This document shows positions 1-64,000 of a stretch of 64,000 nucleotides of DNA, one piece after another. The DNA comes from Prevotella sp. E2-28. GTDB lineage: Bacteria > Bacteroidota > Bacteroidia > Bacteroidales > Bacteroidaceae. The DNA lies in contig NZ_CP091788.1 of assembly GCF_022024055.1 (NCBI RefSeq), positions 2,232,001-2,296,000 on the forward strand. The letters are read 5' to 3'. A program made the position numbers and the translations under genes. How positions within the stretch are numbered: the stretch's first letter is position 1; each line of letters opens with the position of its first letter. The notes beneath the pieces were generated by a model. The model was not told the DNA's origin. It saw nothing but the letters and a program-made list of their open reading frames with translations, and did no database searches.

Positions 1-1308
1 TACGTTGAAGGTGGCGCACTTACTATCACCGTTCCAACAACAGCAGCTGGCGGTAAATGTCTGAAGGCCGAAGGACTGGTACGTATTGATGGAGGAACGC
101 ACTCTTTAACAGCTGGTGGCAAGGTGGATACAAGCGACAGTACTGATCCTTCATACACAACAGCCATCAAAGGCACTAATGTTACCCTCAATGACGGAAC
201 CATTGAAATCAAAGTCACAGGTGCTGCCGGACGTGGCATCTCTGCCGATAATACCATCACTACCAACGGCGGTACGCTCACTATCACCAATAGCGCAGCC
301 CCCACTACCATCAGTAGTGATGTAAAGGGAGCCAAGGGACTGAAAGCACTCAACATAGCCCTCAACGCCGGCGACATGACTATTAACATGAGTGGCAATG
401 CCTCGAAGGCCATACGCTGCGGTGACGGCACACAGAGCACCAGTGGAAGTGGCCGGGGAGGCATGGGAGGAAGCACTAAATGGACCAACGTTACTGGTAC
501 ATACAGCCAAGGTCTGACTGACGGCACAGGTCCAAAACTTACCATCAACCAGACGGGTGCCACTTATAGTTCTTCTTCAGCAAAAGCCATTAAATCTATC
601 TGTGCCATAACTGTTTACGGTGGAGAGACAGAAGTATATACAAAGAACGATGGCTCCGAAGGAATGGAATCAAAAACCAGCATCGACATCCAGGGAGGCA
701 AGCACTATTTCCAGTGTTACGACGACTGTATGAACTCCGCAGGGAAGATTATTTTTAATGGTGGCGTAACCGTTTGTTACTCTAACGGAAATGATGCCAT
801 CGACTCAAACGCAGGTACCACGGGAGCCATCACCATTGGCAACGGCACTGCATTCGCATATAGCACGAAGGGAAGCCCTGAAGAGGGATTCGACTGTGAC
901 AACAACTCTTATATCCAGATTACCGGTACTGGCATCGGCATCAGCGCAGGCGGCAGTCAAGGTGGCGGTGGTGGAGGTCCTGGCGGTCGGGGTGGTACCA
1001 GCAGTGGCAACACCATCTCGAATGCCATGCAAGGCTATGCCTTTGTAACCAGCACTGTTAGTTACACTGCCGGCAGATACTACACCCTTGCCGATGCCTC
1101 TGACAACAACCTTGTAACTTACAGTTTTGCAGCAGCATGCAGCAGTAACCTGTCATTGCTCACTGCCACAGGAATGGTAAAGAACTCATCCTACAACGTG
1201 AAATATAGCACAACAGCTCCCACAGACGCCACTACCTCATGGCACGGACTATATCTGGGCTCTTCGCACAAGGGTACAACGAGCGTTACAAGCTTCACTG
1301 CAAAATAA
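1..1308 (+). CDS. Secreted DUF4353 (carbohydrate-binding-domain) protein, 3' part
   Basis: The reading frame is open from base 1, so the gene starts outside the window; about 435 residues are visible. The protein is built of short beta-rich repeats (ITIN..GGT, LTIN..) rich in Thr, Ser, Gly and Asn, as in the DUF4353 family annotated as carbohydrate-binding domain-containing protein in Bacteroidota, often found near CotH-type genes. A Gly-rich linker at roughly residues 316-335 separates the beta-helix-like part from a C-terminal beta domain of about 95 residues. A cell-surface or secreted location is inferred, as the signal peptide would lie outside the window. There is no catalytic motif I recognise. 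Stop TAA at 1306. Confidence 0.75.
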   Translation, partial: YVEGGALTITVPTTAAGGKCLKAEGLVRIDGGTHSLTAGGKVDTSDSTDPSYTTAIKGTNVTLNDGTIEIKVTGAAGRGISADNTITTNGGTLTITNSAAPTTISSDVKGAKGLKALNIALNAGDMTINMSGNASKAIRCGDGTQSTSGSGRGGMGGSTKWTNVTGTYSQGLTDGTGPKLTINQTGATYSSSSAKAIKSICAITVYGGETEVYTKNDGSEGMESKTSIDIQGGKHYFQCYDDCMNSAGKIIFNGGVTVCYSNGNDAIDSNAGTTGAITIGNGTAFAYSTKGSPEEGFDCDNNSYIQITGTGIGISAGGSQGGGGGGPGGRGGTSSGNTISNAMQGYAFVTSTVSYTAGRYYTLADASDNNLVTYSFAAACSSNLSLLTATGMVKNSSYNVKYSTTAPTDATTSWHGLYLGSSHKGTTSVTSFTAK

Positions 1309-1332
1309 AAATGAAAATTATTTCAAAAAAAC

Positions 1333-1363
1333 TTGCAGGAGTCAGAAAAAATGATTACCTTTG
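1333..1363 (+). promoter_or_regulatory. Bacteroidota-type promoter of the tRNA cluster
   Basis: TTGC at 1333 and TACCTTTG at 1356-1363 are separated by 19 bases, the canonical spacing of the -33 and -7 boxes. It lies 52 bases before the tRNA-Ser and probably drives all three tRNAs. Confidence 0.75.
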
Positions 1364-1414
1364 CACCCGCATTTGAGAGAAAATGCTTTTCGGAAACCTT
1401 AAAAGGGGAACCGA

Positions 1415-1501
1415 GGAAGTTTGGGTGAGTGGCTGAAACCAGCAGTTTGCTAAACTGCCGTACGGGTTCCCGTACCGGGGGTTCGAATCCCCCAGCTTCC
1501 G
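1415..1501 (+). tRNA. tRNA-Ser(GCT)
   Basis: An 87-base cloverleaf with the long variable arm of serine tRNAs. Acceptor stem GGAAGTT pairs with AGCTTCC at 1494-1500; the anticodon loop reads TTTGCTAA, giving anticodon GCT for AGC/AGU. The T loop GTTCGAATC is present. CCA is not encoded directly after the discriminator base. Confidence 0.95.
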
Positions 1502-1507
1502 CTCCAT

Positions 1508-1579
1508 GGTCGATTCATCTAATGGTTAGGATACAAGATTCTCAATCTTGGCATAGGGGTTCGATTCCCCTATCGACTA
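1508..1579 (+). tRNA. tRNA-Glu(CTC), copy 1
   Basis: A 72-base cloverleaf. Acceptor GGTCGAT pairs with ATCGACT, the anticodon loop TTCTCAA gives CTC (glutamate, GAG codon), and the T arm GGGGTTCGATTCCCC is intact. CCA follows at 1580-1582 in the genome. It lies only 6 bases after the tRNA-Ser, so co-transcription is likely. Confidence 0.93.
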
Positions 1580-1611
1580 CCACAAAGGTATTTCATAGGT
1601 AAAAAGATTCT

Positions 1612-1683
1612 GGTCGATTCATCTAATGGTTAGGATACAAGATTCTCAATCTTGGCATAGGGGTTCGATTCCCCTATCGACTA
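1612..1683 (+). tRNA. tRNA-Glu(CTC), copy 2
   Basis: Identical base for base to copy 1 over the 72-base body, 32 bases downstream, but without an encoded CCA. A tandem duplication of the same isoacceptor. The inverted-repeat-bounded element at 1774 begins 90 bases further on. Confidence 0.93.
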
Positions 1684-1773
1684 CAAAACAAGCAAGGAGA
1701 TAAATACCTATCAGGTGTTTATCTTCTTTTTCATGTTTCCACGCCATTCTCGTTAGCATCTTAGAAACTTTAT

Positions 1774-1863
1774 ATTTGCTGCCACACTGCCACAAATCTT
1801 CTGAAACGCCCTGTTCATGGGCAAAAAGTGGTGGCAGCAAGGTGGCAGCATGTGGCAGCAAAA
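1774..1863. repeat. Left arm of ~89-bp inverted repeat bounding the VapE element
   Basis: This arm carries two CTGCCAC units at its outer end and three GTGGCAGC units at its inner end. Reverse-complementing 4437-4525 gives the same sequence with about five mismatches. Within the arm, TGCTGCCACA pairs with TGTGGCAGCA, so it can also fold on itself into a long hairpin. The inner end abuts the stop codon of the VapE-like gene at 1868. Confidence 0.9.
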
Positions 1864-1867
1864 TGGT

Positions 1868-3694
1868 TTATTTAGCCTTTTTTTGCTTCACAAAGTACTC
1901 AGAACCGAACCTTGTTTCGCGTTTTTGGAGGATGGATATATTGGAAAGCATGCGTCCAAAGGCCGAAACATTGGCTGGTTTTAGCATGCTGATACCTACT
2001 TTCTGCTTCAGATGCTCGAAAATTGCCGATGCGCTAATCCATTCACCTTTCTCGCCTTCTGTCGCCGGCTCGAAATAATCGAAGAAGAAATGATCAGCAG
2101 CACTCTTCACGCTGAACTTGCGGTTCCACTCCAAAATCTGTTGTGTCTCCTGCGCGCTGAAATAATATGACTCATGCTGATTCAGGGCGTGCATTGCTTG
2201 CGCATAGAGTTGCTCATAGTTGGGCGTTGTGCTCACATCGATAGGGCCCGTCAGTTCCACACTCAGGAATCGGCGACTGCCAGAGGGATCGGCCAACACA
2301 TCAGGCTGGTTGGTAGTGGCGATGAACGAGGCTCGACGTGGGAAATCCTCTACATGACGACCATAGGGACGCTTGGTTTTTACTGATGAGAGTGTGATGA
2401 CGTTCTTCAGGAATCCCTGTTGGGTGCGAGGCGAAATCTGGTTGAACTCATCCAGGTTTATCAGCAGCATCTGCGCCATCTGGTTCAGTACCTGTCGCTT
2501 ATCGTTCATCTGCAGATTCCCTGTGTAGCCCCATCGCAATTCAGGCGGAAGGAGCTGTTCGCAGAAGGTGGTCTTGTTCCAACCCTGGGCAGAGATAAGC
2601 AGTGGCACAGCCTGATTACCGTACTTGGCGAGGTTGGACACCTGCCATTGACGTACCATTCCCAGGAACCACGTATAGAACCAATCTTCCCAATGCGGAT
2701 TATTGGTGGGTACGGTGCGGGCCAACTTGCGGATATGATCCTTGCCGTCCCACTTATCATACTGCTCCCACAGATAATCGCCTATGGGGTCGAAGGGACG
2801 AATCATATCCGACTGTACATAACGTTTTACATCATTATCCCAAGTGTTGAGACCGCTTAGTCGGGCCTTCATCGTCATTCCTCGCATCACGCGTTCGTCC
2901 ACAGGCATCCACTCCATATAAGTATAGCGTTTATCCTTATATTCCGTATAGCCCATGATGGTGTTATAGCGGAAGGTGTAACGTGCATTCAAAAAGTCCA
3001 TCAGTCGCAGGGTCTCCTTACTCACCTCTGTGGCGGTTTCTTCCTCCGAAGCCTCCACATGAGTGGATTCTGCTGGCTCTTCACAATGCATCATGGGCTT
3101 ATCGTTGACGGGCAAAGCCATTGCCTTAGGTTGATAATATGGTGTTTCATCAAGGGGCATCCGGAAACAGTTGCGCACAGAGCCCCGTTCCTGACGGATA
3201 GGCTTTGGCAGCAATCCCTGATAGATGGATGAAGCCAACTGATACCCTTGTTGGCAAACGGCATCAGCCTCTTCTTCATCAATAGGCATACTGCCATTGG
3301 CTTTCGCAATCTTGACGAGGATGATGACCTCCCTGCCTGATGGGCCCACGAGAGCTGCAAGCGTATAGTGCAGAATCTGTGCTGCCTGTTTCACGGCTTC
3401 GATGTCGGCAGGTGTCTCAAGGTTATCTACGGTGAGTGCCACCACGCCATTGAATGAACGCATGCTCAGGTTGCCGTTCTTGTCCTTTGCAAATTCTGCC
3501 GAGGGGTAAATCAGGTGCGACGGATGCATGCGGTCGTAGCTCTCCATGTCGCCACCAATCTTCAATAGGCGTCTGCGATGCTCTACGGCACCGTCTTTGG
3601 TATCAGTCTTGATACGTTCAATAAAGCTGTCGAGCGTCTTTGTTGACAACTTCATGGCATTTTTCTTGTCTATAAGTACAAATGATAGTTTCAT
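1868..3694 (-). CDS. VapE-type primase/helicase-like protein (BT4734/BF3469-like N-terminus)
   Basis: 608 residues. Residues 1-200 resemble the BT4734/BF3469 N-terminal domain (primase-like; a YPSAEF segment near 63 and GPSGREV near 117). Residues 300-500 carry the VapE ATPase-like core: a degenerate P-loop with Gly371, Lys374 and Thr375 (GWNKTT), a Walker-B-like LINLDEF at 411-417, a sensor-like FIATTNQPD at 457-465 and a following GSRR, as in SF3-like helicases of phages and satellites. In this family such proteins are thought to act in replication of mobile DNA. A second Met (residue 14) is an alternative start. The partner DUF6078 gene lies 152 bases upstream on the same strand, and both lie between inverted repeats. 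No integrase is present. Confidence 0.85.
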   Translation of the reverse strand: MKLSFVLIDKKNAMKLSTKTLDSFIERIKTDTKDGAVEHRRRLLKIGGDMESYDRMHPSHLIYPSAEFAKDKNGNLSMRSFNGVVALTVDNLETPADIEAVKQAAQILHYTLAALVGPSGREVIILVKIAKANGSMPIDEEEADAVCQQGYQLASSIYQGLLPKPIRQERGSVRNCFRMPLDETPYYQPKAMALPVNDKPMMHCEEPAESTHVEASEEETATEVSKETLRLMDFLNARYTFRYNTIMGYTEYKDKRYTYMEWMPVDERVMRGMTMKARLSGLNTWDNDVKRYVQSDMIRPFDPIGDYLWEQYDKWDGKDHIRKLARTVPTNNPHWEDWFYTWFLGMVRQWQVSNLAKYGNQAVPLLISAQGWNKTTFCEQLLPPELRWGYTGNLQMNDKRQVLNQMAQMLLINLDEFNQISPRTQQGFLKNVITLSSVKTKRPYGRHVEDFPRRASFIATTNQPDVLADPSGSRRFLSVELTGPIDVSTTPNYEQLYAQAMHALNQHESYYFSAQETQQILEWNRKFSVKSAADHFFFDYFEPATEGEKGEWISASAIFEHLKQKVGISMLKPANVSAFGRMLSNISILQKRETRFGSEYFVKQKKAK

Positions 3695-3769
3695 GATTTT
3701 ACTGTTTATGGTTCTTATCTTTGTGTTTTAAGGTTGTTACCCTTACTGTTTCCTGTTGTTATCCTTGCC

Positions 3770-3838
3770 GGAAAACAGTGTTTTCCTTGGAGGAAAACAT
3801 CGTTTTCCGCCCTAGAAAACGCACTTCTGAGCGTTTTT
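3770..3838. repeat. Tandem palindromes between the two element genes
   Basis: GGAAAACAGTGTTTTCC (3770-3786) and GGAAAACATCGTTTTCC (3792-3808) are 17-bp near-perfect palindromes exactly 22 bp apart. A looser third, GAAAACGC...GCGTTTTT, spans about 3815-3838. They lie just upstream of the VapE-like gene, where an operator or initiator-binding site would be expected; this role is inference. Confidence 0.7.
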
Positions 3839-3846
3839 CGTTAGTC

Positions 3847-4323
3847 TTAAACTTCCTGATGACTGAAGACGTAAGCCTCAAAATAGCGGTCGAACTCAAC
3901 CTCCCAGTCATAGCCCATATCCTTGACATAGTTGCGAATCCACTGCTGCTCTTCAGGCGATAGTGCCCGTTCGCCACGCATATACTCGTAGTAGATTCTC
4001 GGACCGTGCAGGTAACAGGTAATCGACTTGCGCATCGTGGTGTAGTCACTCTTCATCACCTTGTCGTAAAGATGCGTGAATCCTGCTGCCCACACGCCAA
4101 TCTCAATCTTGTCGAACCAGCGACATTTGCCGTCCTTCAGCATCTTCGGCATCACGCATTTAGCGAACTCCAGGTCCTCGGGTGCATTCTGAGCAGCCAG
4201 ATGGCGCAGACAGTCGGCCTTCAGCGGACAATCATTGTTTGTGCAAAGTGCATACCATGAAGGTACTTTTTTGAAGTCAAAATCCTTGCTAATAAGTGTT
4301 TCTTTCTTGTAGTTTTTCATCAT
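3847..4323 (-). CDS. DUF6078 family protein
   Basis: 158 residues, recognised as DUF6078, a family of unknown function seen beside VapE-type genes in Prevotella and Bacteroides. A Cys cluster near residues 27-39 (C-x5-C-x5-C pattern in CTNNDCPLKADC) and Cys61 suggest metal binding. The C-terminal half is rich in aromatic residues and Tyr. It is the first gene of the element, upstream of the VapE-like gene in the same direction. It has no signal peptide or membrane segment, so a cytoplasmic location is expected. Confidence 0.75.
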   Translation of the reverse strand: MMKNYKKETLISKDFDFKKVPSWYALCTNNDCPLKADCLRHLAAQNAPEDLEFAKCVMPKMLKDGKCRWFDKIEIGVWAAGFTHLYDKVMKSDYTTMRKSITCYLHGPRIYYEYMRGERALSPEEQQWIRNYVKDMGYDWEVEFDRYFEAYVFSHQEV

Positions 4324-4436
4324 AATGTAAAAAGATATTTAGTGTGTTATTTCAGGATACAAAGATACAAAATTTTTGCGCGTTTTCCAAGGATTTTTCC
4401 ACTTATTATTCATCGATTTTAGGCCTTTTTTGGTGT

Positions 4437-4525
4437 TTTGCTGCCACATGCTGCCACCTTGCTGCCACCACTTTTTGCCCTAAAACAAGGCGTTTCAGAA
4501 AATTTGTGGCAGTGTGGCAGCAAAT
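4437..4525. repeat. Right arm of ~89-bp inverted repeat bounding the VapE element
   Basis: Reverse complement of 1774-1863 with about five substitutions, all in the middle around the GGGC/GCCC segment; the GTGGCAGC-bearing ends are fully conserved. No obvious short target-site duplication is visible outside the two arms. Confidence 0.9.
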
Positions 4526-4815
4526 TACGAAAAATTCATATTCATATTAGTGAGATTGTCAAACGCAAGTACTTTCTTTTTGGAGTATTACATGAGTGTC
4601 TGTGTTCAGATTTTTTATCCGAAAATGCTGCAACTACAGGAAATACCGGAAAGACAAGATGGATAAATGATGTTAGTCTCTGACATGCAGATTCATCCCC
4701 AGTCGTTCTACGACCTGGTGAACATCATCCGTGAGCACGAAGAGCTTTTCCCCGCCTGGCACAGTTCCCCAGTGGCATCACTATACACCCCAAAAGTCTT
4801 CGAAAACAAAAAAAA
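4526..4815. other. Intergenic stretch with a possible coding relic
   Basis: No complete gene seen. Forward from 4685 an ATG opens a 50-codon frame beginning MQIHPQSFYDLVN; on the reverse strand the same stretch reads a protein-like tail ending LGMNLHVRD and stop. Either could be the end or start of a gene cut by past rearrangement. I cannot tell which strand, if any, was coding. Confidence 0.3.
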
Positions 4816-4819
4816 ATCC

Positions 4820-4848
4820 TCCGCTTATTGGTTATAAGCGGATTTTTT
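4820..4848 (+). terminator. Rho-independent terminator
   Basis: A 9-bp stem TCCGCTTAT/ATAAGCGGA with a 5-base loop is followed by six T. It overlaps the -33 box of the next promoter. Confidence 0.7.
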
Positions 4849-4857
4849 GTACATTTG
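4828..4857 (+). promoter_or_regulatory. Promoter of the small membrane protein gene
   Basis: TTGG at 4828 and TACATTTG at 4850-4857, 18 bases apart; the start codon follows at 4895. Confidence 0.55.
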
Positions 4858-4894
4858 CATCGTAAAAAAATAATATAGAAATATCGATCGGAAA

Positions 4895-5293
4895 ATGGAA
4901 TCAGATTATGAAATTGGAAAATGTACAATGACGTGCATATTAATTCCACCTATCGTATTTATGATTGGTTTTACCATAATGCTCGTAATTGGTATTTTCG
5001 TAAAAGGAATCATACCAGATTTATATGGATGGCTTGTATTTTTGGGAGCCCTTATTGGTGTTCCTATTATATATTTTTTAACAATGATATTCCCTATTAT
5101 ATATGGAGTTGCAGGGCTTTATGTACAGCATATAGTAGACAAAAACAAAATTGAAAATCCAATAGCGATCTTTGCATTATGTCTAACTTTTGATATTATT
5201 GCCACAGGGATTATATATTTACTTCATTTGTGGATAAGCAATGGAAATGAAGATGCTTCAGAAATTCCTCTTATCAAACCAGATGCTTTTTGA
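4895..5293 (+). CDS. Small multi-pass membrane protein of unknown function
   Basis: 132 residues with about four hydrophobic segments (roughly 12-37, 45-68, 70-88 and 94-112) separated by short loops and a polar, Asp/Glu-containing C-terminus. I recognise no family. ATG is preceded by an A-rich leader and its own promoter. The base composition is very AT-rich compared with the core genes further right, as is the Sel1-repeat gene next to it, which is consistent with horizontally acquired DNA. It converges with that gene, with 7 bases between the stop codons. Confidence 0.6.
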   Translation: MESDYEIGKCTMTCILIPPIVFMIGFTIMLVIGIFVKGIIPDLYGWLVFLGALIGVPIIYFLTMIFPIIYGVAGLYVQHIVDKNKIENPIAIFALCLTFDIIATGIIYLLHLWISNGNEDASEIPLIKPDAF

Positions 5294-5300
5294 AATACAA

Positions 5301-6032
5301 TCAATTATTATTACGATTTGTGAATCCATAATACATTCGATTAATTATAAAAGTAATCTTAGGCTCTGTTCTCACACATTTTTTATATTCTTTCATCAAA
5401 TATTTTACTATCTCCTCGTTGTTATCTTCAATATAAATCTGCATGAGCCATAATATGGACAAAGGATATCTCTTTTTAGCAGCTGGAGTAAAACACTTAA
5501 TTGCCATTTCTTTATCTATCGGAAAGCCATATTCTCCTCGATAATACCGTACACCAAGGACATTTAATGTTACTGCATTTTCATTCTTCAATGCGTTTTC
5601 AAGCGCTTTATTAAACCAAATTTTTGCATATCTACGATTTCTTTTAATATTAGTTCCAAGGAAATAATGCGTACCAAGTATGTCTTGTGCACCTGCATCA
5701 TTATGTTTAGCAGCTTTCTTCAGCCAATACATTGCTTTATCAATATCATGTGCAACACCTGTTCCTTTGTTATAACAAACATACAAGTTGAATTCAGCTT
5801 TCGCACACCTTTTATTCGCAGATTTTATATACCACTTCACTGCTTCTTTATAATTCAAAGGAACTATGTGTCCATACCAATAGCAAAGACCTATATCATT
5901 TAATTCCTTAGAAGTAAATCGAGATATATTAACCTCATTTCCATCACGCAATTTTTCCAAAGACTTGATGACTTTGGGAGAAAACTTCATTTCCAAATAA
6001 CAAGGTGCAAAACCTTTATTTTTCATACTCAT
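5301..6032 (-). CDS. Sel1-repeat (SEL1-like TPR) protein
   Basis: 243 residues with at least four Sel1-type repeats of about 36 residues: a YWYG..PLNYKEAVKWYIKSA unit, a NKGTGVAHDIDKAMYWLKKAA unit, a GTNIKRNRRYAKIWFNKAL unit and a YYRGEYGFPIDKEMAIKCF unit. Such solenoids mediate protein-protein contacts. No signal peptide is apparent, so a cytoplasmic location is likely. The gene is AT-rich, like its convergent neighbour. Its partner cannot be inferred from the context. Confidence 0.8.
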   Translation of the reverse strand: MSMKNKGFAPCYLEMKFSPKVIKSLEKLRDGNEVNISRFTSKELNDIGLCYWYGHIVPLNYKEAVKWYIKSANKRCAKAEFNLYVCYNKGTGVAHDIDKAMYWLKKAAKHNDAGAQDILGTHYFLGTNIKRNRRYAKIWFNKALENALKNENAVTLNVLGVRYYRGEYGFPIDKEMAIKCFTPAAKKRYPLSILWLMQIYIEDNNEEIVKYLMKEYKKCVRTEPKITFIINRMYYGFTNRNNN

Positions 6033-6049
6033 TAAATAATATGATGGTG

Positions 6050-6078
6050 CAAAGATATAAATTATATCTGAAAAACAA
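6050..6078 (-). promoter_or_regulatory. Promoter of the Sel1-repeat gene
   Basis: On the minus strand TATCTTTG (6057-6050) and TTG (6078-6076) are separated by 18 bases, 18 bases before the start codon. Confidence 0.65.
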
Positions 6079-6102
6079 TTTGAAAAATAAAGAATATGTC
6101 TT

Positions 6103-6132
6103 TTTGCGTATTAATTTACTTCCCTAACTTTG
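6103..6132 (+). promoter_or_regulatory. Promoter immediately before the phage-like gene, possibly leaderless
   Basis: TTTG at 6103-6106 and TAACTTTG at 6125-6132, 18 bases apart. The ATG at 6137 begins only 5 bases after the -7 box, about where transcription should start, so the mRNA would have almost no leader. Confidence 0.6.
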
Positions 6133-6136
6133 CAGC

Positions 6137-6886
6137 ATGGAAGTTTTCAATATCACCTTGCCCACAAGCTGGGCAGATTTATCCGACAAGCAGCTGCACA
6201 TGGTCTATAGCCTGTTTGCACGCGATTTGTCTGCGGCAGAGGTCAAGACTCTCTGCCTCATGAAGTGGAACGGCCTGAAGGTGCTTAGCCAACTGCCTGA
6301 CAAACATTTCCTCATCAAGAGAGGAAAAGAGGTCGTACCTCTAACCGCCAGGCAGATTCAGCAAGCCACGTCAGTCCTCGATTTTCTGGACTCATTCGCC
6401 CCCACCCCGGTTCGTATCGCACAAATCGGCAAATACCATGCTTTGCCGGCTGACTTTGAGAAGGTCCCATTCGAAGAATACCTGTATGTTGAAAACCTAT
6501 TCCAAGGCTATCTCAACACACAATCCGACGAGTTGCTGCTTCAGATGGCGCAGGTGTTGTATGCCAGCGACCATGTGAAGCCGGACAAGGCGCAGCTCAT
6601 CGGCATCTTCTACTGGATGGCCTCGCTCAAACAGTATTTCGCAGGGCAATTCCCGAACTTCTACAAGCCAACCTCCAATTCAGAAGACAACCTCCTGGGC
6701 AATGGCCAGCCCGATATCTACCGTCAGCTTCGTGACAGCACCAATGCAATGATTCGTGCCCTCACAGGTGGCGATATCACCAAGGAGGCAACCATCATGA
6801 AGAAGGATACATGGCGTGCACTTACAGAGTTGGACGCCAAAGCCCGGGATGCAGAAGAGCTACGTAAAGCAACTAAGAAACCATAA
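6137..6886 (+). CDS. Phage-like protein of unknown function
   Basis: 249 residues, soluble, helical, with no membrane segment. It opens with a segment containing LPTSWADLSDKQL and ends in a charged helix. I associate this protein and the next two with a conserved trio in Bacteroidota prophage-like loci, but I cannot name its role (possibly tail or head assembly). It is the first of three co-directional genes with short gaps (11 and 53 bases). The trio is GC-richer than the neighbouring 4.9-6.0 kb segment. Confidence 0.5.
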   Translation: MEVFNITLPTSWADLSDKQLHMVYSLFARDLSAAEVKTLCLMKWNGLKVLSQLPDKHFLIKRGKEVVPLTARQIQQATSVLDFLDSFAPTPVRIAQIGKYHALPADFEKVPFEEYLYVENLFQGYLNTQSDELLLQMAQVLYASDHVKPDKAQLIGIFYWMASLKQYFAGQFPNFYKPTSNSEDNLLGNGQPDIYRQLRDSTNAMIRALTGGDITKEATIMKKDTWRALTELDAKARDAEELRKATKKP

Positions 6887-6897
6887 TATTCATTCAC

Positions 6898-7440
6898 ATG
6901 TTCCCATTTCAACCATATACCCCACCCAAACCAACTACAGTCATCGAGGATCATACCTTTAACTGGAACGCCACAGCCTTTTTTGAAGACTTGACCAAGC
7001 GGAATAAGTTCGCTCGTTCCAAGCGCTTCACCTTCTGCAGAGTCTCAGGACTTGATGGTTTCGAAGAAGCACTGGGTAAGATGATGACCAAGACGGCATT
7101 CGTTTGTGTGTCCGACATCTCGCAGGGATTTACGGACATCAACAACACACCGCACACTCGTCGAGTGAAGACGGTGTTCCTGGCCATGCGTCACACCATC
7201 GACAATATGGTGGCCCGCCAGTCCTGTATGGATATGATGCGCGAGTTGTTCCGGCAGTTCATGTCTGTCCTGATCCAGGAACAAACTCGTCTGCAGCAGC
7301 ACTCCATCTATATTGACCCTCGCATCTCATTCCAGGAAATCGACCGCTATTTCTTCTCTGGCTGTGCATGTGCCTACTTCCAAATCGCTGTTGATACCTA
7401 CACCGATTTGCAGTATAAAAGCGAAGAGTGGTCAGAATAA
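6898..7440 (+). CDS. Phage-like protein of unknown function
   Basis: 180 residues. The N-terminus is Pro-rich (FPFQPYTPPKP), the middle is mixed alpha/beta, and several Met and Arg residues occur in a central helix. It follows the 249-residue gene by 11 bases and is likely co-transcribed with it. The size and position suit a small virion or tail-completion protein, which is inference from context only. No catalytic motif is seen. Confidence 0.5.
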   Translation: MFPFQPYTPPKPTTVIEDHTFNWNATAFFEDLTKRNKFARSKRFTFCRVSGLDGFEEALGKMMTKTAFVCVSDISQGFTDINNTPHTRRVKTVFLAMRHTIDNMVARQSCMDMMRELFRQFMSVLIQEQTRLQQHSIYIDPRISFQEIDRYFFSGCACAYFQIAVDTYTDLQYKSEEWSE

Positions 7441-7493
7441 TCGTTCAGTACGCTGCTATATTATAGCAGCTCATTAAGCCAATATAGACCGCA

Positions 7494-7925
7494 ATGCCCA
7501 TCAACAACAATCATCCCGACCCACAAGGTGAGCGCGAAAAATTCGTCCTCGCCTTCAACGACACCATGCTTAAAATCTGGCAGGAGCAGATTACGCTATT
7601 AGGAGTAATCGACACCGGCAGGCTTCTGCACTCTGTAAGCGCTTTGCCAGTCCGTGCTGACGGCCGCTTTATCGAGGTAGGCTTGTCGCAGGCCTTCCTC
7701 GAATACGGTCTATGGCAAGACTTCTGTACAGGAAAAGAAATCCCTAGAGGAAATAATGGCGACATCGGTCGTGAAAAGCGCCGTGTCGCCAAAAAGTGGT
7801 TTAGTAAAAAGTATTATTCCTCAGTCCTCAACCTCCGTGACTTCCTAGCTGATAACATCGGCCATTCCTTCGTTGGTCTTGTCGCCAAAGCCCTTGATGA
7901 TACTTATCGTAGATATAATCATTAA
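7494..7925 (+). CDS. Phage-like protein, HK97 gp10-type size and context
   Basis: 143 residues. Central and C-terminal motifs include YGLWQDFCTGKEIPRGN and KKWFSKKYYSSVLNLRDF, ending LDDTYRRYNH. A small basic protein following two phage-like genes fits a head-tail or tail-completion component, but the family assignment is tentative. A 5'-truncated, diverged paralogue lies at 8643-8935, which shows that more than one copy of this module has passed through the locus. No further virion genes follow, so the region is a phage remnant rather than a prophage. Confidence 0.5.
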   Translation: MPINNNHPDPQGEREKFVLAFNDTMLKIWQEQITLLGVIDTGRLLHSVSALPVRADGRFIEVGLSQAFLEYGLWQDFCTGKEIPRGNNGDIGREKRRVAKKWFSKKYYSSVLNLRDFLADNIGHSFVGLVAKALDDTYRRYNH

Positions 7926-7964
7926 TAATATTCAGAAAAAATATCTCAATTCACAAATTCTTTG

Positions 7965-8050
7965 TATATTTGCATCATCTAAATGAAAGAGTCAGTCTCA
8001 ATTTAGATTCTCTTGGTTGGGGCGCACTTATTGTGCGTCCCGTTTTATTT
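7965..8050 (+). ncRNA. Candidate small RNA with its own promoter and terminator
   Basis: TATATTTG at 7965-7972 is a -7 box (the -33 box is poor). The expected transcript from about 7978 folds into a first stem ATCTAAAT (7977-7984)/ATTTAGAT (8001-8008), then a 9-bp GC-rich stem GGGGCGCAC (8019-8027)/GTGCGTCCC (8033-8041) followed by GTTTTATTTT. The first stem encloses a 7-codon frame (MKESVSI) that ends in the closing arm. Length about 70 bases. No known RNA family is recognised. Confidence 0.45.
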
Positions 8051-8161
8051 TGCCATTAATTCAGTATCTATAACGTCCAAATCTACTTTTCTCCTGTCAA
8101 ATACATCCTGCGCTGACCTTTCATTAGTACCCGAGGTTTTCACCCACCAGCAACACCACAT
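8045..8161 (-). pseudogene. Possible 38-codon relic
   Basis: On the minus strand an ATG at 8161 opens a 38-codon frame with a protein-like charged tail (QDVFDRRKVDLDVIDTELMAK without its last residue is typical of a C-terminus) that stops right at the GC-rich hairpin at 8019-8041. The first codons encode Trp and Cys runs that are unlikely in a genuine start. It is read as the end of a lost gene; the evidence is weak. Confidence 0.2.
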
Positions 8162-8216
8162 GCCGCCCCTGAGGGGAGTTCCTGAGAAAGTGAACGTAGT
8201 TACAAATGGACTAATC

Positions 8217-8256
8217 ATTGGGGGCGGAGAACCTGATCATTTTATCCGCCCCCAAT
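8217..8256. repeat. GGGGGCGGA hairpin, copy 1
   Basis: ATTGGGGGCGGA (8217-8228) pairs perfectly with TCCGCCCCCAAT (8245-8256) around a 16-base loop. It shares its left arm (TCATTGGGGGCGGAGAA) with copy 2 at 8596. Confidence 0.8.
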
Positions 8257-8296
8257 AAACACAATAAACTCGCCCCAAATAAACTTCTAAGGCTAA

Positions 8297-8327
8297 CAAA
8301 ACACCCCCACATTGAATGTGAGGGGGG
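8297..8327 (-). terminator. Terminator of the 28-residue microprotein gene
   Basis: Read on the minus strand, CCCCCTCACATT pairs with AATGTGGGGG, allowing one bulge, and is followed by TGTTTTGTT. It starts a few bases after the stop codon at 8334. Confidence 0.65.
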
Positions 8328-8333
8328 AAGTGT

Positions 8334-8420
8334 TTAGTTGAATAATACAACTAAGTTAAGTATGAGATTGATTATCTCAATAATCAACTTAACCACTTCA
8401 AACATCTTATTGTCAGACAT
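8334..8420 (-). CDS. 28-residue hydrophobic microprotein
   Basis: ATG at 8420 to TAA at 8334. The peptide starts MSDNKMFEVVKL and continues as a single strongly hydrophobic helix rich in Ile, Leu and Val, ending VVLFN. It is long enough to span a membrane once. The gene has its own terminator immediately downstream; the start is preceded by an A-rich leader (GATAAAAACT). No clear -7 box is seen. It could be a small membrane peptide or type I toxin-like peptide; no antisense RNA is identified. It resembles in size, but not in sequence, the smalltalk peptide at 15285. Confidence 0.45.
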   Translation of the reverse strand: MSDNKMFEVVKLIIEIINLILNLVVLFN

Positions 8421-8595
8421 AGTTTTTATCTAATATATTTATACTTAATAATAAACTTTGAATGGCAATTTGGTGGTGATTTGAGCGACTTTTTTTCCCT
8501 CCATCTGCAACTTTTTTTTTGTGGGCAAAGCCCAAAGGGAATAGGGGACAACAAAGACAGCTTGGATGGCTGGGATGAAAATATTTACAGGATTC

Positions 8596-8635
8596 ATTGG
8601 GGGCGGAGAAAATAATCGGATTCTCCGCTCCCAAT
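8596..8635. repeat. GGGGGCGGA hairpin, copy 2
   Basis: ATTGGGGGCGGAGAA (8596-8610) pairs with TTCTCCGCTCCCAAT (8621-8635), 14 of 15 positions. The truncated paralogue's homology to its neighbour begins 8 bases after this hairpin. Confidence 0.8.
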
Positions 8636-8642
8636 AAAAACT

Positions 8643-8935
8643 CTGTCAACGCTCTGCCAGTCCGTGCCGATGGCCGTTTCATTGAAATCAGTCTTTCTCA
8701 GTCATTCTTGGAGTGCGGCCTTTGGCAAGACTTCGGCACAGGAAAAGAAATCCCCAGAGGCAACTCCGGGGATAAAGGTCGTGAAAAGAAGCGTATCGCT
8801 AAGAAGTGGTTCTCTCGAAAGTATTATTCTTCAGTCCTCAACCTCCGTGACTTCCAGGCTGATAACATCGGCCAGTCGTTCGTCGGTCTGGTTGCCAAAG
8901 CGCTCGATGACAATTATCGACGCTATAATCATTAA
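8643..8935 (+). pseudogene. 5'-truncated paralogue of the 143-residue phage-like gene
   Basis: Residues matching positions ~49-143 of the protein at 7494-7925 are retained (NALPVRADGRFIE through NYRRYNH and stop), while the first third is missing and replaced by the hairpin repeat. The two copies differ at many bases, including silent sites, so this is an old paralogue or a second phage's gene and not a fresh duplication. The frame is open upstream to 8597, but that part is repeat sequence. Confidence 0.7.
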
Positions 8936-8972
8936 ATATTCAAAATGATTTAAAATTGAATATTTGTAAATA

Positions 8973-9425
8973 TCAGCAATCTATTATTTTCTCTCTGAAT
9001 TTATATCGTTTCATTTGAATGTAGCCTACAATACCTTCGCAGTAATGCTGCTTGCCGTCCAAACCTTCAACTGCAACTATACCTCTTTTTTTTATTTCAA
9101 ATGGAACAATATCTTCCAAATAGAAGAACCTTTCTTCTTTGCTACCACTCTCTGCAATTCTGAATAAAGCAGAAACTCTTGCTTTATTACTGCGCTTGCT
9201 GAACACTAAACCTTCTGCGTTTAAAATTTTCTTTAAAGATGTTCTATATGTATTTCCCATATCATCTTCAAAAGTTACAGGAATCCAAGAGCCTTCTCTA
9301 AATCGCACGGATTCAGTAGCAATAGAAACAAGATAACTCCTTGTAGGCAATGGCTGAGGACTAAAAGTTACTCTCTCTTCTTCTAGTAGTTTTGCAACAT
9401 CATCAATTTTATAATTGTCTATCAT
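8973..9425 (-). CDS. Hypothetical protein
   Basis: 150 residues from the Met at 9425. The frame extends upstream to a GTG at 9479, but a -7 box TACGTTTG lies inside that extension (9457-9450), so a transcript from it could only use the inner ATG, about 18 bases downstream of the predicted transcription start. The protein is mixed alpha/beta, with a central beta-rich part (ESVRFREGSWIPVTFEDD) that could be an OB- or SH3-like barrel. I recognise no family. It converges on the end of the phage-like relic at 8935. Confidence 0.55.
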   Translation of the reverse strand: MIDNYKIDDVAKLLEEERVTFSPQPLPTRSYLVSIATESVRFREGSWIPVTFEDDMGNTYRTSLKKILNAEGLVFSKRSNKARVSALFRIAESGSKEERFFYLEDIVPFEIKKRGIVAVEGLDGKQHYCEGIVGYIQMKRYKFREKIIDC

Positions 9426-9449
9426 ATTAATATTATTGTTAATACGTTG

Positions 9450-9457
9450 CAAACGTA
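9450..9457 (-). promoter_or_regulatory. -7 box inside the apparent 5' end of the hypothetical gene
   Basis: TACGTTTG on the minus strand matches TAnnTTTG. The expected -33 position has only a weak TTAG-like sequence. It decides the start of the gene ending at 8973. Confidence 0.5.
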
Positions 9458-9536
9458 ATAATTTTGATAAAATTTGCACTAATATTATTCAAAAATGATA
9501 TGAAATTTAATATTATTTAATAAAAGCAATAAATAA

Positions 9537-9812
9537 TCATTGCAGCATCTCACAAAGTTTATCTTCTCTGATAATCTTTGGAGTAGCCTTCCCTGCCAGC
9601 ACCAACACCTTCTTACCATTACGGTAAATATGTAGCTGTCGAGAACGGACTACTGCCGTCAGTTCCGCATCGTCCTGCATTGCCAGCCATAGAGGATGAT
9701 AAATGCCATCCTCTTCAAATAGCTTCTTCTGCAGGTGCGAGCACATATTTGTAGTATCAATTGTCATCGTATCTTCAATTTGTTTATGTCCAAAACTCCT
9801 TTTCCAGGACAT
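9537..9812 (-). CDS. Short conserved hypothetical, probably N-terminal fragment
   Basis: 91 codons from the first Met; inner starts at residues 16 and 23 are possible. The segment FEEDGIYHPLWLAMQDDAELTAVVRSRQLHIYRNGKKVLVLAGKA looks like a genuine conserved N-terminal region (split here: FEEDGIYHPLW, then AELTAVVRSRQ, then YRNGKKVLVLAGKA) followed by a stop at REDKLCEMLQ. I recall longer Bacteroidota proteins starting like this, so truncation is likely, but I cannot name the family with confidence. Its 5' end abuts an acetyltransferase remnant. Confidence 0.4.
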   Translation of the reverse strand: MSWKRSFGHKQIEDTMTIDTTNMCSHLQKKLFEEDGIYHPLWLAMQDDAELTAVVRSRQLHIYRNGKKVLVLAGKATPKIIREDKLCEMLQ

Positions 9813-9995
9813 TACTTTATTTGCTTCTTAAATATCGCAGGATTGCCAGCCACCAGAGAATGGGGCGGCACATTCTTTATTACCACAGAGCCTGCTGCAA
9901 TAACGGCACCATCGCCAATCGTCACACCTGGCAGAATCGTGGAATGGCCCCCAATCCAAACATCGTGACCTATCGTGATGGGTAGTCCATAAAAG
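9812..9995 (-). pseudogene. C-terminal remnant of a hexapeptide O-acetyltransferase (maltose/galactoside type)
   Basis: Minus strand reads ...[34 protein letters not shown], then [18 protein letters not shown] and stop at 9812. These are left-handed beta-helix hexapeptide repeats and the C-terminal signature of Maa/LacA-type acetyltransferases. The frame closes at a TGA just upstream (about 9997-10017), so only the last third survives. Next to it on the same strand is an intact relative (10020-10667), so recombination between related genes may have caused the loss. Confidence 0.7.
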
Positions 9996-10019
9996 AGTGA
10001 TATCTCTTTTCCATATCAT

Positions 10020-10667
10020 TCATATTTTTGTCTTTAGCTCTTCCTTGACCTTTTCCAAATCGCTACACGATAGTATCGGCATGAGGTTTTCTATCTCCTC
10101 AATGCTCTTGTCCCACCATCGGAGCTTGAGCAAAATTTCTATCAATTCATCGTCGAAACGTTTCCTAACTACACGACAGGGATTCCCAACGGCGATAGCA
10201 TACGGAGGAATATCTTTAGCGACAACCGAATTGGTTCCGATGATGGCTCCATCACCAATATGTACGCCTGGCATAATCGTGACGTTCTGACCAATCCAAA
10301 CATCGTTGCCAATAATGGTGTCGCCTTTCAATGGAAGTTCTCCCTTCACAGGTGCAATAGCACTTCCCCAGTCACCTCCCATAATGTAGAACGGATAGGT
10401 GGTTGCGCAATCCATCCTATGATTGGCCCCGTTCATCACAAACTCTACGCCTTTGGCAATAGCACAGAACTTCCCGATAATCAGCTTGTCACCTATGAAG
10501 TCATAGAAGTGTGTGACGTGCTTCTCAAATTGGTCAGCACCATCCACGTCATCGTAATAGGTATAGTCACCGATGATGATTCGCGGGTTCTTTACCACAT
10601 TCTTGATAAAACAAAGTCGTGGCAGGTTAGGATTTGGAAATACCTCGTTGGGATTTGGTCTATTCAT
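10020..10667 (-). CDS. Vat/CatB-type xenobiotic O-acetyltransferase
   Basis: A left-handed beta-helix acetyltransferase of the Vat (streptogramin A) / CatB-like group; members transfer acetyl from acetyl-CoA to hydroxyls of antibiotics or other small molecules. The start is taken at MNRPNPNEVFPNPNLP (Met at 10667), typical of the family; Mets at 10676 and 10700 are alternatives. Landmarks: GDYTYYDD near residue 33, KFCAIAKGVEFVMNGANHRMD in the middle with the catalytic-type His, GNDVWIGQNVTIMPGV and AVGNPCRVVRKRF near the C-terminus. About 215 residues, normal length. Actual resistance activity cannot be read from sequence. Its upstream ATG overlaps the stop of a dehydrogenase remnant. Confidence 0.8.
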   Translation of the reverse strand: MNRPNPNEVFPNPNLPRLCFIKNVVKNPRIIIGDYTYYDDVDGADQFEKHVTHFYDFIGDKLIIGKFCAIAKGVEFVMNGANHRMDCATTYPFYIMGGDWGSAIAPVKGELPLKGDTIIGNDVWIGQNVTIMPGVHIGDGAIIGTNSVVAKDIPPYAIAVGNPCRVVRKRFDDELIEILLKLRWWDKSIEEIENLMPILSCSDLEKVKEELKTKI

Positions 10668-10672
10668 TATTG

Positions 10673-10770
10673 TCATAATTGTTTTGATGTTAAAGTCCAA
10701 CCATGGTCGCCGTGGTATATCATCTGATGGGTCATGCCGCCGTCGATACAGATGTTCTCGCCTGTTTCAT
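10673..10770 (-). pseudogene. C-terminal remnant of a short-chain dehydrogenase (SDR)
   Basis: The minus strand reads ETGENICIDGGMTHQMIYHG, then DHGWTLTSKQL and stop (TGA at 10673-10675). TGENICIDGGMT is the well-known C-terminal signature of SDR oxidoreductases. The rest of the enzyme is gone; upstream is the unrelated gene ending at 10783. The stop overlaps a possible ATG of the acetyltransferase, suggesting the two were once translationally coupled. Confidence 0.7.
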
Positions 10771-10782
10771 CTTTTAATCCTA

Positions 10783-11325
10783 TTAGTTTTTGCGTTTGAA
10801 CTTATTCTTGAGACGTTTATATCCTTCGACGCCCAGGATGGTAAGGCCTCCATACTGACAAGTCTTTGCCAATCCGAAGAGTACCGTCCAAAGGATACCT
10901 TTTGCCGTAACGCTGATAGGTAATAGCATCTGGGCGAAGGATAATATATAAAACGGGATGCAGCATAGCAGTACGATGACTCCCGTCCTGAACGAGAGCG
11001 ATTGCAGCCAATGCTTCACGTTATAGAATGTGTGAACGATGGCATCTTTTGGAGAATACAGAATCATTCTTGGGCCTGCCCAGCGCATGATTTCACGTAT
11101 CTGCTCACGCTCTTTTGACGCATAGCAATGCGTCGGACAGTTCTTGCATGCAGTCTTGTTTTCACCATATTTGCAATGGTCGAGACGGCGACATGCAAAC
11201 TCTGCCAGATGTTGATACTCTTCTGGCATGGTTTCCACCTTCAGATGATGACGGCAATATAGTTCTATCATCCTCTGGACGGTCTGTTTCTCGCGCTCAA
11301 TCCTGTTCATTCCTTTCTTTGCCAT
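10783..11325 (-). CDS. Nitrous-oxide-stimulated promoter family protein (YgbA-like) with membrane tail
   Basis: 180 residues. Residues 1-105 match the YgbA/NosP-like family: a basic N-terminus, then a Cys cluster CKYGENKTACKNCPTHCY at about 51-68 and the conserved REQIREIMRWAGPRM at about 73-87. In enterobacteria ygbA belongs to the NO-responsive NsrR regulon; the biochemical role is unknown. Residues 116-165 form two hydrophobic segments, followed by a Lys/Arg-rich end, so the protein is probably membrane-anchored. A -7 box TACTTTTG lies on this strand at 11599-11592, but about 270 bases upstream, with a coding-like remnant in between. Confidence 0.75.
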   Translation of the reverse strand: MAKKGMNRIEREKQTVQRMIELYCRHHLKVETMPEEYQHLAEFACRRLDHCKYGENKTACKNCPTHCYASKEREQIREIMRWAGPRMILYSPKDAIVHTFYNVKHWLQSLSFRTGVIVLLCCIPFYILSFAQMLLPISVTAKGILWTVLFGLAKTCQYGGLTILGVEGYKRLKNKFKRKN

Positions 11326-11363
11326 TTGAACTTTGTTCGAACTCCATCACGACTCGGCAATGT

Positions 11364-11555
11364 TCAAGTAAACTTGACATTGCTCTCGCTGTTCTGTCGT
11401 TTCATTTCTTCACCTTCCTTGTCATACTGTTTACGCTTGCCTGTAGGAGGCTCTGTCAGGGTGATCTTTACAACTGCTGTACGTTCGAGACTGCGGGCGA
11501 TGGCATCGTCGAAAGCATCCATGTGCTTGGGCCAGTTCTGATACGTCCATCTTTC
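11364..11555 (-). pseudogene. Unidentified coding remnant
   Basis: About 60 codons read IERWTYQNWPKHMDAFDDAI and on through ALSLERTAVVKITLTEPP-like sequence to a stop at 11364, looking like the C-terminal part of a real protein. There is no proper start: the first in-frame initiation-like codon is TTG at 11564 right after a stop. I do not recognise the family. It lies between the YgbA-like gene and the divergent ADP-ribosylglycohydrolase. Confidence 0.35.
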
Positions 11556-11621
11556 TATTTGCAATTACCTAAATACATTTAAATATCTCTGCAAAAGTAC
11601 CATAAAAAGCTGTAAATTCAC

Positions 11622-11629
11622 TATCTTTG
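11622..11629 (+). promoter_or_regulatory. -7 box of the ADP-ribosylglycohydrolase operon
   Basis: TATCTTTG at 11622-11629, 57 bases before the ATG at 11686. The -33 region lacks a clear TTG, suggesting activator dependence or a weak promoter. Confidence 0.5.
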
Positions 11630-11685
11630 CAGTGTTATTTGAGATTTATTTGCACATAGGAGCAACACAAAGAGAATAAGAGGCA

Positions 11686-12468
11686 ATGATAGGAGCAATA
11701 ATCGGAGATATCGTTGGTAGCCGTTGGGAGTTTAACCCGACAAATGACTACGGCTTTGAGTGGCTGTCAGATAGAAATGGGTACACTGACGACACGATAT
11801 GTACAGTCGCTGTAGCAGATGCATTATTGCATGGCCGCGACTTCGGCGAAAGCATTCATGATTGGTGCAATCGCTATCCAAATCCGATGGGTGGATATGG
11901 TGGACGTTTTGCCCAATGGGTACATAGCGACAATCCTCAGCCATACAACAGTTTTGGTAATGGCTCTGCAATGCGCGTATCTCCAGTAGCTCACTGGTAC
12001 AAGCACATCGACGAGGTGCTTGATGCCGCTGCAGCCACAGCCCTCCCCTCTCATAATCATGATGAAGGTATAAAAGGGGCTCAGACCGTAGCACTTGCAA
12101 TTTTCAGAGCTCTTCAGTTTGGCGAACAAGCACCAGATCACATTGGCGAAATTCTTAAAGAGTGTGTCCAGTTCTCTGGCTATGATATCAATATCAATAA
12201 ATCCGATGTTATCAATCGGTTCGATGAAACATGCCAGGGCACTGTCCCTGTCGCTCTATGGATAATAGGCATCAGCAACAGCTTTGAGGATGCAGTTCGT
12301 AAGGCAGTAAGCCTCGGTGCAGACGCCGACACTTTGGGTGCCATCGTTGGCAGTATCGCTGAAGCGATTTGGGGTATACCTCTTAATATCAGGAAAAGCA
12401 TAAAAAGCTTTCTTCCAGAAGAGATGAATGACATCGTGATTGAATTTTACGAAATGATAAATAGATAG
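11686..12468 (+). CDS. ADP-ribosylglycohydrolase family protein (DraG/ARH type)
   Basis: 260 residues. The family removes ADP-ribose from proteins or small molecules using a two-metal centre. Visible signatures: GAIIGDIVGSRWE at 3-15, TDDT near residue 34 (metal ligands), NSFGNGSAMRVSPVA near 90, and the C-terminal SLGADADTLGAIVGSIAEAIWG near 206-227 with the second metal-binding Asp pair. Full length for the bacterial subfamily. A Nudix hydrolase gene starts three bases after its stop, so the two are translated from one message. The product is expected to be cytoplasmic. Confidence 0.92.
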   Translation: MIGAIIGDIVGSRWEFNPTNDYGFEWLSDRNGYTDDTICTVAVADALLHGRDFGESIHDWCNRYPNPMGGYGGRFAQWVHSDNPQPYNSFGNGSAMRVSPVAHWYKHIDEVLDAAAATALPSHNHDEGIKGAQTVALAIFRALQFGEQAPDHIGEILKECVQFSGYDININKSDVINRFDETCQGTVPVALWIIGISNSFEDAVRKAVSLGADADTLGAIVGSIAEAIWGIPLNIRKSIKSFLPEEMNDIVIEFYEMINR

Positions 12469-12471
12469 GAA

Positions 12472-12909
12472 ATGGATTATACATACAAATACCCGCGTCC
12501 GGCAGTCACAGCTGACTGTGTAGTTATAACAAAAGAGCCTCAGCCAAAAGTGCTGCTTATTCAAAGAGGGGCTGACCCATACAAGGGAGGTTGGGCATTC
12601 CCTGGTGGCTTCATGAATATGGATGAAACCACGGAACAATGTGCTATCCGCGAACTGGAGGAAGAAACAGGACTGAAGGTGTCTGAGGTTCATCAGATTG
12701 GTGCATACTCAAAGGTAGATCGTGATCCACGAGGAAGAACCATAACTGTGGCTTATCTCGCCATCATAGATTTCCCCCAGATGGTGAAAGGTCAGGATGA
12801 TGCAGCCAAGGCTGAGTGGTTTCCGATAGACGCACTACCGCCGTTGGCTTTCGACCATGAAGAGATTATGAAGGATGCTGTAGCAGCCTATAATCATTTA
12901 GTATTATAA
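12472..12909 (+). CDS. Nudix hydrolase
   Basis: 145 residues. A perfect Nudix box (G-x5-E-x7-REUxEExGU) starts at GGFMNMDETTE and runs to RELEEETGL, about residues 41-65, with the catalytic metal-binding Glu pair in place. The N-terminus (RPAVTADCVVI) and the VDRDPRGRTITVAYLA segment are typical of the ADP-ribose pyrophosphatase-like branch. Its tight coupling to an ADP-ribosylglycohydrolase (3-base gap) suggests that it hydrolyses ADP-ribose released by that enzyme to AMP and ribose-5-phosphate; substrate is inferred. Confidence 0.9.
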   Translation: MDYTYKYPRPAVTADCVVITKEPQPKVLLIQRGADPYKGGWAFPGGFMNMDETTEQCAIRELEEETGLKVSEVHQIGAYSKVDRDPRGRTITVAYLAIIDFPQMVKGQDDAAKAEWFPIDALPPLAFDHEEIMKDAVAAYNHLVL

Positions 12910-12917
12910 GACATAAA

Positions 12918-12965
12918 GAAGCCCCTTCAGTTTCCGGTTTTGTACGCCGGGCTTCGCGGGGCTTC
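12918..12965. repeat. Hairpin between the Nudix and VWA genes
   Basis: GAAGCCCC (12918-12925) pairs with GGGGCTTC (12958-12965), with an inner CCGG/CCGG pairing. No T-run follows on the plus strand. It lies between convergent genes and may block read-through or be a REP-like unit. Confidence 0.5.
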
Positions 12966-12991
12966 CAGAAAAGGGAAAAAACTAATCCGAA

Positions 12992-13714
12992 TTAATTTCC
13001 CTCTTCCTCAAAGAACTTTCCTTTAGGAATAGGTGCACATTCTGCCAAACAGCAGTTGTAGCGTTCACGACTTCTGCGCTCGCGACGAAACATAGCCTTG
13101 GTGCCTTCCTCATCCTGCTGGAATTCCATGTGTTCCTCAATAGCAAAAGAATTGGCCATTGTCTCTACATCGAGGTTATCGGTTCCTATCAGCGTAAAGA
13201 TCCAGTTCTGTTTCTTCAGCTTTTCGATAAGTGTACGAACCATCTTCAAGGTCCACTCCTCACTACTGTTCTCCTCACCGTCGGTAATGATAGTCACCAA
13301 TACGTGGTCACCTTCCTCAATCTGAGCATTGACCTTTGAGATACCTTTGCCGATGGCATCATAAAGAGGTGTGCCACCGCCAGGATTGTAGGCCTTCCAA
13401 CTCAGGTCACTAGTTTTGTCTGCAGGTGTGTTGTCGTAGTGCCAGGTGGTGTGGCTACTGTCAAACGTTACCAAGGTTACAAACTGTTCCTGGTCATTGA
13501 ACTTTTTCTGCATCTGCCTTACAGTCTGCAAGGTTTCGTTCATACCTACAAAGGCTTGCTTGCGGATGACATACATACTGCCGCTTTCATCAACGATAAT
13601 CAGGTTGTGAACTCGCTTTGTTTTAATTTCTTTCGTTTTGCCCTTTGGGCGAAAATTCTCACGCTCGGAAGAATGAGTAAACTCTTTCTTCTCTCTCTTA
13701 ATCGAATTTTTCAT
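12992..13714 (-). CDS. VWA-domain protein
   Basis: 240 residues from the Met at 13714 (MKNSIKREKKEF); an upstream Met at 13741 is less likely. A von Willebrand type A domain covers about residues 35-200 with an intact MIDAS: DESGSM near 44, a Thr in PGGGTPLYD, and the ITDGEENSS Asp. The C-terminus is charged, with two adjacent Cys (NCCLAEC). There is no signal peptide or membrane segment, so it is cytoplasmic, unlike the BatA/BatB proteins at 40-42 kb. It lies between the Nudix gene and the divergent sigma-like fusion gene. VWA proteins of this kind often act as scaffolds with AAA ATPases, but none is adjacent. Confidence 0.85.
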   Translation of the reverse strand: MKNSIKREKKEFTHSSERENFRPKGKTKEIKTKRVHNLIIVDESGSMYVIRKQAFVGMNETLQTVRQMQKKFNDQEQFVTLVTFDSSHTTWHYDNTPADKTSDLSWKAYNPGGGTPLYDAIGKGISKVNAQIEEGDHVLVTIITDGEENSSEEWTLKMVRTLIEKLKKQNWIFTLIGTDNLDVETMANSFAIEEHMEFQQDEEGTKAMFRRERRSRERYNCCLAECAPIPKGKFFEEEGN

Positions 13715-13883
13715 AATCGTAATATTTAAATGGTGAAACATGTTGTTTTAATTACTATTTATCTCTTTATCTTTGATGAAGATTTTTTCGCTCGGAAATT
13801 GAAGCAAGCTTCATTTCACTCGCTTATTTATATCTTTGAAGAAGAATTCAGAAAAAAATTAAGTAAGAATGAAAAAAAATTAG

Positions 13884-13891
13884 TATCTTCG
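13884..13891 (+). promoter_or_regulatory. -7 box of the sigma-like fusion gene
   Basis: TATCTTCG at 13884-13891 is one base off TAnnTTTG. Transcription from about 13898 would leave only ~10 bases before the ATG at 13908. Further TATCTTTG motifs occur upstream around 13767 and 13833. Confidence 0.45.
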
Positions 13892-13907
13892 CCCAAAATT
13901 ATTGAAT

Positions 13908-14966
13908 ATGTACTACCGATGCCTATCTGACAAAGAGATTCTAAACGGCTTCCGTAAAGGCAATGCCGATATTATCCGGGATTATTTCTACGGATATTGT
14001 GAGGTAGGCTATAATATTTTCGACCAACGCTATCAGCTCAGAGAGAAACAGAATCTGGACTTTATGTCGTTAGCCCATCAGTATGCTATATTTTTGATGG
14101 AACACGACTGGAAACCCTTGGAGGATCATTCGCCGAATATCAGCTTGAAGACCTGGCTTATCAATGGATTCAGATATGTGGTTCTCGACGCGCTGAAGTG
14201 GTACAAGAAAGAATATGGTAGTATCACCTTTGAAGACTATCTTCGCTCATTCGACGTGACAAGCGACCTTCGTCTACAGTTCAACCACATGGTGGAAGAC
14301 GTTTGCGACCATGTGCCAATGGGACGCGAGGAAAGGCTCATCATTCATATGATGCTCCTTAATGGGTTCAAAGGGAAAGAGGTGGCAGATAAGATGGGGG
14401 TTACTCCAGCAGCTATCTCACAGAAATACAAGAAACTGAAGGAGGATATCATTGTGCCGTATTTCCGTCAGAACTTCGACATGGACCTGGATATGCCAGA
14501 GGTATTCGACGTTTATGGAGAGCCAATGGCAGAGGAAGCTGCTATGCCGCCTATGGGAATGGAACGTATCAAACTATATATGCCAGAGGATATGGAACAG
14601 AAGAGAACGACGCCGGAGCATATCACATCGCTCCAGCCAAACGAGATTTTCGTATTCGGCAGCAACCTCCGTGGTATGCACGGTGGAGGTGCAGCCTATG
14701 TTGCCCTGCGTAAGTTCGGCGCCATCATGGGACAAGGTGTTGGGTTGCAAGGACAGAGCTACGCCATCCCCACGATGCAGGGTGGTGTGGAAACAATCAA
14801 GCCGTATGTGGACGAGTTCATCGAGTTTGCCAAGCAGCACCCCACCCTCACCTTCCTTGTTACAAGAATAGGTTGTGGTATTGCAGGATTTTCGGATGAA
14901 GAGATATCGCCATTATTCGAAAAAGCACATGAAATAGAAAACATTATTCTGCCACCAGGATGGTAA
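13908..14966 (+). CDS. Sigma-70-like protein fused to an A1S_2505-type (macro-like) domain
   Basis: 352 residues from the ATG at 13908; an in-frame TTG at 13902 is rejected. The N-terminal ~185 residues look like a region-2/region-4 sigma factor: KTWLINGFRYVVLDALKWYKK at about 81-101 resembles region 2, and GKEVADKMGVTPAAISQKYK at about 156-175 is a helix-turn-helix like region 4. After an acidic, Met-rich linker, residues 235-352 match the A1S_2505 family annotated as phage non-structural: FVFGSNLRGMHGGGAA at 248-263, GQSYAIPTM, VTRIGCGIAGF near 318-328, ending NIILPPGW. The Gly-rich loops suggest nucleotide or ADP-ribose binding. The fusion suggests transcription controlled by a nucleotide-derived ligand; this is inference. 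Confidence 0.75.
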   Translation: MYYRCLSDKEILNGFRKGNADIIRDYFYGYCEVGYNIFDQRYQLREKQNLDFMSLAHQYAIFLMEHDWKPLEDHSPNISLKTWLINGFRYVVLDALKWYKKEYGSITFEDYLRSFDVTSDLRLQFNHMVEDVCDHVPMGREERLIIHMMLLNGFKGKEVADKMGVTPAAISQKYKKLKEDIIVPYFRQNFDMDLDMPEVFDVYGEPMAEEAAMPPMGMERIKLYMPEDMEQKRTTPEHITSLQPNEIFVFGSNLRGMHGGGAAYVALRKFGAIMGQGVGLQGQSYAIPTMQGGVETIKPYVDEFIEFAKQHPTLTFLVTRIGCGIAGFSDEEISPLFEKAHEIENIILPPGW

Positions 14967-15005
14967 AAACTAATATCAAAGAGGTAACGAAAACGCAATA
15001 TTGAT

Positions 15006-15200
15006 ATGATAAAAAGACTTATAGATTTTCTAAATGCTTCACCAGTGAATTATCTGGCTATAAGCAACTTATGCAACGAGTTAGAAAAGAATGGATTCCG
15101 CCATATTGACCCTCGGGAACCTATCGGCAAGGTGAAGCGCTACACCAAGTCCTACGAGAAGGACCCGCAGCAGGCGCAGGGGAACACCTCTAATCCGTAA
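15006..15200 (+). pseudogene. Chimeric remnant starting like an M18 aminopeptidase
   Basis: 64 codons. The first ~38 residues (MIKRLIDFLNASPVNYLAIS, then a GFRHIDPREP end) match how M18-family aminopeptidases of Prevotella begin. The next ~25 (IGKVKRYTKSYEKDPQQAQG) do not belong to that family and lead to a stop at 15198. A real M18 enzyme is over 400 residues, so this is the start of such a gene joined to foreign sequence. A short peptide could still be made. Confidence 0.5.
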
Positions 15201-15201
15201 A

Positions 15202-15271
15202 GATTAAACATTAAACATTAAAGATTAAACATTAAAGATTAAAGATTAAACATTAAAGATTAAAGATTAAA
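15202..15271. repeat. Heptamer tandem repeat (G/C)ATTAAA x10
   Basis: Ten uninterrupted 7-bp units, each GATTAAA or CATTAAA, fill the gap between the chimeric remnant and the smalltalk gene. The sixfold GATTAAA and fourfold CATTAAA alternate irregularly. Confidence 0.9.
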
Positions 15272-15284
15272 ATTCTAAACTACC

Positions 15285-15386
15285 ATGAAAGACAAGAAAG
15301 ACGTTTGGAAGTTCGTACTTCAAACTGCGATTAGCATCCTATCCGCTATCGCTACCGCACTGGGAGTAACCAGCTGCATGGCGTGA
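15285..15386 (+). CDS. Smalltalk protein
   Basis: 33 residues: MKDKKDVWKFVLQ, a hydrophobic helix, then TALGVTSCMA. This matches the smalltalk family of Bacteroidota, tiny membrane-associated proteins usually found beside VapE-type, HU-like and N-acetylmuramoyl-L-alanine amidase genes. Here those neighbours are missing, so it is an orphan. A TSC near the end resembles a lipobox but sits C-terminal to the helix. ATG is preceded by an A/T-rich repeat; no clear promoter seen. Confidence 0.8.
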   Translation: MKDKKDVWKFVLQTAISILSAIATALGVTSCMA

Positions 15387-15414
15387 AAAATTGAAGAATT
15401 GAAGGATTGAAGAA

Positions 15415-15547
15415 TGTCGCACAGATGACACAGATGACACAGATTTTGATTCGCTCTGCGAATCAGGGCTAGCGCCACAAAGGATTATCCGCATGGTTTT
15501 TCGTCAGAAAAAAAAAGATCTGTGGTATCTGTGGAATCTGTGCGACA
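15415..15547. repeat. CACAGAT inverted repeat element
   Basis: TGTCGCACAGAT... at 15415-15444 contains three CACAGAT units; 15518-15547 is its reverse complement at 26 of 30 positions. The ~73-base centre holds a GATTCGC/GCGAATC hairpin. It is preceded by tandem ATTGAAGA-type units (15390-15414). Looks like a non-autonomous, MITE-like dispersed element. Confidence 0.75.
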
Positions 15548-15582
15548 TTAAAAAATTCTGTGCGAGAATTGAAAAAAATTAC

Positions 15583-15590
15583 TACCTTTG
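15583..15590 (+). promoter_or_regulatory. -7 box of the thioesterase gene
   Basis: TACCTTTG, 30 bases before the ATG at 15621. It rules out the in-frame TTG at 15588 as a start. Confidence 0.6.
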
Positions 15591-15620
15591 CATCCGATTA
15601 CAAACAAAAAGACAAAAAAG

Positions 15621-16007
15621 ATGATTGAAATAGGACTGAAACATACAAGTGAACTGACGGTTACTGATGCCCTTACCGCTATTCAGATGGGGTCTGGCGA
15701 TATGCCTGTACTGGCTACGCCAGCCATGATGGCATTAATGGAGAACGCAGCCATGAAGGCTGTTGCCAGCGAACTGCCCGAGGGATGCACCACGGTGGGC
15801 GGACATATCACATCGTCGCACCTGAAGCCCTCGAAGGTTGGCGAGAAAGTGACGGCTACGGCGGAAGTAACCAAGGTAGAGGGAAAGAAGATAGAGTTCA
15901 AGGTGGCGGCATACGCTGGCGATGTGCTGCTGGGCGAAGGCACTCACCTGAGATTCGTTGTGGACAGAGAGCGATTCATGTCAAAACTGAACAGCTCTTC
16001 GCTATAA
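15621..16007 (+). CDS. Hotdog-fold thioesterase (FlK-like)
   Basis: 128 residues. A single hotdog domain; the segment VLATPAMMALMENAAMKAV (about 31-49) and TTVGGHITSSHLKPSKVG (about 58-75) match thioesterases of the fluoroacetyl-CoA-thioesterase-like family, with the His and the Glu of LMEN as likely active-site residues. These small enzymes hydrolyse acyl-CoA thioesters; the substrate is not predictable. The gene is monocistronic and overlaps the end of the convergent hydrolase gene by 6 bases. Confidence 0.85.
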   Translation: MIEIGLKHTSELTVTDALTAIQMGSGDMPVLATPAMMALMENAAMKAVASELPEGCTTVGGHITSSHLKPSKVGEKVTATAEVTKVEGKKIEFKVAAYAGDVLLGEGTHLRFVVDRERFMSKLNSSSL

Positions 16008-16583
16008 CAGCTTCTTAATCAGCGGCACGTAGTATTTCTGCACCTCTTCGGCTGTTGGCGTATGAGCACCCGGGAAGTGATAGGCCGTGTCGTAGTGCTC
16101 CAAAAACAGCGGTTCGAAATGAGCCAACGTGTCATTATCACCAAAGAGGCCCCAAATGCAGGCTCTGCTTTCAGGCGTGCAATAATCAAATTGATGTGCC
16201 TCTATCGCGGCAAACTCAGCTATCAACTGATTGTCAATAACAAAATCCTGCTTGCCATCCATGCGTGGCGACTTATACTGATGGGCGCCAATCCTCGGCT
16301 TCAGGAATGCCGTCATCTGGAAATGCGGATTGCCTAAAAGAGCTGGCAGGCCCAACACGGGGGCTAACATCTGCGCATAAAACGAGCCGCAGCTATTGCC
16401 CACCAGCACGTCAGGCTTCTCGCGGTCTATCAACTCACGGATAAACGCAATGGCCTCCTGAGGGTGCATCGGCAGGTCGGGTGTCAGCACCTCCGCTTCG
16501 CCCTCGAAAGTCTCTCTCAACGCCACAGCAGGCACACACTGCCCACTGGCAAAGAAACCATGTAAGAATAATATCTTCTTCAT
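16002..16583 (-). CDS. YqiA/YcfP-like alpha/beta hydrolase
   Basis: 193 residues. KKILFLHGFFASG at the N-terminus forms the oxyanion strand-loop; GNSCGSFYA (about 62-70) is the nucleophile elbow with Ser in a GxSxG-like motif whose third residue is Cys; WGLFGDNDTL supplies the acid Asp and PGAHTP the catalytic His. Short length and motif order fit the YqiA/UPF0227 esterase family, cytoplasmic. Convergent with the thioesterase, overlapping by 6 bases. Confidence 0.8.
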   Translation of the reverse strand: MKKILFLHGFFASGQCVPAVALRETFEGEAEVLTPDLPMHPQEAIAFIRELIDREKPDVLVGNSCGSFYAQMLAPVLGLPALLGNPHFQMTAFLKPRIGAHQYKSPRMDGKQDFVIDNQLIAEFAAIEAHQFDYCTPESRACIWGLFGDNDTLAHFEPLFLEHYDTAYHFPGAHTPTAEEVQKYYVPLIKKLL

Positions 16584-16617
16584 CTCACCAAATTATTACC
16601 CCAAAAATGTACATACA

Positions 16618-16656
16618 AAAGGCCCTGGCCTGCAAAGCAAGTCAGGGTTTTACTAT
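16618..16656. terminator. Bidirectional terminator shared in form with 20498-20535
   Basis: CCCTGGCCTGC...GCAAGTCAGGG forms an imperfect hairpin, flanked by A-run on the left and GGTTTTAC on the right, so it works for the minus-strand hsp20-type gene. The same unit appears after the gene at 20142. Confidence 0.6.
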
Positions 16657-16673
16657 TTAACAAGATGAACTGT

Positions 16674-17102
16674 TTACGAGACATCAATGGCCTTGGTAAC
16701 CTTCTCTTTCGGTTCGGATTTTGGCATCGTGATGGTCAGAATGCCGTCCTCTACCTTGGCAGAAATCTTGTCGCGGACCACATCGTCTGGCAGTGTGTAG
16801 TTCTGCTCGTAGTTAGAATAGCTGAACTCACGGCGCAAGTAGTGACGGTGACTGTCCTCATGCTTGTGTTCCTGTTTGTTCTCAATGGCGATGGTGAGGT
16901 TGCCCTCGTCATTGATGCCTACGCGGCAATATTCTTTCTTGATGCCTGGAGCAGCAAGTTCCATGATGTAACTCTTGTCGTTCTCCTTGACATTGACTGC
17001 GGGTGCTGTACTGTTGGCACGAGGCATCCAATCATTGTTAAAGAAATCCTCAAATACTGTTGGCATCCAACTGTTCTGAAACATTACTGGTAACATAATC
17101 AA
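16674..17102 (-). CDS. Hsp20/alpha-crystallin small heat-shock protein
   Basis: 142 residues (Met3 is an alternative start). The alpha-crystallin domain spans about residues 35-140: VNVKENDKSYIMELAAPGI starts it, LRREFSYSNYEQNYTLPD is the central strand region, and DGILTITMPKSEP is the conserved A-x-x-x-G-I/V-L motif variant. It acts as an ATP-independent holdase in the cytoplasm. The start is preceded by AGGAGGT, an unusually strong Shine-Dalgarno for Bacteroidota. Upstream lies a ~100-base structured leader and a sigma-54-like box. Confidence 0.93.
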   Translation of the reverse strand: MIMLPVMFQNSWMPTVFEDFFNNDWMPRANSTAPAVNVKENDKSYIMELAAPGIKKEYCRVGINDEGNLTIAIENKQEHKHEDSHRHYLRREFSYSNYEQNYTLPDDVVRDKISAKVEDGILTITMPKSEPKEKVTKAIDVS

Positions 17103-17104
17103 TA

Positions 17105-17113
17105 CCTCCTAAT
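17105..17113 (-). promoter_or_regulatory. Strong ribosome-binding site of the Hsp20 gene
   Basis: TAGGAGGT read on the minus strand, 5-8 bases before the ATG. Canonical Shine-Dalgarno sequences are rare in this phylum, which suggests high translation under stress. Confidence 0.6.
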
Positions 17114-17211
17114 TATACTTTTAGTTTAACGTATGTTCTGATCGCCTCGGCTCATTCCCGAGCAAGCTCGCCTACCCGTGGCCTTTCGCTTTAGCTTTCA
17201 CCAGACATAGT

Positions 17212-17225
17212 ACAACTTTCGTGCC
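17212..17225 (-). promoter_or_regulatory. Sigma-54-like promoter before the Hsp20 gene
   Basis: Minus strand reads GGCACGAAAGTTGT: the -24 GG is followed by 10 bases and then GT (consensus GC), matching TGGCACG-N4-TTGC closely. It would start transcription near 17200, leaving a ~100-base leader with hairpins such as CTCGG/CCGAG. Two further GGCAC copies lie nearby on the other strand. No TAnnTTTG box is seen here. Confidence 0.4.
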
Positions 17226-17325
17226 GATTGACAGATTGGCACTCGGAACGGGTCAGTATGGCACTAATTTTAAACTACGATAAACTATGCTGACAATTCC
17301 TTAAACTCCTTTAAACATTGGTGTT

Positions 17326-17874
17326 TTACAATAGATATAATGCTATTGCGGCACAGGCTTCTGCATCGGCCAAGGCATGGTGATGGTTCTGTAGGTCATA
17401 ACCACAGGCAGATGCTACGGTTTGAAGCTGGTGATTGGGCAGTGATTGGCCAAATTGTCTACGGGAAGCAGTCAGAGTATCGTAGAAACGATAATCAGGA
17501 TAGTCCATCTGGTACACCTTGAACACAGCCTTCAGACAACCTTCATCGAAGCGGGCATTGTGAGCCACGAAAGGAATTGTGGCAATCTGGTATCTTATGT
17601 CGTCAATTTCTTGATCAGAATAATACACTTCGACAATACGCTCCTCCAACTGCTGCCATACTTTGGAAAATACTGGCGCATCGTCTGTGTCGTCTTGTGA
17701 AATACCATGCACCCGCTGACACCAATAATTATAGTAGTTTGGCTCAGGCTGAATCAGACTGTAGAACGAGTCAACTATCTGCCCTTCACGCACCATGATT
17801 ACTCCTACTGAGCAGACACTCGACGGCTCCTGATTGGCCGTTTCAAAGTCGATTGCGATGAAATCCCTAAGCAT
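17326..17874 (-). CDS. 3'-5' exonuclease, DEDDh (DnaQ-like)
   Basis: 182 residues. Exo I: FIAIDFETA at 5-13 (Asp and Glu ligands); Exo II: VAHNARFDEG near 103-112; Exo III: HHALADAEACA near 166-176 with the DEDDh His. Similar to stand-alone epsilon-like exonucleases of Bacteroidota. Cytoplasmic; a monocistronic gene. No additional domains. Confidence 0.88.
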   Translation of the reverse strand: MLRDFIAIDFETANQEPSSVCSVGVIMVREGQIVDSFYSLIQPEPNYYNYWCQRVHGISQDDTDDAPVFSKVWQQLEERIVEVYYSDQEIDDIRYQIATIPFVAHNARFDEGCLKAVFKVYQMDYPDYRFYDTLTASRRQFGQSLPNHQLQTVASACGYDLQNHHHALADAEACAAIALYLL

Positions 17875-18020
17875 AGATGAAATATATAAGGGCTATTTGA
17901 GCTTTGTCGGCAACATGCAATGATATCAAGCGCACCAATAAGGCTATTATATAAAAAGTAGCTATTGCGCCAATATGAATGTTCTTATAACTTAAGTTTT
18001 GTTTCATGATAAAGTCCATA

Positions 18021-18146
18021 TTATAATGCCATGAAGTTCATGCAGCATCCCTTGCCCTCACCGCTCATAATGCGGTTGGCAACATAGCCAATACATATTC
18101 CCGTCAATATCGGCCAAGCCGTAAAATCTGCGATGTGTTCTAACAT
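18021..18146 (-). CDS. Short GlsB/YeaQ/YmgE-like membrane peptide, probably truncated
   Basis: 41 codons from ATG at 18146. The segment WPILTGICIGYVANRIMSGE followed by GKGCCMN closely resembles the first transmembrane helix and loop of GlsB/YeaQ/YmgE (transglycosylase-associated) proteins, which usually have ~80 residues and three helices; here a stop follows at 18021. A -7 box TAACTTTG lies at 18184-18177 on this strand, about 31 bases upstream, so it is likely expressed. Confidence 0.55.
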   Translation of the reverse strand: MLEHIADFTAWPILTGICIGYVANRIMSGEGKGCCMNFMAL

Positions 18147-18176
18147 ATCTATCACAATTCTTCTTAAATGCTATTG

Positions 18177-18214
18177 CAAAGTTAGTCAAAATTCCCTATA
18201 ATTTTGTATCTTTG
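18177..18214. promoter_or_regulatory. Divergent promoters
   Basis: TAACTTTG on the minus strand (18184-18177) serves the GlsB-like peptide; TATCTTTG on the plus strand (18207-18214) serves the ferritin-like gene at 18284. The -33 boxes are weak for both. Confidence 0.5.
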
Positions 18215-18283
18215 CCGCGATAATTACAATACTTTAGTATTTAGAGGATAAAATACAATGGGATATTTCACGAAAACAGAATA

Positions 18284-18664
18284 ATGACACAAGAACAATT
18301 AAAAGAATTACTACGTAGTCAGCAGGGCGAACTAAATGCCGTACTGATGTATCAGCGTCTGGCTAAGGTGGTCAAGACGGATAAGGAACGTGAGGCGTTC
18401 CTGCAGTTAGCAAAGGAAGAAGGCAGGCACGCAAGCGTGTTCCATGCCTATACAAAGCAGGTATTGAAACCAAAGAAGACGATGGCCCGCATCATGCCCA
18501 TGCTCTATTATCTGTTGGGCAGGAAGCGACTATACAAAATCATCGCTAAAGGGGAATACGACGCAGCCGTAGCCTATGAGCATCTGATTGCCGACTTCCC
18601 CGAGGTTGAAAGCGTAAAGAACGACGAGCATCGTCATGGTGATATCGTATCAGGGCTGCTATGA
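18284..18664 (+). CDS. Ferritin-like/rubrerythrin-type diiron protein
   Basis: 126 residues, all-helical. Metal-ligand Glu and His residues are spaced as in ferritin-like diiron proteins: SQQGELNAVLMYQRLA (helix 1), AKEEGRHASVFHAY (helix 2), GEYDAAVAYEHL (helix 3) and KNDEHRHGDIV (helix 4). It lacks the rubredoxin CxxC domain of classic rubrerythrins. Likely role: peroxide reduction or iron handling in oxidative stress; inferred from the fold. Preceded by a 60-base leader. Confidence 0.8.
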   Translation: MTQEQLKELLRSQQGELNAVLMYQRLAKVVKTDKEREAFLQLAKEEGRHASVFHAYTKQVLKPKKTMARIMPMLYYLLGRKRLYKIIAKGEYDAAVAYEHLIADFPEVESVKNDEHRHGDIVSGLL

Positions 18665-18746
18665 GTGAGTTTAGAGAAATGAGGCGCAAACGCCAGTTGC
18701 TTTCTGAGGAAGAATGACACTCCGCGAACTCATAGCCTTAAGCTAA

Positions 18747-19283
18747 TCATTTTTTCTGGAATCTTTCACCAACGAAGCCTTGTCCAACCTCGCCTGCAAT
18801 GAGGTCAAAATGCTGGAATACGGGCGGTGTCGGAGATAAATCGTAATAGTCCATCTCTGCTATTGGCAGACAGAAATATTCCATCTGGTCATAGCTCGTA
18901 TAAAGACGGGGCAGTACGGGATTGTTCTCGTATATCCATCGCTTTACATCATCCTCCACATTGAAGTTCACCATCCCCGAACATCTAACGGATATATTAT
19001 CTGCGTAGGCCAGTATCTCAACATTGGGATTCTGGCGTAACTCCCGATAGACTGCCTTCTGTGCAGAAGTAGCAAAGTAAAGCACATGCCTTTCCTGCTT
19101 CATGATCTGGAAGATGCGCAACTTAGGAAATGCTGGAGCAGCGAGAGACATCTGAGCTCGCTCAGGAATGTCCGAGTCGTGACAGCATTCGACATAGTCA
19201 AGATTGCCCTCGCACGTTGCAAGGGCAATCTCTTTGTGGTCTTTCAGAAACTGAATTGCTTTGTCGAACATCTCGCTTACCAT
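18747..19283 (-). CDS. Pyridoxamine-phosphate-oxidase-like flavin-binding protein with an inserted segment
   Basis: 178 residues. A PNPOx-like split beta-barrel: KEIALATCEGN near residue 17, KLRIFQIMKQERHVLYFATS near 54-73 and VYRELRQNPNVEILAYA near 78-94 are typical of small FMN-binding proteins of this family. Between CEGN and PKLRIFQIM, where relatives continue directly, there are about 25 extra residues rich in Cys, Asp and Ala. The start overlaps the stop of the upstream cupin gene by 7 bases, indicating translational coupling. Confidence 0.8.
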   Translation of the reverse strand: MVSEMFDKAIQFLKDHKEIALATCEGNLDYVECCHDSDIPERAQMSLAAPAFPKLRIFQIMKQERHVLYFATSAQKAVYRELRQNPNVEILAYADNISVRCSGMVNFNVEDDVKRWIYENNPVLPRLYTSYDQMEYFCLPIAEMDYYDLSPTPPVFQHFDLIAGEVGQGFVGERFQKK

Positions 19284-19732
19284 TTCAGTTCTTCCTGCAG
19301 GATGACACCATCAGTCATGGGACTGTCAGCCTCGGTGAAGGCATTGGCCTTGTACTGGATGCAGAGCATGGTCAGGTTCTCGCTGCCCGTGTTCTTCAGC
19401 GCACGCTTGCCATCAGGAGCGACGCGGATAATGGTGCCCTCGCTGACGGGAAAAATCTCACCATCCACCTGATACTGGCCTTCACCCTTCAGGATAATGT
19501 AAAGTTCCTCGTGAGTCTTGTGGGTGTGCAGGAAACCGCTGTCCTGACCAGGAATGAGTGTCTGGAAACTCAGTTCGCTGCCTGTAGCACCTACGGCCTG
19601 ACCTGCGAACACCTTGCCTTGAATGGTTACATTGGGGCCCATCGGAAGCACGTGCTCGATAATCTCACTCATCTTACCTACGCTTACTGCGCTGAAGTTC
19701 TTTCCACTCTTAATTGTCTCAATCTGTTTCAT
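19277..19732 (-). CDS. Cupin-domain protein
   Basis: 151 residues. Cupin motif 1 is HTHKTHEELYIILKGEGQY (about 69-87, three metal-ligand His and a Glu); motif 2 follows around RVAPDGKRALKNTG. Single-domain cupins bind a metal and act as small enzymes or sensors; the role is unknown. Overlaps the PNPOx-like gene, so the two form an operon, perhaps for handling a small redox-active substrate. Confidence 0.88.
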   Translation of the reverse strand: MKQIETIKSGKNFSAVSVGKMSEIIEHVLPMGPNVTIQGKVFAGQAVGATGSELSFQTLIPGQDSGFLHTHKTHEELYIILKGEGQYQVDGEIFPVSEGTIIRVAPDGKRALKNTGSENLTMLCIQYKANAFTEADSPMTDGVILQEELKW

Positions 19733-19911
19733 AATTCTTATTCGTTTAAAATGTTATTTATTCGATTTCGAGTGCAAAGGTATGACAAGAATTTCACTTC
19801 CACAAGAAGGCACTTTTTGGTGAGATAGTTACCAAAAAGTAGGAATTGTGATGTTATCGGACTTCTGCGAAGGTGACATTAACCTAGATTAACTAAGTGT
19901 AATTTGGTAAT

Positions 19912-19962
19912 TCAGTAACTATTATTATATAGCAGGTCTGGTTGACACCACCATATAATAAA
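19912..19962. repeat. Dyad in the cupin/secreted-protein intergenic region
   Basis: TTATTATAT on the left pairs with ATATAATAA on the right, with GGT/ACC inside (GGTCTGGTTGACACC). The rest of the ~400-base gap holds a second small hairpin (AAATCCCTAAG/TTTAGGGAT) near 20013 and a promoter; no gene is seen. Confidence 0.45.
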
Positions 19963-20083
19963 AATAAGATATCAGGAGATATTAATGCTGAACATATCCG
20001 TCAAGGGAAAATCCCTAAGCATATTTAGGGATATGCCCCTTTTCAAATAGGATTTTTCACTTTCATAACTCAAGAAATCGCCT

Positions 20084-20091
20084 TATCTTTG
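20084..20091 (+). promoter_or_regulatory. -7 box of the small secreted protein gene
   Basis: TATCTTTG, 50 bases before the ATG at 20142. Confidence 0.55.
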
Positions 20092-20141
20092 CAACGTGAA
20101 CATTAAACTAATGTCGGATTTAAAGTATAGGAGATTTGATT

Positions 20142-20474
20142 ATGAAGACAATGAAAATGATAGCAGCATTGATGTTAATGACCATCACAGCAGCAGCGCC
20201 GGCCACGGCGAAGAACAAGAAGGAATCTCACTTCGACCGCGTTGAAATGAAGACTTCTCATTTCGACAGGAATCACAGACCCGCCTATCGACCTAAAATT
20301 AAGTCTTGTACGCTCGTTCTGGGACGTCATGACTCTTATAAGAAACTGGCTAACAAGGCCAACCATATGAAGGGCGTGATTGACACAAAGTGGAACCCCC
20401 GCAAACATGAGTTAACCATCATTTACGACGCCAAGGTGACTACAGCCCGTCATATCCGTCACTTCATGGCTTAG
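20142..20474 (+). CDS. Small exported protein with HMA-like fold
   Basis: 110 residues from MKTMKMIAALMLM (a Met two codons upstream is possible). A signal peptide of ~24 residues ends near APATA. The mature part starts with two copies of a SHFDR motif, and its last 55 residues (SCTLVLGRHDSYKKLANKAN, then the TIIYDAKVTTARHIRHFM end) resemble the beta-alpha-beta pattern of heavy-metal-associated domains but lack the CxxC. His-rich: a periplasmic metal-related role is possible. Followed by a terminator. Confidence 0.6.
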   Translation: MKTMKMIAALMLMTITAAAPATAKNKKESHFDRVEMKTSHFDRNHRPAYRPKIKSCTLVLGRHDSYKKLANKANHMKGVIDTKWNPRKHELTIIYDAKVTTARHIRHFMA

Positions 20475-20497
20475 CGCCATTCCATATATAAATAAGA

Positions 20498-20535
20498 ATC
20501 CCTGGCCTGCATGAGCAAGTCAGGGATTTATCTTT
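20498..20535 (+). terminator. Terminator
   Basis: ATCCCTGGCCTGC pairs with GCAAGTCAGGGAT around a short loop and is followed by TTATCTTTTT. Nearly the same stem as at 16618. Confidence 0.65.
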
Positions 20536-20598
20536 TTCAGTACAAAAGTACATATTTCCGCCCGAATTTTCGTACTTTTGCAGCAAAATTGCAAGAAA

Positions 20599-20937
20599 AT
20601 GACGCTGAAAGAACTTCTACAATCCGTCGACTCAGAGCAATATAGCAACTCACTGCTATTCCAAAAGCTCATAGAGACCAAGCCCGAATATGGCACCAGC
20701 CGACATATTCAGGTAACTGAGGTCGATGGTAACATCATCGTTTCAGGTGTTCACGTCGGTTCTTTGGGCGACATCCTTACCTACAGTATCGATGTGGACC
20801 CGAACTTGAACGTCTCTAAGACGCAACTGTTGGATGCAATCCTGAAGGAACTGTCTGCAGACGGCTTCACCGCTCCCGAGCAGGAGGACTTTTGGAATGA
20901 TTTCAACGACCTTCAGAAAGCAAAAATCATCAGATAA
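20599..20937 (+). CDS. Hypothetical protein
   Basis: 112 residues from ATG at 20599; the in-frame TTG at 20578 is part of a -7 box (TACTTTTG at 20573-20580). Acidic, mixed alpha/beta, with a central beta segment (HIQVTEVDGNIIVSGVHVG). No family recognised. Promoter-to-ATG distance is about 18 bases, so it is transcribed alone. It converges on the toxin gene. Confidence 0.55.
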   Translation: MTLKELLQSVDSEQYSNSLLFQKLIETKPEYGTSRHIQVTEVDGNIIVSGVHVGSLGDILTYSIDVDPNLNVSKTQLLDAILKELSADGFTAPEQEDFWNDFNDLQKAKIIR

Positions 20938-20961
20938 AGTATGGTCTATTGGAGATTAAAA

Positions 20962-21240
20962 CTACCATCCAAATATATCAGCGTGAGTGCCAGTTTCAAG
21001 GAACAAAAGCGTAAGTTGTTTATCGTTCTGTTCCCAGGTCATCAACCAGTTTGGCTGAATGTGACATTCCCATTGCCCTTTATGGTCACCTTTCAATTGA
21101 TGTGGACGGTACTCGTCCGGAAGTGTACCAGTTTCTGAAAGAATCGTGATGGCTTGCTTGATAGCATCTATATCCAAGCCTCTCTTGGCACACTTTCTTA
21201 AATCTTTCTTGAACTGATGAGTATAATCAATACTGTACAT
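20962..21240 (-). CDS. YafQ-family mRNA interferase toxin
   Basis: 92 residues, full length. HQFKKDLRKCAKRGLDI at the start, PHQLKGDHKGQWECHIQPNW in the middle and the C-terminal TGTHADIFG (shifted catalytic His) match RelE/YafQ ribosome-dependent endonucleases. Its ATG overlaps the stop of the upstream antitoxin gene by one base (TAATG), the usual coupled arrangement. Expected to be held inactive by the antitoxin. Confidence 0.9.
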   Translation of the reverse strand: MYSIDYTHQFKKDLRKCAKRGLDIDAIKQAITILSETGTLPDEYRPHQLKGDHKGQWECHIQPNWLMTWEQNDKQLTLLFLETGTHADIFGW

Positions 21241-21467
21241 TAGCCAAGAATTTGATTAAACATGTCGTCAACACTACTAGCGTGATAAACACGTCCATTC
21301 TTGACATCGTCCATAGCTTCTTTATAATGGGTAGTCTTAGTGATGTCATCAACTTTAGGAGTTGATTTCTGTACCTTGACAGAAGACACACCCATCAACA
21401 TCTTACATGCCTGCTTCACTTTCGAAACAAGGTTCTCATCAGGAACTTGTAATACTATTGTTGCCAT
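21240..21467 (-). CDS. Antitoxin of the YafQ module
   Basis: 75 residues from MATIVLQVPDENL (Met at 21467); an upstream frame to 21521 is not needed. The N-terminus is a short beta-strand plus helix, as in RelB/DinJ-like dimerising antitoxins; the C-terminal half (VKNGRVYHASSVDDMFNQIL) is the toxin-binding part. Normal size. The leader of ~100 bases holds a dyad CAATTCAAAC/GTTTGATTG at about 21520-21540, a plausible autoregulatory operator. Confidence 0.8.
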   Translation of the reverse strand: MATIVLQVPDENLVSKVKQACKMLMGVSSVKVQKSTPKVDDITKTTHYKEAMDDVKNGRVYHASSVDDMFNQILG

Positions 21468-21573
21468 AATCGTTACTTCATTTACTTTTTCGGGTGCAAG
21501 GCTGCGGTTGAGCGAGGGCAATCAAACAAGTTTGAATTGCCGAGCGGAAGCAGTCTCGCATTGTTTCACGGTG

Positions 21574-21581
21574 CAAAGATA
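21574..21581 (-). promoter_or_regulatory. -7 box of the toxin-antitoxin operon
   Basis: TATCTTTG on the minus strand, 107 bases upstream of the antitoxin ATG. It leaves a leader containing the CAATTCAAAC dyad. Confidence 0.5.
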
Positions 21582-21674
21582 CAAATAATTCTGGGAAATT
21601 ATTCACTTTATACGCTAAAAGTATGTGGAAAATACTAAAACAAAATAAGAGAGGTATTAAAATACCTCTCTTTG

Positions 21675-21748
21675 TGATTCCGGCGGGATTCAAACCCACA
21701 ACCTTCTGATCCGTAGTCAGATGCTCTATTCAGTTGAGCTACGGAACC
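21675..21748 (-). tRNA. tRNA-Arg(ACG), copy 2 in transcription order
   Basis: 74-base cloverleaf. Acceptor GGTTCCG pairs with CGGAATC; the anticodon loop CTACGGA gives ACG; the T arm GTGGGTTTGAATCCCGC is intact. CCA is not encoded. Confidence 0.93.
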
Positions 21749-21782
21749 TCCGTTCCTTTTTTTATTCACAAACCTTTGAAAG

Positions 21783-21856
21783 TGATTCCGGCGGGATTCA
21801 AACCCACAACCTTCTGATCCGTAGTCAGATGCTCTATTCAGTTGAGCTACGGAACC
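21783..21856 (-). tRNA. tRNA-Arg(ACG), copy 1 in transcription order
   Basis: Identical to the tRNA at 21675-21748, 34 bases apart, co-directional; a second example in this window of a tandemly duplicated tRNA. Confidence 0.93.
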
Positions 21857-21877
21857 AACGTTCCTCGTTTGCGGGTG

Positions 21878-21908
21878 CAAAGGTACGAAGTTTTTTTTTA
21901 TTCACCAA
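21878..21908 (-). promoter_or_regulatory. Promoter of the tRNA-Arg pair
   Basis: On the minus strand TTGG is followed after 19 bases by TACCTTTG (21885-21878), the canonical arrangement, about 20 bases upstream of the first tRNA. Confidence 0.75.
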
Positions 21909-21963
21909 TTTTTTTCGGTACTTTTTCCAAAAAAAGTGATGTTTTTCCAAAATAACGGATAAA

Positions 21964-23472
21964 TCACCGAAGAATATTCAGTTTTTGAACGTATTCTACG
22001 GGCTCTCCCTCTTCATTTTTCAACACATCGGCAAATTTCTGAGGCGTAATTTTCACAGGGCCAGTCATAAACTCTGGGATATTATAACTCTTCATAAACT
22101 GACGATGATAATCGGGATCGGCCTGAGGCAGCGCGAAAGGCTTGGATGCCCTACCCTGCTCGTCAACATGAGCAATGAAGGGACGGGTGAAGTTGCCATC
22201 CTCACGACGACTGCTTACCACCATCCAACGGCCATTGCTTGACCAAGAGTGATAACTCTCTGTATCGTCAGAATTGATACCCTCCATAGGCTTGCATTCG
22301 CCAGTAGCGAGGTCGAGCATCCACAAATCGGCCTCATGATGCCAGATATGGAAGCAACCGTAATTACCCAGTGTGAATACCAGATAGCGACCATCGGGCG
22401 AGATGCGAGGCAAGGTAGCACTTTTTCCCAACGTGTCAGCCTGGAACACGATTTCGCGGGGGCCGAAGGTCATCGTTTCAGGGTTGAACGACTTACGATA
22501 GATGTTATAACGTACCTCACGATAACGCTGGATAACCTCTACATCTTTTGCGACCGTGTCTTTAAACTCAAAATGCGCACTGCAATAATAGAGGCTCTTG
22601 CCATCGGGCGCCCAGAAGGGAAACACCTCGAACTCGGTGGTATCGTTTTCGATGTTCGTCACCTGATTATGCTCCACATCGTATGCTATGATATCGCTAG
22701 CTGAATCAAAGACCTCAATCTTATTCGCATTACGCGTATGGAACGACTGCTCCGTGTTATTGGTAGAAAAGACCACCAGCGGCAACCAAGGATGCCACGT
22801 AGGATAAACACCAGCAGAGAGGATAGAGTCATTACGCATGTTGATTTTGCGAATCTTGCCATCATAGACCACCACCGTACCTCCATGATTCTGACGGGCA
22901 TGGAAAAGCATACGCTCAGGATTCTGGTTCTGATAGTTATGACAGTTGACGCATTGTCCGTTCTGCTCCGTGCTGCACAACAGATTATCAACCATTACCT
23001 GCTCATCATAACTCTCCAGACAACGCTGATTAAGGGTGAGTTCCTCGTAAGTGACATACGAAGGAGAGATGAGTCGATAGCTGAGATAGGCATCAATGCT
23101 ATCAGGCGATACATGATAGGCGAAGGGCTTAAAGCGCTTCCATTGATTACCATTGCGAGCAAAGACCTCGACGGTAATATCATGCCCCTGAGCAGCTGCT
23201 GCCAAACGGTGCCAGTCGTCAACATCGGGCTGAGCTTTCAGACCACCACATACCAGTTCCTCGTCGTTATAAGAGAAACGGGTGACCACCTCATCGGCCT
23301 CCTGCTCCAGTTGGAACGAGAGCGGAGCGATATTCACAGGAATAGTGACATCAGCATAATCAGGATATATCTTGGGCAAGTTTGCATCTTCCACAAAGCT
23401 TTCAGGAACCTTAGCTCCGCATGAGGCCAACAAGACCAGGGCCCCAACCAATAACAAATGGGTATATTTCAT
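21964..23472 (-). CDS. TolB-like PD40 lipoprotein with a CxxCH motif
   Basis: About 502 residues from MKYTHLLLVGALVLLASCGAK (Met at 23472; an upstream Met at 23478 is possible). Lipobox LASC puts Cys near 18. Beta-propeller PD40/TolB-type repeats are visible (FPFWAPDGKSLYYCS, LPRISPDGRYLVFTLG, YHSWSSNGRWMVVSSRR). In the middle a single CVNCH heme-c-binding motif occurs in GQCVNCHNYQN, near residue 183. So it is probably a periplasmic or outer-membrane lipoprotein, possibly binding heme. Overlaps the upstream DUF6057 gene by 4 bases. Confidence 0.8.
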   Translation of the reverse strand: MKYTHLLLVGALVLLASCGAKVPESFVEDANLPKIYPDYADVTIPVNIAPLSFQLEQEADEVVTRFSYNDEELVCGGLKAQPDVDDWHRLAAAAQGHDITVEVFARNGNQWKRFKPFAYHVSPDSIDAYLSYRLISPSYVTYEELTLNQRCLESYDEQVMVDNLLCSTEQNGQCVNCHNYQNQNPERMLFHARQNHGGTVVVYDGKIRKINMRNDSILSAGVYPTWHPWLPLVVFSTNNTEQSFHTRNANKIEVFDSASDIIAYDVEHNQVTNIENDTTEFEVFPFWAPDGKSLYYCSAHFEFKDTVAKDVEVIQRYREVRYNIYRKSFNPETMTFGPREIVFQADTLGKSATLPRISPDGRYLVFTLGNYGCFHIWHHEADLWMLDLATGECKPMEGINSDDTESYHSWSSNGRWMVVSSRREDGNFTRPFIAHVDEQGRASKPFALPQADPDYHRQFMKSYNIPEFMTGPVKITPQKFADVLKNEEGEPVEYVQKLNILR

Positions 23473-23474
23473 AA

Positions 23475-25298
23475 TCAATACAACTTCTGATTTCTAATGA
23501 GGAAATAGTCATAATAAAAAGTATGTCCGTACTGCGGATAGAACACCGGGCGCATCTGCTCCTCAGTCATCCCCTGACAGCGTTGAGCCAAAGCCATGAA
23601 ATTCTGATAATCCTGAACGACCTGATTATCGAAAGGCATCTGACTGATATCCACATGATGCTCCAAATTTCCATACAGGAATGCAGCCTCCTGATAATGG
23701 CGAGGCATAGGCTTTCCTTGATGCAGGATAGCATACTTATTAAAGCGAGGCCAGAACGTAGCGATATCCTTAGTCCACAGAGCAGCAAAGAGCACAAGTT
23801 CCTGCATTACAGGGTCTTCCGTCTCAACGTTCACTAAAAGGTGCATCAAGAAATACTCCACCAAACCATTGTCGCTACCCAACTGATCCACGAAGTCACG
23901 CAGATGGAACAGGGGACCATACTCGTTGCTGGCCTGCATCTTTTCGCGCTGATGAAGATACTGTTCCTGCTCTTCTGCCCATGCCTTATGATAGCGGGTG
24001 TGCTTTAAGATATCAATATATTTCTTGGCTACTTCATACTCCTCGTCCATCAACGAGCAGCGAGTCATATACTTCAGATAGACGGCACGCCAACCGTACT
24101 CTACGCCATCCTCCAGACACCAGCGATGACAGTAGTTCAACTGGCCATAATAATAATAGATGTCACGGCCTATGACCTGCGTCATGCGGATGTCAATCGG
24201 CGTGTTGCTGGCTTTCGCTCCCTGACGATAACGGAAGGCATCATCACCAAGATGTCCTAAGCGGAAAAGCGCCAGGTTCTTCATCATCACGATACTACGC
24301 GTAGGTTCATCCTGCAGGTTAGTAGCCTCGCGAACAATAGCGTTCCAATCACCATTCTCCATAGCACGGTCCATGGCCAGTTCCTTATGGAAATTATAGT
24401 CTTTATACCAGAACGTATATACGCCATAGGAAAGGCCGCCCAGCAACAAGCATTGAGCTAAGCCCCAGATAACAGGTTTACGCACCTGATTATTACCCCA
24501 CAGTCCGTAACAAACAGCCAACAGCGCATAGAAAACAGCCAGCAGGATAAAAGGCCAATAATACTCTGCGCAAAACTTATCTACCTCGAAGAGCGGAAGT
24601 GCCGTGAAGTATATCGTCTCAAAACTGGTCTGATAATACAACTGCTGATAGCATATCATAGGCACTATCAGAATCATCAAAAGTGCCAAGAACGTGTTCA
24701 GGAGGCGCATCTTTAGAGTCATCGGTTTCAGCCTCCACGTCAGCAGTCCCATCAATGCCACAGCAAAAAGTCCATAAGAACCTGCCAACGGATAAAGGAT
24801 AGCAGCACTAAGTGCGATGAATACAGGACGCGCCACATTTGGCAGACATCTGAATCCCCACACGCTAGCCACACCTATAGTCAATCCAATAGTTGCCACA
24901 TAGAAGTATCCCCTTAGTTTAAGGTAATAAATCCAATAACCCAGTTCCATATTACTCAAAAGGAGCAAAGACACTGGAATCAGCAAAACGGTTAGCCATT
25001 TCAAGGGAACTTTAAATGTAAATGCCGATACGACCAGCAAGGCAGCCCACCACACACTAAGAACGAGGACACCAATCCAGGTGTGATAGAAGAAGTCCGT
25101 AAAGAACGTGCCCAGATAAGTCAGCATACCACCAGGTACCACCATCTGCTGTTTAAAGAACAACTCTGTATCAAGAAAAAGGTTAAGTTCTTGGACTTTC
25201 CACAAGAAGTTTCCCTCGTAGTGTGCCATTGCCCACGCAATAACGCAAAAGGCTATTGCCACAAGGAGCACAGGAATTATAGTCAGCTTATTTTTCAT
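23475..25298 (-). CDS. DUF6057-type large membrane protein
   Basis: 607 residues. About 8-10 transmembrane helices fill residues 1-310, followed by a soluble C-terminal domain of ~290 residues rich in Tyr, His and helices, with TPR-like character (MTRCSLMDEEYEVAKKYID). I assign it to DUF6057 from its length, topology and partner gene. Role unknown; the operon partner is a PD40 lipoprotein, so the pair may form an envelope complex. A -7 box TACCTTTG lies at 25328-25321 on this strand. Confidence 0.7.
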   Translation of the reverse strand: MKNKLTIIPVLLVAIAFCVIAWAMAHYEGNFLWKVQELNLFLDTELFFKQQMVVPGGMLTYLGTFFTDFFYHTWIGVLVLSVWWAALLVVSAFTFKVPLKWLTVLLIPVSLLLLSNMELGYWIYYLKLRGYFYVATIGLTIGVASVWGFRCLPNVARPVFIALSAAILYPLAGSYGLFAVALMGLLTWRLKPMTLKMRLLNTFLALLMILIVPMICYQQLYYQTSFETIYFTALPLFEVDKFCAEYYWPFILLAVFYALLAVCYGLWGNNQVRKPVIWGLAQCLLLGGLSYGVYTFWYKDYNFHKELAMDRAMENGDWNAIVREATNLQDEPTRSIVMMKNLALFRLGHLGDDAFRYRQGAKASNTPIDIRMTQVIGRDIYYYYGQLNYCHRWCLEDGVEYGWRAVYLKYMTRCSLMDEEYEVAKKYIDILKHTRYHKAWAEEQEQYLHQREKMQASNEYGPLFHLRDFVDQLGSDNGLVEYFLMHLLVNVETEDPVMQELVLFAALWTKDIATFWPRFNKYAILHQGKPMPRHYQEAAFLYGNLEHHVDISQMPFDNQVVQDYQNFMALAQRCQGMTEEQMRPVFYPQYGHTFYYDYFLIRNQKLY

Positions 25299-25372
25299 AC
25301 GTTTTTCGTTATTGTGGATGCAAAGGTATAAAAATAATTCAACAAAAAGAATCAGAATCGAAAATTATTTCG

Positions 25373-28525
<3,153 letters not shown>

Positions 28526-28548
28526 ATATCACGCTATAAGAACAAAAG

Positions 28549-28579
28549 CGGCACCCATTGAAAATGAGTGCCGTTTTTT
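28549..28579 (+). terminator. Terminator of the beta-galactosidase gene
   Basis: CGGCACCCATT pairs with AATGAGTGCCG (one mismatch), followed by TTTTTTA. Confidence 0.85.
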
Positions 28580-28607
28580 ATAGTCCTAATATAAAGGGGC
28601 GTTTAAT

Positions 28608-29630
28608 TTACCATCCTAACTGACTGAATGTCTTACAGCCCTTAGCGTAATATTTCCATAACAGGAGGAAAGGAACAAACTCAGATTCCTGATTATCCTT
28701 CCTGCTATTCTGGATTTGCTGTCGGTCCTTCACGAAATCCTTGCGCCAACGCTTGAAATCGCGACGGGCTCGGAAGATAGCTTTGAAGTCGCCTATATTA
28801 CGCTTCAGCAGTAGTGTCTGGAAAGCAGCCAGATAATCCAAGAACCAACGCAAGCGCATCACAGGCTTCAAGTCTTTTTCTGGCAAGCACTTATACAGCA
28901 TCGTCAGGTTATTACGGAAATTCAGATAGGTCTTCATCGGATTCGACTTAGGTAACGTGCCGCCACCAACATGATACACCTTACTCTGAGGCAGGCACCA
29001 TATCTGATAACCACGAATCCTCATGCGCCAGCACATCTCTATCTCTTCCTGATGAGCAAAGAAGCGCCCATCCAGTCCGCCAACCTCTTTATATATACGC
29101 GCACGCACAAGCAAAGCAGCACCTGTAGCCCAATGTATCTTAGCCGGCTCATCATATTGTCCCTTATCCTGTTCTACGACATCAAAAATTCTGCCGCGAC
29201 AGAAAGGATAGCCATAACGGTCCATATAACCACCACAGGCACCTGCATACTCAAAACTGTCGCGCTGGAAGATACTTAGCAGTTTCGGCTGACAGGCAGC
29301 CACCTCTTTGTGAGCATCCATAAACTCTATCATCGGTATCAACCAGCCTGGAGTCACCTCAATGTCGCTGTTCAACAGCAGATAATACTCGGCCTCCACC
29401 TGCGCCAGCGCCTTATTATAGCCCTCAGCAAATCCCCAGTTCTTCTCTAAAAGAATCAAGCGAACCTCAGGAAACTGCTCTTTCAATAGTGCAATGCTAT
29501 TATCTGTCGATGCGTTATCAGCTACATAGACCACAGCTTCCTCGCGCGAAAAATTCAGAACACTGGGCAGATACTTTTTCAACATCTCCGCCCCGTTCCA
29601 GTTTAATATAACGATAGCTAACTTATCCAT
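28608..29630 (-). CDS. Family 2 glycosyltransferase
   Basis: 340 residues from MDKLAIVILNWNGAEML (Met at 29630). The GT-A fold is evident: VVYVADNASTDNSIAL near 37-52, LLNSDIEVTPGW with the DxD-type Asp at ~83, GGLDGRFFAHQEEIEMCWR near 184-202 (catalytic ED). Members add sugars from nucleotide donors to rhamnan or other surface polysaccharides. The start overlaps the stop of mtaB by 8 bases, so it is translationally coupled to that tRNA-modification gene, an arrangement I know from other Bacteroidales. The C-terminus is basic and probably membrane-associated. Confidence 0.9.
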   Translation of the reverse strand: MDKLAIVILNWNGAEMLKKYLPSVLNFSREEAVVYVADNASTDNSIALLKEQFPEVRLILLEKNWGFAEGYNKALAQVEAEYYLLLNSDIEVTPGWLIPMIEFMDAHKEVAACQPKLLSIFQRDSFEYAGACGGYMDRYGYPFCRGRIFDVVEQDKGQYDEPAKIHWATGAALLVRARIYKEVGGLDGRFFAHQEEIEMCWRMRIRGYQIWCLPQSKVYHVGGGTLPKSNPMKTYLNFRNNLTMLYKCLPEKDLKPVMRLRWFLDYLAAFQTLLLKRNIGDFKAIFRARRDFKRWRKDFVKDRQQIQNSRKDNQESEFVPFLLLWKYYAKGCKTFSQLGW

Positions 29631-30963
29631 TGATGATTGTTGCTTTAAGCGCCGTCTTGTCGTGATTAAAATCACCCATACGCACCTTTATCAATTCATT
29701 GTCATATTCAGGTCTCGCATCCTGTGCCGACAGTTCTACGCGGATATAGTTCTTTGTAAACCCATGCATGGCACGACCACGTGTAGCTTTCTCAAACAGT
29801 ACTTCTGCCTCTTGTCCTATATACTGCTCGTAGAAATTGATTGTCTTTTCATCCGAAAGATCCAGCAATCGTTTGCTACGTAACTTCTTATCTTTCTCAG
29901 GCACTACATAGTCTATCTTCAGCGCCGATGTACCTGGACGCTCGGAGTATGGGAACACATGAAGTTGTGTAACTGGCAACGATTTGATAAACTCATAGCC
30001 ATCCTCAAAACACTCTGGTGTCTCGCCTCTACAACCTACCATCACATCCACTCCGATAAACGCATCAGGCATCAACTCCTTAATGCGGAGAATCTTATCA
30101 GCAAAGAGCTGACGGTCATAATGACGATGCATCAACTTCAGCACCTCATCACTACCACTCTGCAAGGGAATATGGAAATGAGGCATGAATGCCCTACTCT
30201 CCTTTGCACAGTAATCTATGAGCTCATCGCTTAACAAATCTGGCTCCAAACTGCTAATACGATAACGACGGATACCTTCCACCTTATCGAGCGCTTTTAC
30301 CAAATCAATAAATCGCTCGCCAGTAGTCTTACCGAAGTCACCGATGTTCACACCCGTAAGCACAATCTCCTTTCCGCCTTCTTCTGCGGCCTGCTGAGCC
30401 TGCTCCACCAATGATGCTATCGTTGGATTACGGCTGAACCCACGCGCGTACGGTATAGTACAATAGGTACAGAAATAGTCACAGCCATCCTGAACCTTCA
30501 GAAAATAGCGAGTTCTGTTACCTCTTGAGCACGATGGGGCAAACGTCTTAATATCCTTAGTCTTCACCGTCTTATATGTCGCAGAATCTTCGCGATTCAT
30601 AAACGCTTCGGATAAGAACTGTACCAAATTTGCTTTCTCATTAGAGCCCAGCACCAAGCTGACGCCCTCAATTTTACTCACGGCTTCAGGTTCTAACTGT
30701 GCATAACAACCAGTCACCACCACAAAAGCACCAGGATTCTCACGAACAAGCCTATGAATGGCCTGCCTGCATTTATGGTCGGCCACATCAGTTACTGAAC
30801 AGGTATTGATCAGACAAATATCTGCTTTTTCTCCCTTTTGGGCTGTTCTCACGCCAAGCCCCTGAAGCATACGTCCAAAAGTGGACGTCTCAGAGAAATT
30901 CAATTTGCACCCTAAGGTATAATATACAGCTGTTTTGCCTTGAAAGGCGGAAGTATCTATCAT
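29623..30963 (-). CDS. mtaB: tRNA t6A37 methylthiotransferase MtaB
   Basis: 446 residues. N-terminal MTTase domain with the three iron-sulfur Cys (GCKLNFSETST, INTCSVTD, TGCYAQ), radical SAM core with CDYFCTYCTIPYARG near 153-167 binding the SAM cluster, and a C-terminal TRAM domain. It converts t6A to ms2t6A at position 37 of tRNAs reading ANN codons. Close paralogue of rimO at 46594 but with the MtaB signature. A TACCTTTG box (30990-30983) precedes it by 20 bases. Confidence 0.95.
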   Translation of the reverse strand: MIDTSAFQGKTAVYYTLGCKLNFSETSTFGRMLQGLGVRTAQKGEKADICLINTCSVTDVADHKCRQAIHRLVRENPGAFVVVTGCYAQLEPEAVSKIEGVSLVLGSNEKANLVQFLSEAFMNREDSATYKTVKTKDIKTFAPSCSRGNRTRYFLKVQDGCDYFCTYCTIPYARGFSRNPTIASLVEQAQQAAEEGGKEIVLTGVNIGDFGKTTGERFIDLVKALDKVEGIRRYRISSLEPDLLSDELIDYCAKESRAFMPHFHIPLQSGSDEVLKLMHRHYDRQLFADKILRIKELMPDAFIGVDVMVGCRGETPECFEDGYEFIKSLPVTQLHVFPYSERPGTSALKIDYVVPEKDKKLRSKRLLDLSDEKTINFYEQYIGQEAEVLFEKATRGRAMHGFTKNYIRVELSAQDARPEYDNELIKVRMGDFNHDKTALKATIING

Positions 30964-31159
30964 ATCATTTTATTATGTTTTGCAAAGGTAAGCAATAAAT
31001 GACAAAAAACACTCATTTTTGTCTTAAATTGATTTAAGTAGATTTTTTACACTATTTTTAACAATTCGTATATCATTGATTTACAGTGATTTGCAAAAAA
31101 GTTACAAAAAGAGGCAAAAAAAATTTGAAAAAAATGTATCATCGTATCAAAAAAATGTC

Positions 31160-31167
31160 TACCTTTG
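31160..31167 (+). promoter_or_regulatory. -7 box of the VDTTV-repeat lipoprotein
   Basis: TACCTTTG, 53 bases before the ATG at 31220. Confidence 0.6.
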
Positions 31168-31219
31168 CATCGTTTTAATAAACAAATGATTGTTTTACAG
31201 ATTTAAAAAGCAAAAAGAA

Positions 31220-31390
31220 ATGAAAAAGATTGCATTTATGTTCGCAGTTGCAGCTATGTTCGTAGCATGTGGTAATGGTAACAAGCCCGCTGAGGAGGTT
31301 GCTACTGATTCAATCGCAGAGGTTGACACTACTGTTGTTGACACCACTGTTGTTGACACCACTGTTGTTGACACCACTGTTGCTGAGTAA
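31220..31390 (+). CDS. Small lipoprotein with VDTTV repeats
   Basis: 56 residues: MKKIAFMFAVAAMFVACG gives a signal and lipobox (FVAC, Cys17), then a 20-residue acidic spacer and four tandem VDTTV units (15-bp repeat in DNA), ending VAE. It is likely exported and tethered to a membrane. The repeat is a low-complexity Thr/Asp tail of variable length in relatives; function unknown. It is followed by a strong terminator. Confidence 0.7.
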   Translation: MKKIAFMFAVAAMFVACGNGNKPAEEVATDSIAEVDTTVVDTTVVDTTVVDTTVAE

Positions 31391-31414
31391 TTTAGCGAAC
31401 TAAGGGAAACGTAA

Positions 31415-31446
31415 GAGGATGTATCCAAGATACATCCTCTTTTTTT
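31415..31446 (+). terminator. Strong terminator
   Basis: An 11-bp perfect stem GAGGATGTATC/GATACATCCTC with a 3-base loop and seven T. Confidence 0.95.
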
Positions 31447-31490
31447 GTTTATATCCTAACAGATTCACCACTCGCCATAAATGTGTTTTC

Positions 31491-31574
31491 ATAACTCTAA
31501 GAGATAATTTCATAAGTCTTAAAGATATTTTCATAACTCTAAGAGTTATTTTTGTAAGTCTTAGAGATAATCCA
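31491..31574. repeat. 21-bp tandem repeat, locus A (4 units)
   Basis: Four 21-bp units starting ATAACTCTAAGAGATAATTTC, with the palindromic core AACTCTAAGAGTT in unit 3. The same unit family occurs as four units at 61092-61175. Non-coding on both strands. Confidence 0.85.
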
Positions 31575-31602
31575 ATCGCTTTTTCACCAACTCAAGATTA
31601 TT

Positions 31603-31641
31603 ACAAAAAATAATCCCAGTCACTTTGAAGTGACTGGGATT
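31603..31641 (-). terminator. Terminator of the rpsF operon
   Basis: On the minus strand, a 13-bp stem AATCCCAGTCACT/AGTGACTGGGATT with a 4-base loop followed by a T-run (TTATTTTTTG). Confidence 0.8.
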
Positions 31642-31678
31642 CGCGTTGTAATATCAATGATATTGCTTTACAGCGTAA

Positions 31679-32197
31679 TTACTCTGCAACGGGAGCCTCT
31701 GCTTCCTGAGCAGGAGCCTCCTCAACGGCGGGAGCTGCAACCTCCTCAGCAGGAGCACCTTCAGCAACAACCTTAACAGGAATCTCGGCGCTAACCTCCT
31801 TGTGGAAGCGAACAACAGCTACGTAGTCGCCAACCTTCTTGATATCCTTCAGAACGATGATCTTACGATCAACTTCCTTGCCCAACTTAGCGAGCTCATC
31901 AGCAACAGTCATGTTAGTAACAGAACCATAAAGCTGACCAGTAGCGCTAACCTTAGCAGCGATAGTGAGTGCAACACCCTGGAGAGCGGCAGCCTTCTCC
32001 TCAGCAGCAGCCTTCAAAGCTGCCAACTTGTGAGCCTGCTGCTTCAGGTTCTCAGCCAGAATCTTCTTGGCAGATGGTGAAGCGATAACAGCCTTACCTG
32101 TAGGAATCAGGTAGTTACGGCCATAACCCGACTTAACATTTACGATATCGTTCTTGAATCCCAAGCCGATAACATCTTCTTTCAAAATCAATTCCAT
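31679..32197 (-). CDS. rplI: Ribosomal protein bL9
   Basis: 172 residues. The N-terminal RNA-binding domain (MELILKEDVIGLGFKNDIVNV start and GYGRNYLIPTGKA near 24-36) and the long connecting helix are clear. The C-terminus carries about 25 extra residues rich in Ala, Glu and Pro beyond the usual ~148. It binds 23S rRNA domain V. Third gene of rpsF-rpsR-rplI, 18 bases after rpsR. Confidence 0.97.
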   Translation of the reverse strand: MELILKEDVIGLGFKNDIVNVKSGYGRNYLIPTGKAVIASPSAKKILAENLKQQAHKLAALKAAAEEKAAALQGVALTIAAKVSATGQLYGSVTNMTVADELAKLGKEVDRKIIVLKDIKKVGDYVAVVRFHKEVSAEIPVKVVAEGAPAEEVAAPAVEEAPAQEAEAPVAE

Positions 32198-32215
32198 TCT
32201 TGCGTCCTCCTTTGT

Positions 32216-32482
32216 TTATTTCATCAAATCGGTTACGTAAGGCAGCAATGCAATCTGACGTGCACGCTTAACGGCCTGAGCCACACGACGCTGGTACTTC
32301 AGAGAGGTACCGGTGATGCGACGGGGCAGAATCTTACCCTGCTCGTTCAGGAACTTCTTCAGGAACTCGGGATCTTTGTAGTCAATATACTTGATACCGC
32401 TCTTCTTGAAACGGCAATACTTCTTCTTCTTCAGGTCGATAGAAGGAGCATTCAAATAACGGATTTCACTCTGTTCTGCCAT
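32216..32482 (-). CDS. rpsR: Ribosomal protein bS18
   Basis: 88 residues with [21 protein letters not shown] and [22 protein letters not shown], the standard bS18 core. Forms a heterodimer with bS6 on the 30S platform. Located three bases after rpsF; co-transcribed. Confidence 0.97.
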
Positions 32483-32485
32483 AGT

Positions 32486-32830
32486 TTAAGCCTCCTCTTT
32501 TTTACCAAGCTTAGCACGACGCTTCTCAGCATACTCTGCAGCAAACTTGTCAAGTTTAACAGTCTGGAAACGGATTACCTTCTCGTCACGACGATAGGCG
32601 GTCTCCAATTTCTTAATCACGGCTGGCTCAGCATTGAACTCGATGAGGAAATAGAAGCCAGAGGTCTTCTTCTCAATCTGGTAAGCCAGTTTCTTCAATC
32701 CCCAGGCCTCTTCGTTCACAATCTCAGCACCTTTGTCGGTGAGTACCTTCTTGAACTTAGCGACCGTTTCCTTTGTCTGTTCGTCAGACAAAACGGGAGT
32801 TAAAATGAAAACGGTTTCGTACTTATTCAT
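32486..32830 (-). CDS. rpsF: Ribosomal protein bS6
   Basis: 114 residues; [17 protein letters not shown] at the start and [20 protein letters not shown] in the middle are characteristic. First gene of its operon, with a 50-base leader from the promoter at 32879-32908 that may be the S6:S18 regulatory region; I cannot fold it with confidence. Confidence 0.97.
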
Positions 32831-32878
32831 ACGTTTAATTAAAAAGTTAAAAAATAATTATTTTGCAAAATGCGGGCG

Positions 32879-32908
32879 CAAAGGTACGAATTTTTGATGA
32901 ATTAACAA
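32879..32908 (-). promoter_or_regulatory. Promoter of the rpsF operon
   Basis: TTG (32908-32906) and TACCTTTG (32886-32879) on the minus strand are 19 bases apart, near-perfect Bacteroidota consensus. Confidence 0.8.
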
Positions 32909-32959
32909 AACTTTTCGTACTTTTACGCCCAATATTTAACATATTATATGAGATTCTGT

Positions 32960-34888
32960 TTAATTTCCTAAGGCTTCGCACTCCTTAAGCCACAGACTGT
33001 TAGCTGCATCGCTTGGCATTCGCCAGTCGCCCCGAGGTGACAAACTAACGCTACCTACCTTAGGTCCATCAGGCAAACAAGAACGTTTAAACTGTTGATT
33101 GAAAAAGCGTCGGCAGAAAGTCAGCAACCATTTACGGATAGTTTCGTCGTCGTATTTACCATCGAAAGCATGCTGTGCCAACATATATATCTTAGATGGA
33201 CGGAAGCCCCAGCGCATGTGGTAATAGAGGAAGAAGTCATGAAGCTCATAAGGTCCTACGAGGTCTTCTGTCTTCTGGGCGATATTTCCGTTTTCATCAG
33301 CAGGAGTCAACTCTGGAGAGATGGGGGTATCAATCACATCGATAAGCACATCACGCTGCTCAGCAAAAGCTGGCAATAGTGCTAGATAGCGAATCAGATA
33401 CTGTACCAGCGTCTTTGGAACACCGCCATTTACGCCATACATGGACATATGATCGCCATTATAGGTACACCAGCCAAGAGCCAGCTCGGAGAGGTCGCCT
33501 GTACCGATAACCATACCGCCAACCTGATTAGCCACATCCATTAATATCTGCGTACGCTCGCGCGCCTGAGAGTTCTCATAGGTCACATCATGAACAGAAG
33601 CATCGTGGCCAATATCCTCGAAATGCTGAGTAACGCTCTTGGCAATGTTTATCTCGCGTTGCGAAATGCCCAACGAGGTCATGAGGCTAACGGCATTATC
33701 ATGGGTACGATCGGTGGTGCCAAAGCCTGGCATCGTAATACCAATGATACCTTTGCGCGATAGGCCTAGCTTATCAAAAGCGCGCACCGTGATAAGCAGG
33801 GCCAATGTAGAATCAAGACCACCACTGATACCTATCACAGCTTTGTTGCAATGCGTGTGATACAAACGGCGACAGAGTCCCATCGTTTGGATATTGAGAA
33901 TCTCCTCGCACGAGGGTGTCATCTGCTCATCTTCAGGAATAAACGGATGAGGATTAACATCACGTATCAGTTCAAACGAACGTGGGGTTACGCTCTTAGC
34001 ATTGACAACACGGGCCGTCGCACCATCCTGTGCCGTACGGAAGGTCGTATTGTTCTGACGTTCACTACGCAGACGATCCACATCAATCTGCTGAATCTGC
34101 AACTGAGGCTCCAGCGAGAAGCGATCTCCATCAGCCAACAGACGGCCATTCTCAAAAATCATGGCATTACCGCCATAGACAACATCCTGCGTTGATTCAC
34201 CAAAGCCACAACTGCTATAGACATAGCCGCACATCATGCGGGCACTCTGCTGAGCCAACAACGAACAAAGATAGTCGTGCTTACCTAATAACTCGTCGGT
34301 AGCCGAGAGGTTAAAGATAATATCAGCACCTGCCAATGCAAGGTTATTACTCGGAGGAAGAGGAGCCCAGACATCCTCGCAAATCTCAATACCGAATCCT
34401 ACGCCATCGCAAGTACGGAATACTATTGGTTCTGAAGAAACACTTACCCTACTGCCTGCCAAATAGATATCCTGCGGCATGAGGTCAGCTGCAGAAGCAA
34501 ACCATCGCTTCTCGTAGAACTCACAATAGTTGGGCAGATATGTTTTGGGGACAACACCTAACAGCGAACCACTCTGAACAACGACAGCACAGTTATAAAG
34601 CAACGGGCCTATACGCACAGGCATGCCTACTACACTGATAATATCGAGTTTGCGGGTGAAGTCAAGCAATTTGAGAAGAGCCTCTTCGGCCTTATCAAGC
34701 AATAACTGCTGACGGAACAAGTCCTGACAAGTATAGCCCGTTAGCGACAACTCAGGGAATACTATCACCTCGACACCCTTACCTTCGGCTTGGGCTATGA
34801 GGCTCTCTATCTGCTGCACGTTATAGTCTACATCGGCTACGCTCACACTTGGTATGGCAGCAGCCACCTTGATTAATCCGTACTTCAT
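32960..34888 (-). CDS. nadE: Glutamine-dependent NAD+ synthetase
   Basis: 642 residues, the two-domain form. N-terminal nitrilase-type amidase (~1-290): Glu in VFPELSLTGYTC, Lys in PKTYLPNYCEFYEKRWF and Cys in EICEDVWAP give the Glu-Lys-Cys triad. C-terminal synthetase (~340-640): SGGLDSTLAL P-loop-like motif for ATP, GTGDLSELALGWCTYNGDH. Converts NaAD to NAD+ with glutamine as the nitrogen source. Apparently monocistronic or with queA 26 bases upstream on the same strand. Confidence 0.97.
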   Translation of the reverse strand: MKYGLIKVAAAIPSVSVADVDYNVQQIESLIAQAEGKGVEVIVFPELSLTGYTCQDLFRQQLLLDKAEEALLKLLDFTRKLDIISVVGMPVRIGPLLYNCAVVVQSGSLLGVVPKTYLPNYCEFYEKRWFASAADLMPQDIYLAGSRVSVSSEPIVFRTCDGVGFGIEICEDVWAPLPPSNNLALAGADIIFNLSATDELLGKHDYLCSLLAQQSARMMCGYVYSSCGFGESTQDVVYGGNAMIFENGRLLADGDRFSLEPQLQIQQIDVDRLRSERQNNTTFRTAQDGATARVVNAKSVTPRSFELIRDVNPHPFIPEDEQMTPSCEEILNIQTMGLCRRLYHTHCNKAVIGISGGLDSTLALLITVRAFDKLGLSRKGIIGITMPGFGTTDRTHDNAVSLMTSLGISQREINIAKSVTQHFEDIGHDASVHDVTYENSQARERTQILMDVANQVGGMVIGTGDLSELALGWCTYNGDHMSMYGVNGGVPKTLVQYLIRYLALLPAFAEQRDVLIDVIDTPISPELTPADENGNIAQKTEDLVGPYELHDFFLYYHMRWGFRPSKIYMLAQHAFDGKYDDETIRKWLLTFCRRFFNQQFKRSCLPDGPKVGSVSLSPRGDWRMPSDAANSLWLKECEALGN

Positions 34889-34914
34889 ACAGGTTTTAGA
34901 TTTTATATCTGGGT

Positions 34915-36138
34915 TTAGGGGATAAGAAGCGAACTGTCACCATAACTCAAGAAACGGAAGTCATGAGAAAGGGCATAGTCGTAAATTTTGTGCCAATCGC
35001 CTTTAACGAAAGCACTTACGAGAAGAAGCAACGTAGATTGAGGCTGGTGGAAGTTGGTGACCAACATCTTCACGATTTTATACTCATAGCCTGGAGCAAT
35101 GATTATCTGCGTACTACTATGAAGCGATGGAAGTTCGTTACGATCCAGCCAGTCGAGCAAAGCTTGTATAGATTCCCTACTTTCCACTTTCCACTTTCCG
35201 TTTTCCACTTCATACGGTTCCCATTGGTTTACATGAAGTTCATCTTCCTGAATATCAGGATTACTGAGAACTTTCAGTCCCATGTAATAGAGGCTTTCAA
35301 GCGTACGCACACTCGTTGTTCCCACAGCAATAGCCTGACAATCATGAGCCAACAGTTTTACGAGCGTCTGACGATGTACGCAGATATACTCTGTATGCAT
35401 CTCGTGATCTGCAATCTCCTCACTCTTCACAGGCTTAAAGGTGCCAGCACCTACATGGAGTGTAACCTCCTCACGCTCTATACCATGAGCATCAATAGAC
35501 TGAAGGACACGATCCGTGAAATGAAGTCCTGCGGTGGGAGCTGCTACGCTACCCTTAATCTTAGAATAAACGGTCTGATAGGTCGTCTTGTCACTCTCCT
35601 GTGTCTCGCGGTTAAGATACGGAGGAATAGGTAGTTCACCCATAAACTCAAGAATTTCCGCAAATGAGATATTCTCATTGTCCCAGGTGAAATCTATGCG
35701 ATGACTGGTGCCGTGAAGAGGACCACGGGTAGCTCTCATCTCAAATTTCTCGTTTCCGATTTCCACTTCACGAACAAGAGGGCCTTCTTTCCATTTCTTA
35801 AGATTACCCACCAGACAATACCACGAGCAATGTCCCCGCATTTGGAACATCAACTCATAATCAGAAGGCTCCGCAGGCTCAAGCAGGAAGATTTCAATAA
35901 GTGCGCCGGTTTCCTTATGGAAATGCAGACGTGCCTGTATAACCTTCGTATTGTTGAATACCATGAGTGCTCCTTCTGGCAGATAGTCTGCCAGATGATA
36001 GAACACATCCTCACCTACCTCACCATGCTTATAAAGAAGCAATTTTGAATGATCGCGCTCTGCCATAGGAAACTTGGCAATGCGCTCATCAGGCAAGGGA
36101 TAATTGTAATCGCTTATATGAATATGTTTTGTATCCAT
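34915..36138 (-). CDS. queA: QueA, SAM:tRNA ribosyltransferase-isomerase, with an in-frame repeat insertion
   Basis: 407 residues. Typical start (ISDYNYPLPDERIAKFP), PTAGLHFTD near 200, HVGAGTFKPV near 225, end TLLLLVSAF and YGDSSLLIP. It makes epoxyqueuosine on tRNA using SAM. In the C-terminal half, between WEPYEV and RESIQALLDW, there is an extra short segment (ENGKWKVES) encoded by tandem GGAAAGT(G/A)-type units at about 35178-35216, in a position where relatives vary. It is longer than the usual ~350 residues. PAP2 phosphatase gene lies 6 bases upstream. Confidence 0.95.
   Translation of the reverse strand: MDTKHIHISDYNYPLPDERIAKFPMAERDHSKLLLYKHGEVGEDVFYHLADYLPEGALMVFNNTKVIQARLHFHKETGALIEIFLLEPAEPSDYELMFQMRGHCSWYCLVGNLKKWKEGPLVREVEIGNEKFEMRATRGPLHGTSHRIDFTWDNENISFAEILEFMGELPIPPYLNRETQESDKTTYQTVYSKIKGSVAAPTAGLHFTDRVLQSIDAHGIEREEVTLHVGAGTFKPVKSEEIADHEMHTEYICVHRQTLVKLLAHDCQAIAVGTTSVRTLESLYYMGLKVLSNPDIQEDELHVNQWEPYEVENGKWKVESRESIQALLDWLDRNELPSLHSSTQIIIAPGYEYKIVKMLVTNFHQPQSTLLLLVSAFVKGDWHKIYDYALSHDFRFLSYGDSSLLIP
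35178..35216. repeat. TTTCCACTTTCC simple repeat inside queA
   Basis: Three to four imperfect units of CTTTCCA/GTTTTCCA on the plus strand. A similar TTCACTTTTCACTT stretch is intergenic at about 48905-48935. Confidence 0.7.
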
Positions 36139-36144
36139 TTATAA

Positions 36145-36858
36145 TTATAAATAAAGCATAAAACAAGATCTCAGTATAGCATAGACAAGGGTCAAGACCA
36201 TCACGGTAACGACTACATCTATATCTGACAACTGATATCCCGTACTTGTATATTGTGTTGAAACGAAATTCTCTTTATTAATCATCAACTTACGTATGCG
36301 AAAATGCAAATACCATACAGCCGTACCAATAGTACCACCCCATAACAGACCACAAAGAATATCGCCAGGAAAATGTACGCCAAGATACATTCGCGTCCAG
36401 CAATTCAGCAATGACCATAAGACGAGCGTCATTGTGAGCAAACGGCTTCTAACCAACAATGCAAAAAATATGGCAATGCTGAAGGTATTAGCAGCATGAG
36501 AGGAGAAAAAGCCGTATCGACCGCCTCGATAACCATTCACAACATCAACAAGCATCGCAATATCTGCATCACGCGAAGGGCGCCAACGAGCTATTTCCGG
36601 TTTAACAATCAAATCATTGAGTGAACCTGCGAAGAAAACACACAATCCGGCACATGCCATTATGAGCAATATTTTCTGGATGTTGTCATTATTCTTCAAT
36701 ACCATATAGAAGAGTGCAAGATAAAGTGGAATCCAAGTAGTAGCCGTAGTCAACGTTTTGACCAGGCCATCAAGGAACAAGGACTCGCTCCCATTGAACC
36801 AAAGCAACAATTGCTTATCAAATTCAATCAACTCTCCCATAATTTCAAATTTCTTCAA
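36145..36858 (-). CDS. PAP2-family phosphatase
   Basis: 237 residues, about five transmembrane helices. The three phosphatase motifs are present: KPEIARWRPSRD (motif 1, near 86), FFSSHAANTFS (motif 2, near 117-127) and RMYLGVHFPGDIL (motif 3, near 156-168). Likely dephosphorylates undecaprenyl-PP or other lipid phosphates in the inner membrane. It overlaps the 3' end of the BatD-like gene by 14 bases. Distal C-terminal helix (VVVTVMVLTLVYAILRS) is an extra segment. Confidence 0.9.
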   Translation of the reverse strand: MKKFEIMGELIEFDKQLLLWFNGSESLFLDGLVKTLTTATTWIPLYLALFYMVLKNNDNIQKILLIMACAGLCVFFAGSLNDLIVKPEIARWRPSRDADIAMLVDVVNGYRGGRYGFFSSHAANTFSIAIFFALLVRSRLLTMTLVLWSLLNCWTRMYLGVHFPGDILCGLLWGGTIGTAVWYLHFRIRKLMINKENFVSTQYTSTGYQLSDIDVVVTVMVLTLVYAILRSCFMLYL

Positions 36859-39403
36859 TCTGATTGGCTTCTACCCATCCCTGCTTACCATCAGGAACGA
36901 GCACCTCTAGCCAACCATCCATAGAGTCATCTTTGATTGTAACCTTTGTACCCTCATGGAGGATAAATAAGTCTGTACCATTCTGAGCTGGCGTGCTCTT
37001 CACTGTTACTGCCGACCCTATGATGATGGCACCATCACGATGATCTATCATCTGTTTTTGATGCCAAGCAAAGATATTACCAGCAATAAAGCACAATAGC
37101 AAGAGAAGCCCACCAAAGAATCCTATTTTACGTAACCATATAGGCGAACAGAAAAGGTAGATAAGCATCAAGAAGGTAGCCCCTAACAGGCAGAACACAG
37201 CCACATAAGCCCATTCGTCAACACTCAACATATTGACCACCGAGCGATACCATGTGGTGAGGAAGAACTCCGACTGCGGCACAATTTTATCCACTGTTTT
37301 ACTGCGAGCCAGCTGCAAGTTAAAACGGATATCCTCATCACCTGGCGAGAGCAGCAGCGCACGTTCGTAGTTCAACACAGCACGTGTAATATTCTCCATA
37401 CGATAGTATGAGTTTCCCAGATTGTAATACAGTTCTGCACTAGGTCCAACCTTCAGCAACTGCTCATACTGCTGAATAGCCTGCTGGTAGTTCTCATTCA
37501 CATAACTGCTATCCGCCTCAGCCTTCGAGAGTGCAAAAGCCGATGATGGCATCAGCATCAGGAGCAACAAGAATGCAGTAGCGACTCCTTTCTTCGGTTT
37601 ACGATTCATTCCCTCTTCAATTTTCTCGATGGCAGTCATTGCCGTCTGATACACCTTATTCATATTACCCTTTGGATCGCCTGGTGCGTAGCGTTCAAAC
37701 TCACACTCGTCGATAGCACTCAGGAACTGATTCACGGCCTCGGCATCTACTTGATAAACAGAGAGACGCTCGCTGATATTCTCACGCGACAATTGTTCTA
37801 CGGGGATATTCAACTTATCACCCACGTATCCCCACAAAGCACGTAGCGCCTCATCATAGAACTCGCCAGGTTTGTTATCTTTCATCAACTTAGCCGCCTT
37901 TTTCAGTCGCTTCGTAGCAATCTTGTTGGCCTTTTTACCACGCACCCTACCTAAGTCAGAATTTTCGATAGCGCGCTTGCGAAATAAGAGGAACAAGGAC
38001 ATAAAACTAGCCAAAAGAATAACTATTGTCCAAATATAACGCACAGAACCAAAGAAATAATCACCATCGGTCTTGACTGTTGCTCCGCCCAACTTGATAT
38101 GACGGATGTCACTACCCAACATCTGAATATCCTCCTGATCAGAGAAGGTTTGCACCTGACTCTCGCCACCTTCGCCCTTGGCAACATCGAGGTGATACTC
38201 TTCTGATGTCAACGTCTTATACTGCTTTGCCTGCGTGTCGTAATATACAAACTCCACTGGAGGGATGGTGTACTGTCCCTGATGACGCGGCACAGCCAAG
38301 AATTCATAGACCATACTACCTTCAAGTCCACTGGTAGTAAGACGTGTTTTATCCGTTGTCTTGGGATCGTAAGTATCAAAATCCTTAGGGAATTTTACAA
38401 TAGGCTGTTTGATAAGTTTCAGGTTACCCGTTCCGCTTATAGTTACTTTCACAGTCAGGGGGTCATTAGCTTTCAACTCTGCCTTATCAATCTCTGCAGA
38501 CATCGAAAACTTGCCTACACCACCAGAGAAATTGGCAGGGCGTGTGGGCAAAGGATCGACATCAATTTCTATGCCAGGTGCCTGTATCTGCTTCTTCACT
38601 TCAATGTAACTGGAGCCACCATTAAAGAATGCTTCAAAGGGATCTACGTTGCGATTCTGCTGAATCACAACACCATTAAAAGTGAGAGATGGAACCTGAA
38701 GTTTACCCGACATCTGCGGGAACATCACATACTGACTCCACGTAACAGTCTTATAATTACGACCATTAAACTGCTCTATCTTGAAACTCTTCTCCTGAGG
38801 CAATGGAATCTCCTGAGTATGAAATCCTTTCAAGTCGGGCATCTTGCCTTCCAACTGTGTCAGGCCAACCAACGTGTAAACCTTATATGTCAACAAAACG
38901 GGTTCTTGCTCTACCACACGTTTCTTCGATGCACTCACCTTAATAAAGAGATCCGATCCAGAAATCTGTGTACCAGCAGAACGAATCTCAGGCTGCTGGT
39001 TACTACGTCCATTCGCCTGTGCAGTACCGCTTACCTGTATTTTCAGTGTATTTGAAGAAATCTGCTTACCATCAGCAGTAATCGTTGCTGCAGGAATAGT
39101 AAATGTTCCATTTTTCAGAGCACATAATATATAAGTATAAGTAACAGTAGATGACTGAGAAGTATGCCCGTTTACCATACTGAAACTAGACTGTGTACTT
39201 GTGCTAGGCCCCATCAACACCTCAAAAGCATCTGAAGGTATTTGGCCTATTCGGAAACCTTTTACATCTTGAGTATTCACGGTATACGTCAGACGGAACT
39301 GCTGATTAACAGCAACCTGCTGAGGCGCATTAGCAGTGAGCGTCTGCGACATTGCAGACACCACAACAATCATCAAGCATATTATTGCAAAAAATCTTTT
39401 CAT
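36845..39403 (-). CDS. BatD-BatE fusion protein
   Basis: About 852 residues from MKRFFAIICLMIVVVSAMSQ (Met at 39403; 39406 and 39424 also possible). Signal peptide; residues ~20-430 are BatD Ig-like repeats (LTANAPQQVAVNQQFRLTYT, VLLTYKVYTLVG); a transmembrane helix near 455-475; a cytoplasmic helical part, then a second membrane segment; then TPR units (AELYYNLGNSYYRMENITRAVLNYE), two more helices and a C-terminal SH3-like domain (TKVTIKDDSMDGWLEV, EANQIEEI). The TPR-SH3 part corresponds to BatE. Part of the moxR-bat operon for oxygen tolerance. Overlaps or abuts batC. Confidence 0.88.
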   Translation of the reverse strand: MKRFFAIICLMIVVVSAMSQTLTANAPQQVAVNQQFRLTYTVNTQDVKGFRIGQIPSDAFEVLMGPSTSTQSSFSMVNGHTSQSSTVTYTYILCALKNGTFTIPAATITADGKQISSNTLKIQVSGTAQANGRSNQQPEIRSAGTQISGSDLFIKVSASKKRVVEQEPVLLTYKVYTLVGLTQLEGKMPDLKGFHTQEIPLPQEKSFKIEQFNGRNYKTVTWSQYVMFPQMSGKLQVPSLTFNGVVIQQNRNVDPFEAFFNGGSSYIEVKKQIQAPGIEIDVDPLPTRPANFSGGVGKFSMSAEIDKAELKANDPLTVKVTISGTGNLKLIKQPIVKFPKDFDTYDPKTTDKTRLTTSGLEGSMVYEFLAVPRHQGQYTIPPVEFVYYDTQAKQYKTLTSEEYHLDVAKGEGGESQVQTFSDQEDIQMLGSDIRHIKLGGATVKTDGDYFFGSVRYIWTIVILLASFMSLFLLFRKRAIENSDLGRVRGKKANKIATKRLKKAAKLMKDNKPGEFYDEALRALWGYVGDKLNIPVEQLSRENISERLSVYQVDAEAVNQFLSAIDECEFERYAPGDPKGNMNKVYQTAMTAIEKIEEGMNRKPKKGVATAFLLLLMLMPSSAFALSKAEADSSYVNENYQQAIQQYEQLLKVGPSAELYYNLGNSYYRMENITRAVLNYERALLLSPGDEDIRFNLQLARSKTVDKIVPQSEFFLTTWYRSVVNMLSVDEWAYVAVFCLLGATFLMLIYLFCSPIWLRKIGFFGGLLLLLCFIAGNIFAWHQKQMIDHRDGAIIIGSAVTVKSTPAQNGTDLFILHEGTKVTIKDDSMDGWLEVLVPDGKQGWVEANQIEEI

Positions 39404-39407
39404 CATT

Positions 39408-40124
39408 TTACCAATTTTTCTCAATTCTACGACGACGAGTCTGTTGCAGATTCTCCTTCATCCTTTTCTGAGTTTCCTTTTCCTGTTGCATGGCAGCATT
39501 CAGCAATTGTTCAGCATTTTCTTTGCTCATAGGCGGCTCTTGCTGTTCCTGCTGTTTGTCCTGCTGCTCCTGCTGCTTCTTTTCCTGTTCCTTTTGTTGC
39601 TGTTGCTGATTTTGATCCTGCTGATCCTGATTCTGCTGTTGGTTGTTATTCCCACCATTCTGATTCTTCAACTGACGTTGACAAAGAACCAGATTATAGC
39701 GTGATTCATCATCGTTAGGATTATTGCGAAGTGCATTCTTGTATGCTTCAATGGCTTTACCAAAATCCTTTACCCCCTGATAAGCCACACCTTCATTATG
39801 ATAAGCCTGCGCTTTACGCAAAGGATTCGTTTCTGCACGAGCCGATCTCTCAAACATCTGCGCCATCGTATCACAACGTTCTTTCTGCACCAGTTTATAA
39901 TCAGCTGGGAACATGGAGGTAGACAAATTATAAAGCACACGTGCATCGGTACTGTCAGCACGATAAGCCTTCAAATAGTTAACCTGAGCCTCCTGACGCT
40001 TTTCCGTTCTGTATAGGGCGTTTCCTTTACGGATAAGTTTACGAGCCTGTCTATTATCTGCATAGGAAGATACAGACATGACAGTCAATAGGAGAAATAT
40101 GATATAATATCTTGAATGTCTCAT
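39408..40124 (-). CDS. batC: BatC, TPR protein
   Basis: 238 residues. Signal peptide (IFLLLTVMSVSSYADN); three TPR units (RKGNALYRTEKRQEAQVNYLKAYR, NEGVAYQGVKDFGKAIEAYKNAL, DESRYNLVLCQRQ); then a low-complexity Gln/Asn/Glu-rich tail (~150-205) and a charged C-terminus. BatC-type proteins are periplasmic scaffold components in the Bat (Bacteroides aerotolerance) cluster. Starts at the stop base of batB (one-base overlap). Confidence 0.85.
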   Translation of the reverse strand: MRHSRYYIIFLLLTVMSVSSYADNRQARKLIRKGNALYRTEKRQEAQVNYLKAYRADSTDARVLYNLSTSMFPADYKLVQKERCDTMAQMFERSARAETNPLRKAQAYHNEGVAYQGVKDFGKAIEAYKNALRNNPNDDESRYNLVLCQRQLKNQNGGNNNQQQNQDQQDQNQQQQQKEQEKKQQEQQDKQQEQQEPPMSKENAEQLLNAAMQQEKETQKRMKENLQQTRRRRIEKNW

Positions 40125-41140
40125 TATCGCTTAAAGAGTTTTATTTTCTTGAGTATCGGATTTCTACGATCCAATACGCACACCTCGATAATCAATAGCA
40201 AAAGCGCAAAAGCTGCTGCATACTGAAACTGTTCTGCATAATCACTATAGATGGTTGTCTCACCTTTCTCTAGTTTATCCAGTTCTTCGTCTAACAAACG
40301 CTGGGCACTACTATTATTATCCACATGGATATAAGCACCGCCACCAGCCTGAGCCACTTCTCTACACATCTGCTCATTTAGGCGCGACATAACCGTATTA
40401 CCCTGATTGTCTATCATGTAATTACCTGTTTCAGGATCTGGCACTGGAGAGCCATTTTTCGAACCAATACCAAGGACATAAACATTCAGTCCCTTTTCAT
40501 GGGCTGCTTTCGCTGCCTCAACAGCCCTACCTTCATGATCCTCACCATCGGTGATAACAATGATAGCTTTGCCTACGTGCTCCTGTTGCGTGAAACTATG
40601 CGAAGCCATTTCTATAGCACCAGCAATATCAGTACCCTGATTAACAATCATCGTGGGATCAATCGTGCTTAGAAACATCTTAGCAGACACATAGTCGCTT
40701 GTAATAGGCAACTGCACAAAAGCATCGCCCGCAAATACAATCAGACCTATTTTATCATTGATAAAATTCTCTACCAGATTCTCTACCATCATCTTGGCAC
40801 GATCCAAACGTGACGGTGACACGTCCTCTGCACGCATAGAATTGGAAATATCCATCGCTATCACGACCTCAATTCCTGCACGTTTCTCCTGACTGATACC
40901 ATTAGCCTGCTGCGGACGAGCCAGCATAATAATAATCAGTGTCAAAGCCAGTTCCAACAAACAGAACTTCACCAACGGACGCCAACGCGACACATCTGGC
41001 ATCAACTGCTTCATCAAATCCGGATCACCAAATTTTCGTAAGCGTTTCTTCTGATTGAAATATGCGACGAATCGGATGAGAGCCAATACAGCCACCACCA
41101 CTAACAGCCACAAGTATATAGGATTCTCAAATCTGAACAT
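40124..41140 (-). CDS. batB: BatB, VWA membrane protein
   Basis: 338 residues. Two N-terminal membrane helices (ENPIYLWLLVVVAVLALIRF and a second near 55-72), a VWA domain ~88-290 with MIDAS DISNSM, and a C-terminal helix (YAAAFALLLLIIEVCVL). Paralogue of BatA just upstream. The domain faces the periplasm between helices. One-base overlaps with neighbours on both sides indicate tight coupling. Confidence 0.92.
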   Translation of the reverse strand: MFRFENPIYLWLLVVVAVLALIRFVAYFNQKKRLRKFGDPDLMKQLMPDVSRWRPLVKFCLLELALTLIIIMLARPQQANGISQEKRAGIEVVIAMDISNSMRAEDVSPSRLDRAKMMVENLVENFINDKIGLIVFAGDAFVQLPITSDYVSAKMFLSTIDPTMIVNQGTDIAGAIEMASHSFTQQEHVGKAIIVITDGEDHEGRAVEAAKAAHEKGLNVYVLGIGSKNGSPVPDPETGNYMIDNQGNTVMSRLNEQMCREVAQAGGGAYIHVDNNSSAQRLLDEELDKLEKGETTIYSDYAEQFQYAAAFALLLLIIEVCVLDRRNPILKKIKLFKR

Positions 41141-42156
41141 TACGGTATCCTCCTAAAAATTGTTATTCTAAGAAGTATCTCCAGCAACAAAGCACCAAAC
41201 GCTATCAGACCATACTTCATATAGTCCTCATAGCGACGGCTATAGCGCTGAACCTCTATTTTCGACTTCTCTAATTTATCAATTTCATGATAAATCTCGC
41301 GAAGCTCATCTGCATTCCTTGCGCGATAGAACTTTCCGTTTGTCGTATTGGCAATATCATTCAACGTCTTTGTATCAATCTCTACCGGCACCTGAACATA
41401 CTGCACACTTGAGCCCACTGTCATCGGATAACGAGCTGTTCCGTTGGTACCAACACCAATCGTATAGACACGAATACCCAAACTCTGCGCTATCTCTGCC
41501 GAGGTCATTGGCGAAAGGTCACCTCGGTTATTACTACCATCAGTCAGCAGGATTACCACCCTACTCTTTGCTTTCGAATCCTTCAGTCTGCTTACCGCAT
41601 TAGCCAAACCCATACCAATAGCTGTACCATCTTCTATTAGCCCACGGGCAGCTATATCTGTACGGACATTATGAAGAAGCGACAACAATGAAGCATGATC
41701 AATAGTCATTGGACACTGAGTAAATGCCTCACCAGCAAATATTGTTAAGCCGATATTGTCATTTGGACGGCCTGCAATAAACTCTGCCGCAACTGCCTTT
41801 GCAGCCTCTATACGATTCTGGATATGTCTAGAATCATCCCGAAGGTCTTCTGCAAGCATTGAAGTCGAGACGTCCATAGCCAACATAATGTCAATGCCTT
41901 CAATATTCTCATTCTGCATGGAATCATGAGTCTGAGGACGAGCCAAAGCCACCACCAACATTGTAAAAGCTAGGATGCGCAGAAATAGCTGTACGGGCAT
42001 CAGCATGACTCTCCAACTGCGTTTTGTAAACCTAAACACATAGGTATCCGCTATCTGAATAGTAGGTTCGCTCTTTTTTCGGAACATGACATACCATACA
42101 GCATACGGTATGATGAGCAGTAGAAGAAATAAATATTCTTTATTGGCAAATTCCAT
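41140..42156 (-). CDS. batA: BatA, VWA membrane protein
   Basis: 338 residues with the same layout as BatB: N-terminal helices (YLFLLLLIIPYAVWYVMF; LFLRILAFTMLVVALARPQT), VWA domain with DVSTSM MIDAS near 94 and TDGSNNRGDL near 205, and a C-terminal helix. Full length. Together with BatB and MoxR it likely forms a chaperone-like envelope complex. Confidence 0.92.
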   Translation of the reverse strand: MEFANKEYLFLLLLIIPYAVWYVMFRKKSEPTIQIADTYVFRFTKRSWRVMLMPVQLFLRILAFTMLVVALARPQTHDSMQNENIEGIDIMLAMDVSTSMLAEDLRDDSRHIQNRIEAAKAVAAEFIAGRPNDNIGLTIFAGEAFTQCPMTIDHASLLSLLHNVRTDIAARGLIEDGTAIGMGLANAVSRLKDSKAKSRVVILLTDGSNNRGDLSPMTSAEIAQSLGIRVYTIGVGTNGTARYPMTVGSSVQYVQVPVEIDTKTLNDIANTTNGKFYRARNADELREIYHEIDKLEKSKIEVQRYSRRYEDYMKYGLIAFGALLLEILLRITIFRRIP

Positions 42157-42167
42157 TATTCAACTAT

Positions 42168-43232
42168 TTACAATAATTCATAGATGTAGTAAGCAATAGC
42201 CCCGAAGACAACAAGACAGCCAACTGCCAACACGGCAATTGTAATTTTCAATGCCATTCGTCTCTTGATTGTCTGCTGTTCCTCTTCCGTATATTGAGGC
42301 TTTACTTCCTGCTGGTTAACGGGCTGCTCTATCTTCGTCTTGTTAATGAAGTCGACAGCACTAACCAGATTTGCATCATTTTCATTTATCAGCGTAGAGT
42401 ATTTGGCAAATTTCACCAAGTCGGCCGTGAGGAAAAGCTGACGCAACTCCGAGAGCGATTCCTGATCAGCATTTTTCATCAGGTGGTCAATAATCTCGCT
42501 ACTGGTCATCTCCATTGCATTGAAGCCATAACGTTCTTCAATATACTTTCGAAGCGTATCCGTGAGTCGGGTGTAGTATTCCTTCGGGTCTTCCAAGGTC
42601 AACATCTTCTCTGCCTTGATTTCCTCAATAGCCTTCATAGCCTTCTGATGAGGCAACAGGCGCTTCACAATGCGGATATGAGCAATCACCGGTTTGTTGT
42701 CACGCAGACGGATGTAGAGATAATACAATACAGCCATCAGTACCAAGAGCACGACACTCAGCCAGAAAGGAACAGCCCAGTCGTCGAGTTCCCAGTCAAA
42801 GGGATTATCCTGTACATCCTTCGGACCGAAATACTGTTCATAGTTGGTTGTGTCCACATCAACAGTCAGCACCTTCAATGCCAACTGATTAGCAGAAAAC
42901 TCCTGACCATTGACTTTCACCTTGACAGGAGGCAGATAGTAGAGTGTATCCTCAAAAGATGTCAGCACATAATCTCTCCTATGGCACACCTTTCCGCCAT
43001 CAACTTTCTCGTCAGGTATTTCTACACATTCCAGCAATTCTATTCCTTCCGGCAACATAGTCCCATCTGGAAAAACCACATTATCACTCTCGTTGGTCGT
43101 TGCCGATACTGTGAGCGCCACCTGCTGACCTACCAGCATCTCTACGCTGCTCAGTTTCGACTCAACCTTCACTTGAGCCGCAACACCAAGGGTCATGAAG
43201 ACCAATAGAAATGAAATGATATTTCTTTTCAT
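42168..43232 (-). CDS. Bat-locus membrane protein (DUF4381-like)
   Basis: 354 residues: signal peptide (ISFLLVFMTLGVAAQ), an Ig-like/BatD-like beta domain (~25-140), a transmembrane helix (~155-178, WLSVVLLVLMAVLYYLYIRL), a cytoplasmic helical domain with PKEYYTRLTDTLRKYIEERY (DUF4381-type) and a C-terminal helix. In Bacteroidetes this gene sits between DUF58 and batA as here. Function: accessory to the Bat complex. Confidence 0.8.
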   Translation of the reverse strand: MKRNIISFLLVFMTLGVAAQVKVESKLSSVEMLVGQQVALTVSATTNESDNVVFPDGTMLPEGIELLECVEIPDEKVDGGKVCHRRDYVLTSFEDTLYYLPPVKVKVNGQEFSANQLALKVLTVDVDTTNYEQYFGPKDVQDNPFDWELDDWAVPFWLSVVLLVLMAVLYYLYIRLRDNKPVIAHIRIVKRLLPHQKAMKAIEEIKAEKMLTLEDPKEYYTRLTDTLRKYIEERYGFNAMEMTSSEIIDHLMKNADQESLSELRQLFLTADLVKFAKYSTLINENDANLVSAVDFINKTKIEQPVNQQEVKPQYTEEEQQTIKRRMALKITIAVLAVGCLVVFGAIAYYIYELL

Positions 43233-43233
43233 C

Positions 43234-44103
43234 TTATCCTCGTTGTTTAAACAGACCCATCAAGGATTTCACGTAGTCCTCGTCAGTAGCTATGCTGACG
43301 CTATCTACATTACTCTTTGCAAAGGTCTCTTTCAGTTCCGCCTGACGTTTCAGCCAATAGCGGTGATAGGTTTCGCGCAGACTTTTACTGCTCGTATCTA
43401 CATACTGCTCGAAGCCTGTCTCTGCATCTACCACTTTCATCAAGCCTACATTAGGCAGTTCACAAGCACGCTTGTCGTACACCTGAATAGCCACCACATC
43501 ATGTTTCCTGTTAGCAATAGTCAACTGCTGCAGGAAGCCCTGGCGCACAAAAAAGTCGCTCAGGATGAATGCCGTACATTTACGCTTGCTGACACCTGTC
43601 AGGAACTCCACAGCCTGTGCAACATCCGTATGTCTGCTCTCTGCGTGAAAGTCCAACATTTCACGTATGATATACAGGATATGCTTGCGACCTTTCTTGG
43701 GCGGAATATACTTTTCAATCTTGTCAGAGAAGAAGATAACACCAATCTTATCGTTATTCTGGATAGCCGAGAAAGCCAGCGTTGCCGCAATCTCAGTTAC
43801 CATATCACGCTTAAATTGCTTCTGGGTGCCGAAATCAAGAGAGCCACTAACGTCTATCAGTAGCATTACCGTCAGTTCGCGCTCTTCCTCAAACACCTTG
43901 ACATAAGGTTTATTGAAACGTGCAGTAACATTCCAGTCGATATCGCGCACATCATCGCCAAACTGGTATTCACGCACTTCAGAGAAGGCCATACCGCGCC
44001 CCTTGAAGGCCGAGTGATACTGACCTGCAAAGATATTGGAACTTAGACCGCGCGCCTTGATTTCAATCTTCCTGACTTTCTTTATGATCTCACTAGTTTC
44101 CAT
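43234..44103 (-). CDS. DUF58 domain protein of the Bat operon
   Basis: 289 residues, no membrane helix. The signature FSEVREYQFGDDVRDIDWNVTARF (split: FSEVREYQFGDD near 35, RDIDWNVTAR near 49) is diagnostic of DUF58, followed by a VWA-like fold (LLIDVSGSLDFG). Always found with MoxR AAA ATPases; a likely cytosolic adaptor for the BatA/B complex. Two bases separate its stop from the next gene's start. Confidence 0.92.
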   Translation of the reverse strand: METSEIIKKVRKIEIKARGLSSNIFAGQYHSAFKGRGMAFSEVREYQFGDDVRDIDWNVTARFNKPYVKVFEEERELTVMLLIDVSGSLDFGTQKQFKRDMVTEIAATLAFSAIQNNDKIGVIFFSDKIEKYIPPKKGRKHILYIIREMLDFHAESRHTDVAQAVEFLTGVSKRKCTAFILSDFFVRQGFLQQLTIANRKHDVVAIQVYDKRACELPNVGLMKVVDAETGFEQYVDTSSKSLRETYHRYWLKRQAELKETFAKSNVDSVSIATDEDYVKSLMGLFKQRG

Positions 44104-44139
44104 ATTCTAGTCTCACTAGTTCCACTAGTCTTACTAGTA

Positions 44140-45135
44140 TCAGGGCACTTCTACCTTATTGATAATCTTTGATACGATTTCCTCGCTGGTAATGTTAGAA
44201 GCCTCTGCCTCGTAAGTCAGTCCAATGCGGTGGCGTAGCACATCATGAGCCACAGCACGCACATCCTCAGGCACCACATAGCCACGACGCTTAATGAAGG
44301 CATATGCACGTGAAGCCTTTGCTAAGTTGATACTTGCACGGGGCGAACCACCAAACGCGATTAGGTCTTTCATATCCTTCAAGCCGTAACGGTCGGGATA
44401 ACGGGTAGCAAAGACGATATCAGCAATATACTGTTCAATCTTCTCATCAATATATACCTCGCGCACCACCTCACGGGCCTTCAGAATCTCCTCCTTCGTA
44501 GTAACAGGTGTTACTGTGGGCAGGCTGCCAGCAATATTCTCGCGGATAATCTTCTTCTCCTCATCTAGCGTAGGATAACCAATCACCACCTTCAGCATGA
44601 AACGGTCCATCTGGGCTTCAGGCAGTGGATAAGTACCTTCCTGCTCAATGGGGTTTTGTGTAGCCATTACGAGGAACGGTGTAGGCAGGTTAAAGGTTTC
44701 ACTACCAATAGTAACCTGCTTTTCCTGCATAGCCTCCAGCAAGGCACTCTGCACCTTGGCTGGTGCACGGTTGATTTCATCGGCCAGTACAAAGTTGGCA
44801 AATACAGGACCTTGCTTCACCAGGAACTTCTCGTCTTTCTGAGAGTAAATCATAGTACCCGTTACGTCAGCTGGCAAAAGGTCTGGTGTAAACTGTATAC
44901 GACTGTATTTTGCGTCAATGAGTTGCGAAAGAGTCTTGATGGCCAATGTTTTAGCCAGACCAGGCACACCTTCCAACAAGATATTTCCATCACTCAGAAG
45001 TCCAATAAGCAATGAGTCAACCAGATGTTTCTGACCGATAATTACCTTATCCATACCCGTCACAAGATTTGTGACAAATGAGCTTTGCTGTTCTATCCGC
45101 ATGTTCAACTCGCGGATATCAATATTTTCTGCCAT
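44140..45135 (-). CDS. MoxR-family AAA ATPase
   Basis: 331 residues. Walker A GVPGLAKTLAIKT (near 57-69), Walker B FVLADEINRAP (near 109-119), ATQNPIEQEGTYPLPEAQMDRF with the sensor-1 Asn and arginine finger. MoxR proteins act as chaperones for VWA proteins. First gene of the moxR-DUF58-bat operon; the HU/LysM gene ends 7 bases upstream. Confidence 0.95.
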   Translation of the reverse strand: MAENIDIRELNMRIEQQSSFVTNLVTGMDKVIIGQKHLVDSLLIGLLSDGNILLEGVPGLAKTLAIKTLSQLIDAKYSRIQFTPDLLPADVTGTMIYSQKDEKFLVKQGPVFANFVLADEINRAPAKVQSALLEAMQEKQVTIGSETFNLPTPFLVMATQNPIEQEGTYPLPEAQMDRFMLKVVIGYPTLDEEKKIIRENIAGSLPTVTPVTTKEEILKAREVVREVYIDEKIEQYIADIVFATRYPDRYGLKDMKDLIAFGGSPRASINLAKASRAYAFIKRRGYVVPEDVRAVAHDVLRHRIGLTYEAEASNITSEEIVSKIINKVEVP

Positions 45136-45141
45136 AGTTAT

Positions 45142-46299
45142 TTATTTGTTTGTTTTATTCTGTTTTCTAAGGTTCTTTTTCCATTCTAGCTTTGGAATTT
45201 TGATGCTTTGTCCCTCTTTCAGGTCAGCAGTGGTGATGTTGTTATATACCTCGATATAACACTCCATACCTTCACCCAGCGTACGTTTGGCAATACGCTT
45301 GGTTGTGTCACCAGGACGCACCTTTTCCATACGGTCTGTGCCCACGATTCCATAAGCTCCTGTACGTACTCTCACATCCATCTTTTCGTATTTCTTCCAC
45401 TCAGGTTCAGCTTCAGGTTCTTTCACCTCAGGCTTTGCTGGTATTTCCTCTACTACTGGCTTTGCCTGTAGAGTGTCAATTTTCAGTGTATCCTTCGAGA
45501 TAGTGTCAGTCTTTATCGTATCTTCAACGACCACAGGTGCCACCTGCGTAGTATCAGTGGAACTTTCTGCATCTAGTATTGACTGATGGTCAACATGACG
45601 ACCAAAAAGATAACCACCTGCAAAACTAATTACACAGGCAACAATAGCTAATAGAAGCCACAACCACCAATAAGAATGCGTTTTCTCATCTTCTTCTACT
45701 TCGGGGATTACGACTTCCTTTTCTTTCTCAGTTACAGGAACAGGCTCTTCCTGCTTATTCTCCACCACAGGAACAGGCGTTTCCTGTTCCTTTATTGGAG
45801 CTTGAATCTCCTCTTCCGTAACAGCAGGTTCCTCCATTTTCTCCTCAATTACAGGAGCTATCTCTTCCTGTTTCTCTTCTACCACAGGAGTAGGTGTCTC
45901 CTTTTCCATTATTGGAGCAGGGACCTCTTCTTCTGTAACAGCAGGCTCCTCAATCTCGGGCTCATCCTCAAACTCCACCCCCTCATTAAGAACAACGGTC
46001 TCAAACTGCGAGAAAGGCTTGTTCACCAATTCCTTCATAGCAGCATCAGGTGTAAATGATAGTTTCTGATGACTATCAATAGTCACACGTTCGCCAGTGT
46101 TTACATTAACACTCTCGCGTGCATCTACATCAATGACTTTAAAGGTACCCAGGCCCTTTATCTTTACAAGCTTATCGCCAGTTACTCCATCTTGGATAGT
46201 CTCTATAAAGGCAGAGATAAACTGCTGGGCTTCACGCTTACTGATACCAGCTCTCTGAGCCAGCATATCAGCCAACTCCGTCATGTAAATCTTTCCCAT
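45142..46299 (-). CDS. HU-like DNA-binding domain fused through a membrane helix to LysM
   Basis: 385 residues. Residues 1-90 are HU-like (KIYMTELADMLAQRAGISKR, LVKIKGLGTFKVIDVDARES), residues ~110-205 are an acidic Pro/Glu-rich repeat (three to four units resembling EEPAVTEEEVPAPI), a membrane helix lies at ~212-234 (WWLWLLLAIVACVISFAGGY), then a linker rich in Thr/Val and a LysM-like domain at ~318-372 (RVRTGAYGIVGTDRMEKVRP region). Topology inferred: DNA-binding inside, LysM outside. It overlaps the start of MoxR's upstream region closely and directly follows a plain HU gene (one-base overlap). Confidence 0.85.
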   Translation of the reverse strand: MGKIYMTELADMLAQRAGISKREAQQFISAFIETIQDGVTGDKLVKIKGLGTFKVIDVDARESVNVNTGERVTIDSHQKLSFTPDAAMKELVNKPFSQFETVVLNEGVEFEDEPEIEEPAVTEEEVPAPIMEKETPTPVVEEKQEEIAPVIEEKMEEPAVTEEEIQAPIKEQETPVPVVENKQEEPVPVTEKEKEVVIPEVEEDEKTHSYWWLWLLLAIVACVISFAGGYLFGRHVDHQSILDAESSTDTTQVAPVVVEDTIKTDTISKDTLKIDTLQAKPVVEEIPAKPEVKEPEAEPEWKKYEKMDVRVRTGAYGIVGTDRMEKVRPGDTTKRIAKRTLGEGMECYIEVYNNITTADLKEGQSIKIPKLEWKKNLRKQNKTNK

Positions 46300-46586
46300 T
46301 ACTCAGCCCCTCCTTTCTTGATTTTATCTTTCCAAGTGGGGTTGGGCTTGAAGGCAAGTACCAATTTGGGGGGCACCAACATACGTTGACCGGTAGTGGG
46401 GCTTACCATTACGCGCTCTAATTTCTTCTTAACTTCAAAATTTCCAAAGTTAGATAACTGAACACTATCACCTTCCAGAAAACAGTCGCTCATCACAGAA
46501 ACCAACGAGTCAACCATTTTCTGTGTCTCTGACGTTTTCATGTCAGCACGACCAGCCAATATATTTATAAACTCTTTGTTATTCAT
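46299..46586 (-). CDS. HU-family DNA-binding protein
   Basis: 95 residues; MNNKEFINILAGRADMKTSE, then SVQLSNFGNFEVKKKLERV and NPTTGQ-like VSPTTGQRMLVPPKLVLAF are the classic HU/IHF landmarks. Binds and bends DNA as a dimer. It overlaps the next gene by one base, so the two HU-type domains may be made together and could heterodimerise. Confidence 0.92.
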   Translation of the reverse strand: MNNKEFINILAGRADMKTSETQKMVDSLVSVMSDCFLEGDSVQLSNFGNFEVKKKLERVMVSPTTGQRMLVPPKLVLAFKPNPTWKDKIKKGGAE

Positions 46587-46593
46587 ATTTATC

Positions 46594-47877
46594 TTATTCT
46601 ACAACTCCATAGAGGTCAAACTCTTCTGAGTCAGTTATTCTCACTTGATATATCTTGCCTATTTCTAATTTAATATCTTGATGGATAAGCACCTCTGGAT
46701 CTACCTCGGGCGAGCAAAACTCCGTACGACCAATATAGTAATCGCCTTCTACCCTATCTATGATGACAGGCAGCGTCTGTCCTACTTTCTGAGCTTCTAT
46801 CTCTGCACTGATATTCTGCTGCACACGCATCAGTTTATCCAATCTACGCTGCTTCACATCCTCAGGCACATCATCCTCATAATGCTCTGCAGAATAGGTT
46901 CCGTCTTCCTCGGAATAGGCAAAAGCACCCATACGCTCAAAGCGAGCCCATTTCACGAAATCCACAAGTTCCTTAAAGTCCTCTTCCGTTTCACCTGGGA
47001 AGCCCACCATCAACGTGGTGCGGATATGGATACCAGGAACTTCCTTGCGCATACGCTCAATGAGTTCCATTGTTTCCTGCTTCGTAGTATTTCTGCGCAT
47101 ACGACTCAGCATGTGGTCGCTGATGTGCTGTAAGGCAATATCCAGATAGCGGCATACGTTCTTTTTCTCACGCATCACTTCCAGCAGGCGCCAGGGGAAA
47201 TGCGTGGGATAGGCATAATGCAAACGAATCCACGTCACGCCCTCAATATCAGCCATCTGCTCTATCAGCTCTGCTATACGCTGTTCGCCATACAGGTCAA
47301 CACCATAATAGGTTAACTCCTGAGCAATAATCTGAAATTCCGTTGTACCCTGACTCACCAACCAGCGCACCTCATCGAGGATTTCCTCCATCGGTCTACT
47401 CTGATGACGACCAGTTATCAAGGGAATAGCACAATAGGCACAATGTCTGTCACAACCCTCACTAATCTTGATATAAGCATAATGACGAGGCGTAGTGAGA
47501 TGACGTTGACCATCACACAACTTCTCAACCTTAATATCACTTAATAGTTGCTTATAGTTGAACTTACCATACCAGCCATCCACTTCAGGAATCTCGGCTT
47601 CAAGGTCGGCCAGATAGCGCTCCGAGAGACACCCCATCACGTATATCTTTTTCACCTCGCCCGCATTCTTACGAGCCACCTGTTCCAGCACGGTATTGAT
47701 GCTTTCTTCCTTCGCGTCAGCAATGAATCCGCATGTATTGACAACGACAATCTCGCCGTGCGGATCATCACTATCATGGGTCACCTGAAAGCCGTTCTTC
47801 TCAAACAGTCCCATCAGTATCTCGCTGTCAACTAAGTTTTTAGAACAGCCGAGTGAAATAAAATCTACGGTCTTCAT
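46594..47877 (-). CDS. rimO: Ribosomal protein uS12 methylthiotransferase RimO
   Basis: 427 residues. N-terminal MTTase Cys in SLGCSKNLVDSE, VNTCGFI, MGCLSERY; radical SAM GCDRHCAYCAIPLITG near 138-153; C-terminal TRAM domain ending YGVVE. Adds a methylthio group to Asp of ribosomal protein uS12. Overlaps ftsY by 4 bases on the upstream side, giving an ftsY-rimO-HU-HU/LysM operon. Confidence 0.97.
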   Translation of the reverse strand: MKTVDFISLGCSKNLVDSEILMGLFEKNGFQVTHDSDDPHGEIVVVNTCGFIADAKEESINTVLEQVARKNAGEVKKIYVMGCLSERYLADLEAEIPEVDGWYGKFNYKQLLSDIKVEKLCDGQRHLTTPRHYAYIKISEGCDRHCAYCAIPLITGRHQSRPMEEILDEVRWLVSQGTTEFQIIAQELTYYGVDLYGEQRIAELIEQMADIEGVTWIRLHYAYPTHFPWRLLEVMREKKNVCRYLDIALQHISDHMLSRMRRNTTKQETMELIERMRKEVPGIHIRTTLMVGFPGETEEDFKELVDFVKWARFERMGAFAYSEEDGTYSAEHYEDDVPEDVKQRRLDKLMRVQQNISAEIEAQKVGQTLPVIIDRVEGDYYIGRTEFCSPEVDPEVLIHQDIKLEIGKIYQVRITDSEEFDLYGVVE

Positions 47878-48830
47878 CCTTTAAACAGACTATCCACAAA
47901 ATCTTTCTTATTGAAGAGTTGCAAGTCTTCCATACCTTCTCCAAGTCCGATATATTTCACAGGCACCTTCAACTGGTCACTGATACCAATAACCACACCG
48001 CCCTTGGCTGTACCGTCAAGTTTTGTAATGGCCAATGACGTAATCTGAGTCACAGCAGCAAACTGCTTAGCCTGCTCAAAAGCGTTCTGACCGGTAGAGC
48101 CATCAAGCACCAGCATCACCTCATCAGGAGCCTCTGGCAATACCTTCTTCATCACGTCTTTAATCTTTTTCAACTCGTTCATCAGGCCTACCTTGTTGTG
48201 CAGACGACCTGCAGTATCAATAATCACTACGTCGGCATCATTGGCCTTTGCGCTCTGCAACGTATCAAAAGCCACGCTGGCAGGATCGCTTCCCATCTGC
48301 TGTTTCACCACGGGCACACCTACTCTCTCGCCCCAAATGCAAAGTTGCTCAACAGCAGCAGCACGGAACGTGTCAGCAGCGCCCAGATAGACCTTCTTAC
48401 CAGCCTGTTTGAACTGCCAAGCCAGTTTTCCAATAGTAGTGGTTTTGCCCACACCGTTCACACCAACAACCAGAATTACATAAGGTTTATGATCAGAAGG
48501 CAAATCCCAATTATCATTATCATCCGAATTATTCTCTGCTAAAAGAGCAGCGATTTCTTCACGTAAGATACCGTTTAACTCACTCGTTGATACATACTTA
48601 TCACGAGCCACACGTTCTTCAATACGCTCAATAATCTTCAGCGTTGTGTCCACGCCGACGTCACTTGTAATCAGCACCTCTTCCAGGTTATCGAGTACGT
48701 CATCATCGACCTTCGACTTACCTGCAATGGCACGAGTCAATTTATCAAACACTGATGTTTTGGTCTTCTCCAAACCCTTATCCAGTGTCTCTTCCTTTTT
48801 CTTCTTACTAAAAAAATCAAACAATCCCAT
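47874..48830 (-). CDS. ftsY: Signal recognition particle receptor FtsY
   Basis: 318 residues. N domain ~1-90, G domain with VVGVNGVGKTTTIGKLA (P-loop, ~120-135), DTFRAAAVEQLCIWG, VIIDTAGRLHNK, TKLDGTAKGGVV, and the closing GLGEGMEDLQLFN. The acidic A domain of E. coli is absent, as usual in Bacteroidota. It docks SRP-ribosome complexes at the inner membrane. Confidence 0.97.
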   Translation of the reverse strand: MGLFDFFSKKKKEETLDKGLEKTKTSVFDKLTRAIAGKSKVDDDVLDNLEEVLITSDVGVDTTLKIIERIEERVARDKYVSTSELNGILREEIAALLAENNSDDNDNWDLPSDHKPYVILVVGVNGVGKTTTIGKLAWQFKQAGKKVYLGAADTFRAAAVEQLCIWGERVGVPVVKQQMGSDPASVAFDTLQSAKANDADVVIIDTAGRLHNKVGLMNELKKIKDVMKKVLPEAPDEVMLVLDGSTGQNAFEQAKQFAAVTQITSLAITKLDGTAKGGVVIGISDQLKVPVKYIGLGEGMEDLQLFNKKDFVDSLFKG

Positions 48831-48985
48831 ATTCGAATACGTATTTCAGAGTGCAAAATTACAAAGTTTTTCCGAAATATGAAGTACCTACAGATATTTT
48901 TCACTATTCCCTCTTCACTTTTCACTTTATTTTACTACCTTTTACTTTGTGTAAAGGCCTCTCGCTCGAAAAAACTCAAATAAAT

Positions 48986-49016
48986 TTGGTTTTTCACGCG
49001 CTTATTCGTACCTTTG
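48986..49016 (+). promoter_or_regulatory. Promoter of pheS
   Basis: TTGG (48986-48989) and TACCTTTG (49009-49016), 19 bases apart, with the ATG 29 bases after. Confidence 0.8.
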
Positions 49017-49044
49017 CACCCGAAATTGCAATTTTACATATAAA

Positions 49045-50103
49045 ATGATACTTGAAAAGATAAACGAACTCCTTCAGCTTGTTGACTCGCTGGAGGCAAA
49101 AAATGCGGAGGAAGTAGAGCAGCTTCGTTTGAAATACCTGAGTAAGAACGGTGAACTGAACGAGCTGATGAAAGACTTCCGCACCGTACCAGCCGAACAG
49201 AAGAAAGAAGTCGGTATGAAGATTAATGAGCTGAAACAGCGCATTACGGATCGTATCAACTTCCTGCGCGAAGCCTGCACCTCACAAGAAACTGGCGATG
49301 AGACCATTGACCTTACTCGCACGCCCTACCCCATTCAGTTGGGTACACGTCACCCCTTGACCATCGTAACTAACGAGATTATCGATATTTTCAGCCGCAT
49401 GGGATTTGTGTTGGCTGATGGCCCAGAGGTAGAGGACGACCTGCACGTGTTCACAAAGATGAACTTCGCCGCCGATCACCCCGCCCGCGATATGCAGGAC
49501 ACATTCTTTGTGAGCCAGCACCCCAACGACGTGACTAAGAACATCCTGTTGCGTTCACACACCAGTAGCGTTCAGGCTCGTGTGATGGAGAACATGCACA
49601 CCGAGGACGGTAAGCTCACCGCTCCTATCCGTGTGATCTGCCCAGGTCGCGTTTATCGTAACGAGGCTATCACGGCTCGCGCCCACTGTTTCTTCCATCA
49701 GGTAGAAGGTCTGTATATCGACAAAAACGTATCGTTCACCGACCTGAAGCAGGTGCTTCTATCATTTGCCCGCGAGATGTTTGGTGCTGACACAAAGATT
49801 CGTCTGCGCCCCTCATACTTCCCATTCACAGAACCCAGCGCCGAGATGGATATCTCATGCTTCATCTGCGGTGGCGAGGGTTGCGGCTTCTGTAAGCACA
49901 CCGGATGGGTTGAGATTCTGGGATGCGGTATGGTGGATCCCAACGTATTGGAGCAATGCGGCATTGACTCTAAAGAATATAGTGGTTACGCCTTTGGTAT
50001 GGGTGTTGAGCGCATCACGAACCTCAAATACCGTGTATCTGACCTCCGTATGTTCTCTGAGAACGATACCCGTTTCTTAGAAGAGTTCCAGTCAGCAGAC
50101 TAA
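49045..50103 (+). CDS. pheS: Phenylalanyl-tRNA synthetase alpha subunit
   Basis: 352 residues. N-terminal coiled coil (~1-90) for tRNA binding, then the class II catalytic core: HPLTIVTNEIIDIFSRMGF, motif 2 GRVYRNEAITARAHCFFHQVEG, and motif 3 GYAFGMGVERITNLKY. Two Cys pairs in CFICGGEGCGFC resemble a zinc knuckle found in this phylum. pheT is not in the window, so the subunits are encoded apart. Confidence 0.97.
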   Translation: MILEKINELLQLVDSLEAKNAEEVEQLRLKYLSKNGELNELMKDFRTVPAEQKKEVGMKINELKQRITDRINFLREACTSQETGDETIDLTRTPYPIQLGTRHPLTIVTNEIIDIFSRMGFVLADGPEVEDDLHVFTKMNFAADHPARDMQDTFFVSQHPNDVTKNILLRSHTSSVQARVMENMHTEDGKLTAPIRVICPGRVYRNEAITARAHCFFHQVEGLYIDKNVSFTDLKQVLLSFAREMFGADTKIRLRPSYFPFTEPSAEMDISCFICGGEGCGFCKHTGWVEILGCGMVDPNVLEQCGIDSKEYSGYAFGMGVERITNLKYRVSDLRMFSENDTRFLEEFQSAD

Positions 50104-50138
50104 GTTACGCTTCAAATCTATTTCGAAATTACATAGAA

Positions 50139-50172
50139 CAGAAAAGGCCGTTGGTCTTTTCTGTTTTTTATT
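50139..50172 (+). terminator. Terminator after pheS
   Basis: CAGAAAAGGCC pairs with GGTCTTTTCTG around GTT, followed by TTTTTTATTTT. Confidence 0.85.
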
Positions 50173-50208
50173 TTGGTGATAAAGTTATGATTATTACAAT
50201 TTTATTAC

Positions 50209-50216
50209 TAAATTTG
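50209..50216 (+). promoter_or_regulatory. -7 box of the TPR histidine kinase gene
   Basis: TAAATTTG, 20 bases before the ATG at 50237. The -33 region has TTATGA instead of TTTG. Confidence 0.55.
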
Positions 50217-50236
50217 CACCCGAATATAGAATAGTT

Positions 50237-52312
50237 ATGAATAACCTCAGTAAGAAGAAACTCATCATGTTGGTGTTGCCGCTGATAACGGCAGTCAGTT
50301 GCACCAACCAGCCACAACGTCAAGTCGTAGTTGGAGTTGAGGGCTATAATAAGGCCGATACCATCATCTCTGACATTGGCGACACGCGCGATTTTCCACG
50401 TCTGCTGGAGATTACTGACAGCTTTGAACAGGCAGGAGTTATCTCACCAGTGAGAGCTATCTTCTACAAAACTATAGCCTATAACATCATGGGGCAGCGC
50501 AGCACAGCGTTGAACCTTTATTATAAGTTGGCAAATATTGATGCAAAAGATCTTACATGCCAAGCTGACATCGAATCATACACCTATGCATCCAAAGACT
50601 ACGTGCGCCTCTTATGCGACATGAAACGCTACGACCGCGTGCTGCGTGAAGCTTATCATGCTGACCGCAAGTTGAAGGAGGTTGGTTACGACTCACTCAT
50701 CATCCATCAAGATATTGCCCAGATGATTGGTGAGTGCCAGTTGTACTTGAACCAGGTTAATGAGGCCACCAAGAATTTCAACACATCGCTTCAGAGCATG
50801 AAAAACCGTCTGGTTAAGAACCATGATCCGTTGGACTTGTTGGAATGTCAGAAAACGATGAACGCCATTGCTATGGCCTATATCCATACAAACCGCTATC
50901 AAGAAGCCATTCCCTGGATTAATCGACAGGACTCTCTATTTATTGCTGCCAACAACCACCCTGCTCGCGACACCGTTTTCGTTGACGAGATGATGGCCGA
51001 CATCAACTATAGCAAGGCACTACTGGCTCATGCTCAAGGAGATTTCGATAGCGCAGAGCGTGCCTACGCCACCTATCAGTCAACTCACACCGCCAAACAG
51101 CTACGCAGCATTATCAACAGCAATGAATACCTGATGCTGACCCACCGCTACGACGAGGCTGCGCGTAATTATACTCAGTTGGAACAATTTCTGAAAGAGA
51201 ATGGTTTCAAGTGTGACTTGGAAGCCATCGGCAACTATATGATTCCCAAGTACCGTGCCAACCTGTTAGCAGGACACCGTGACTCAGCCCTCATCGTGGC
51301 TAGTCTGGTAGCCGAGTACTATGATACGGCTCTAGTACGTCAGAAACATAACGATGCCGACCTGCTGACCACCATCTACGATACCGAGGGCAAGGAGCGC
51401 CAGATTGCCGAGCAACGTGCCAAACTATCGCAACAGAGACTGATTTCTGTGGCTGTCGTACTGGTCATCATCCTCATTTTCTTCTATATCTACTTCATAC
51501 AGCATCGCCAGGCCTACATCAAACTCGATGCCACCAATCGTCAGTTGGATGCTACCAACCGCCAGTTGATACAGGCCAATAAGCGTGCTGAGGAGTCGTC
51601 GCGTATGAAGACGAATTTCATCCAGCAGATTTCCCATGAAGTGCGCACACCGCTTAATATCCTATCAGGATTCAGTCAGGTGCTGGCAACACCCGATATC
51701 AAAATTAGTGCCGAACAACTGAAAGACATCAGCGACAAGATAATGGAAAATAGCGATCGCATCACGAAGCTGGTGGATAAGATGCTGGACCTAAGCATGG
51801 TTAACAGTCATGCCGATATCGAGAGTAACGATGCCGTAAGTCCAGCCCTGTTAGCCAGACAAGCCGTTATGCAGAGTGGCATCGAACAGGCAACTCATCT
51901 CAATTTCGAATTACAGATAGCACCAAAGTTAGCAGACGCCATCATCATGACTCATGAGAAATATGCAGTCAGGGCACTCACGCTACTACTCGACAATGCC
52001 ATTAAGTTTACACATCCCGCCGCTTTTAGGGGCCATCATGATAACAGCAAGAAAGCCAACGTTATGCTGAATGTGTCTGCCACAAAGGAACTAGTGCTTT
52101 TTGTCGTCGAGGATACAGGCATCGGTATTCCTGCAGAACAGGCAGAAAATATCTTCACAGAATTTGTACAGCTTGACGATTACTCCAACGGAACAGGCAT
52201 TGGCCTTTCCATAGCCCGTTCACTGGCACGCCACTTAAAGGGCGACATCATCCTCGACACCACCTATCAAGATGGAGCACGATTTGTTATGACGCTGCCC
52301 TTACGCCACTAA
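50237..52312 (+). CDS. TPR sensor histidine kinase
   Basis: 691 residues. A signal/lipobox-like start (MLVLPLITAVSCTNQ, Cys22), then TPR-like helices over ~40-395, a membrane helix at ~398-420, a short coiled coil with repeated LDATNRQLDATNRQL, HisKA with the phospho-acceptor His467 in SHEVRTPLNILSGF, and HATPase_c with LLLDNAIKFTHP (N box), VEDTGIGIPAE (G1) and GTGIGLSIARSLARHL (G2). No receiver or HTH domain follows and no response regulator gene is adjacent, so its partner is elsewhere. The periplasmic TPR sensor suits detection of envelope or peptide cues; inferred. Confidence 0.92.
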   Translation: MNNLSKKKLIMLVLPLITAVSCTNQPQRQVVVGVEGYNKADTIISDIGDTRDFPRLLEITDSFEQAGVISPVRAIFYKTIAYNIMGQRSTALNLYYKLANIDAKDLTCQADIESYTYASKDYVRLLCDMKRYDRVLREAYHADRKLKEVGYDSLIIHQDIAQMIGECQLYLNQVNEATKNFNTSLQSMKNRLVKNHDPLDLLECQKTMNAIAMAYIHTNRYQEAIPWINRQDSLFIAANNHPARDTVFVDEMMADINYSKALLAHAQGDFDSAERAYATYQSTHTAKQLRSIINSNEYLMLTHRYDEAARNYTQLEQFLKENGFKCDLEAIGNYMIPKYRANLLAGHRDSALIVASLVAEYYDTALVRQKHNDADLLTTIYDTEGKERQIAEQRAKLSQQRLISVAVVLVIILIFFYIYFIQHRQAYIKLDATNRQLDATNRQLIQANKRAEESSRMKTNFIQQISHEVRTPLNILSGFSQVLATPDIKISAEQLKDISDKIMENSDRITKLVDKMLDLSMVNSHADIESNDAVSPALLARQAVMQSGIEQATHLNFELQIAPKLADAIIMTHEKYAVRALTLLLDNAIKFTHPAAFRGHHDNSKKANVMLNVSATKELVLFVVEDTGIGIPAEQAENIFTEFVQLDDYSNGTGIGLSIARSLARHLKGDIILDTTYQDGARFVMTLPLRH

Positions 52313-52475
52313 AGAATAAGGTATGATACAAAGGCCTATTTCCATATCCGTTATGAGGAAGAGGCCTATGCACATCAGTCAGGCCTCAGCTATCTAAGCA
52401 ACAGGAAGCATTTTAATTATTAGAGGGCTCGCTTTTTATCCCAGGTTGGGACTGTCAAAATCCCACGTTGAGACC

Positions 52476-52524
52476 AAATCATTCCCACGGTGGGAATAAG
52501 TCAGTCCCAGCGTGGGAATGATTT
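52476..52524. repeat. Nested TCCCAC/GTGGGA palindromes
   Basis: Outer arms AAATCATTCCCAC (52476-52488) and GTGGGAATGATTT (52512-52524) pair perfectly over 13 bp. Inside are two smaller palindromes, TCCCACGGTGGGA and TCCCAGCGTGGGA. A further TGGGACTGTCAAAATCCCA lies just before at ~52447. Confidence 0.85.
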
Positions 52525-52665
52525 TACATTGTCGTTTTTGTAATTCCATCTTTTTTTTCAAAAGAGACGAAATTTGAAAAACATATCGTTTTTCGTCAAG
52601 ACTTAACATTAAAAAATAGTAAACATCTGATTATGAATGGTTTGCATTCACTTTTCACATTTCAA

Positions 52666-52760
52666 GAGTTAACGTAAGACTTAACATAGACTTAACATAG
52701 AGTTAACATAGGGCAGGAATGTTAAGTCTGTGTTAAGTCTATGTTAACTCCTATGTTAAG
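52666..52760. repeat. TTAACATAGA-type inverted repeat
   Basis: GAGTTAACGTAAGACTTAAC (52666 on) and its continuation to 52696 match the reverse complement of the right side around 52721-52755 with one gap and about three mismatches. Each arm is itself tandem (ACTTAACATAG units). AT-rich; could form a long cruciform. Confidence 0.75.
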
Positions 52761-52862
52761 TGTTTAAGCACAAAATTAAGAGCTAAGTAACTCATAATAA
52801 ATCAGTTGTGCTTTTACAATGTTAAGTGTTGCCCAAAAAGTTATAGACTTTCAAAAAAGAGT

Positions 52863-53783
52863 CTAATCTAACTTGAATCGGACAACGAGGGGCAGATGGT
52901 CGCTGAACCCTGGCTGATAACGGTAACCCTGAAAGGTACGAAAAGGACGCTTTCCACCATACTGTGGCTCATCCTCAAGGAGGAAAGGGGCATCGTTGAT
53001 ATAAGTAGAATCTACCTTTTTACATAATATTGGAGATACAAGCACATGATCTAATGAATGCCATTCACCACGATAACGATAGGTGCCTAGAGCGCCATGC
53101 ATGCCTTTCGTTTGGCAGGTGATATTCTGCAGGCCAAGGGCATAAAGGTCCATGAGTGCAGGACTGTCGCAATAGTCATTAAAATCGCCCGTGATGACTA
53201 CTTGAGCGTGAGGGCTTATCATAGACAAGACTTTCCGCAACTGCAGAACGACCTGAATTCTGTTAGGTCTGGAAGCACGCTCTCCGCCATATCGACTGGG
53301 GCTATGCACCACGAAAACATGAAGCGTATCGCCAGAAGAGGAACAGCCCTGAACATAGAGAATATCACGCGTAGGACGCATATCTGGCAACGGTGGTACT
53401 TCTATATAATCATAACACAAAGGGCGGAAACTGGCAGGTTGATAAAGCAAAGCCACATCAACACCACGCAAATCAGGCGACTCCGTCATCAGATACTGGT
53501 AGCCAGCATTGCGAAGTAAAGACCTACGGCACAAATCTTTCAACACCGAATCATTTTCAACCTCTATTAAAGCCACCAAATCAGGCAGTTCATCAGAGCA
53601 CGAAAGTATCTCCTGACCAATACGGTTCACCTTTCCCCAGTATTTCGTAGAGGTCCAATGACGTGAACCCTCAGGTAAAAACTCGCTGTCCTCCTTTCCC
53701 ACGTCGTGGCGGGTGTCAAACAGATTTTCACAGTTCAACTCCACGAGCGTGAAGAAGGAGGACAGCAGTATGGATAGGAACAT
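52863..53783 (-). CDS. Endonuclease/exonuclease/phosphatase (EEP) family protein
   Basis: 306 residues. LVELNCENLFD with the metal-ligand Asn/Glu near 12-22, LIEVENDSVLKDLCRR near 70, HSPSRYGGE near 160, VVITGDFNDYCDSP near 203-216 and the final SDHLPLVVRF (catalytic Asp-His). A Trp-rich N-terminal signal-like stretch suggests export. Members cleave nucleic acids or phosphodiesters; the Bacteroidota ones are often annotated as endonuclease. 6 bases after the peptide transporter gene on the same strand. Confidence 0.9.
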   Translation of the reverse strand: MFLSILLSSFFTLVELNCENLFDTRHDVGKEDSEFLPEGSRHWTSTKYWGKVNRIGQEILSCSDELPDLVALIEVENDSVLKDLCRRSLLRNAGYQYLMTESPDLRGVDVALLYQPASFRPLCYDYIEVPPLPDMRPTRDILYVQGCSSSGDTLHVFVVHSPSRYGGERASRPNRIQVVLQLRKVLSMISPHAQVVITGDFNDYCDSPALMDLYALGLQNITCQTKGMHGALGTYRYRGEWHSLDHVLVSPILCKKVDSTYINDAPFLLEDEPQYGGKRPFRTFQGYRYQPGFSDHLPLVVRFKLD

Positions 53784-53789
53784 CTCAGA

Positions 53790-55337
53790 TTAGCAAACCT
53801 TCTCCAGACGTTTCATCATTGCAAACATGAAAAGGGCAGCAATGACACACAAGGCAATAAGGATGGCCCAATTGTACATCAAAGGTATCTTATTCCAAAG
53901 CATGGAAGGAATAGAACTCAGATAGTTACCAATAGCTGTAGCAGCAAACCAGCCGCCCATCATCAAGCCCTTATATTTAGGAGGTGCTACCTTTGACACG
54001 AATGAGATACCCATGGGCGAGAGAAGCAATTCAGCAACGGTAAGCGTGAAATAGGTACCAATAAGCCAATTAGGCGACAGGATACTCTGTGTGTTGTTGC
54101 CTAAATCCATAGGCGATATAAGACCTATGGAGGCTAATGTAATAACCCCAAAGCCCAAGGCTGCCACAAGCATACCCCATGCAATTCGCGACGGTGCACT
54201 GACAGACCTGCCACGAGCAGCCAAAGCCCCAAAAAAGAGCAGGCTAAACGGTGTAAGCGCAACTACAAAGAAAGGATTAAACTGTTGGAAATCACTGGGC
54301 TGTGCCATTGTTGGATTTTCCATATTCAAGAACATTGCTATAGCGATGCCAACGAGTATGATCGTGGCTACCCCACAAGTGATACGAGTGGACCTTACCT
54401 TGCTCTGGAAGGATGCAAATCCAGTATATACAGCTAAAGCAATAAGAGCCAAAGAGAAGATGTTGAACCAGATTCGCATATTGCCACTAACCGTCAGATC
54501 GGTATATTTCTTGGCAAAGAAAGTAAGAGCAGAACCATTCTGATGGAAAGCCATCCAGAAGAAAATGACTACGGCAAAAACAAGCATTAAAGCGGTGATA
54601 CGTTCCTTGGTTTCTGTTGGAGTAAGTTCTTCTGCAGCGTTGTTGTCGTTCTGAGCCTGTTTGGCAGTATTAGTGGCATGGGCGAACCAACTCTTACATG
54701 CAAAATAGATGACGCCACTGATAATCAACGAAACACAGGCTACTCCAAAACAAAGGCCATAGCCACCATAAAGGGCTTCCAAATAGTCAGGCTGAACATT
54801 GGCTGCATCATAAACAAAACCACGGCCGGCAAGATACTGGTTGGTAATCCATTTAGCCATGGAAGGAGCAAACATGGCACCTATATTAATACACATATAG
54901 AACAGCGAGAAAGCATCGTCTCGACGACTGGCATACTTAGGGTCGTCATAAAGATTGCCTACCATTACCTGCAAATTGCCCTTAAACAACCCAGTTCCCA
55001 ATGACACACACGCCAAGCCTGCTATCATCACCACAAGCCCAGTGGTACCGGCATCTGTAGGAATGGCTAATCCCAAATAGCCGATAAACATGGTTGTGAG
55101 ACCTAAAACGACACATTTTCCATAGCCTATCTTATCGGCAAGCATACCGCCAAAGACAGGTGAGAAATAAACTACTGCAAGAAAAATAGCATAGACTTGC
55201 CCTGCAACACCTTCGCTCCAGCCAAACTTTGCTTGCATAAACAATGTGAAAATGGCAAGCATCGTGTAGTAGCCAAATCGCTCACCTGTGTTGGCCAGAG
55301 CCAACGCATAAAGTCCTTTCGGTTGATTCTCAAACAT
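53790..55337 (-). CDS. POT-family proton-dependent peptide transporter
   Basis: 515 residues with ~14 transmembrane helices. Start LYALALANTGERFGYYTMLA carries the E-x-x-E-R-like motif (GERFGYY) used for proton coupling; GGMLADKIGYGKCVVLG and the later signature MGISFVSKVAPPKYKGLMMG are typical of di/tripeptide symporters. It imports small peptides with protons across the inner membrane. Leads an operon with the EEP gene. Confidence 0.93.
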   Translation of the reverse strand: MFENQPKGLYALALANTGERFGYYTMLAIFTLFMQAKFGWSEGVAGQVYAIFLAVVYFSPVFGGMLADKIGYGKCVVLGLTTMFIGYLGLAIPTDAGTTGLVVMIAGLACVSLGTGLFKGNLQVMVGNLYDDPKYASRRDDAFSLFYMCINIGAMFAPSMAKWITNQYLAGRGFVYDAANVQPDYLEALYGGYGLCFGVACVSLIISGVIYFACKSWFAHATNTAKQAQNDNNAAEELTPTETKERITALMLVFAVVIFFWMAFHQNGSALTFFAKKYTDLTVSGNMRIWFNIFSLALIALAVYTGFASFQSKVRSTRITCGVATIILVGIAIAMFLNMENPTMAQPSDFQQFNPFFVVALTPFSLLFFGALAARGRSVSAPSRIAWGMLVAALGFGVITLASIGLISPMDLGNNTQSILSPNWLIGTYFTLTVAELLLSPMGISFVSKVAPPKYKGLMMGGWFAATAIGNYLSSIPSMLWNKIPLMYNWAILIALCVIAALFMFAMMKRLEKVC

Positions 55338-55347
55338 AATTTAATTG

Positions 55348-56118
55348 TTATTTAATATTAGAAATTTTTGTTTTTGTTATATCAAAGAGGTAGGTCAGCT
55401 TCACGGTGATATTCGAGAGGTTGGAACGTCCGAAATAGTCGCGCTTCGAGTTATCGAAAATATCACCCAGTCCGTAATAATAGCGACCTTCAAGCAGGAA
55501 ATGACCTACGTTTTTCAGCGAGAACTCCAAGCCCAGTCCGCCAGCAATACCGTAATCCACCTTACGCTGCACGGACATCGTGTCCTGAGCAACGACAGAT
55601 GATGTACGACCTGTACCATCGTCATATTTCGGCGTACGACTATCCCAAGGGAAGTTCATCTTGGTCTTTTCGTTCAGGAAGAAGCCAATCTGAGGACCAG
55701 CCTGCACAAAGAACTGCACACCGCGTCGCTCACGTCCCCACCCCATACGGGCTAGAACGGGCACCTGCAGATAGGTCATATCACGCTGATACTCTTCGGC
55801 GAGTCCCGTCGTTGCATTGATAACCGGCTCATCCTCTGGAGTCAGTATGCTTTCTTTCCAACCCACCTGGGCATAGTTGACCTCAGCTACTATAGCACAA
55901 ATACTATTGAAATACTTCTCTGAAGTATAACGCATAGTAAATCCTCCTGTGAGTCCTGTGTGCATATCTTGAGGAACTTCAGGCATGAAGCCTACCTTAC
56001 TCAACATAACACCACCGTTAAATCCTACCGCAAAGTCGTTGCGATGCTGCCCCACTTGGGCCACTGCCGACGCAACAGAGAGAATTGGCAGGAGAAGAAG
56101 CAAAAACAGTCGATTCAT
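55348..56118 (-). CDS. porT: PorT-type outer-membrane beta-barrel protein
   Basis: 256 residues. Signal peptide (LLLLLPILSVASAVAQ), then an eight-stranded-barrel-like sequence with alternating hydrophobics, FAVGFNGGVMLSKVGFMPEVP at the start of the barrel and a C-terminal strand VKLTYLFDI. Matches PorT, a type IX secretion system component. Eight bases from the LysM/binding-protein gene on the same strand, in the usual genomic pairing. Confidence 0.8.
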   Translation of the reverse strand: MNRLFLLLLLPILSVASAVAQVGQHRNDFAVGFNGGVMLSKVGFMPEVPQDMHTGLTGGFTMRYTSEKYFNSICAIVAEVNYAQVGWKESILTPEDEPVINATTGLAEEYQRDMTYLQVPVLARMGWGRERRGVQFFVQAGPQIGFFLNEKTKMNFPWDSRTPKYDDGTGRTSSVVAQDTMSVQRKVDYGIAGGLGLEFSLKNVGHFLLEGRYYYGLGDIFDNSKRDYFGRSNLSNITVKLTYLFDITKTKISNIK

Positions 56119-56126
56119 ATTCTCTC

Positions 56127-57464
56127 TTAGTAATTGACTGTTTCTATGGTACGATCATCCTTGTAATGCACAAACATATAGGCACGATTCTGCAGACCGC
56201 CATTACCTATACGTTCAAACTTCAGCGGTGTCTGAAGTGGCTGATAGCCAAATCTTTCCGCTGCCCCGTCAAACGTCATTCCGTATTTATGCAAACCACG
56301 CAGGAAGAACACGGCATGATCATATCCTGTCATAGCGAAACGAGGCAATGCCACCATCATATCCTCACGGAAGTTCTGACGATAAAGGCTCTGCATACGC
56401 TGTGCTTGCGGTGACTGAAGGTTCGTAAAGAAAGGGGCTGGTATGTACACATTATACTTGTAGAAGTTTTCCTGCTGATACTGTGTGTACATCATCCATT
56501 CCATATAACCGAATACGGAAATCTGAATGCCAGGATTATTAATCTTTATCTCGCCCAAACGTCCAAACACGGCTGTCATATCACGTGAACGTGCCGTATT
56601 CAGGATGACCAGATTTGGTTTATCCTTGACAAAGGCATTCGCAAAATTCACATCCGTCGATTTCAGGCTCGTCAAACTGTATTTAATATCATTTATCTCC
56701 AGCTGACGACGATAGGTCGATGTAAAACTGCCCTTGGTACTAGTTGAGTCAGCACAATCCACAATAATGGGATGATAGTCCTTGAAATAATTTGCGCAAC
56801 GACGTGCAGTACTCTCTGTCAACTCATTAGGAGCTTGATAAACCTGAAAAATATGACGATTGGTGTAAAGCTCTGGAGCGTGGATTGAGAAAGGTATCAA
56901 CAACAGACTGTGATTTTTCTCAACGAACTCTGCCAGAGGTGCAACGAAGCGCGAATACAGCGGACCTATGATGATGTCACAGCGCGCTGCTGCAGGGTCT
57001 TCAAGGAGTTTATTCACATCACCGTTCTCAGGCAGGTTCCAAGCATGAATATCTACAGAGATGCCTTCTTTCTTCAGCGAATCGCAGGCCATCAGCAGAC
57101 CGCGATAATACTCCACCATGCGCTTGCCGTCGTTATTAACCTTATGAAGAGGCAGCATCACGCCAACTCGAATGCTGCGCTGACGCACGTCAACATCTTT
57201 ATTTGCAGTCGGCTGACTCACCGTTGTCGTCGTGTTTGCATCTGGAATAAAGATGACGGCGCCTTTCTTCAACTTATAGCCAGGCAACTCCATTCCTGGG
57301 TTTGCCTCAACCAGCTGTTCTACCGTAATGCCATACATTTTCGCAATGCCATACTGCGTCTCCTTCTTCTGCACCTTATGCGTACGAAGTGACTGCGCCG
57401 TAGCCATATAAGGCTGCGCTACGAACAATGCACATATCAGAAAATATCTTAATATTCTTTTCAT
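56127..57464 (-). CDS. LysM and periplasmic-binding-fold envelope protein
   Basis: 445 residues. Signal peptide (YFLICALFVAQPYMATAQ); a LysM domain at ~30-75 (HKVQKKETQYGIAKMYGITV, ANPGMELPGYKL); then a type 1 periplasmic-binding fold (~95-440) resembling amino-acid ABC binding proteins: RVGVMLPLHKVNND, IDIIIGPLYSRFVAP, DYHPIIVDCADST, NLVILNTARSRDMTAV. No cognate ABC genes here. Encoded directly upstream of porT, so an envelope or T9SS-related role is likely. Confidence 0.85.
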   Translation of the reverse strand: MKRILRYFLICALFVAQPYMATAQSLRTHKVQKKETQYGIAKMYGITVEQLVEANPGMELPGYKLKKGAVIFIPDANTTTTVSQPTANKDVDVRQRSIRVGVMLPLHKVNNDGKRMVEYYRGLLMACDSLKKEGISVDIHAWNLPENGDVNKLLEDPAAARCDIIIGPLYSRFVAPLAEFVEKNHSLLLIPFSIHAPELYTNRHIFQVYQAPNELTESTARRCANYFKDYHPIIVDCADSTSTKGSFTSTYRRQLEINDIKYSLTSLKSTDVNFANAFVKDKPNLVILNTARSRDMTAVFGRLGEIKINNPGIQISVFGYMEWMMYTQYQQENFYKYNVYIPAPFFTNLQSPQAQRMQSLYRQNFREDMMVALPRFAMTGYDHAVFFLRGLHKYGMTFDGAAERFGYQPLQTPLKFERIGNGGLQNRAYMFVHYKDDRTIETVNY

Positions 57465-57512
57465 AAAAAGCTATTTTTCAGTTTTCGACTACAAAAGTAC
57501 AAAATATTTTCG

Positions 57513-57520
57513 TAACTTTG
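57513..57520 (+). promoter_or_regulatory. -7 box of the T9SS type B protein gene
   Basis: TAACTTTG, 22 bases before the ATG at 57542; rules out in-frame TTG at 57518 as start. Confidence 0.6.
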
Positions 57521-57541
57521 CAACCAAAACAGGAAGAAAAT

Positions 57542-58240
57542 ATGAAAAAGAAACTGATATGGCTCATTGCCACACTTATTTTAACGCCTCTTACCCTATT
57601 GGCACAGCAGGTTTCGCCCACATTGACATATATTGACAAGGACGGACTGCCTCACGACACCGTTGCCGTTGAGGACGGTCAGGCGCCGCTGGATGTGACC
57701 TTCCACGCCAATCCCTCGGAGATGGGCGACATCACCCCCACTTACGAATGGCATTTCTATAAGTTGGACAGCGATGGCACCAACAAGGAGCTCTTCGTTC
57801 GTTATGAAGAGGAAACGCAATATACGTTCACAGAATCAGGTAAATATACCGTCACGCTGAAAACCATTCTCGACAACGATGGTACGGAACTCTCGCCTGT
57901 GAACATCAGCGTGTTTATTGCCGACAGCTATCTGGAGTTTCCCAATGCTTTCTCGCCCAACAACGGCGATGAGCTCAATAATATCTTCAAAGCCAAGAAG
58001 CACAAGAGCTTGGTGAGCTTTCACGCCTATATCATCAACCGATGGGGACAGAAACTCTATGAATGGACCGACCCCGATGGCGGATGGGACGGCAAATACA
58101 GGGGAAAAGACGTGAAAGAGGGCGTCTACTTCCTGCTTTGCAAAGCGCGTGGAGGCGATGGAAAAGAGTATAACATCCGCAAGGATGTGAACCTGTTGAG
58201 AAAATACGTAGAAGGAGGACGCACAGGTGGCACAAACTGA
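57542..58240 (+). CDS. T9SS type B sorting-domain (gliding-motility C-terminal) protein
   Basis: 232 residues. Signal peptide MKKKLIWLIATLILTPLTLLAQ; a PKD-like Ig domain (PTYEWHFYKLDSDG, YTFTESGKYTVTLKTI); then the C-terminal CHU_C/type B signal: FPNAFSPNNGDELNNIF, INRWGQKLYEW, GWDGKYRGKDVKEGVYFL. Proteins with this tail are exported by the type IX system and released or anchored by its sortase. Supports the presence of T9SS suggested by PorT. Its stop overlaps the uvrA GTG start by 14 bases. Confidence 0.9.
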   Translation: MKKKLIWLIATLILTPLTLLAQQVSPTLTYIDKDGLPHDTVAVEDGQAPLDVTFHANPSEMGDITPTYEWHFYKLDSDGTNKELFVRYEEETQYTFTESGKYTVTLKTILDNDGTELSPVNISVFIADSYLEFPNAFSPNNGDELNNIFKAKKHKSLVSFHAYIINRWGQKLYEWTDPDGGWDGKYRGKDVKEGVYFLLCKARGGDGKEYNIRKDVNLLRKYVEGGRTGGTN

Positions 58241-61073
58241 TCATCAGGGAAACATTGAGGTTTTCGGCGCCAGGGTTCACAACCTGAAGAATATCGACGT
58301 CACCATACCGCGCCAGTCGCTTACTGTTATCACAGGTCTGAGTGGTAGTGGAAAGTCATCATTGGCTTTCGACACTATCTTTGCCGAGGGCCAGCGTCGC
58401 TATATTGAGACCTTCTCGGCCTATGCCCGCAACTTCCTGGGCGGCATGGAGCGACCAGACGTAGATAAGATTTCTGGTCTCTCGCCTGTCATCAGCATTG
58501 AGCAGAAGACCACCAACAAGAATCCACGCTCCACCGTAGGCACTACCACTGAGATTTACGACTACCTGCGCCTGCTCTTTGCCCGTGCCGGCAAAGCCTA
58601 TAGTTATATGACAGGCGAGCCAATGGTGAAATATACCGAAGAGCGCGTACTTGAAATGATTCAGAGCGACTATAGTGGTCACAAGATTTTCATCCTGGCA
58701 CCACTGGTCAGAAGTCGTAAGGGACATTATCGCGAGCTCTTCGAGGCCATGCGTCGTAAGGGCTATCTCACCATGCGTGTTGATGGCGAAATCGTAGAAA
58801 TCCGCCAAGGAATGAAGGTGGACCGCTACAAGAATCACGATATCGAGGTGGTCATCGACAAACTGAAGGTTGAGGGCGAGAGCGAGCGCTTAAAGAAGAG
58901 CGTACAAACAGCCATGAAGCAGGGCGAAGGGCTCATCATGATACTCGACAAAGACACAGATCAGCTGAAGCATTTCTCCAAGCGACTGATGTGTCCCACC
59001 TCGGGCATTGCCTATAGCGACCCCGCTCCTAACAACTTCTCGTTCAACTCGCCACAGGGTGCTTGTCCGCGCTGTAAGGGTCTGGGCATCATCAACGAAA
59101 TTGACCTCGAGAAAGTGATCCCCAACAAGAAACAGAACATTTACGAAGGCGGAATCATTCCTTTAGGCAAACACAAGAACCAATTGATTTTCTGGCAGAT
59201 AGACGCCATACTAAAGAAGTACGAATTCAATATTAAGACGCCAATTGAGGAAATTTCTGACGAGGCGATGAACGAAATTCTGTATGGCTCTTTAGAGGAT
59301 GTACGCATAGATAAAGAAGTGGTTCATACCTCGAGCGACTACTTCGTGGCTTACGATGGAATCATCAAATATCTGCGCGACACGATGGAGAACGACGACT
59401 CTGCTGCAGGTCAGAAATGGTCTGATCAGTTCCTTGCCGAATGCGAGTGTCCTGAATGTCATGGACAACGGCTGAATCGCGAGGCCCTATCCTATCGCAT
59501 CTGGGATAAGAACATCTCCGAACTGGCCTCAATGGATATTGCAGAGCTGCGCGAATGGCTCGAAGAAGCCGAGAATCATCTGGACAACCAGCAACGTCAG
59601 ATTGCCACAGAGATACTCAAGGAGATACGCACCCGACTGGACTTCCTCCTCGAGGTCGGTCTGGATTATCTCGCCTTGAATCGTCAGTCGGCCTCGCTCT
59701 CTGGTGGCGAGAGCCAGCGCATCCGCCTGGCCACGCAGATTGGCTCGCAACTGGTCAACGTACTATATATCCTCGACGAGCCCTCAATTGGTCTGCACCA
59801 GCGCGACAACGAGCGCCTCATCCGTTCACTGAAAGAACTGCGCGATTTGGGTAATACGGTCATCGTGGTTGAGCACGACAAAGACATGATGCTCGCTGCC
59901 GACTATATCATCGACATAGGTCCGAAGGCTGGACGAAAAGGTGGCGAGGTCGTCTTTCAGGGCACGCCAAAGGAACTCCTGAAGACCAATACGCTCACGG
60001 CACAATATCTAAACGGTTCCGTCAGTCATGACTTGGTCACGACTGACAAGACAGAGCGTCGAAAGGGCAATGGCGAGAGTCTTGTTATCAGAGGCGCCAG
60101 CGGCAACAACCTCAAGCATGTCGATGTCCGCTTCCCCTTGGGCTGCCTCATCGTGGTAACAGGCGTCAGTGGCTCAGGCAAATCCACCCTTATCAACGAG
60201 ACCCTGCAACCCATCCTCAGCCAGCATTTCTATCGCTCGCTCAAGAAGCCCATGCCCTACGATTCCATTGAGGGCATAGAGCATATAGATAAGGTGGTGA
60301 ACGTTGATCAGTCACCCCTGGGACGCACACCTCGTTCTAATCCAGCCACCTATACGGGCGTCTTCTCCGACATCCGCTCGCTCTTCGTCAACCTGCCCGA
60401 AGCCAAGATTCGTGGTTACAAGCCTGGTCGTTTCTCGTTCAACGTGAAGGGCGGACGCTGCGAGACTTGCGGTGGCAATGGCTACAAGACCATTGAGATG
60501 AACTTCCTGCCCGATATACAGGTGCCCTGTGAGGAATGCCACGGCAAGCGCTATAACCGTGAGACCCTCGAGGTGCGCTATAAGGGAAAGTCCATTGCCG
60601 ACGTGCTCGATATGACCATCAATCAGGCCGTAGAGTTCTTCGAGAACGTGCCTGACATCCTGCGCAAGATCAAGACTATTCAGGACGTGGGACTGGGCTA
60701 CATCAAACTGGGGCAGCCCTCCACCACCCTCTCTGGCGGTGAGAGCCAGCGCGTAAAGCTGGCCACCGAGCTCTCGAAGCGCGACACGGGCAAGACCCTT
60801 TACATCCTTGACGAGCCCACCACGGGTCTGCACTTTGAGGACATTCGCATCCTGATGCAAGTCATCCACAAGCTCGTAGATCGCGGCAACACGGTGATTA
60901 TCATTGAGCACAACCTTGACGTTATCCGCCAGGCCGACCACATCATCGACATGGGCCCTGAGGGCGGACGCAAGGGCGGCGAGGTGCTTAGCGAGGGAAC
61001 ACCCGAGCAAGTGGCCCGCAGTAAGAAGGGCTTCACGCCTAAGTTCTTGAAGGAAGAGCTGCAGAATTCCTAA
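58227..61073 (+). CDS. uvrA: Excinuclease ABC subunit UvrA
   Basis: 948 residues, full length, GTG start. Two ABC ATPase modules: Walker A GLSGSGKSSLAF (near 31) and GVSGSGKSTLI (near 640); signature SLSGGESQRIRLA and TLSGGESQRVKLA; Walker B LYILDEPSIG and LYILDEPTTG. Two zinc modules, CPRCKGLG...CECPECHGQ and CETCGGNGY...CEECHGKRY. Damage recognition in nucleotide excision repair. Possibly co-transcribed with the T9SS protein before it, as the frames overlap. Confidence 0.98.
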   Translation: MAQTDHQGNIEVFGARVHNLKNIDVTIPRQSLTVITGLSGSGKSSLAFDTIFAEGQRRYIETFSAYARNFLGGMERPDVDKISGLSPVISIEQKTTNKNPRSTVGTTTEIYDYLRLLFARAGKAYSYMTGEPMVKYTEERVLEMIQSDYSGHKIFILAPLVRSRKGHYRELFEAMRRKGYLTMRVDGEIVEIRQGMKVDRYKNHDIEVVIDKLKVEGESERLKKSVQTAMKQGEGLIMILDKDTDQLKHFSKRLMCPTSGIAYSDPAPNNFSFNSPQGACPRCKGLGIINEIDLEKVIPNKKQNIYEGGIIPLGKHKNQLIFWQIDAILKKYEFNIKTPIEEISDEAMNEILYGSLEDVRIDKEVVHTSSDYFVAYDGIIKYLRDTMENDDSAAGQKWSDQFLAECECPECHGQRLNREALSYRIWDKNISELASMDIAELREWLEEAENHLDNQQRQIATEILKEIRTRLDFLLEVGLDYLALNRQSASLSGGESQRIRLATQIGSQLVNVLYILDEPSIGLHQRDNERLIRSLKELRDLGNTVIVVEHDKDMMLAADYIIDIGPKAGRKGGEVVFQGTPKELLKTNTLTAQYLNGSVSHDLVTTDKTERRKGNGESLVIRGASGNNLKHVDVRFPLGCLIVVTGVSGSGKSTLINETLQPILSQHFYRSLKKPMPYDSIEGIEHIDKVVNVDQSPLGRTPRSNPATYTGVFSDIRSLFVNLPEAKIRGYKPGRFSFNVKGGRCETCGGNGYKTIEMNFLPDIQVPCEECHGKRYNRETLEVRYKGKSIADVLDMTINQAVEFFENVPDILRKIKTIQDVGLGYIKLGQPSTTLSGGESQRVKLATELSKRDTGKTLYILDEPTTGLHFEDIRILMQVIHKLVDRGNTVIIIEHNLDVIRQADHIIDMGPEGGRKGGEVLSEGTPEQVARSKKGFTPKFLKEELQNS

Positions 61074-61091
61074 ACAGCCCATTTATACACC

Positions 61092-61175
61092 ATAAGTATA
61101 AGAGATAATTTCATAAGTCTAAGAGTTATGAAAATAAGTCTAAGAGTTATGGAAATAAGTCTAAGAGTTACGAAA
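61092..61175. repeat. 21-bp tandem repeat, locus B (4 units)
   Basis: ATAAGTATAAGAGATAATTTC and three further 21-bp units (ATAAGTCTAAGAGTTATGAAA and close variants). Same family as 31491-31574. Located just after uvrA. Confidence 0.85.
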
Positions 61176-61194
61176 TAAAAAACAAACGTTTTTT

Positions 61195-61397
61195 GGTTTC
61201 ACCGTCACCATAAATCATTCATTTACAGTGTAATTTGGTGAAACCCATTTTGAAGGTTCCAAAATTTAGTGAGTTTTGCATCGCACCCCTATGGTTTTCA
61301 CAACGTAAACCATAGGGGTACGGGTAATTTCTCTATGTTTTTTGGGGGCTTCACCATATCTCCCTGATTAACTGCAATCTACAGTGACGGTGAAACC
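61195..61397. repeat. 203-bp palindrome-bounded element
   Basis: GGTTTCACCGTCAC (61195-61208) and GTGACGGTGAAACC (61384-61397) pair perfectly; ACCCCTATGGTTT (61285-61297) and AAACCATAGGGGT (61307-61319) form an inner 13-bp hairpin. GGTGAAACCCATTTT also occurs internally at 61238. No coding sequence. It is next to a transposase relic. Confidence 0.85.
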
Positions 61398-61524
61398 CAT
61401 TTTTTTATTTAATTGTTATTGAGAAATCGTTGAAAAATAGTCAAGAAATCAAAGACCTGTCACCATGATTATTGCAAATCCTCCTTCGTAAGGAGTTTGT
61501 AGTAATCTCTAAACGTTTTCATAC

Positions 61525-62346
61525 GTGCAATATAAACAGGGACTTCCTCGCCTAATATTGGTGGTTAGAGGTTTCAAAACGGGCTGCACAAGGGCTTGGT
61601 GGAGAATTACAGACGGGGAAGAGACCTTCGGAGAACCGAAGGGGACGGGAGCCGCCATTCCTGCCGCTTTTTCTGCTGCCCCTGTTCCAGCTGGGTCTGC
61701 CCCCGTTCCCTCTGGTTCTCCAGCGGGTCCTAGCAATCGCCCCCTCCTTTTCGAGAAAGGCTACTGCGACAAGATTCTGCTTCGCCCAGGGCAACTAGAG
61801 AACTGGAAGCGCTATCTGGATGATAACCCGCGACGACTGGCCATCAAACGCCAGCATCGGGATTTCTTCGCCATCATGCAAAGCATTAACATTGGAGAGT
61901 GGTCGTGCCAAGCGGTTGGCAATCGTTTCCTGCTCAATATCCCTGAAAAGGCCGCAGTCATTGTACATAGAGCCTACAGCGACGCCAAGTTTGCTGAGCT
62001 AAAAGCTCAATGGCTTGCACTTGCAGAAAACGGCGGCGTGCTGATAAGTGCTGCCATTGCTACAAGAGAAAAAGAGGTGATGCGCGAAGCTATGGACCGC
62101 GGCTACCGGCTAATATGCCTTCGCGAGAATGGCTTCCCAGAGTTGTACAAACCTGCAGGCGAGGCCTTTGAAGCCTGTTCTGAAGGCCGACTGCTACAAT
62201 TGAGTCCATGGGATTATCACATGCAACGGAAAACCATCTCGCGTGAACAGTGTCTTATGCTCAACCGACTAGCAGAAGAAATTGCCAATACACCTAACTT
62301 CCCATGTTGCGAGGCACAACTTGGGCAATTGAGCGGAACAACTTAG
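61525..62346 (+). pseudogene. Relic of a REP-associated (IS200-like) transposase
   Basis: 273 codons from GTG at 61525, with a stop upstream in frame. The start region RLILVVRGFKTGCTRAWWRI is what normally follows the catalytic Y1 domain in Bacteroidota REP-associated transposases; the HUH/Y1 core itself is missing. After a Gly/Ala/Pro linker, residues ~75-265 form the associated C-terminal domain (LLFEKGYCDKILLRPGQLEN, YLDDNPRRLAIKRQHRDFF, KTISREQCLMLNRLAEEI). It may be non-functional or a domain protein in its own right. Lies right after palindromic DNA. Confidence 0.6.
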
Positions 62347-62390
62347 GAAGATGAAATAACGGGCGCTCGAAGTGATTCGGGCGCCCTTAG

Positions 62391-62972
62391 TTATACGAAG
62401 ATGTAGCAGAGGGATTCGTAGATGATGACGAGGAAGAAGTAGAGGACCAGGAAGGGAAGGGATTGAGATAGTCCGTATCTTATTGACTCGTAGATGTCGG
62501 TAACGGAAGTGAACGTGCGCGACAGGAGACCGTAGCAGACGGAGGTGTTGATGGTGATCAGGGCTACCAAGGGCACCAGGGCACGACTGAAGGGCGAGGG
62601 CCAAAGGGAACCGGTGGCAGAGAGCAGCACGGCCTGAGGGGTGGACACCAGGAGCACCACAACCAATATCTGAAGGGCGAAGATAACAGCTGAGAGGCGC
62701 AGGGCAAACTTACGATGGAAGGAGGCCTGAGAGGGGCGGAAGAGACAGCTATGCCACACACAGCCGCCAGCCATTGCGATGAGCAACAGCCAGATGAGCT
62801 GGGGTTTGAGCAGCATCTGGGTGAACTGGCCTATGAACCAACGGATGCCCTCGCTGGAAAGCAGGGTGCGCACGCCCTCGGTCTGCGTGGCTGAGAGCAA
62901 CCACGACAGCAGCACTAGCAACAGCTCTGAGAGCAGGAGCAGAAGGAGGAATCGGCCAAAGAGTCTCTTCAT
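62391..62972 (-). CDS. Membrane protein, AbgT-like fragment or small relative
   Basis: 193 residues from MKRLFGRFLLLLLLSELLLV (Met at 62972; the longer frame to 63098 is antisense of the regulator gene). About five transmembrane helices: ~8-28, ~55-75, ~90-115, ~130-150, ~165-190. The segment SSEGIRWFIGQFTQMLLKPQ resembles the N-terminal part of AbgT-type transporters, but the protein is too short for a full one. Located immediately after the response regulator gene on the same strand. Confidence 0.55.
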   Translation of the reverse strand: MKRLFGRFLLLLLLSELLLVLLSWLLSATQTEGVRTLLSSEGIRWFIGQFTQMLLKPQLIWLLLIAMAGGCVWHSCLFRPSQASFHRKFALRLSAVIFALQILVVVLLVSTPQAVLLSATGSLWPSPFSRALVPLVALITINTSVCYGLLSRTFTSVTDIYESIRYGLSQSLPFLVLYFFLVIIYESLCYIFV

Positions 62973-63006
62973 AAATGAAGGAATTCTAAATTGTAAATTC
63001 AAAATT

Positions 63007-63723
63007 CTAATCTTCGTCGGCCTCGAGGTTATCGATATCAATGATACGGAGCTCAAGGGCACGAACAACGAGACGGGTGGCATTGACGCCGTGACCATCG
63101 GGGAAGAGCTTTTGTATGAGCTCGTTCTGGCGCTTCTCCAGACTCTTCACGCCAAAGGGCATTCCGCGCAGCTGGGCAATCTGGTCTTTGGTATAGCCCA
63201 AGGCCAAGTGGCGAAGCATACGCTCGTCGTACTCGTCGATCTCGTAGTTGACCATTGCCTCCTGCTTCATCAGTTCTGAGCCTACGCTACGCTTGAAGCG
63301 CTCTACGATTTTCTGAAGGATGGGCTGATTGAACACCAGTTGCTTGCCATTCATCACGGCCATCACATCATTACGCGTGAGGAGCTCGCCAGTCTTCAGA
63401 ATGATACCGTCGGCACCTGCATCGAGCACATCGACCCACAGCTTCTCGTTGAGAATCTCGCCAGTGAAAATCAGCACGCGCACCTGCGGATGCATCTCCT
63501 TGGTCTGACGACAGAGCTCCACGCCAACGGTGGTGGAGCCGCCTAGTCCGAGGTCGAGCAGCACGAGGTCGGGCACCTGCTGTTTGATTAAGCGCCAATA
63601 GGCGGCCTCATTCTCGGCAGTACCGATAATCTCGGCTTCGGGTATGTCGTTCTTCACAATACCTACGGTACCCTTCAGTTCCAGGGGTACGTCTTCTACG
63701 ATGATGACTTTGAAGTTTTCCAT
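63007..63723 (-). CDS. Response regulator with receiver and LuxR-type HTH
   Basis: 238 residues. Receiver ~4-125: FKVIIVEDVPLELKG acidic pocket, phospho-acceptor Asp in LVLLDLGLGG (near 57), Thr in IFTGEIL and Lys in IILKTGELL. C-terminal LuxR-like helix-turn-helix: YDERMLRHLALGYTKDQIAQ, then VKSLEKRQNELIQKLF. Its start overlaps the 3' end of a sensor gene (63696-64000) by 28 bases, showing coupling. Confidence 0.9.
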   Translation of the reverse strand: MENFKVIIVEDVPLELKGTVGIVKNDIPEAEIIGTAENEAAYWRLIKQQVPDLVLLDLGLGGSTTVGVELCRQTKEMHPQVRVLIFTGEILNEKLWVDVLDAGADGIILKTGELLTRNDVMAVMNGKQLVFNQPILQKIVERFKRSVGSELMKQEAMVNYEIDEYDERMLRHLALGYTKDQIAQLRGMPFGVKSLEKRQNELIQKLFPDGHGVNATRLVVRALELRIIDIDNLEADED

Positions 63724-64000
63724 ATTCTGGGAAGTATTATTAATATCTTAATTTGTTGGTTTTCGCATCGTTCCGCGCGTATGCCGCAAGCGTGGCGATT
63801 AGTGACCTCGGCGTGGAGGCGCACTATTTCGCGACAGATGAGGAACGGGATGTTGGCTTCGCTCTGAGGCATGAAGAGCCTGCCCATTTGCTCGTCGGTG
63901 AGCTGCAGGGCGGGCATAGGCACTACGGCTTTCACGTAATGCTCATCCACAGGCGTCCACTCCACGCCGAGCGTCTTCTCGCCCGACTGTTTCCGCAGTA
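63696..64000 (-). CDS. C-terminal part of a sensor kinase-like protein, cut by the window edge
   Basis: About 100 residues visible; the frame is open to 64000. The sequence VKAVVPMPALQLTDEQMGRLF, IPFLICREIVRLHAEVTN and the end ILIILPRIWKTSKSSS resemble the end of a HATPase_c domain: a PFLICREIVR helix like the G2 region and a final ILPR strand. Paired with the LuxR-type regulator downstream, a histidine kinase is likely. Confidence 0.65.
   Translation of the reverse strand, partial: LRKQSGEKTLGVEWTPVDEHYVKAVVPMPALQLTDEQMGRLFMPQSEANIPFLICREIVRLHAEVTNRHACGIRAERCENQQIKILIILPRIWKTSKSSS

Follow-up and report, generated by a model that had tools for sequence, protein, structure and literature searches.

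A gene encoding a VWA-domain protein and a divergently transcribed gene encoding a sigma-like protein with a C-terminal A1S_2505 domain (here called sigma-macro) form a near-constant pair, which is the stable unit of the locus described below. The A1S_2505 domain is predicted to be a macrodomain, and in the reading we prefer, with a probability of roughly 0.45, the core of the locus is this two-gene unit, the macrodomain serving as an on-board ADP-ribose sensor that would gate the sigma-like half. The following features were located in the window, that is, the whole stretch of 64,000 nucleotides analyzed.

11686..12468, + strand: ARH/DraG-type ADP-ribosylglycohydrolase, 260 aa (PF03747, 113 bits, cut-off 26.2)
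12472..12909, + strand: Nudix hydrolase, 145 aa (PF00293, 86.5 bits, cut-off 21.1)
12992..13741, - strand: VWA-domain protein, 249 aa as first called (PHROG 7371, 113 bits; DxSxS motif)
13819..13863, + strand: conserved intergenic element between VWA and sigma-macro, consensus TTTATctcTTTaAAGAag.tTTt...aAAAAATTAAG
13884..13891, + strand: -7-like box TAnnTT(T/C/A)G, at conserved spacing from the intergenic element
13902..14966, + strand: sigma-like/A1S_2505 ORF, 354 aa, TTG start (ORF call)
13908..14477, + strand: ECF-sigma-like N-terminal half, counted from the conserved ATG (fold matches and region-4 HTH)
14607..14966, + strand: C-terminal A1S_2505 domain, predicted macrodomain (NF049995, 147.8 bits, cut-off 45; structure model)

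The VWA and sigma-macro pair and its intergenic element

The first-pass annotation had assigned four genes to these families, and open reading frames and profile matches bear this out, with the VWA protein (PF13519, 18.7 versus a cut-off of 27; PF05762, 20.7 versus 26.4) and the sigma-like half (TIGR02937, 25.8 bits versus 42.9) scoring below cut-off. Conserved starts suggest that the sigma-macro gene begins at ATG 13908 rather than at TTG 13902 as first called, and ATG 13713 (minus strand), conserved among homologues, is a likelier VWA start than 13741. The DxSxS motif is present in 78 of 79 distinct homologous VWA ORFs, and a stricter MIDAS pattern of our own making matches only 22 of the 79.

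The divergent VWA partner was found in 55 of the 57 sigma-macro relatives with enough sequence upstream, and it is retained down to 37% identity in the sigma part. In a second sample, VWA lay beside a near-full-length fusion in 8 of 10 genomes (11 fusion rows), while G009 and G024 carried such a fusion without a VWA match. Even allowing for these two genomes, VWA is very probably the regular partner of sigma-macro. The homologue sets retained 80 of 267 relatives in one case and 80 of 504 in the other; alignments A2 and A3 comprised 66 and 59 chosen sequences, and L054 was left out of one alignment owing to a frame stop. A search for the sigma half at E<=1e-10 gave no match in the 393 other genomes sampled from the phylum, which marks this half as lineage-restricted. 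The setting of the sigma-macro protein is that of rumen Prevotella-type bacteria.

Box A, in one of several allowed variants, was found in 57 of 59 upstream regions. A profile of the intergenic element was trained on 56 upstream regions, the window's included, and the window copy's score of 50 is therefore high by construction; the copy on contig C2, outside the training set, scores 62. The next best place in the window reaches 5.4. The ARH promoter region scores -12, and by this profile scoring the element is absent upstream of ARH. In 56 of 57 cases the -7-like box follows the element at a distance of 19-20 nt. So rigid and conserved an element suggests dedicated transcription control.

The A1S_2505 domain and the sigma-like half

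A1S_2505 is described in NCBIfam merely as a phage non-structural protein, and neither NCBIfam nor PHROGs assigns it a function. The model of the domain (about 119 aa) had a pLDDT of 95.5 and a pTM of 0.90, and Foldseek against the PDB placed entries for Poa1p, SCO6735, BT1257, ALC1, and TARG1 at ranks 1-14 (TMq 0.55-0.71, prob 0.97-1.00, E 3.7e-3 to 3.4e-2); E-values against the PDB for the full-length and domain models were all at least 3.5e-3, with none at or below 1e-3. A profile search with the domain returned TARG1 chains first, yet at a non-significant E of 0.05-0.07. The structure model and Foldseek ranks back the earlier guess, made from the Gly-rich loops, of a macro-like fold, and we predict that the domain is a compact macrodomain of the ALC1/TARG1/Poa1p type. 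The macrodomain fold commonly binds ADP-ribose. The predicted fold and the Gly-rich loop are shared with TARG1, ALC1, DarG, SCO6735, and Poa1p, and the IGCG motif aligns with TARG1; the differences from ALC1-like macrodomains are the length of about 119 aa, the sigma-like fusion, and, in the sigma-fused copies, a catalytic dyad changed to Met and Ala. The PDB title of 2fg1 (BT1257) does not contain the word macro.

The TARG1 dyad consists of Lys84 and an acidic residue at 125 (Glu125 according to a review, Asp in the PDB chain). The Lys column is Met in all 59 fusion-length domains and the acidic column is Ala in 58, with one gap, so the sigma-fused copies lack the TARG1-type hydrolase pair; Lys is kept in 45 of 78 viral and other domains. 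These replacements suit a reading domain more than a hydrolase of the TARG1 type. They are no proof of a reader, since SCO6735, an ALC1-like macrodomain hydrolase, is also without both TARG1 residues (PMC7050489). The macrodomain might instead be an enzyme, an ADP-ribosylhydrolase that the sigma half tethers to promoter DNA or RNA polymerase and that would there remove ADP-ribose placed by phage enzymes or stress. Such a role would be in keeping with the predicted fold, the precedent of SCO6735, and the stand-alone and ARH-fused copies of the domain, but the loss of both catalytic columns in the sigma-fused copies and the dedicated transcription control suggested by the intergenic element speak against it, and we consider it quite unlikely.

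Median protein identity to the window copy among 51 relatives was 0.86 for the macro part and 0.77 for the sigma part, and median identity at four-fold sites was 0.37 and 0.33, respectively. High protein identity with low four-fold-site identity fits purifying selection better than gene conversion, which was rejected on these grounds as the source of the macrodomain's conservation.

Evidence for the nature of the N-terminal half came from Pfam and from structure. Sigma70_r4_2 was matched in 22 of 23 relatives at E<=0.1 (best 1.5e-6) and Sigma70_ECF in 15 of the 23 (best 1.5e-7). The top Foldseek matches of the full-length fusion model (pLDDT 82.1, pTM 0.47) were ECF sigma factors (SigH, SigE, AlgU, SigW), with structural alignments covering about 170-210 columns; the Sigma70_r4_2 and fold matches together indicate a region 4 helix-turn-helix. 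Region 2 is at most putative: of the 37 Pfam families for the 23 relatives, the 25 listed include none for sigma region 2, and when a profile of the sigma half is searched by sequence, MarR-type HTH proteins rank above sigma factors. By predicted fold and region-4 helix-turn-helix, the half resembles ECF sigma factors, and we regard it as having putative sigma activity.

With the macrodomain as sensor, its ligand would be an ADP-ribosylated protein, ADP-ribose itself, or a nucleotide derived from ADP-ribose, and would arise in NAD+/ADP-ribose stress, such as when a phage ADP-ribosylates host proteins. Binding would alter the activity of the sigma-like half, whether up or down, and the targets of this half would include at least its own divergent promoter region. 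The VWA protein would be a metal-dependent protein-binding partner, either chaperone or regulator, and ARH and Nudix would be accessory effectors, the first stripping ADP-ribose off macromolecules and the second cleaving free ADP-ribose. The more specific proposal that A1S_2505 is an ADP-ribose-reading macrodomain, grafted in Prevotellaceae onto an ECF-type sigma factor to give an ADP-ribose-gated transcription initiator, is offered tentatively, as something possible and on balance doubtful. We know of no earlier sigma factor with an on-board ADP-ribose sensor.

Linkage of the ARH and Nudix genes to the pair

The ARH protein carries the motifs YTDDT, GNGSAMR, and DADT, and matches PHROG 6572 (213.5 bits) and, by phmmer, the solved ADP-ribosylglycohydrolase 2cwc (E 4.6e-13); among its homologues, [YF]TDD[TS] occurs in 26 of 30 and DxDT in all 30. 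The Nudix gene starts 3 nt past the ARH stop, and its product has a full Nudix box, which is also present in 20 of 27 homologues, and no winged-helix match. Its best NCBIfam model, NtrR (ADPR-responsive repressor), scored 87.4 bits, far below the cut-off of 400. The profile scan around the locus covered 8 genes between 10020 and 16583, and no ADP-ribosyltransferase or sirtuin was among their families.

Across 65 sigma-macro loci, many of which end early at contig ends, ARH was found in 8, Nudix in 9, and all four genes in 4, with ARH and Nudix on either side and at varying distances. The idea of a fixed four-gene group consequently has to be given up, and this variability, together with the lack of a shared element before ARH, does not support a single four-gene regulon.

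Linkage was scored in 121 genomes of the family, the genome of the window being left out, as pairs within 5 kb including one-ORF fusions, and the expectation treats the genomes as independent, each 3.0 Mb long, with genes placed uniformly. All 82 macro and all 59 Nudix rows were used. Of the 62 ARH rows, 13 were omitted, at E 7.7e-13 or weaker; two of these, G073:C16 and G093:C1, adjoin A1S rows and would raise linkage. Of the 47 VWA rows, 2 were omitted, one of them a second piece (E 2.9e-11) and the other with an E-value of 3.6e-4. VWA-macro gave 17 pairs (15 of 24 genomes with both; expected 0.19), macro-Nudix 10 (10 of 32; 0.22), ARH-Nudix 10 (10 of 29; 0.14), and macro-ARH 6 (6 of 20; 0.15). 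Linkage was weak for VWA-ARH (2 of 18 genomes having both) and VWA-Nudix (3 of 25). In 20 regions picked for such matches, one-ORF fusions joined VWA to macro in 8 cases, ARH to macro in 3, and macro to DUF1810 in 1 (PF08837, 175 bits). The co-occurrence check proposed in the first-pass annotation thus shows the families to be neighbours elsewhere, linked beyond random placement and in several instances fused, with near-constancy confined to VWA and sigma-macro. The first-pass interpretation is in this respect partly borne out. L148, the second chromosomal VWA protein, is not a VWA-macro fusion.

A narrower system, the VWA and sigma-macro pair alone, with ARH and Nudix adjoining by chance or as cargo of a variable region, would account for their presence in just 8 and 9 of 65 loci, their variable side and distance, and the absence of a cis-element in common with ARH. 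It sits poorly with macro-ARH and macro-Nudix pairs at about 40 times the random-placement expectation in the 121 genomes, with ARH/macro fusions in other contexts, and with the C2 copy, which also has a Nudix homologue alongside (one with an internal stop). We judge it rather unlikely, and favor the two-gene sensor unit with accessory effectors; sigma-macro may belong to a modular ADP-ribose-handling gene set for use against stress or viruses.

Known systems and phage occurrences

The first-pass annotation had not recognized the module as a described system. Its kind has in fact already been predicted in other phyla (Iyer et al. 2022, PMC9503650), whereas the sigma-macro regulator is new. The ARG-centric host systems of section 3.8 of that paper, predicted to counter viral ADP-ribosylation, include a Nudix- or WYL-HTH transcription factor in over 42% and a coupled phosphatase in a little over 55%, with a vWA or other chaperone gene frequent and non-obligate. 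The present locus resembles them in its ARH (ARG) core (PF03747, 113 bits), its Nudix gene, its vWA gene (12992-13741), an additional macrodomain, a regulator that would sense ADP-ribose, and a variable make-up. Those systems have no genomically coupled ADP-ribosyltransferase or sirtuin, and neither is among the families of the 8 genes scanned here. The locus differs in its regulator, which is sigma-like with a macrodomain where theirs is a Nudix-HTH or WYL-HTH repressor; the window Nudix (145 aa) has no NrtR_WHD and no HTH above cut-off, and no phosphatase is among the 8 genes from 10020 to 16583. The lineages named there are Actinobacteria, Planctomycetes, and Proteobacteria, as against Prevotellaceae here, and the terms "sigma factor" and "DUF1810" are absent from the text of PMC9503650. 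The closest known kind is therefore the ARG-centric host system, to which the Prevotellaceae regulator adds a new part. Among the titles listed for papers that pair sigma factor and macrodomain, none describes a fusion of the two, and co-mention of DUF1810 with ADP-ribose appeared incidental by title.

ECF41 (SnoaL), ECF238 (CorE), and ECF42 (TPR) likewise join a sigma half to a C-terminal domain (PMC8999054). The C-terminal domain here could similarly gate activity, and the 8 genes scanned include no anti-sigma family; it is a macrodomain, however, and "macro" does not occur in the main text of that review. Macrodomains binding ADPR/IAD signals occur in Thoeris, whose ThsA TM-macro reads them in phage defence (PMC11204291), a role that the macrodomain here may share. 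Thoeris itself was rejected: no TIR family is among the 8 genes scanned and no TM was found, a helical sigma-like half precedes the macrodomain in the same protein, and the output would be transcription rather than membrane damage. The only ThsA match of the fusion protein is weak (E 0.0065) and covers residues 153-215, outside the macrodomain. DarTG toxin-antitoxin was likewise rejected, as DarT (PF14487) had 0 matches across the whole genome.

Another possibility is that the group handles ordinary ADP-ribose metabolites, from NAD+ turnover or RNA-end repair, and has no part in conflict. In L153, L157, L166, and L167, a long Nudix gene (237-297 aa) immediately precedes a macro or VWA gene, and the NrtR winged helix, which marks a type of regulator of NAD metabolism, is present in both of the long proteins examined, that of L153 and one on C2. 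Against this, the gene families are patchily distributed across the 121 genomes; by ORF reading, copies lie on a plasmid-like 205-kb contig and beside mobilisation/integrase-like genes; and one query matched the A1S_2505 domain in 420 of 50,697 phage records. All three features look like conflict or mobile cargo, and we consider the metabolic reading improbable. The genome of the window has a second chromosomal cluster, in which a WYL protein (PF13280, 42 bits) adjoins a Nudix.

If the gated initiator is real, it would, with help from VWA, switch on a programme directed at ADP-ribosylation by viruses or toxins, and bacteria would own sigma-type alarm circuits for this modification. In the boldest form, the sigma half would dock the macrodomain on RNA polymerase, where the protein would both sense and undo the modification; RNA polymerase is a classic target of phage ADP-ribosyltransferases such as T4 Alt/ModA (PMC7824862). 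Sigma-macro offers a testable case of an ADP-ribose-gated transcription factor, the predicted class of anti-ADP-ribosylation systems is extended to Bacteroidota, and A1S_2505, a family common in phages, gains a predicted fold and a biochemical theme.

On the same supposition, the many phage copies of the domain could be a counter-measure. Of the 40 phage matches listed, all but one hit the C-terminal domain only. Record names that call phage A1S proteins ADP-ribosylglycohydrolases were rejected, since the products, of 124 and 127 aa, are about the length of the A1S domain and too short to hold an ARH domain. A PARP gene (the record's name, without an NCBIfam match) lies beside VWA in XacN1 only, of 6 phage loci viewed, and a general VWA-ART link in phages was dropped. 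Contigs L086-L091 from IMG/VR, which carry the pair, are probably pieces of Prevotella chromosomes, judging from identity and gene order, and did not enter the viral evidence. Some phage A1S genes belong to N4-like phages, where they bear the annotation N4 gp14-like or sit between genes resembling gp13 and gp15.

The four genes and the C-terminal domain

The ARH, Nudix, VWA and sigma-like/A1S_2505 genes claimed by the first-pass annotation were all recovered as open reading frames (ORFs) in the window.

11686-12468, + strand: ARH; PF03747, 113 bits in the family scan
12472-12909, + strand: Nudix, starting 3 nt past ARH; PF00293, 86.5 bits in the family scan
12992-13741, - strand: VWA, divergent; best match PHROG 7371
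13902-14966, + strand: sigma-like/A1S_2505 fusion protein (sigma-macro), 354 aa; C-terminal NF049995, 147.8 bits

The source genome comprises 3.76 Mb in two contigs, and the closest fusion relative beyond it, among the best 80 of 267 relatives, is 92% identical and belongs to an uncultured Prevotellaceae bacterium, which makes an origin of the window in this group very probable. The single notable PADLOC match was that of the Nudix protein to the candidate family PDC-S07 (E 2.4e-13); the sigma half matched ThsA (E 0.0065) and RmrA (E 0.01), both weakly. Two other - strand genes of the window encode a hexapeptide acetyltransferase (10020-10700; 297.4 bits against the NCBIfam cut-off of 300 for Vat streptogramin A acetyltransferases) and a YgbA-type nitrous-oxide-stimulated promoter family protein (10783-11325; PF11756, 117.6 bits), whose tail weakly resembles a transporter suffix domain (22.6 bits against a cut-off of 40).

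The description of NF049995 reads solely "A1S_2505 family phage non-structural protein". The isolated domain was modeled with a mean pLDDT of 95.5 and a pTM of 0.90, and ranks 1-14 of a PDB fold search were occupied by entries for Poa1p, SCO6735, BT1257 (2fg1, whose title says unknown function), ALC1 and TARG1/C6orf130, several containing ADP-ribose, at probabilities of 0.97-1.00 and E-values of 3.7e-3 to 3.4e-2, none reaching 1e-3. Among the 50 matches listed, MacroD2, DarG, the PARP14 macro domain and Af1521 stood lower, and from rank 15 macrodomain entries were interspersed with designed hydrolases and about two unrelated chains. A profile search of PDB sequences placed five TARG1 entries on top, aligned through the IGCG motif but at E-values no better than 0.05-0.07, and the C-terminal half of the full-length model (pLDDT 82.1, pTM 0.47) matched TARG1 and Poa1p. 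From these models we predict that the domain is a macrodomain, with a probability of about 0.93.

TARG1 Lys84 and the acidic residue 125 were located by counting, from the TARG1 profile alignment and the residue names in the available text of PMC7050489, which gives Glu125 where the PDB chain has Asp. Across 184 distinct domains, the Lys column held Met in all 59 fusion-length (ORF of at least 300 aa) and all 21 shorter Prevotella domains, and Lys in 45 of 78 viral or other domains. The 125 column held Ala in 58/59 (one gap), 21/21 and 77/78, respectively. These replacements lean towards a reader role for the sigma-fused domains, and only lean, because SCO6735 lacks both residues and yet is a hydrolase according to that part of PMC7050489.

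The sigma-like half and its VWA partner

The N-terminal half of the full-length model matched the ECF sigma factors SigH, SigL, SigE, AlgU and SigW in the PDB fold search, and by this likeness it may have genuine sigma activity. Sigma70_r4_2 was found in 22 of 23 relatives and Sigma70_ECF in 15 of 23 (both at E<=0.1). We chose the name "sigma-like" because no region-2 family appeared among the best 25 of 37 Pfam families listed for these 23 relatives, and because a sequence profile of this half ranked MarR-type regulators first (TcaR, E 0.0023), with a sigma factor at E 0.19.

The linker, residues 197-238, was modeled at low confidence. A Met lies within a 14-residue stretch shortly before the macrodomain in 48 of 52 fusions, the window copy among them, and stand-alone copies of the domain begin with almost identical residues, which suggests that the fusion probably arose through joining onto a stand-alone macrodomain gene. 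Of the 121 family genomes, 10, the source genome included, had near-full-length fusions, defined as matches beginning at query residue 8 or earlier (11 matches); the sigma half was found in 0 of 393 other genomes drawn from the phylum (E<=1e-10). A 4-kb human gut phage record, MT839816.1 ("Bacteriophage sp."), encodes, at 41% identity, the sigma half together with the first part of the macrodomain.

From the best 80 of 267 relatives, 65 fusion loci (L006-L070) were obtained, 8 having less than 400 nt upstream. VWA lay directly upstream on the opposite strand in 55 of the 57 with enough upstream sequence, the exceptions being L022 and L070. In a separate family sample, 10 genomes had a near-full-length fusion; VWA lay within 5 kb in 8 of them, and the other two, G009 and G024, gave no VWA match. 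Clustering of neighbors left VWA as the sole frequent partner (47 loci), followed by Nudix (14) and ARH (7); VWA is almost certainly a regular partner of sigma-macro.

Of 59 regions between VWA and sigma-macro, 57 share a conserved element, and 56 of the 57 have a -7-like box 19-20 nt past it. A profile built from 56 of these regions scored 50 at window 13819-13863, a training member, and 62 at a copy on the 205-kb contig, which lay outside the training set; elsewhere in that contig it scored at most 12, and the best in the shuffled window was 6.4. The element and these scores make it likely that VWA and sigma-macro would be under dedicated, common control. Ahead of ARH the best score was -12, placing ARH-Nudix outside the control of this element. 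Sensor-type control of transcription by sigma-macro is a reading that we mildly favor.

Linkage of the macrodomain to ARH and Nudix

Homologs of ARH (42-92% identity) and Nudix (at least 70% identity) were present in the fetched flanks of 8 and 9 of the 65 fusion loci, respectively, many loci being cut by contig ends. The complete four-gene set was found in L009, L010, L014 and L034, the ARH match of L034 being partial. All four genes also occur on IMG/VR contigs L086 and L087, and on L090 and L091, which may equal the genomes of L009 and L010.

Gene pairs within 5 kb in 121 genomes of the family, source genome excluded; the counts are non-independent tests because the genomes are related
Pair; pairs found; genomes with the pair/genomes having both; expected
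VWA-macro (one-ORF fusions counted in); 17; 15/24; 0.19
macro-Nudix; 10; 10/32; 0.22
ARH-Nudix; 10; 10/29; 0.14
macro-ARH (one-ORF fusions counted in); 6; 6/20; 0.15
VWA-Nudix; 3; 3/25; 0.15
VWA-ARH; 2; 2/18; 0.09

A functional link of the macrodomain with ARH and Nudix is very probable. Among the ORFs of 20 fetched regions, nearly all picked for such matches, VWA and macro formed a single ORF in 8 (L151, L153, L158-L163), ARH and macro in 3 (L154, L155, L165), and macro and DUF1810 in 1 (L152:7705-8520; PF08837, 175 bits), with ARH 4 nt downstream. In L151 the VWA-macro gene is followed by ARH, and in L150 a macro gene diverges from a coupled ARH-Nudix pair. In L153, L157, L166 and L167, a macro or VWA gene is preceded by a long Nudix gene, that of L153 having an NrtR winged helix. 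NF049995 was present in 8 of 10 proteins scanned, being absent from a VWA protein (L148) and a phage PARP. The macrodomain is the hub that joins VWA, ARH, Nudix and the sigma half. In L166 (9395-10588), one gene adjoining macro and Nudix combines a T4 gp30.3-family domain (PF08010, 127.9 bits) with a YqiA/UPF0227-like esterase.

Predicted ARG-centric systems and related loci

The available text of Iyer et al. 2022 (PMC9503650) predicts ARG-centric systems, built on the ARH domain, whose regulators are of the Nudix or WYL type and which include vWA chaperones and, optionally, macro/NADAR; because a coupled transferase is lacking, those authors reason that the systems reverse ADP-ribosylation by invaders. 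As far as that text goes, the window unit follows the same logic and has several parts in common, but its regulator is sigma-macro rather than a Nudix- or WYL-type protein. It is a variant of this class, a class itself still predicted. Macrodomains that bind nucleotide signals act in Thoeris defense, according to the accessible part of PMC11204291, and the word "macro" is absent from the main text of an ECF sigma factor review (PMC8999054), whose examples of sensory C-terminal extensions include ECF41 (SnoaL), ECF238 (CorE) and ECF42 (TPR). An anti-phage purpose for the window unit is a tentative idea that we hold to be somewhat doubtful.

A genome-wide search of the source genome found no DarT. 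A second VWA/sigma-macro pair lies on the 205-kb contig (108471-110362), which is plasmid-like, as judged from ORFs for ParA-, topoisomerase- and transfer-like genes. The pair is adjoined by a Nudix homolog (110530-110952; 77%) with one internal TAG stop. The contig further holds another A1S_2505 gene, two DUF1810 genes, an NrtR-type Nudix and ARH genes; this association, together with the macro-DUF1810 fusion, suggests that DUF1810 is part of ADP-ribose biology. At 36599-40047 of the same contig (L138, L139), a PP2C phosphatase and a VWA gene (both matched by Pfam) and a gene that looks by eye like a kinase precede two ARH genes, the first three forming a row that we take to resemble TerY-P triads. 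A second cluster, on the chromosome at 1220845-1242281 (L169, L148), comprises Nudix, a WYL protein, a VWA protein, a reverse transcriptase and ARH; it adjoins mobilization/integrase-like genes, and the sole classical macro domain (PF01661) of the genome lies about 10 kb beyond it.

In Xanthomonas phage XacN1 (L129, 2687-4618), a gene annotated poly(ADP-ribose) polymerase is followed 9 nt downstream by a VWA relative; the polymerase appears as BBA65562.1 in the available text of PMC7824862 and gave no NCBIfam match. One viral copy of the domain (L096:1533-2900) continues into a C-terminus that looks by eye like a phosphatase, and in BFVD the domain matched uncultured-phage proteins named ART-PolyVal-like (A0A7M1RZQ7, cr116_1) and DNA helicase (A0A7M1RUN7, cr50_1).
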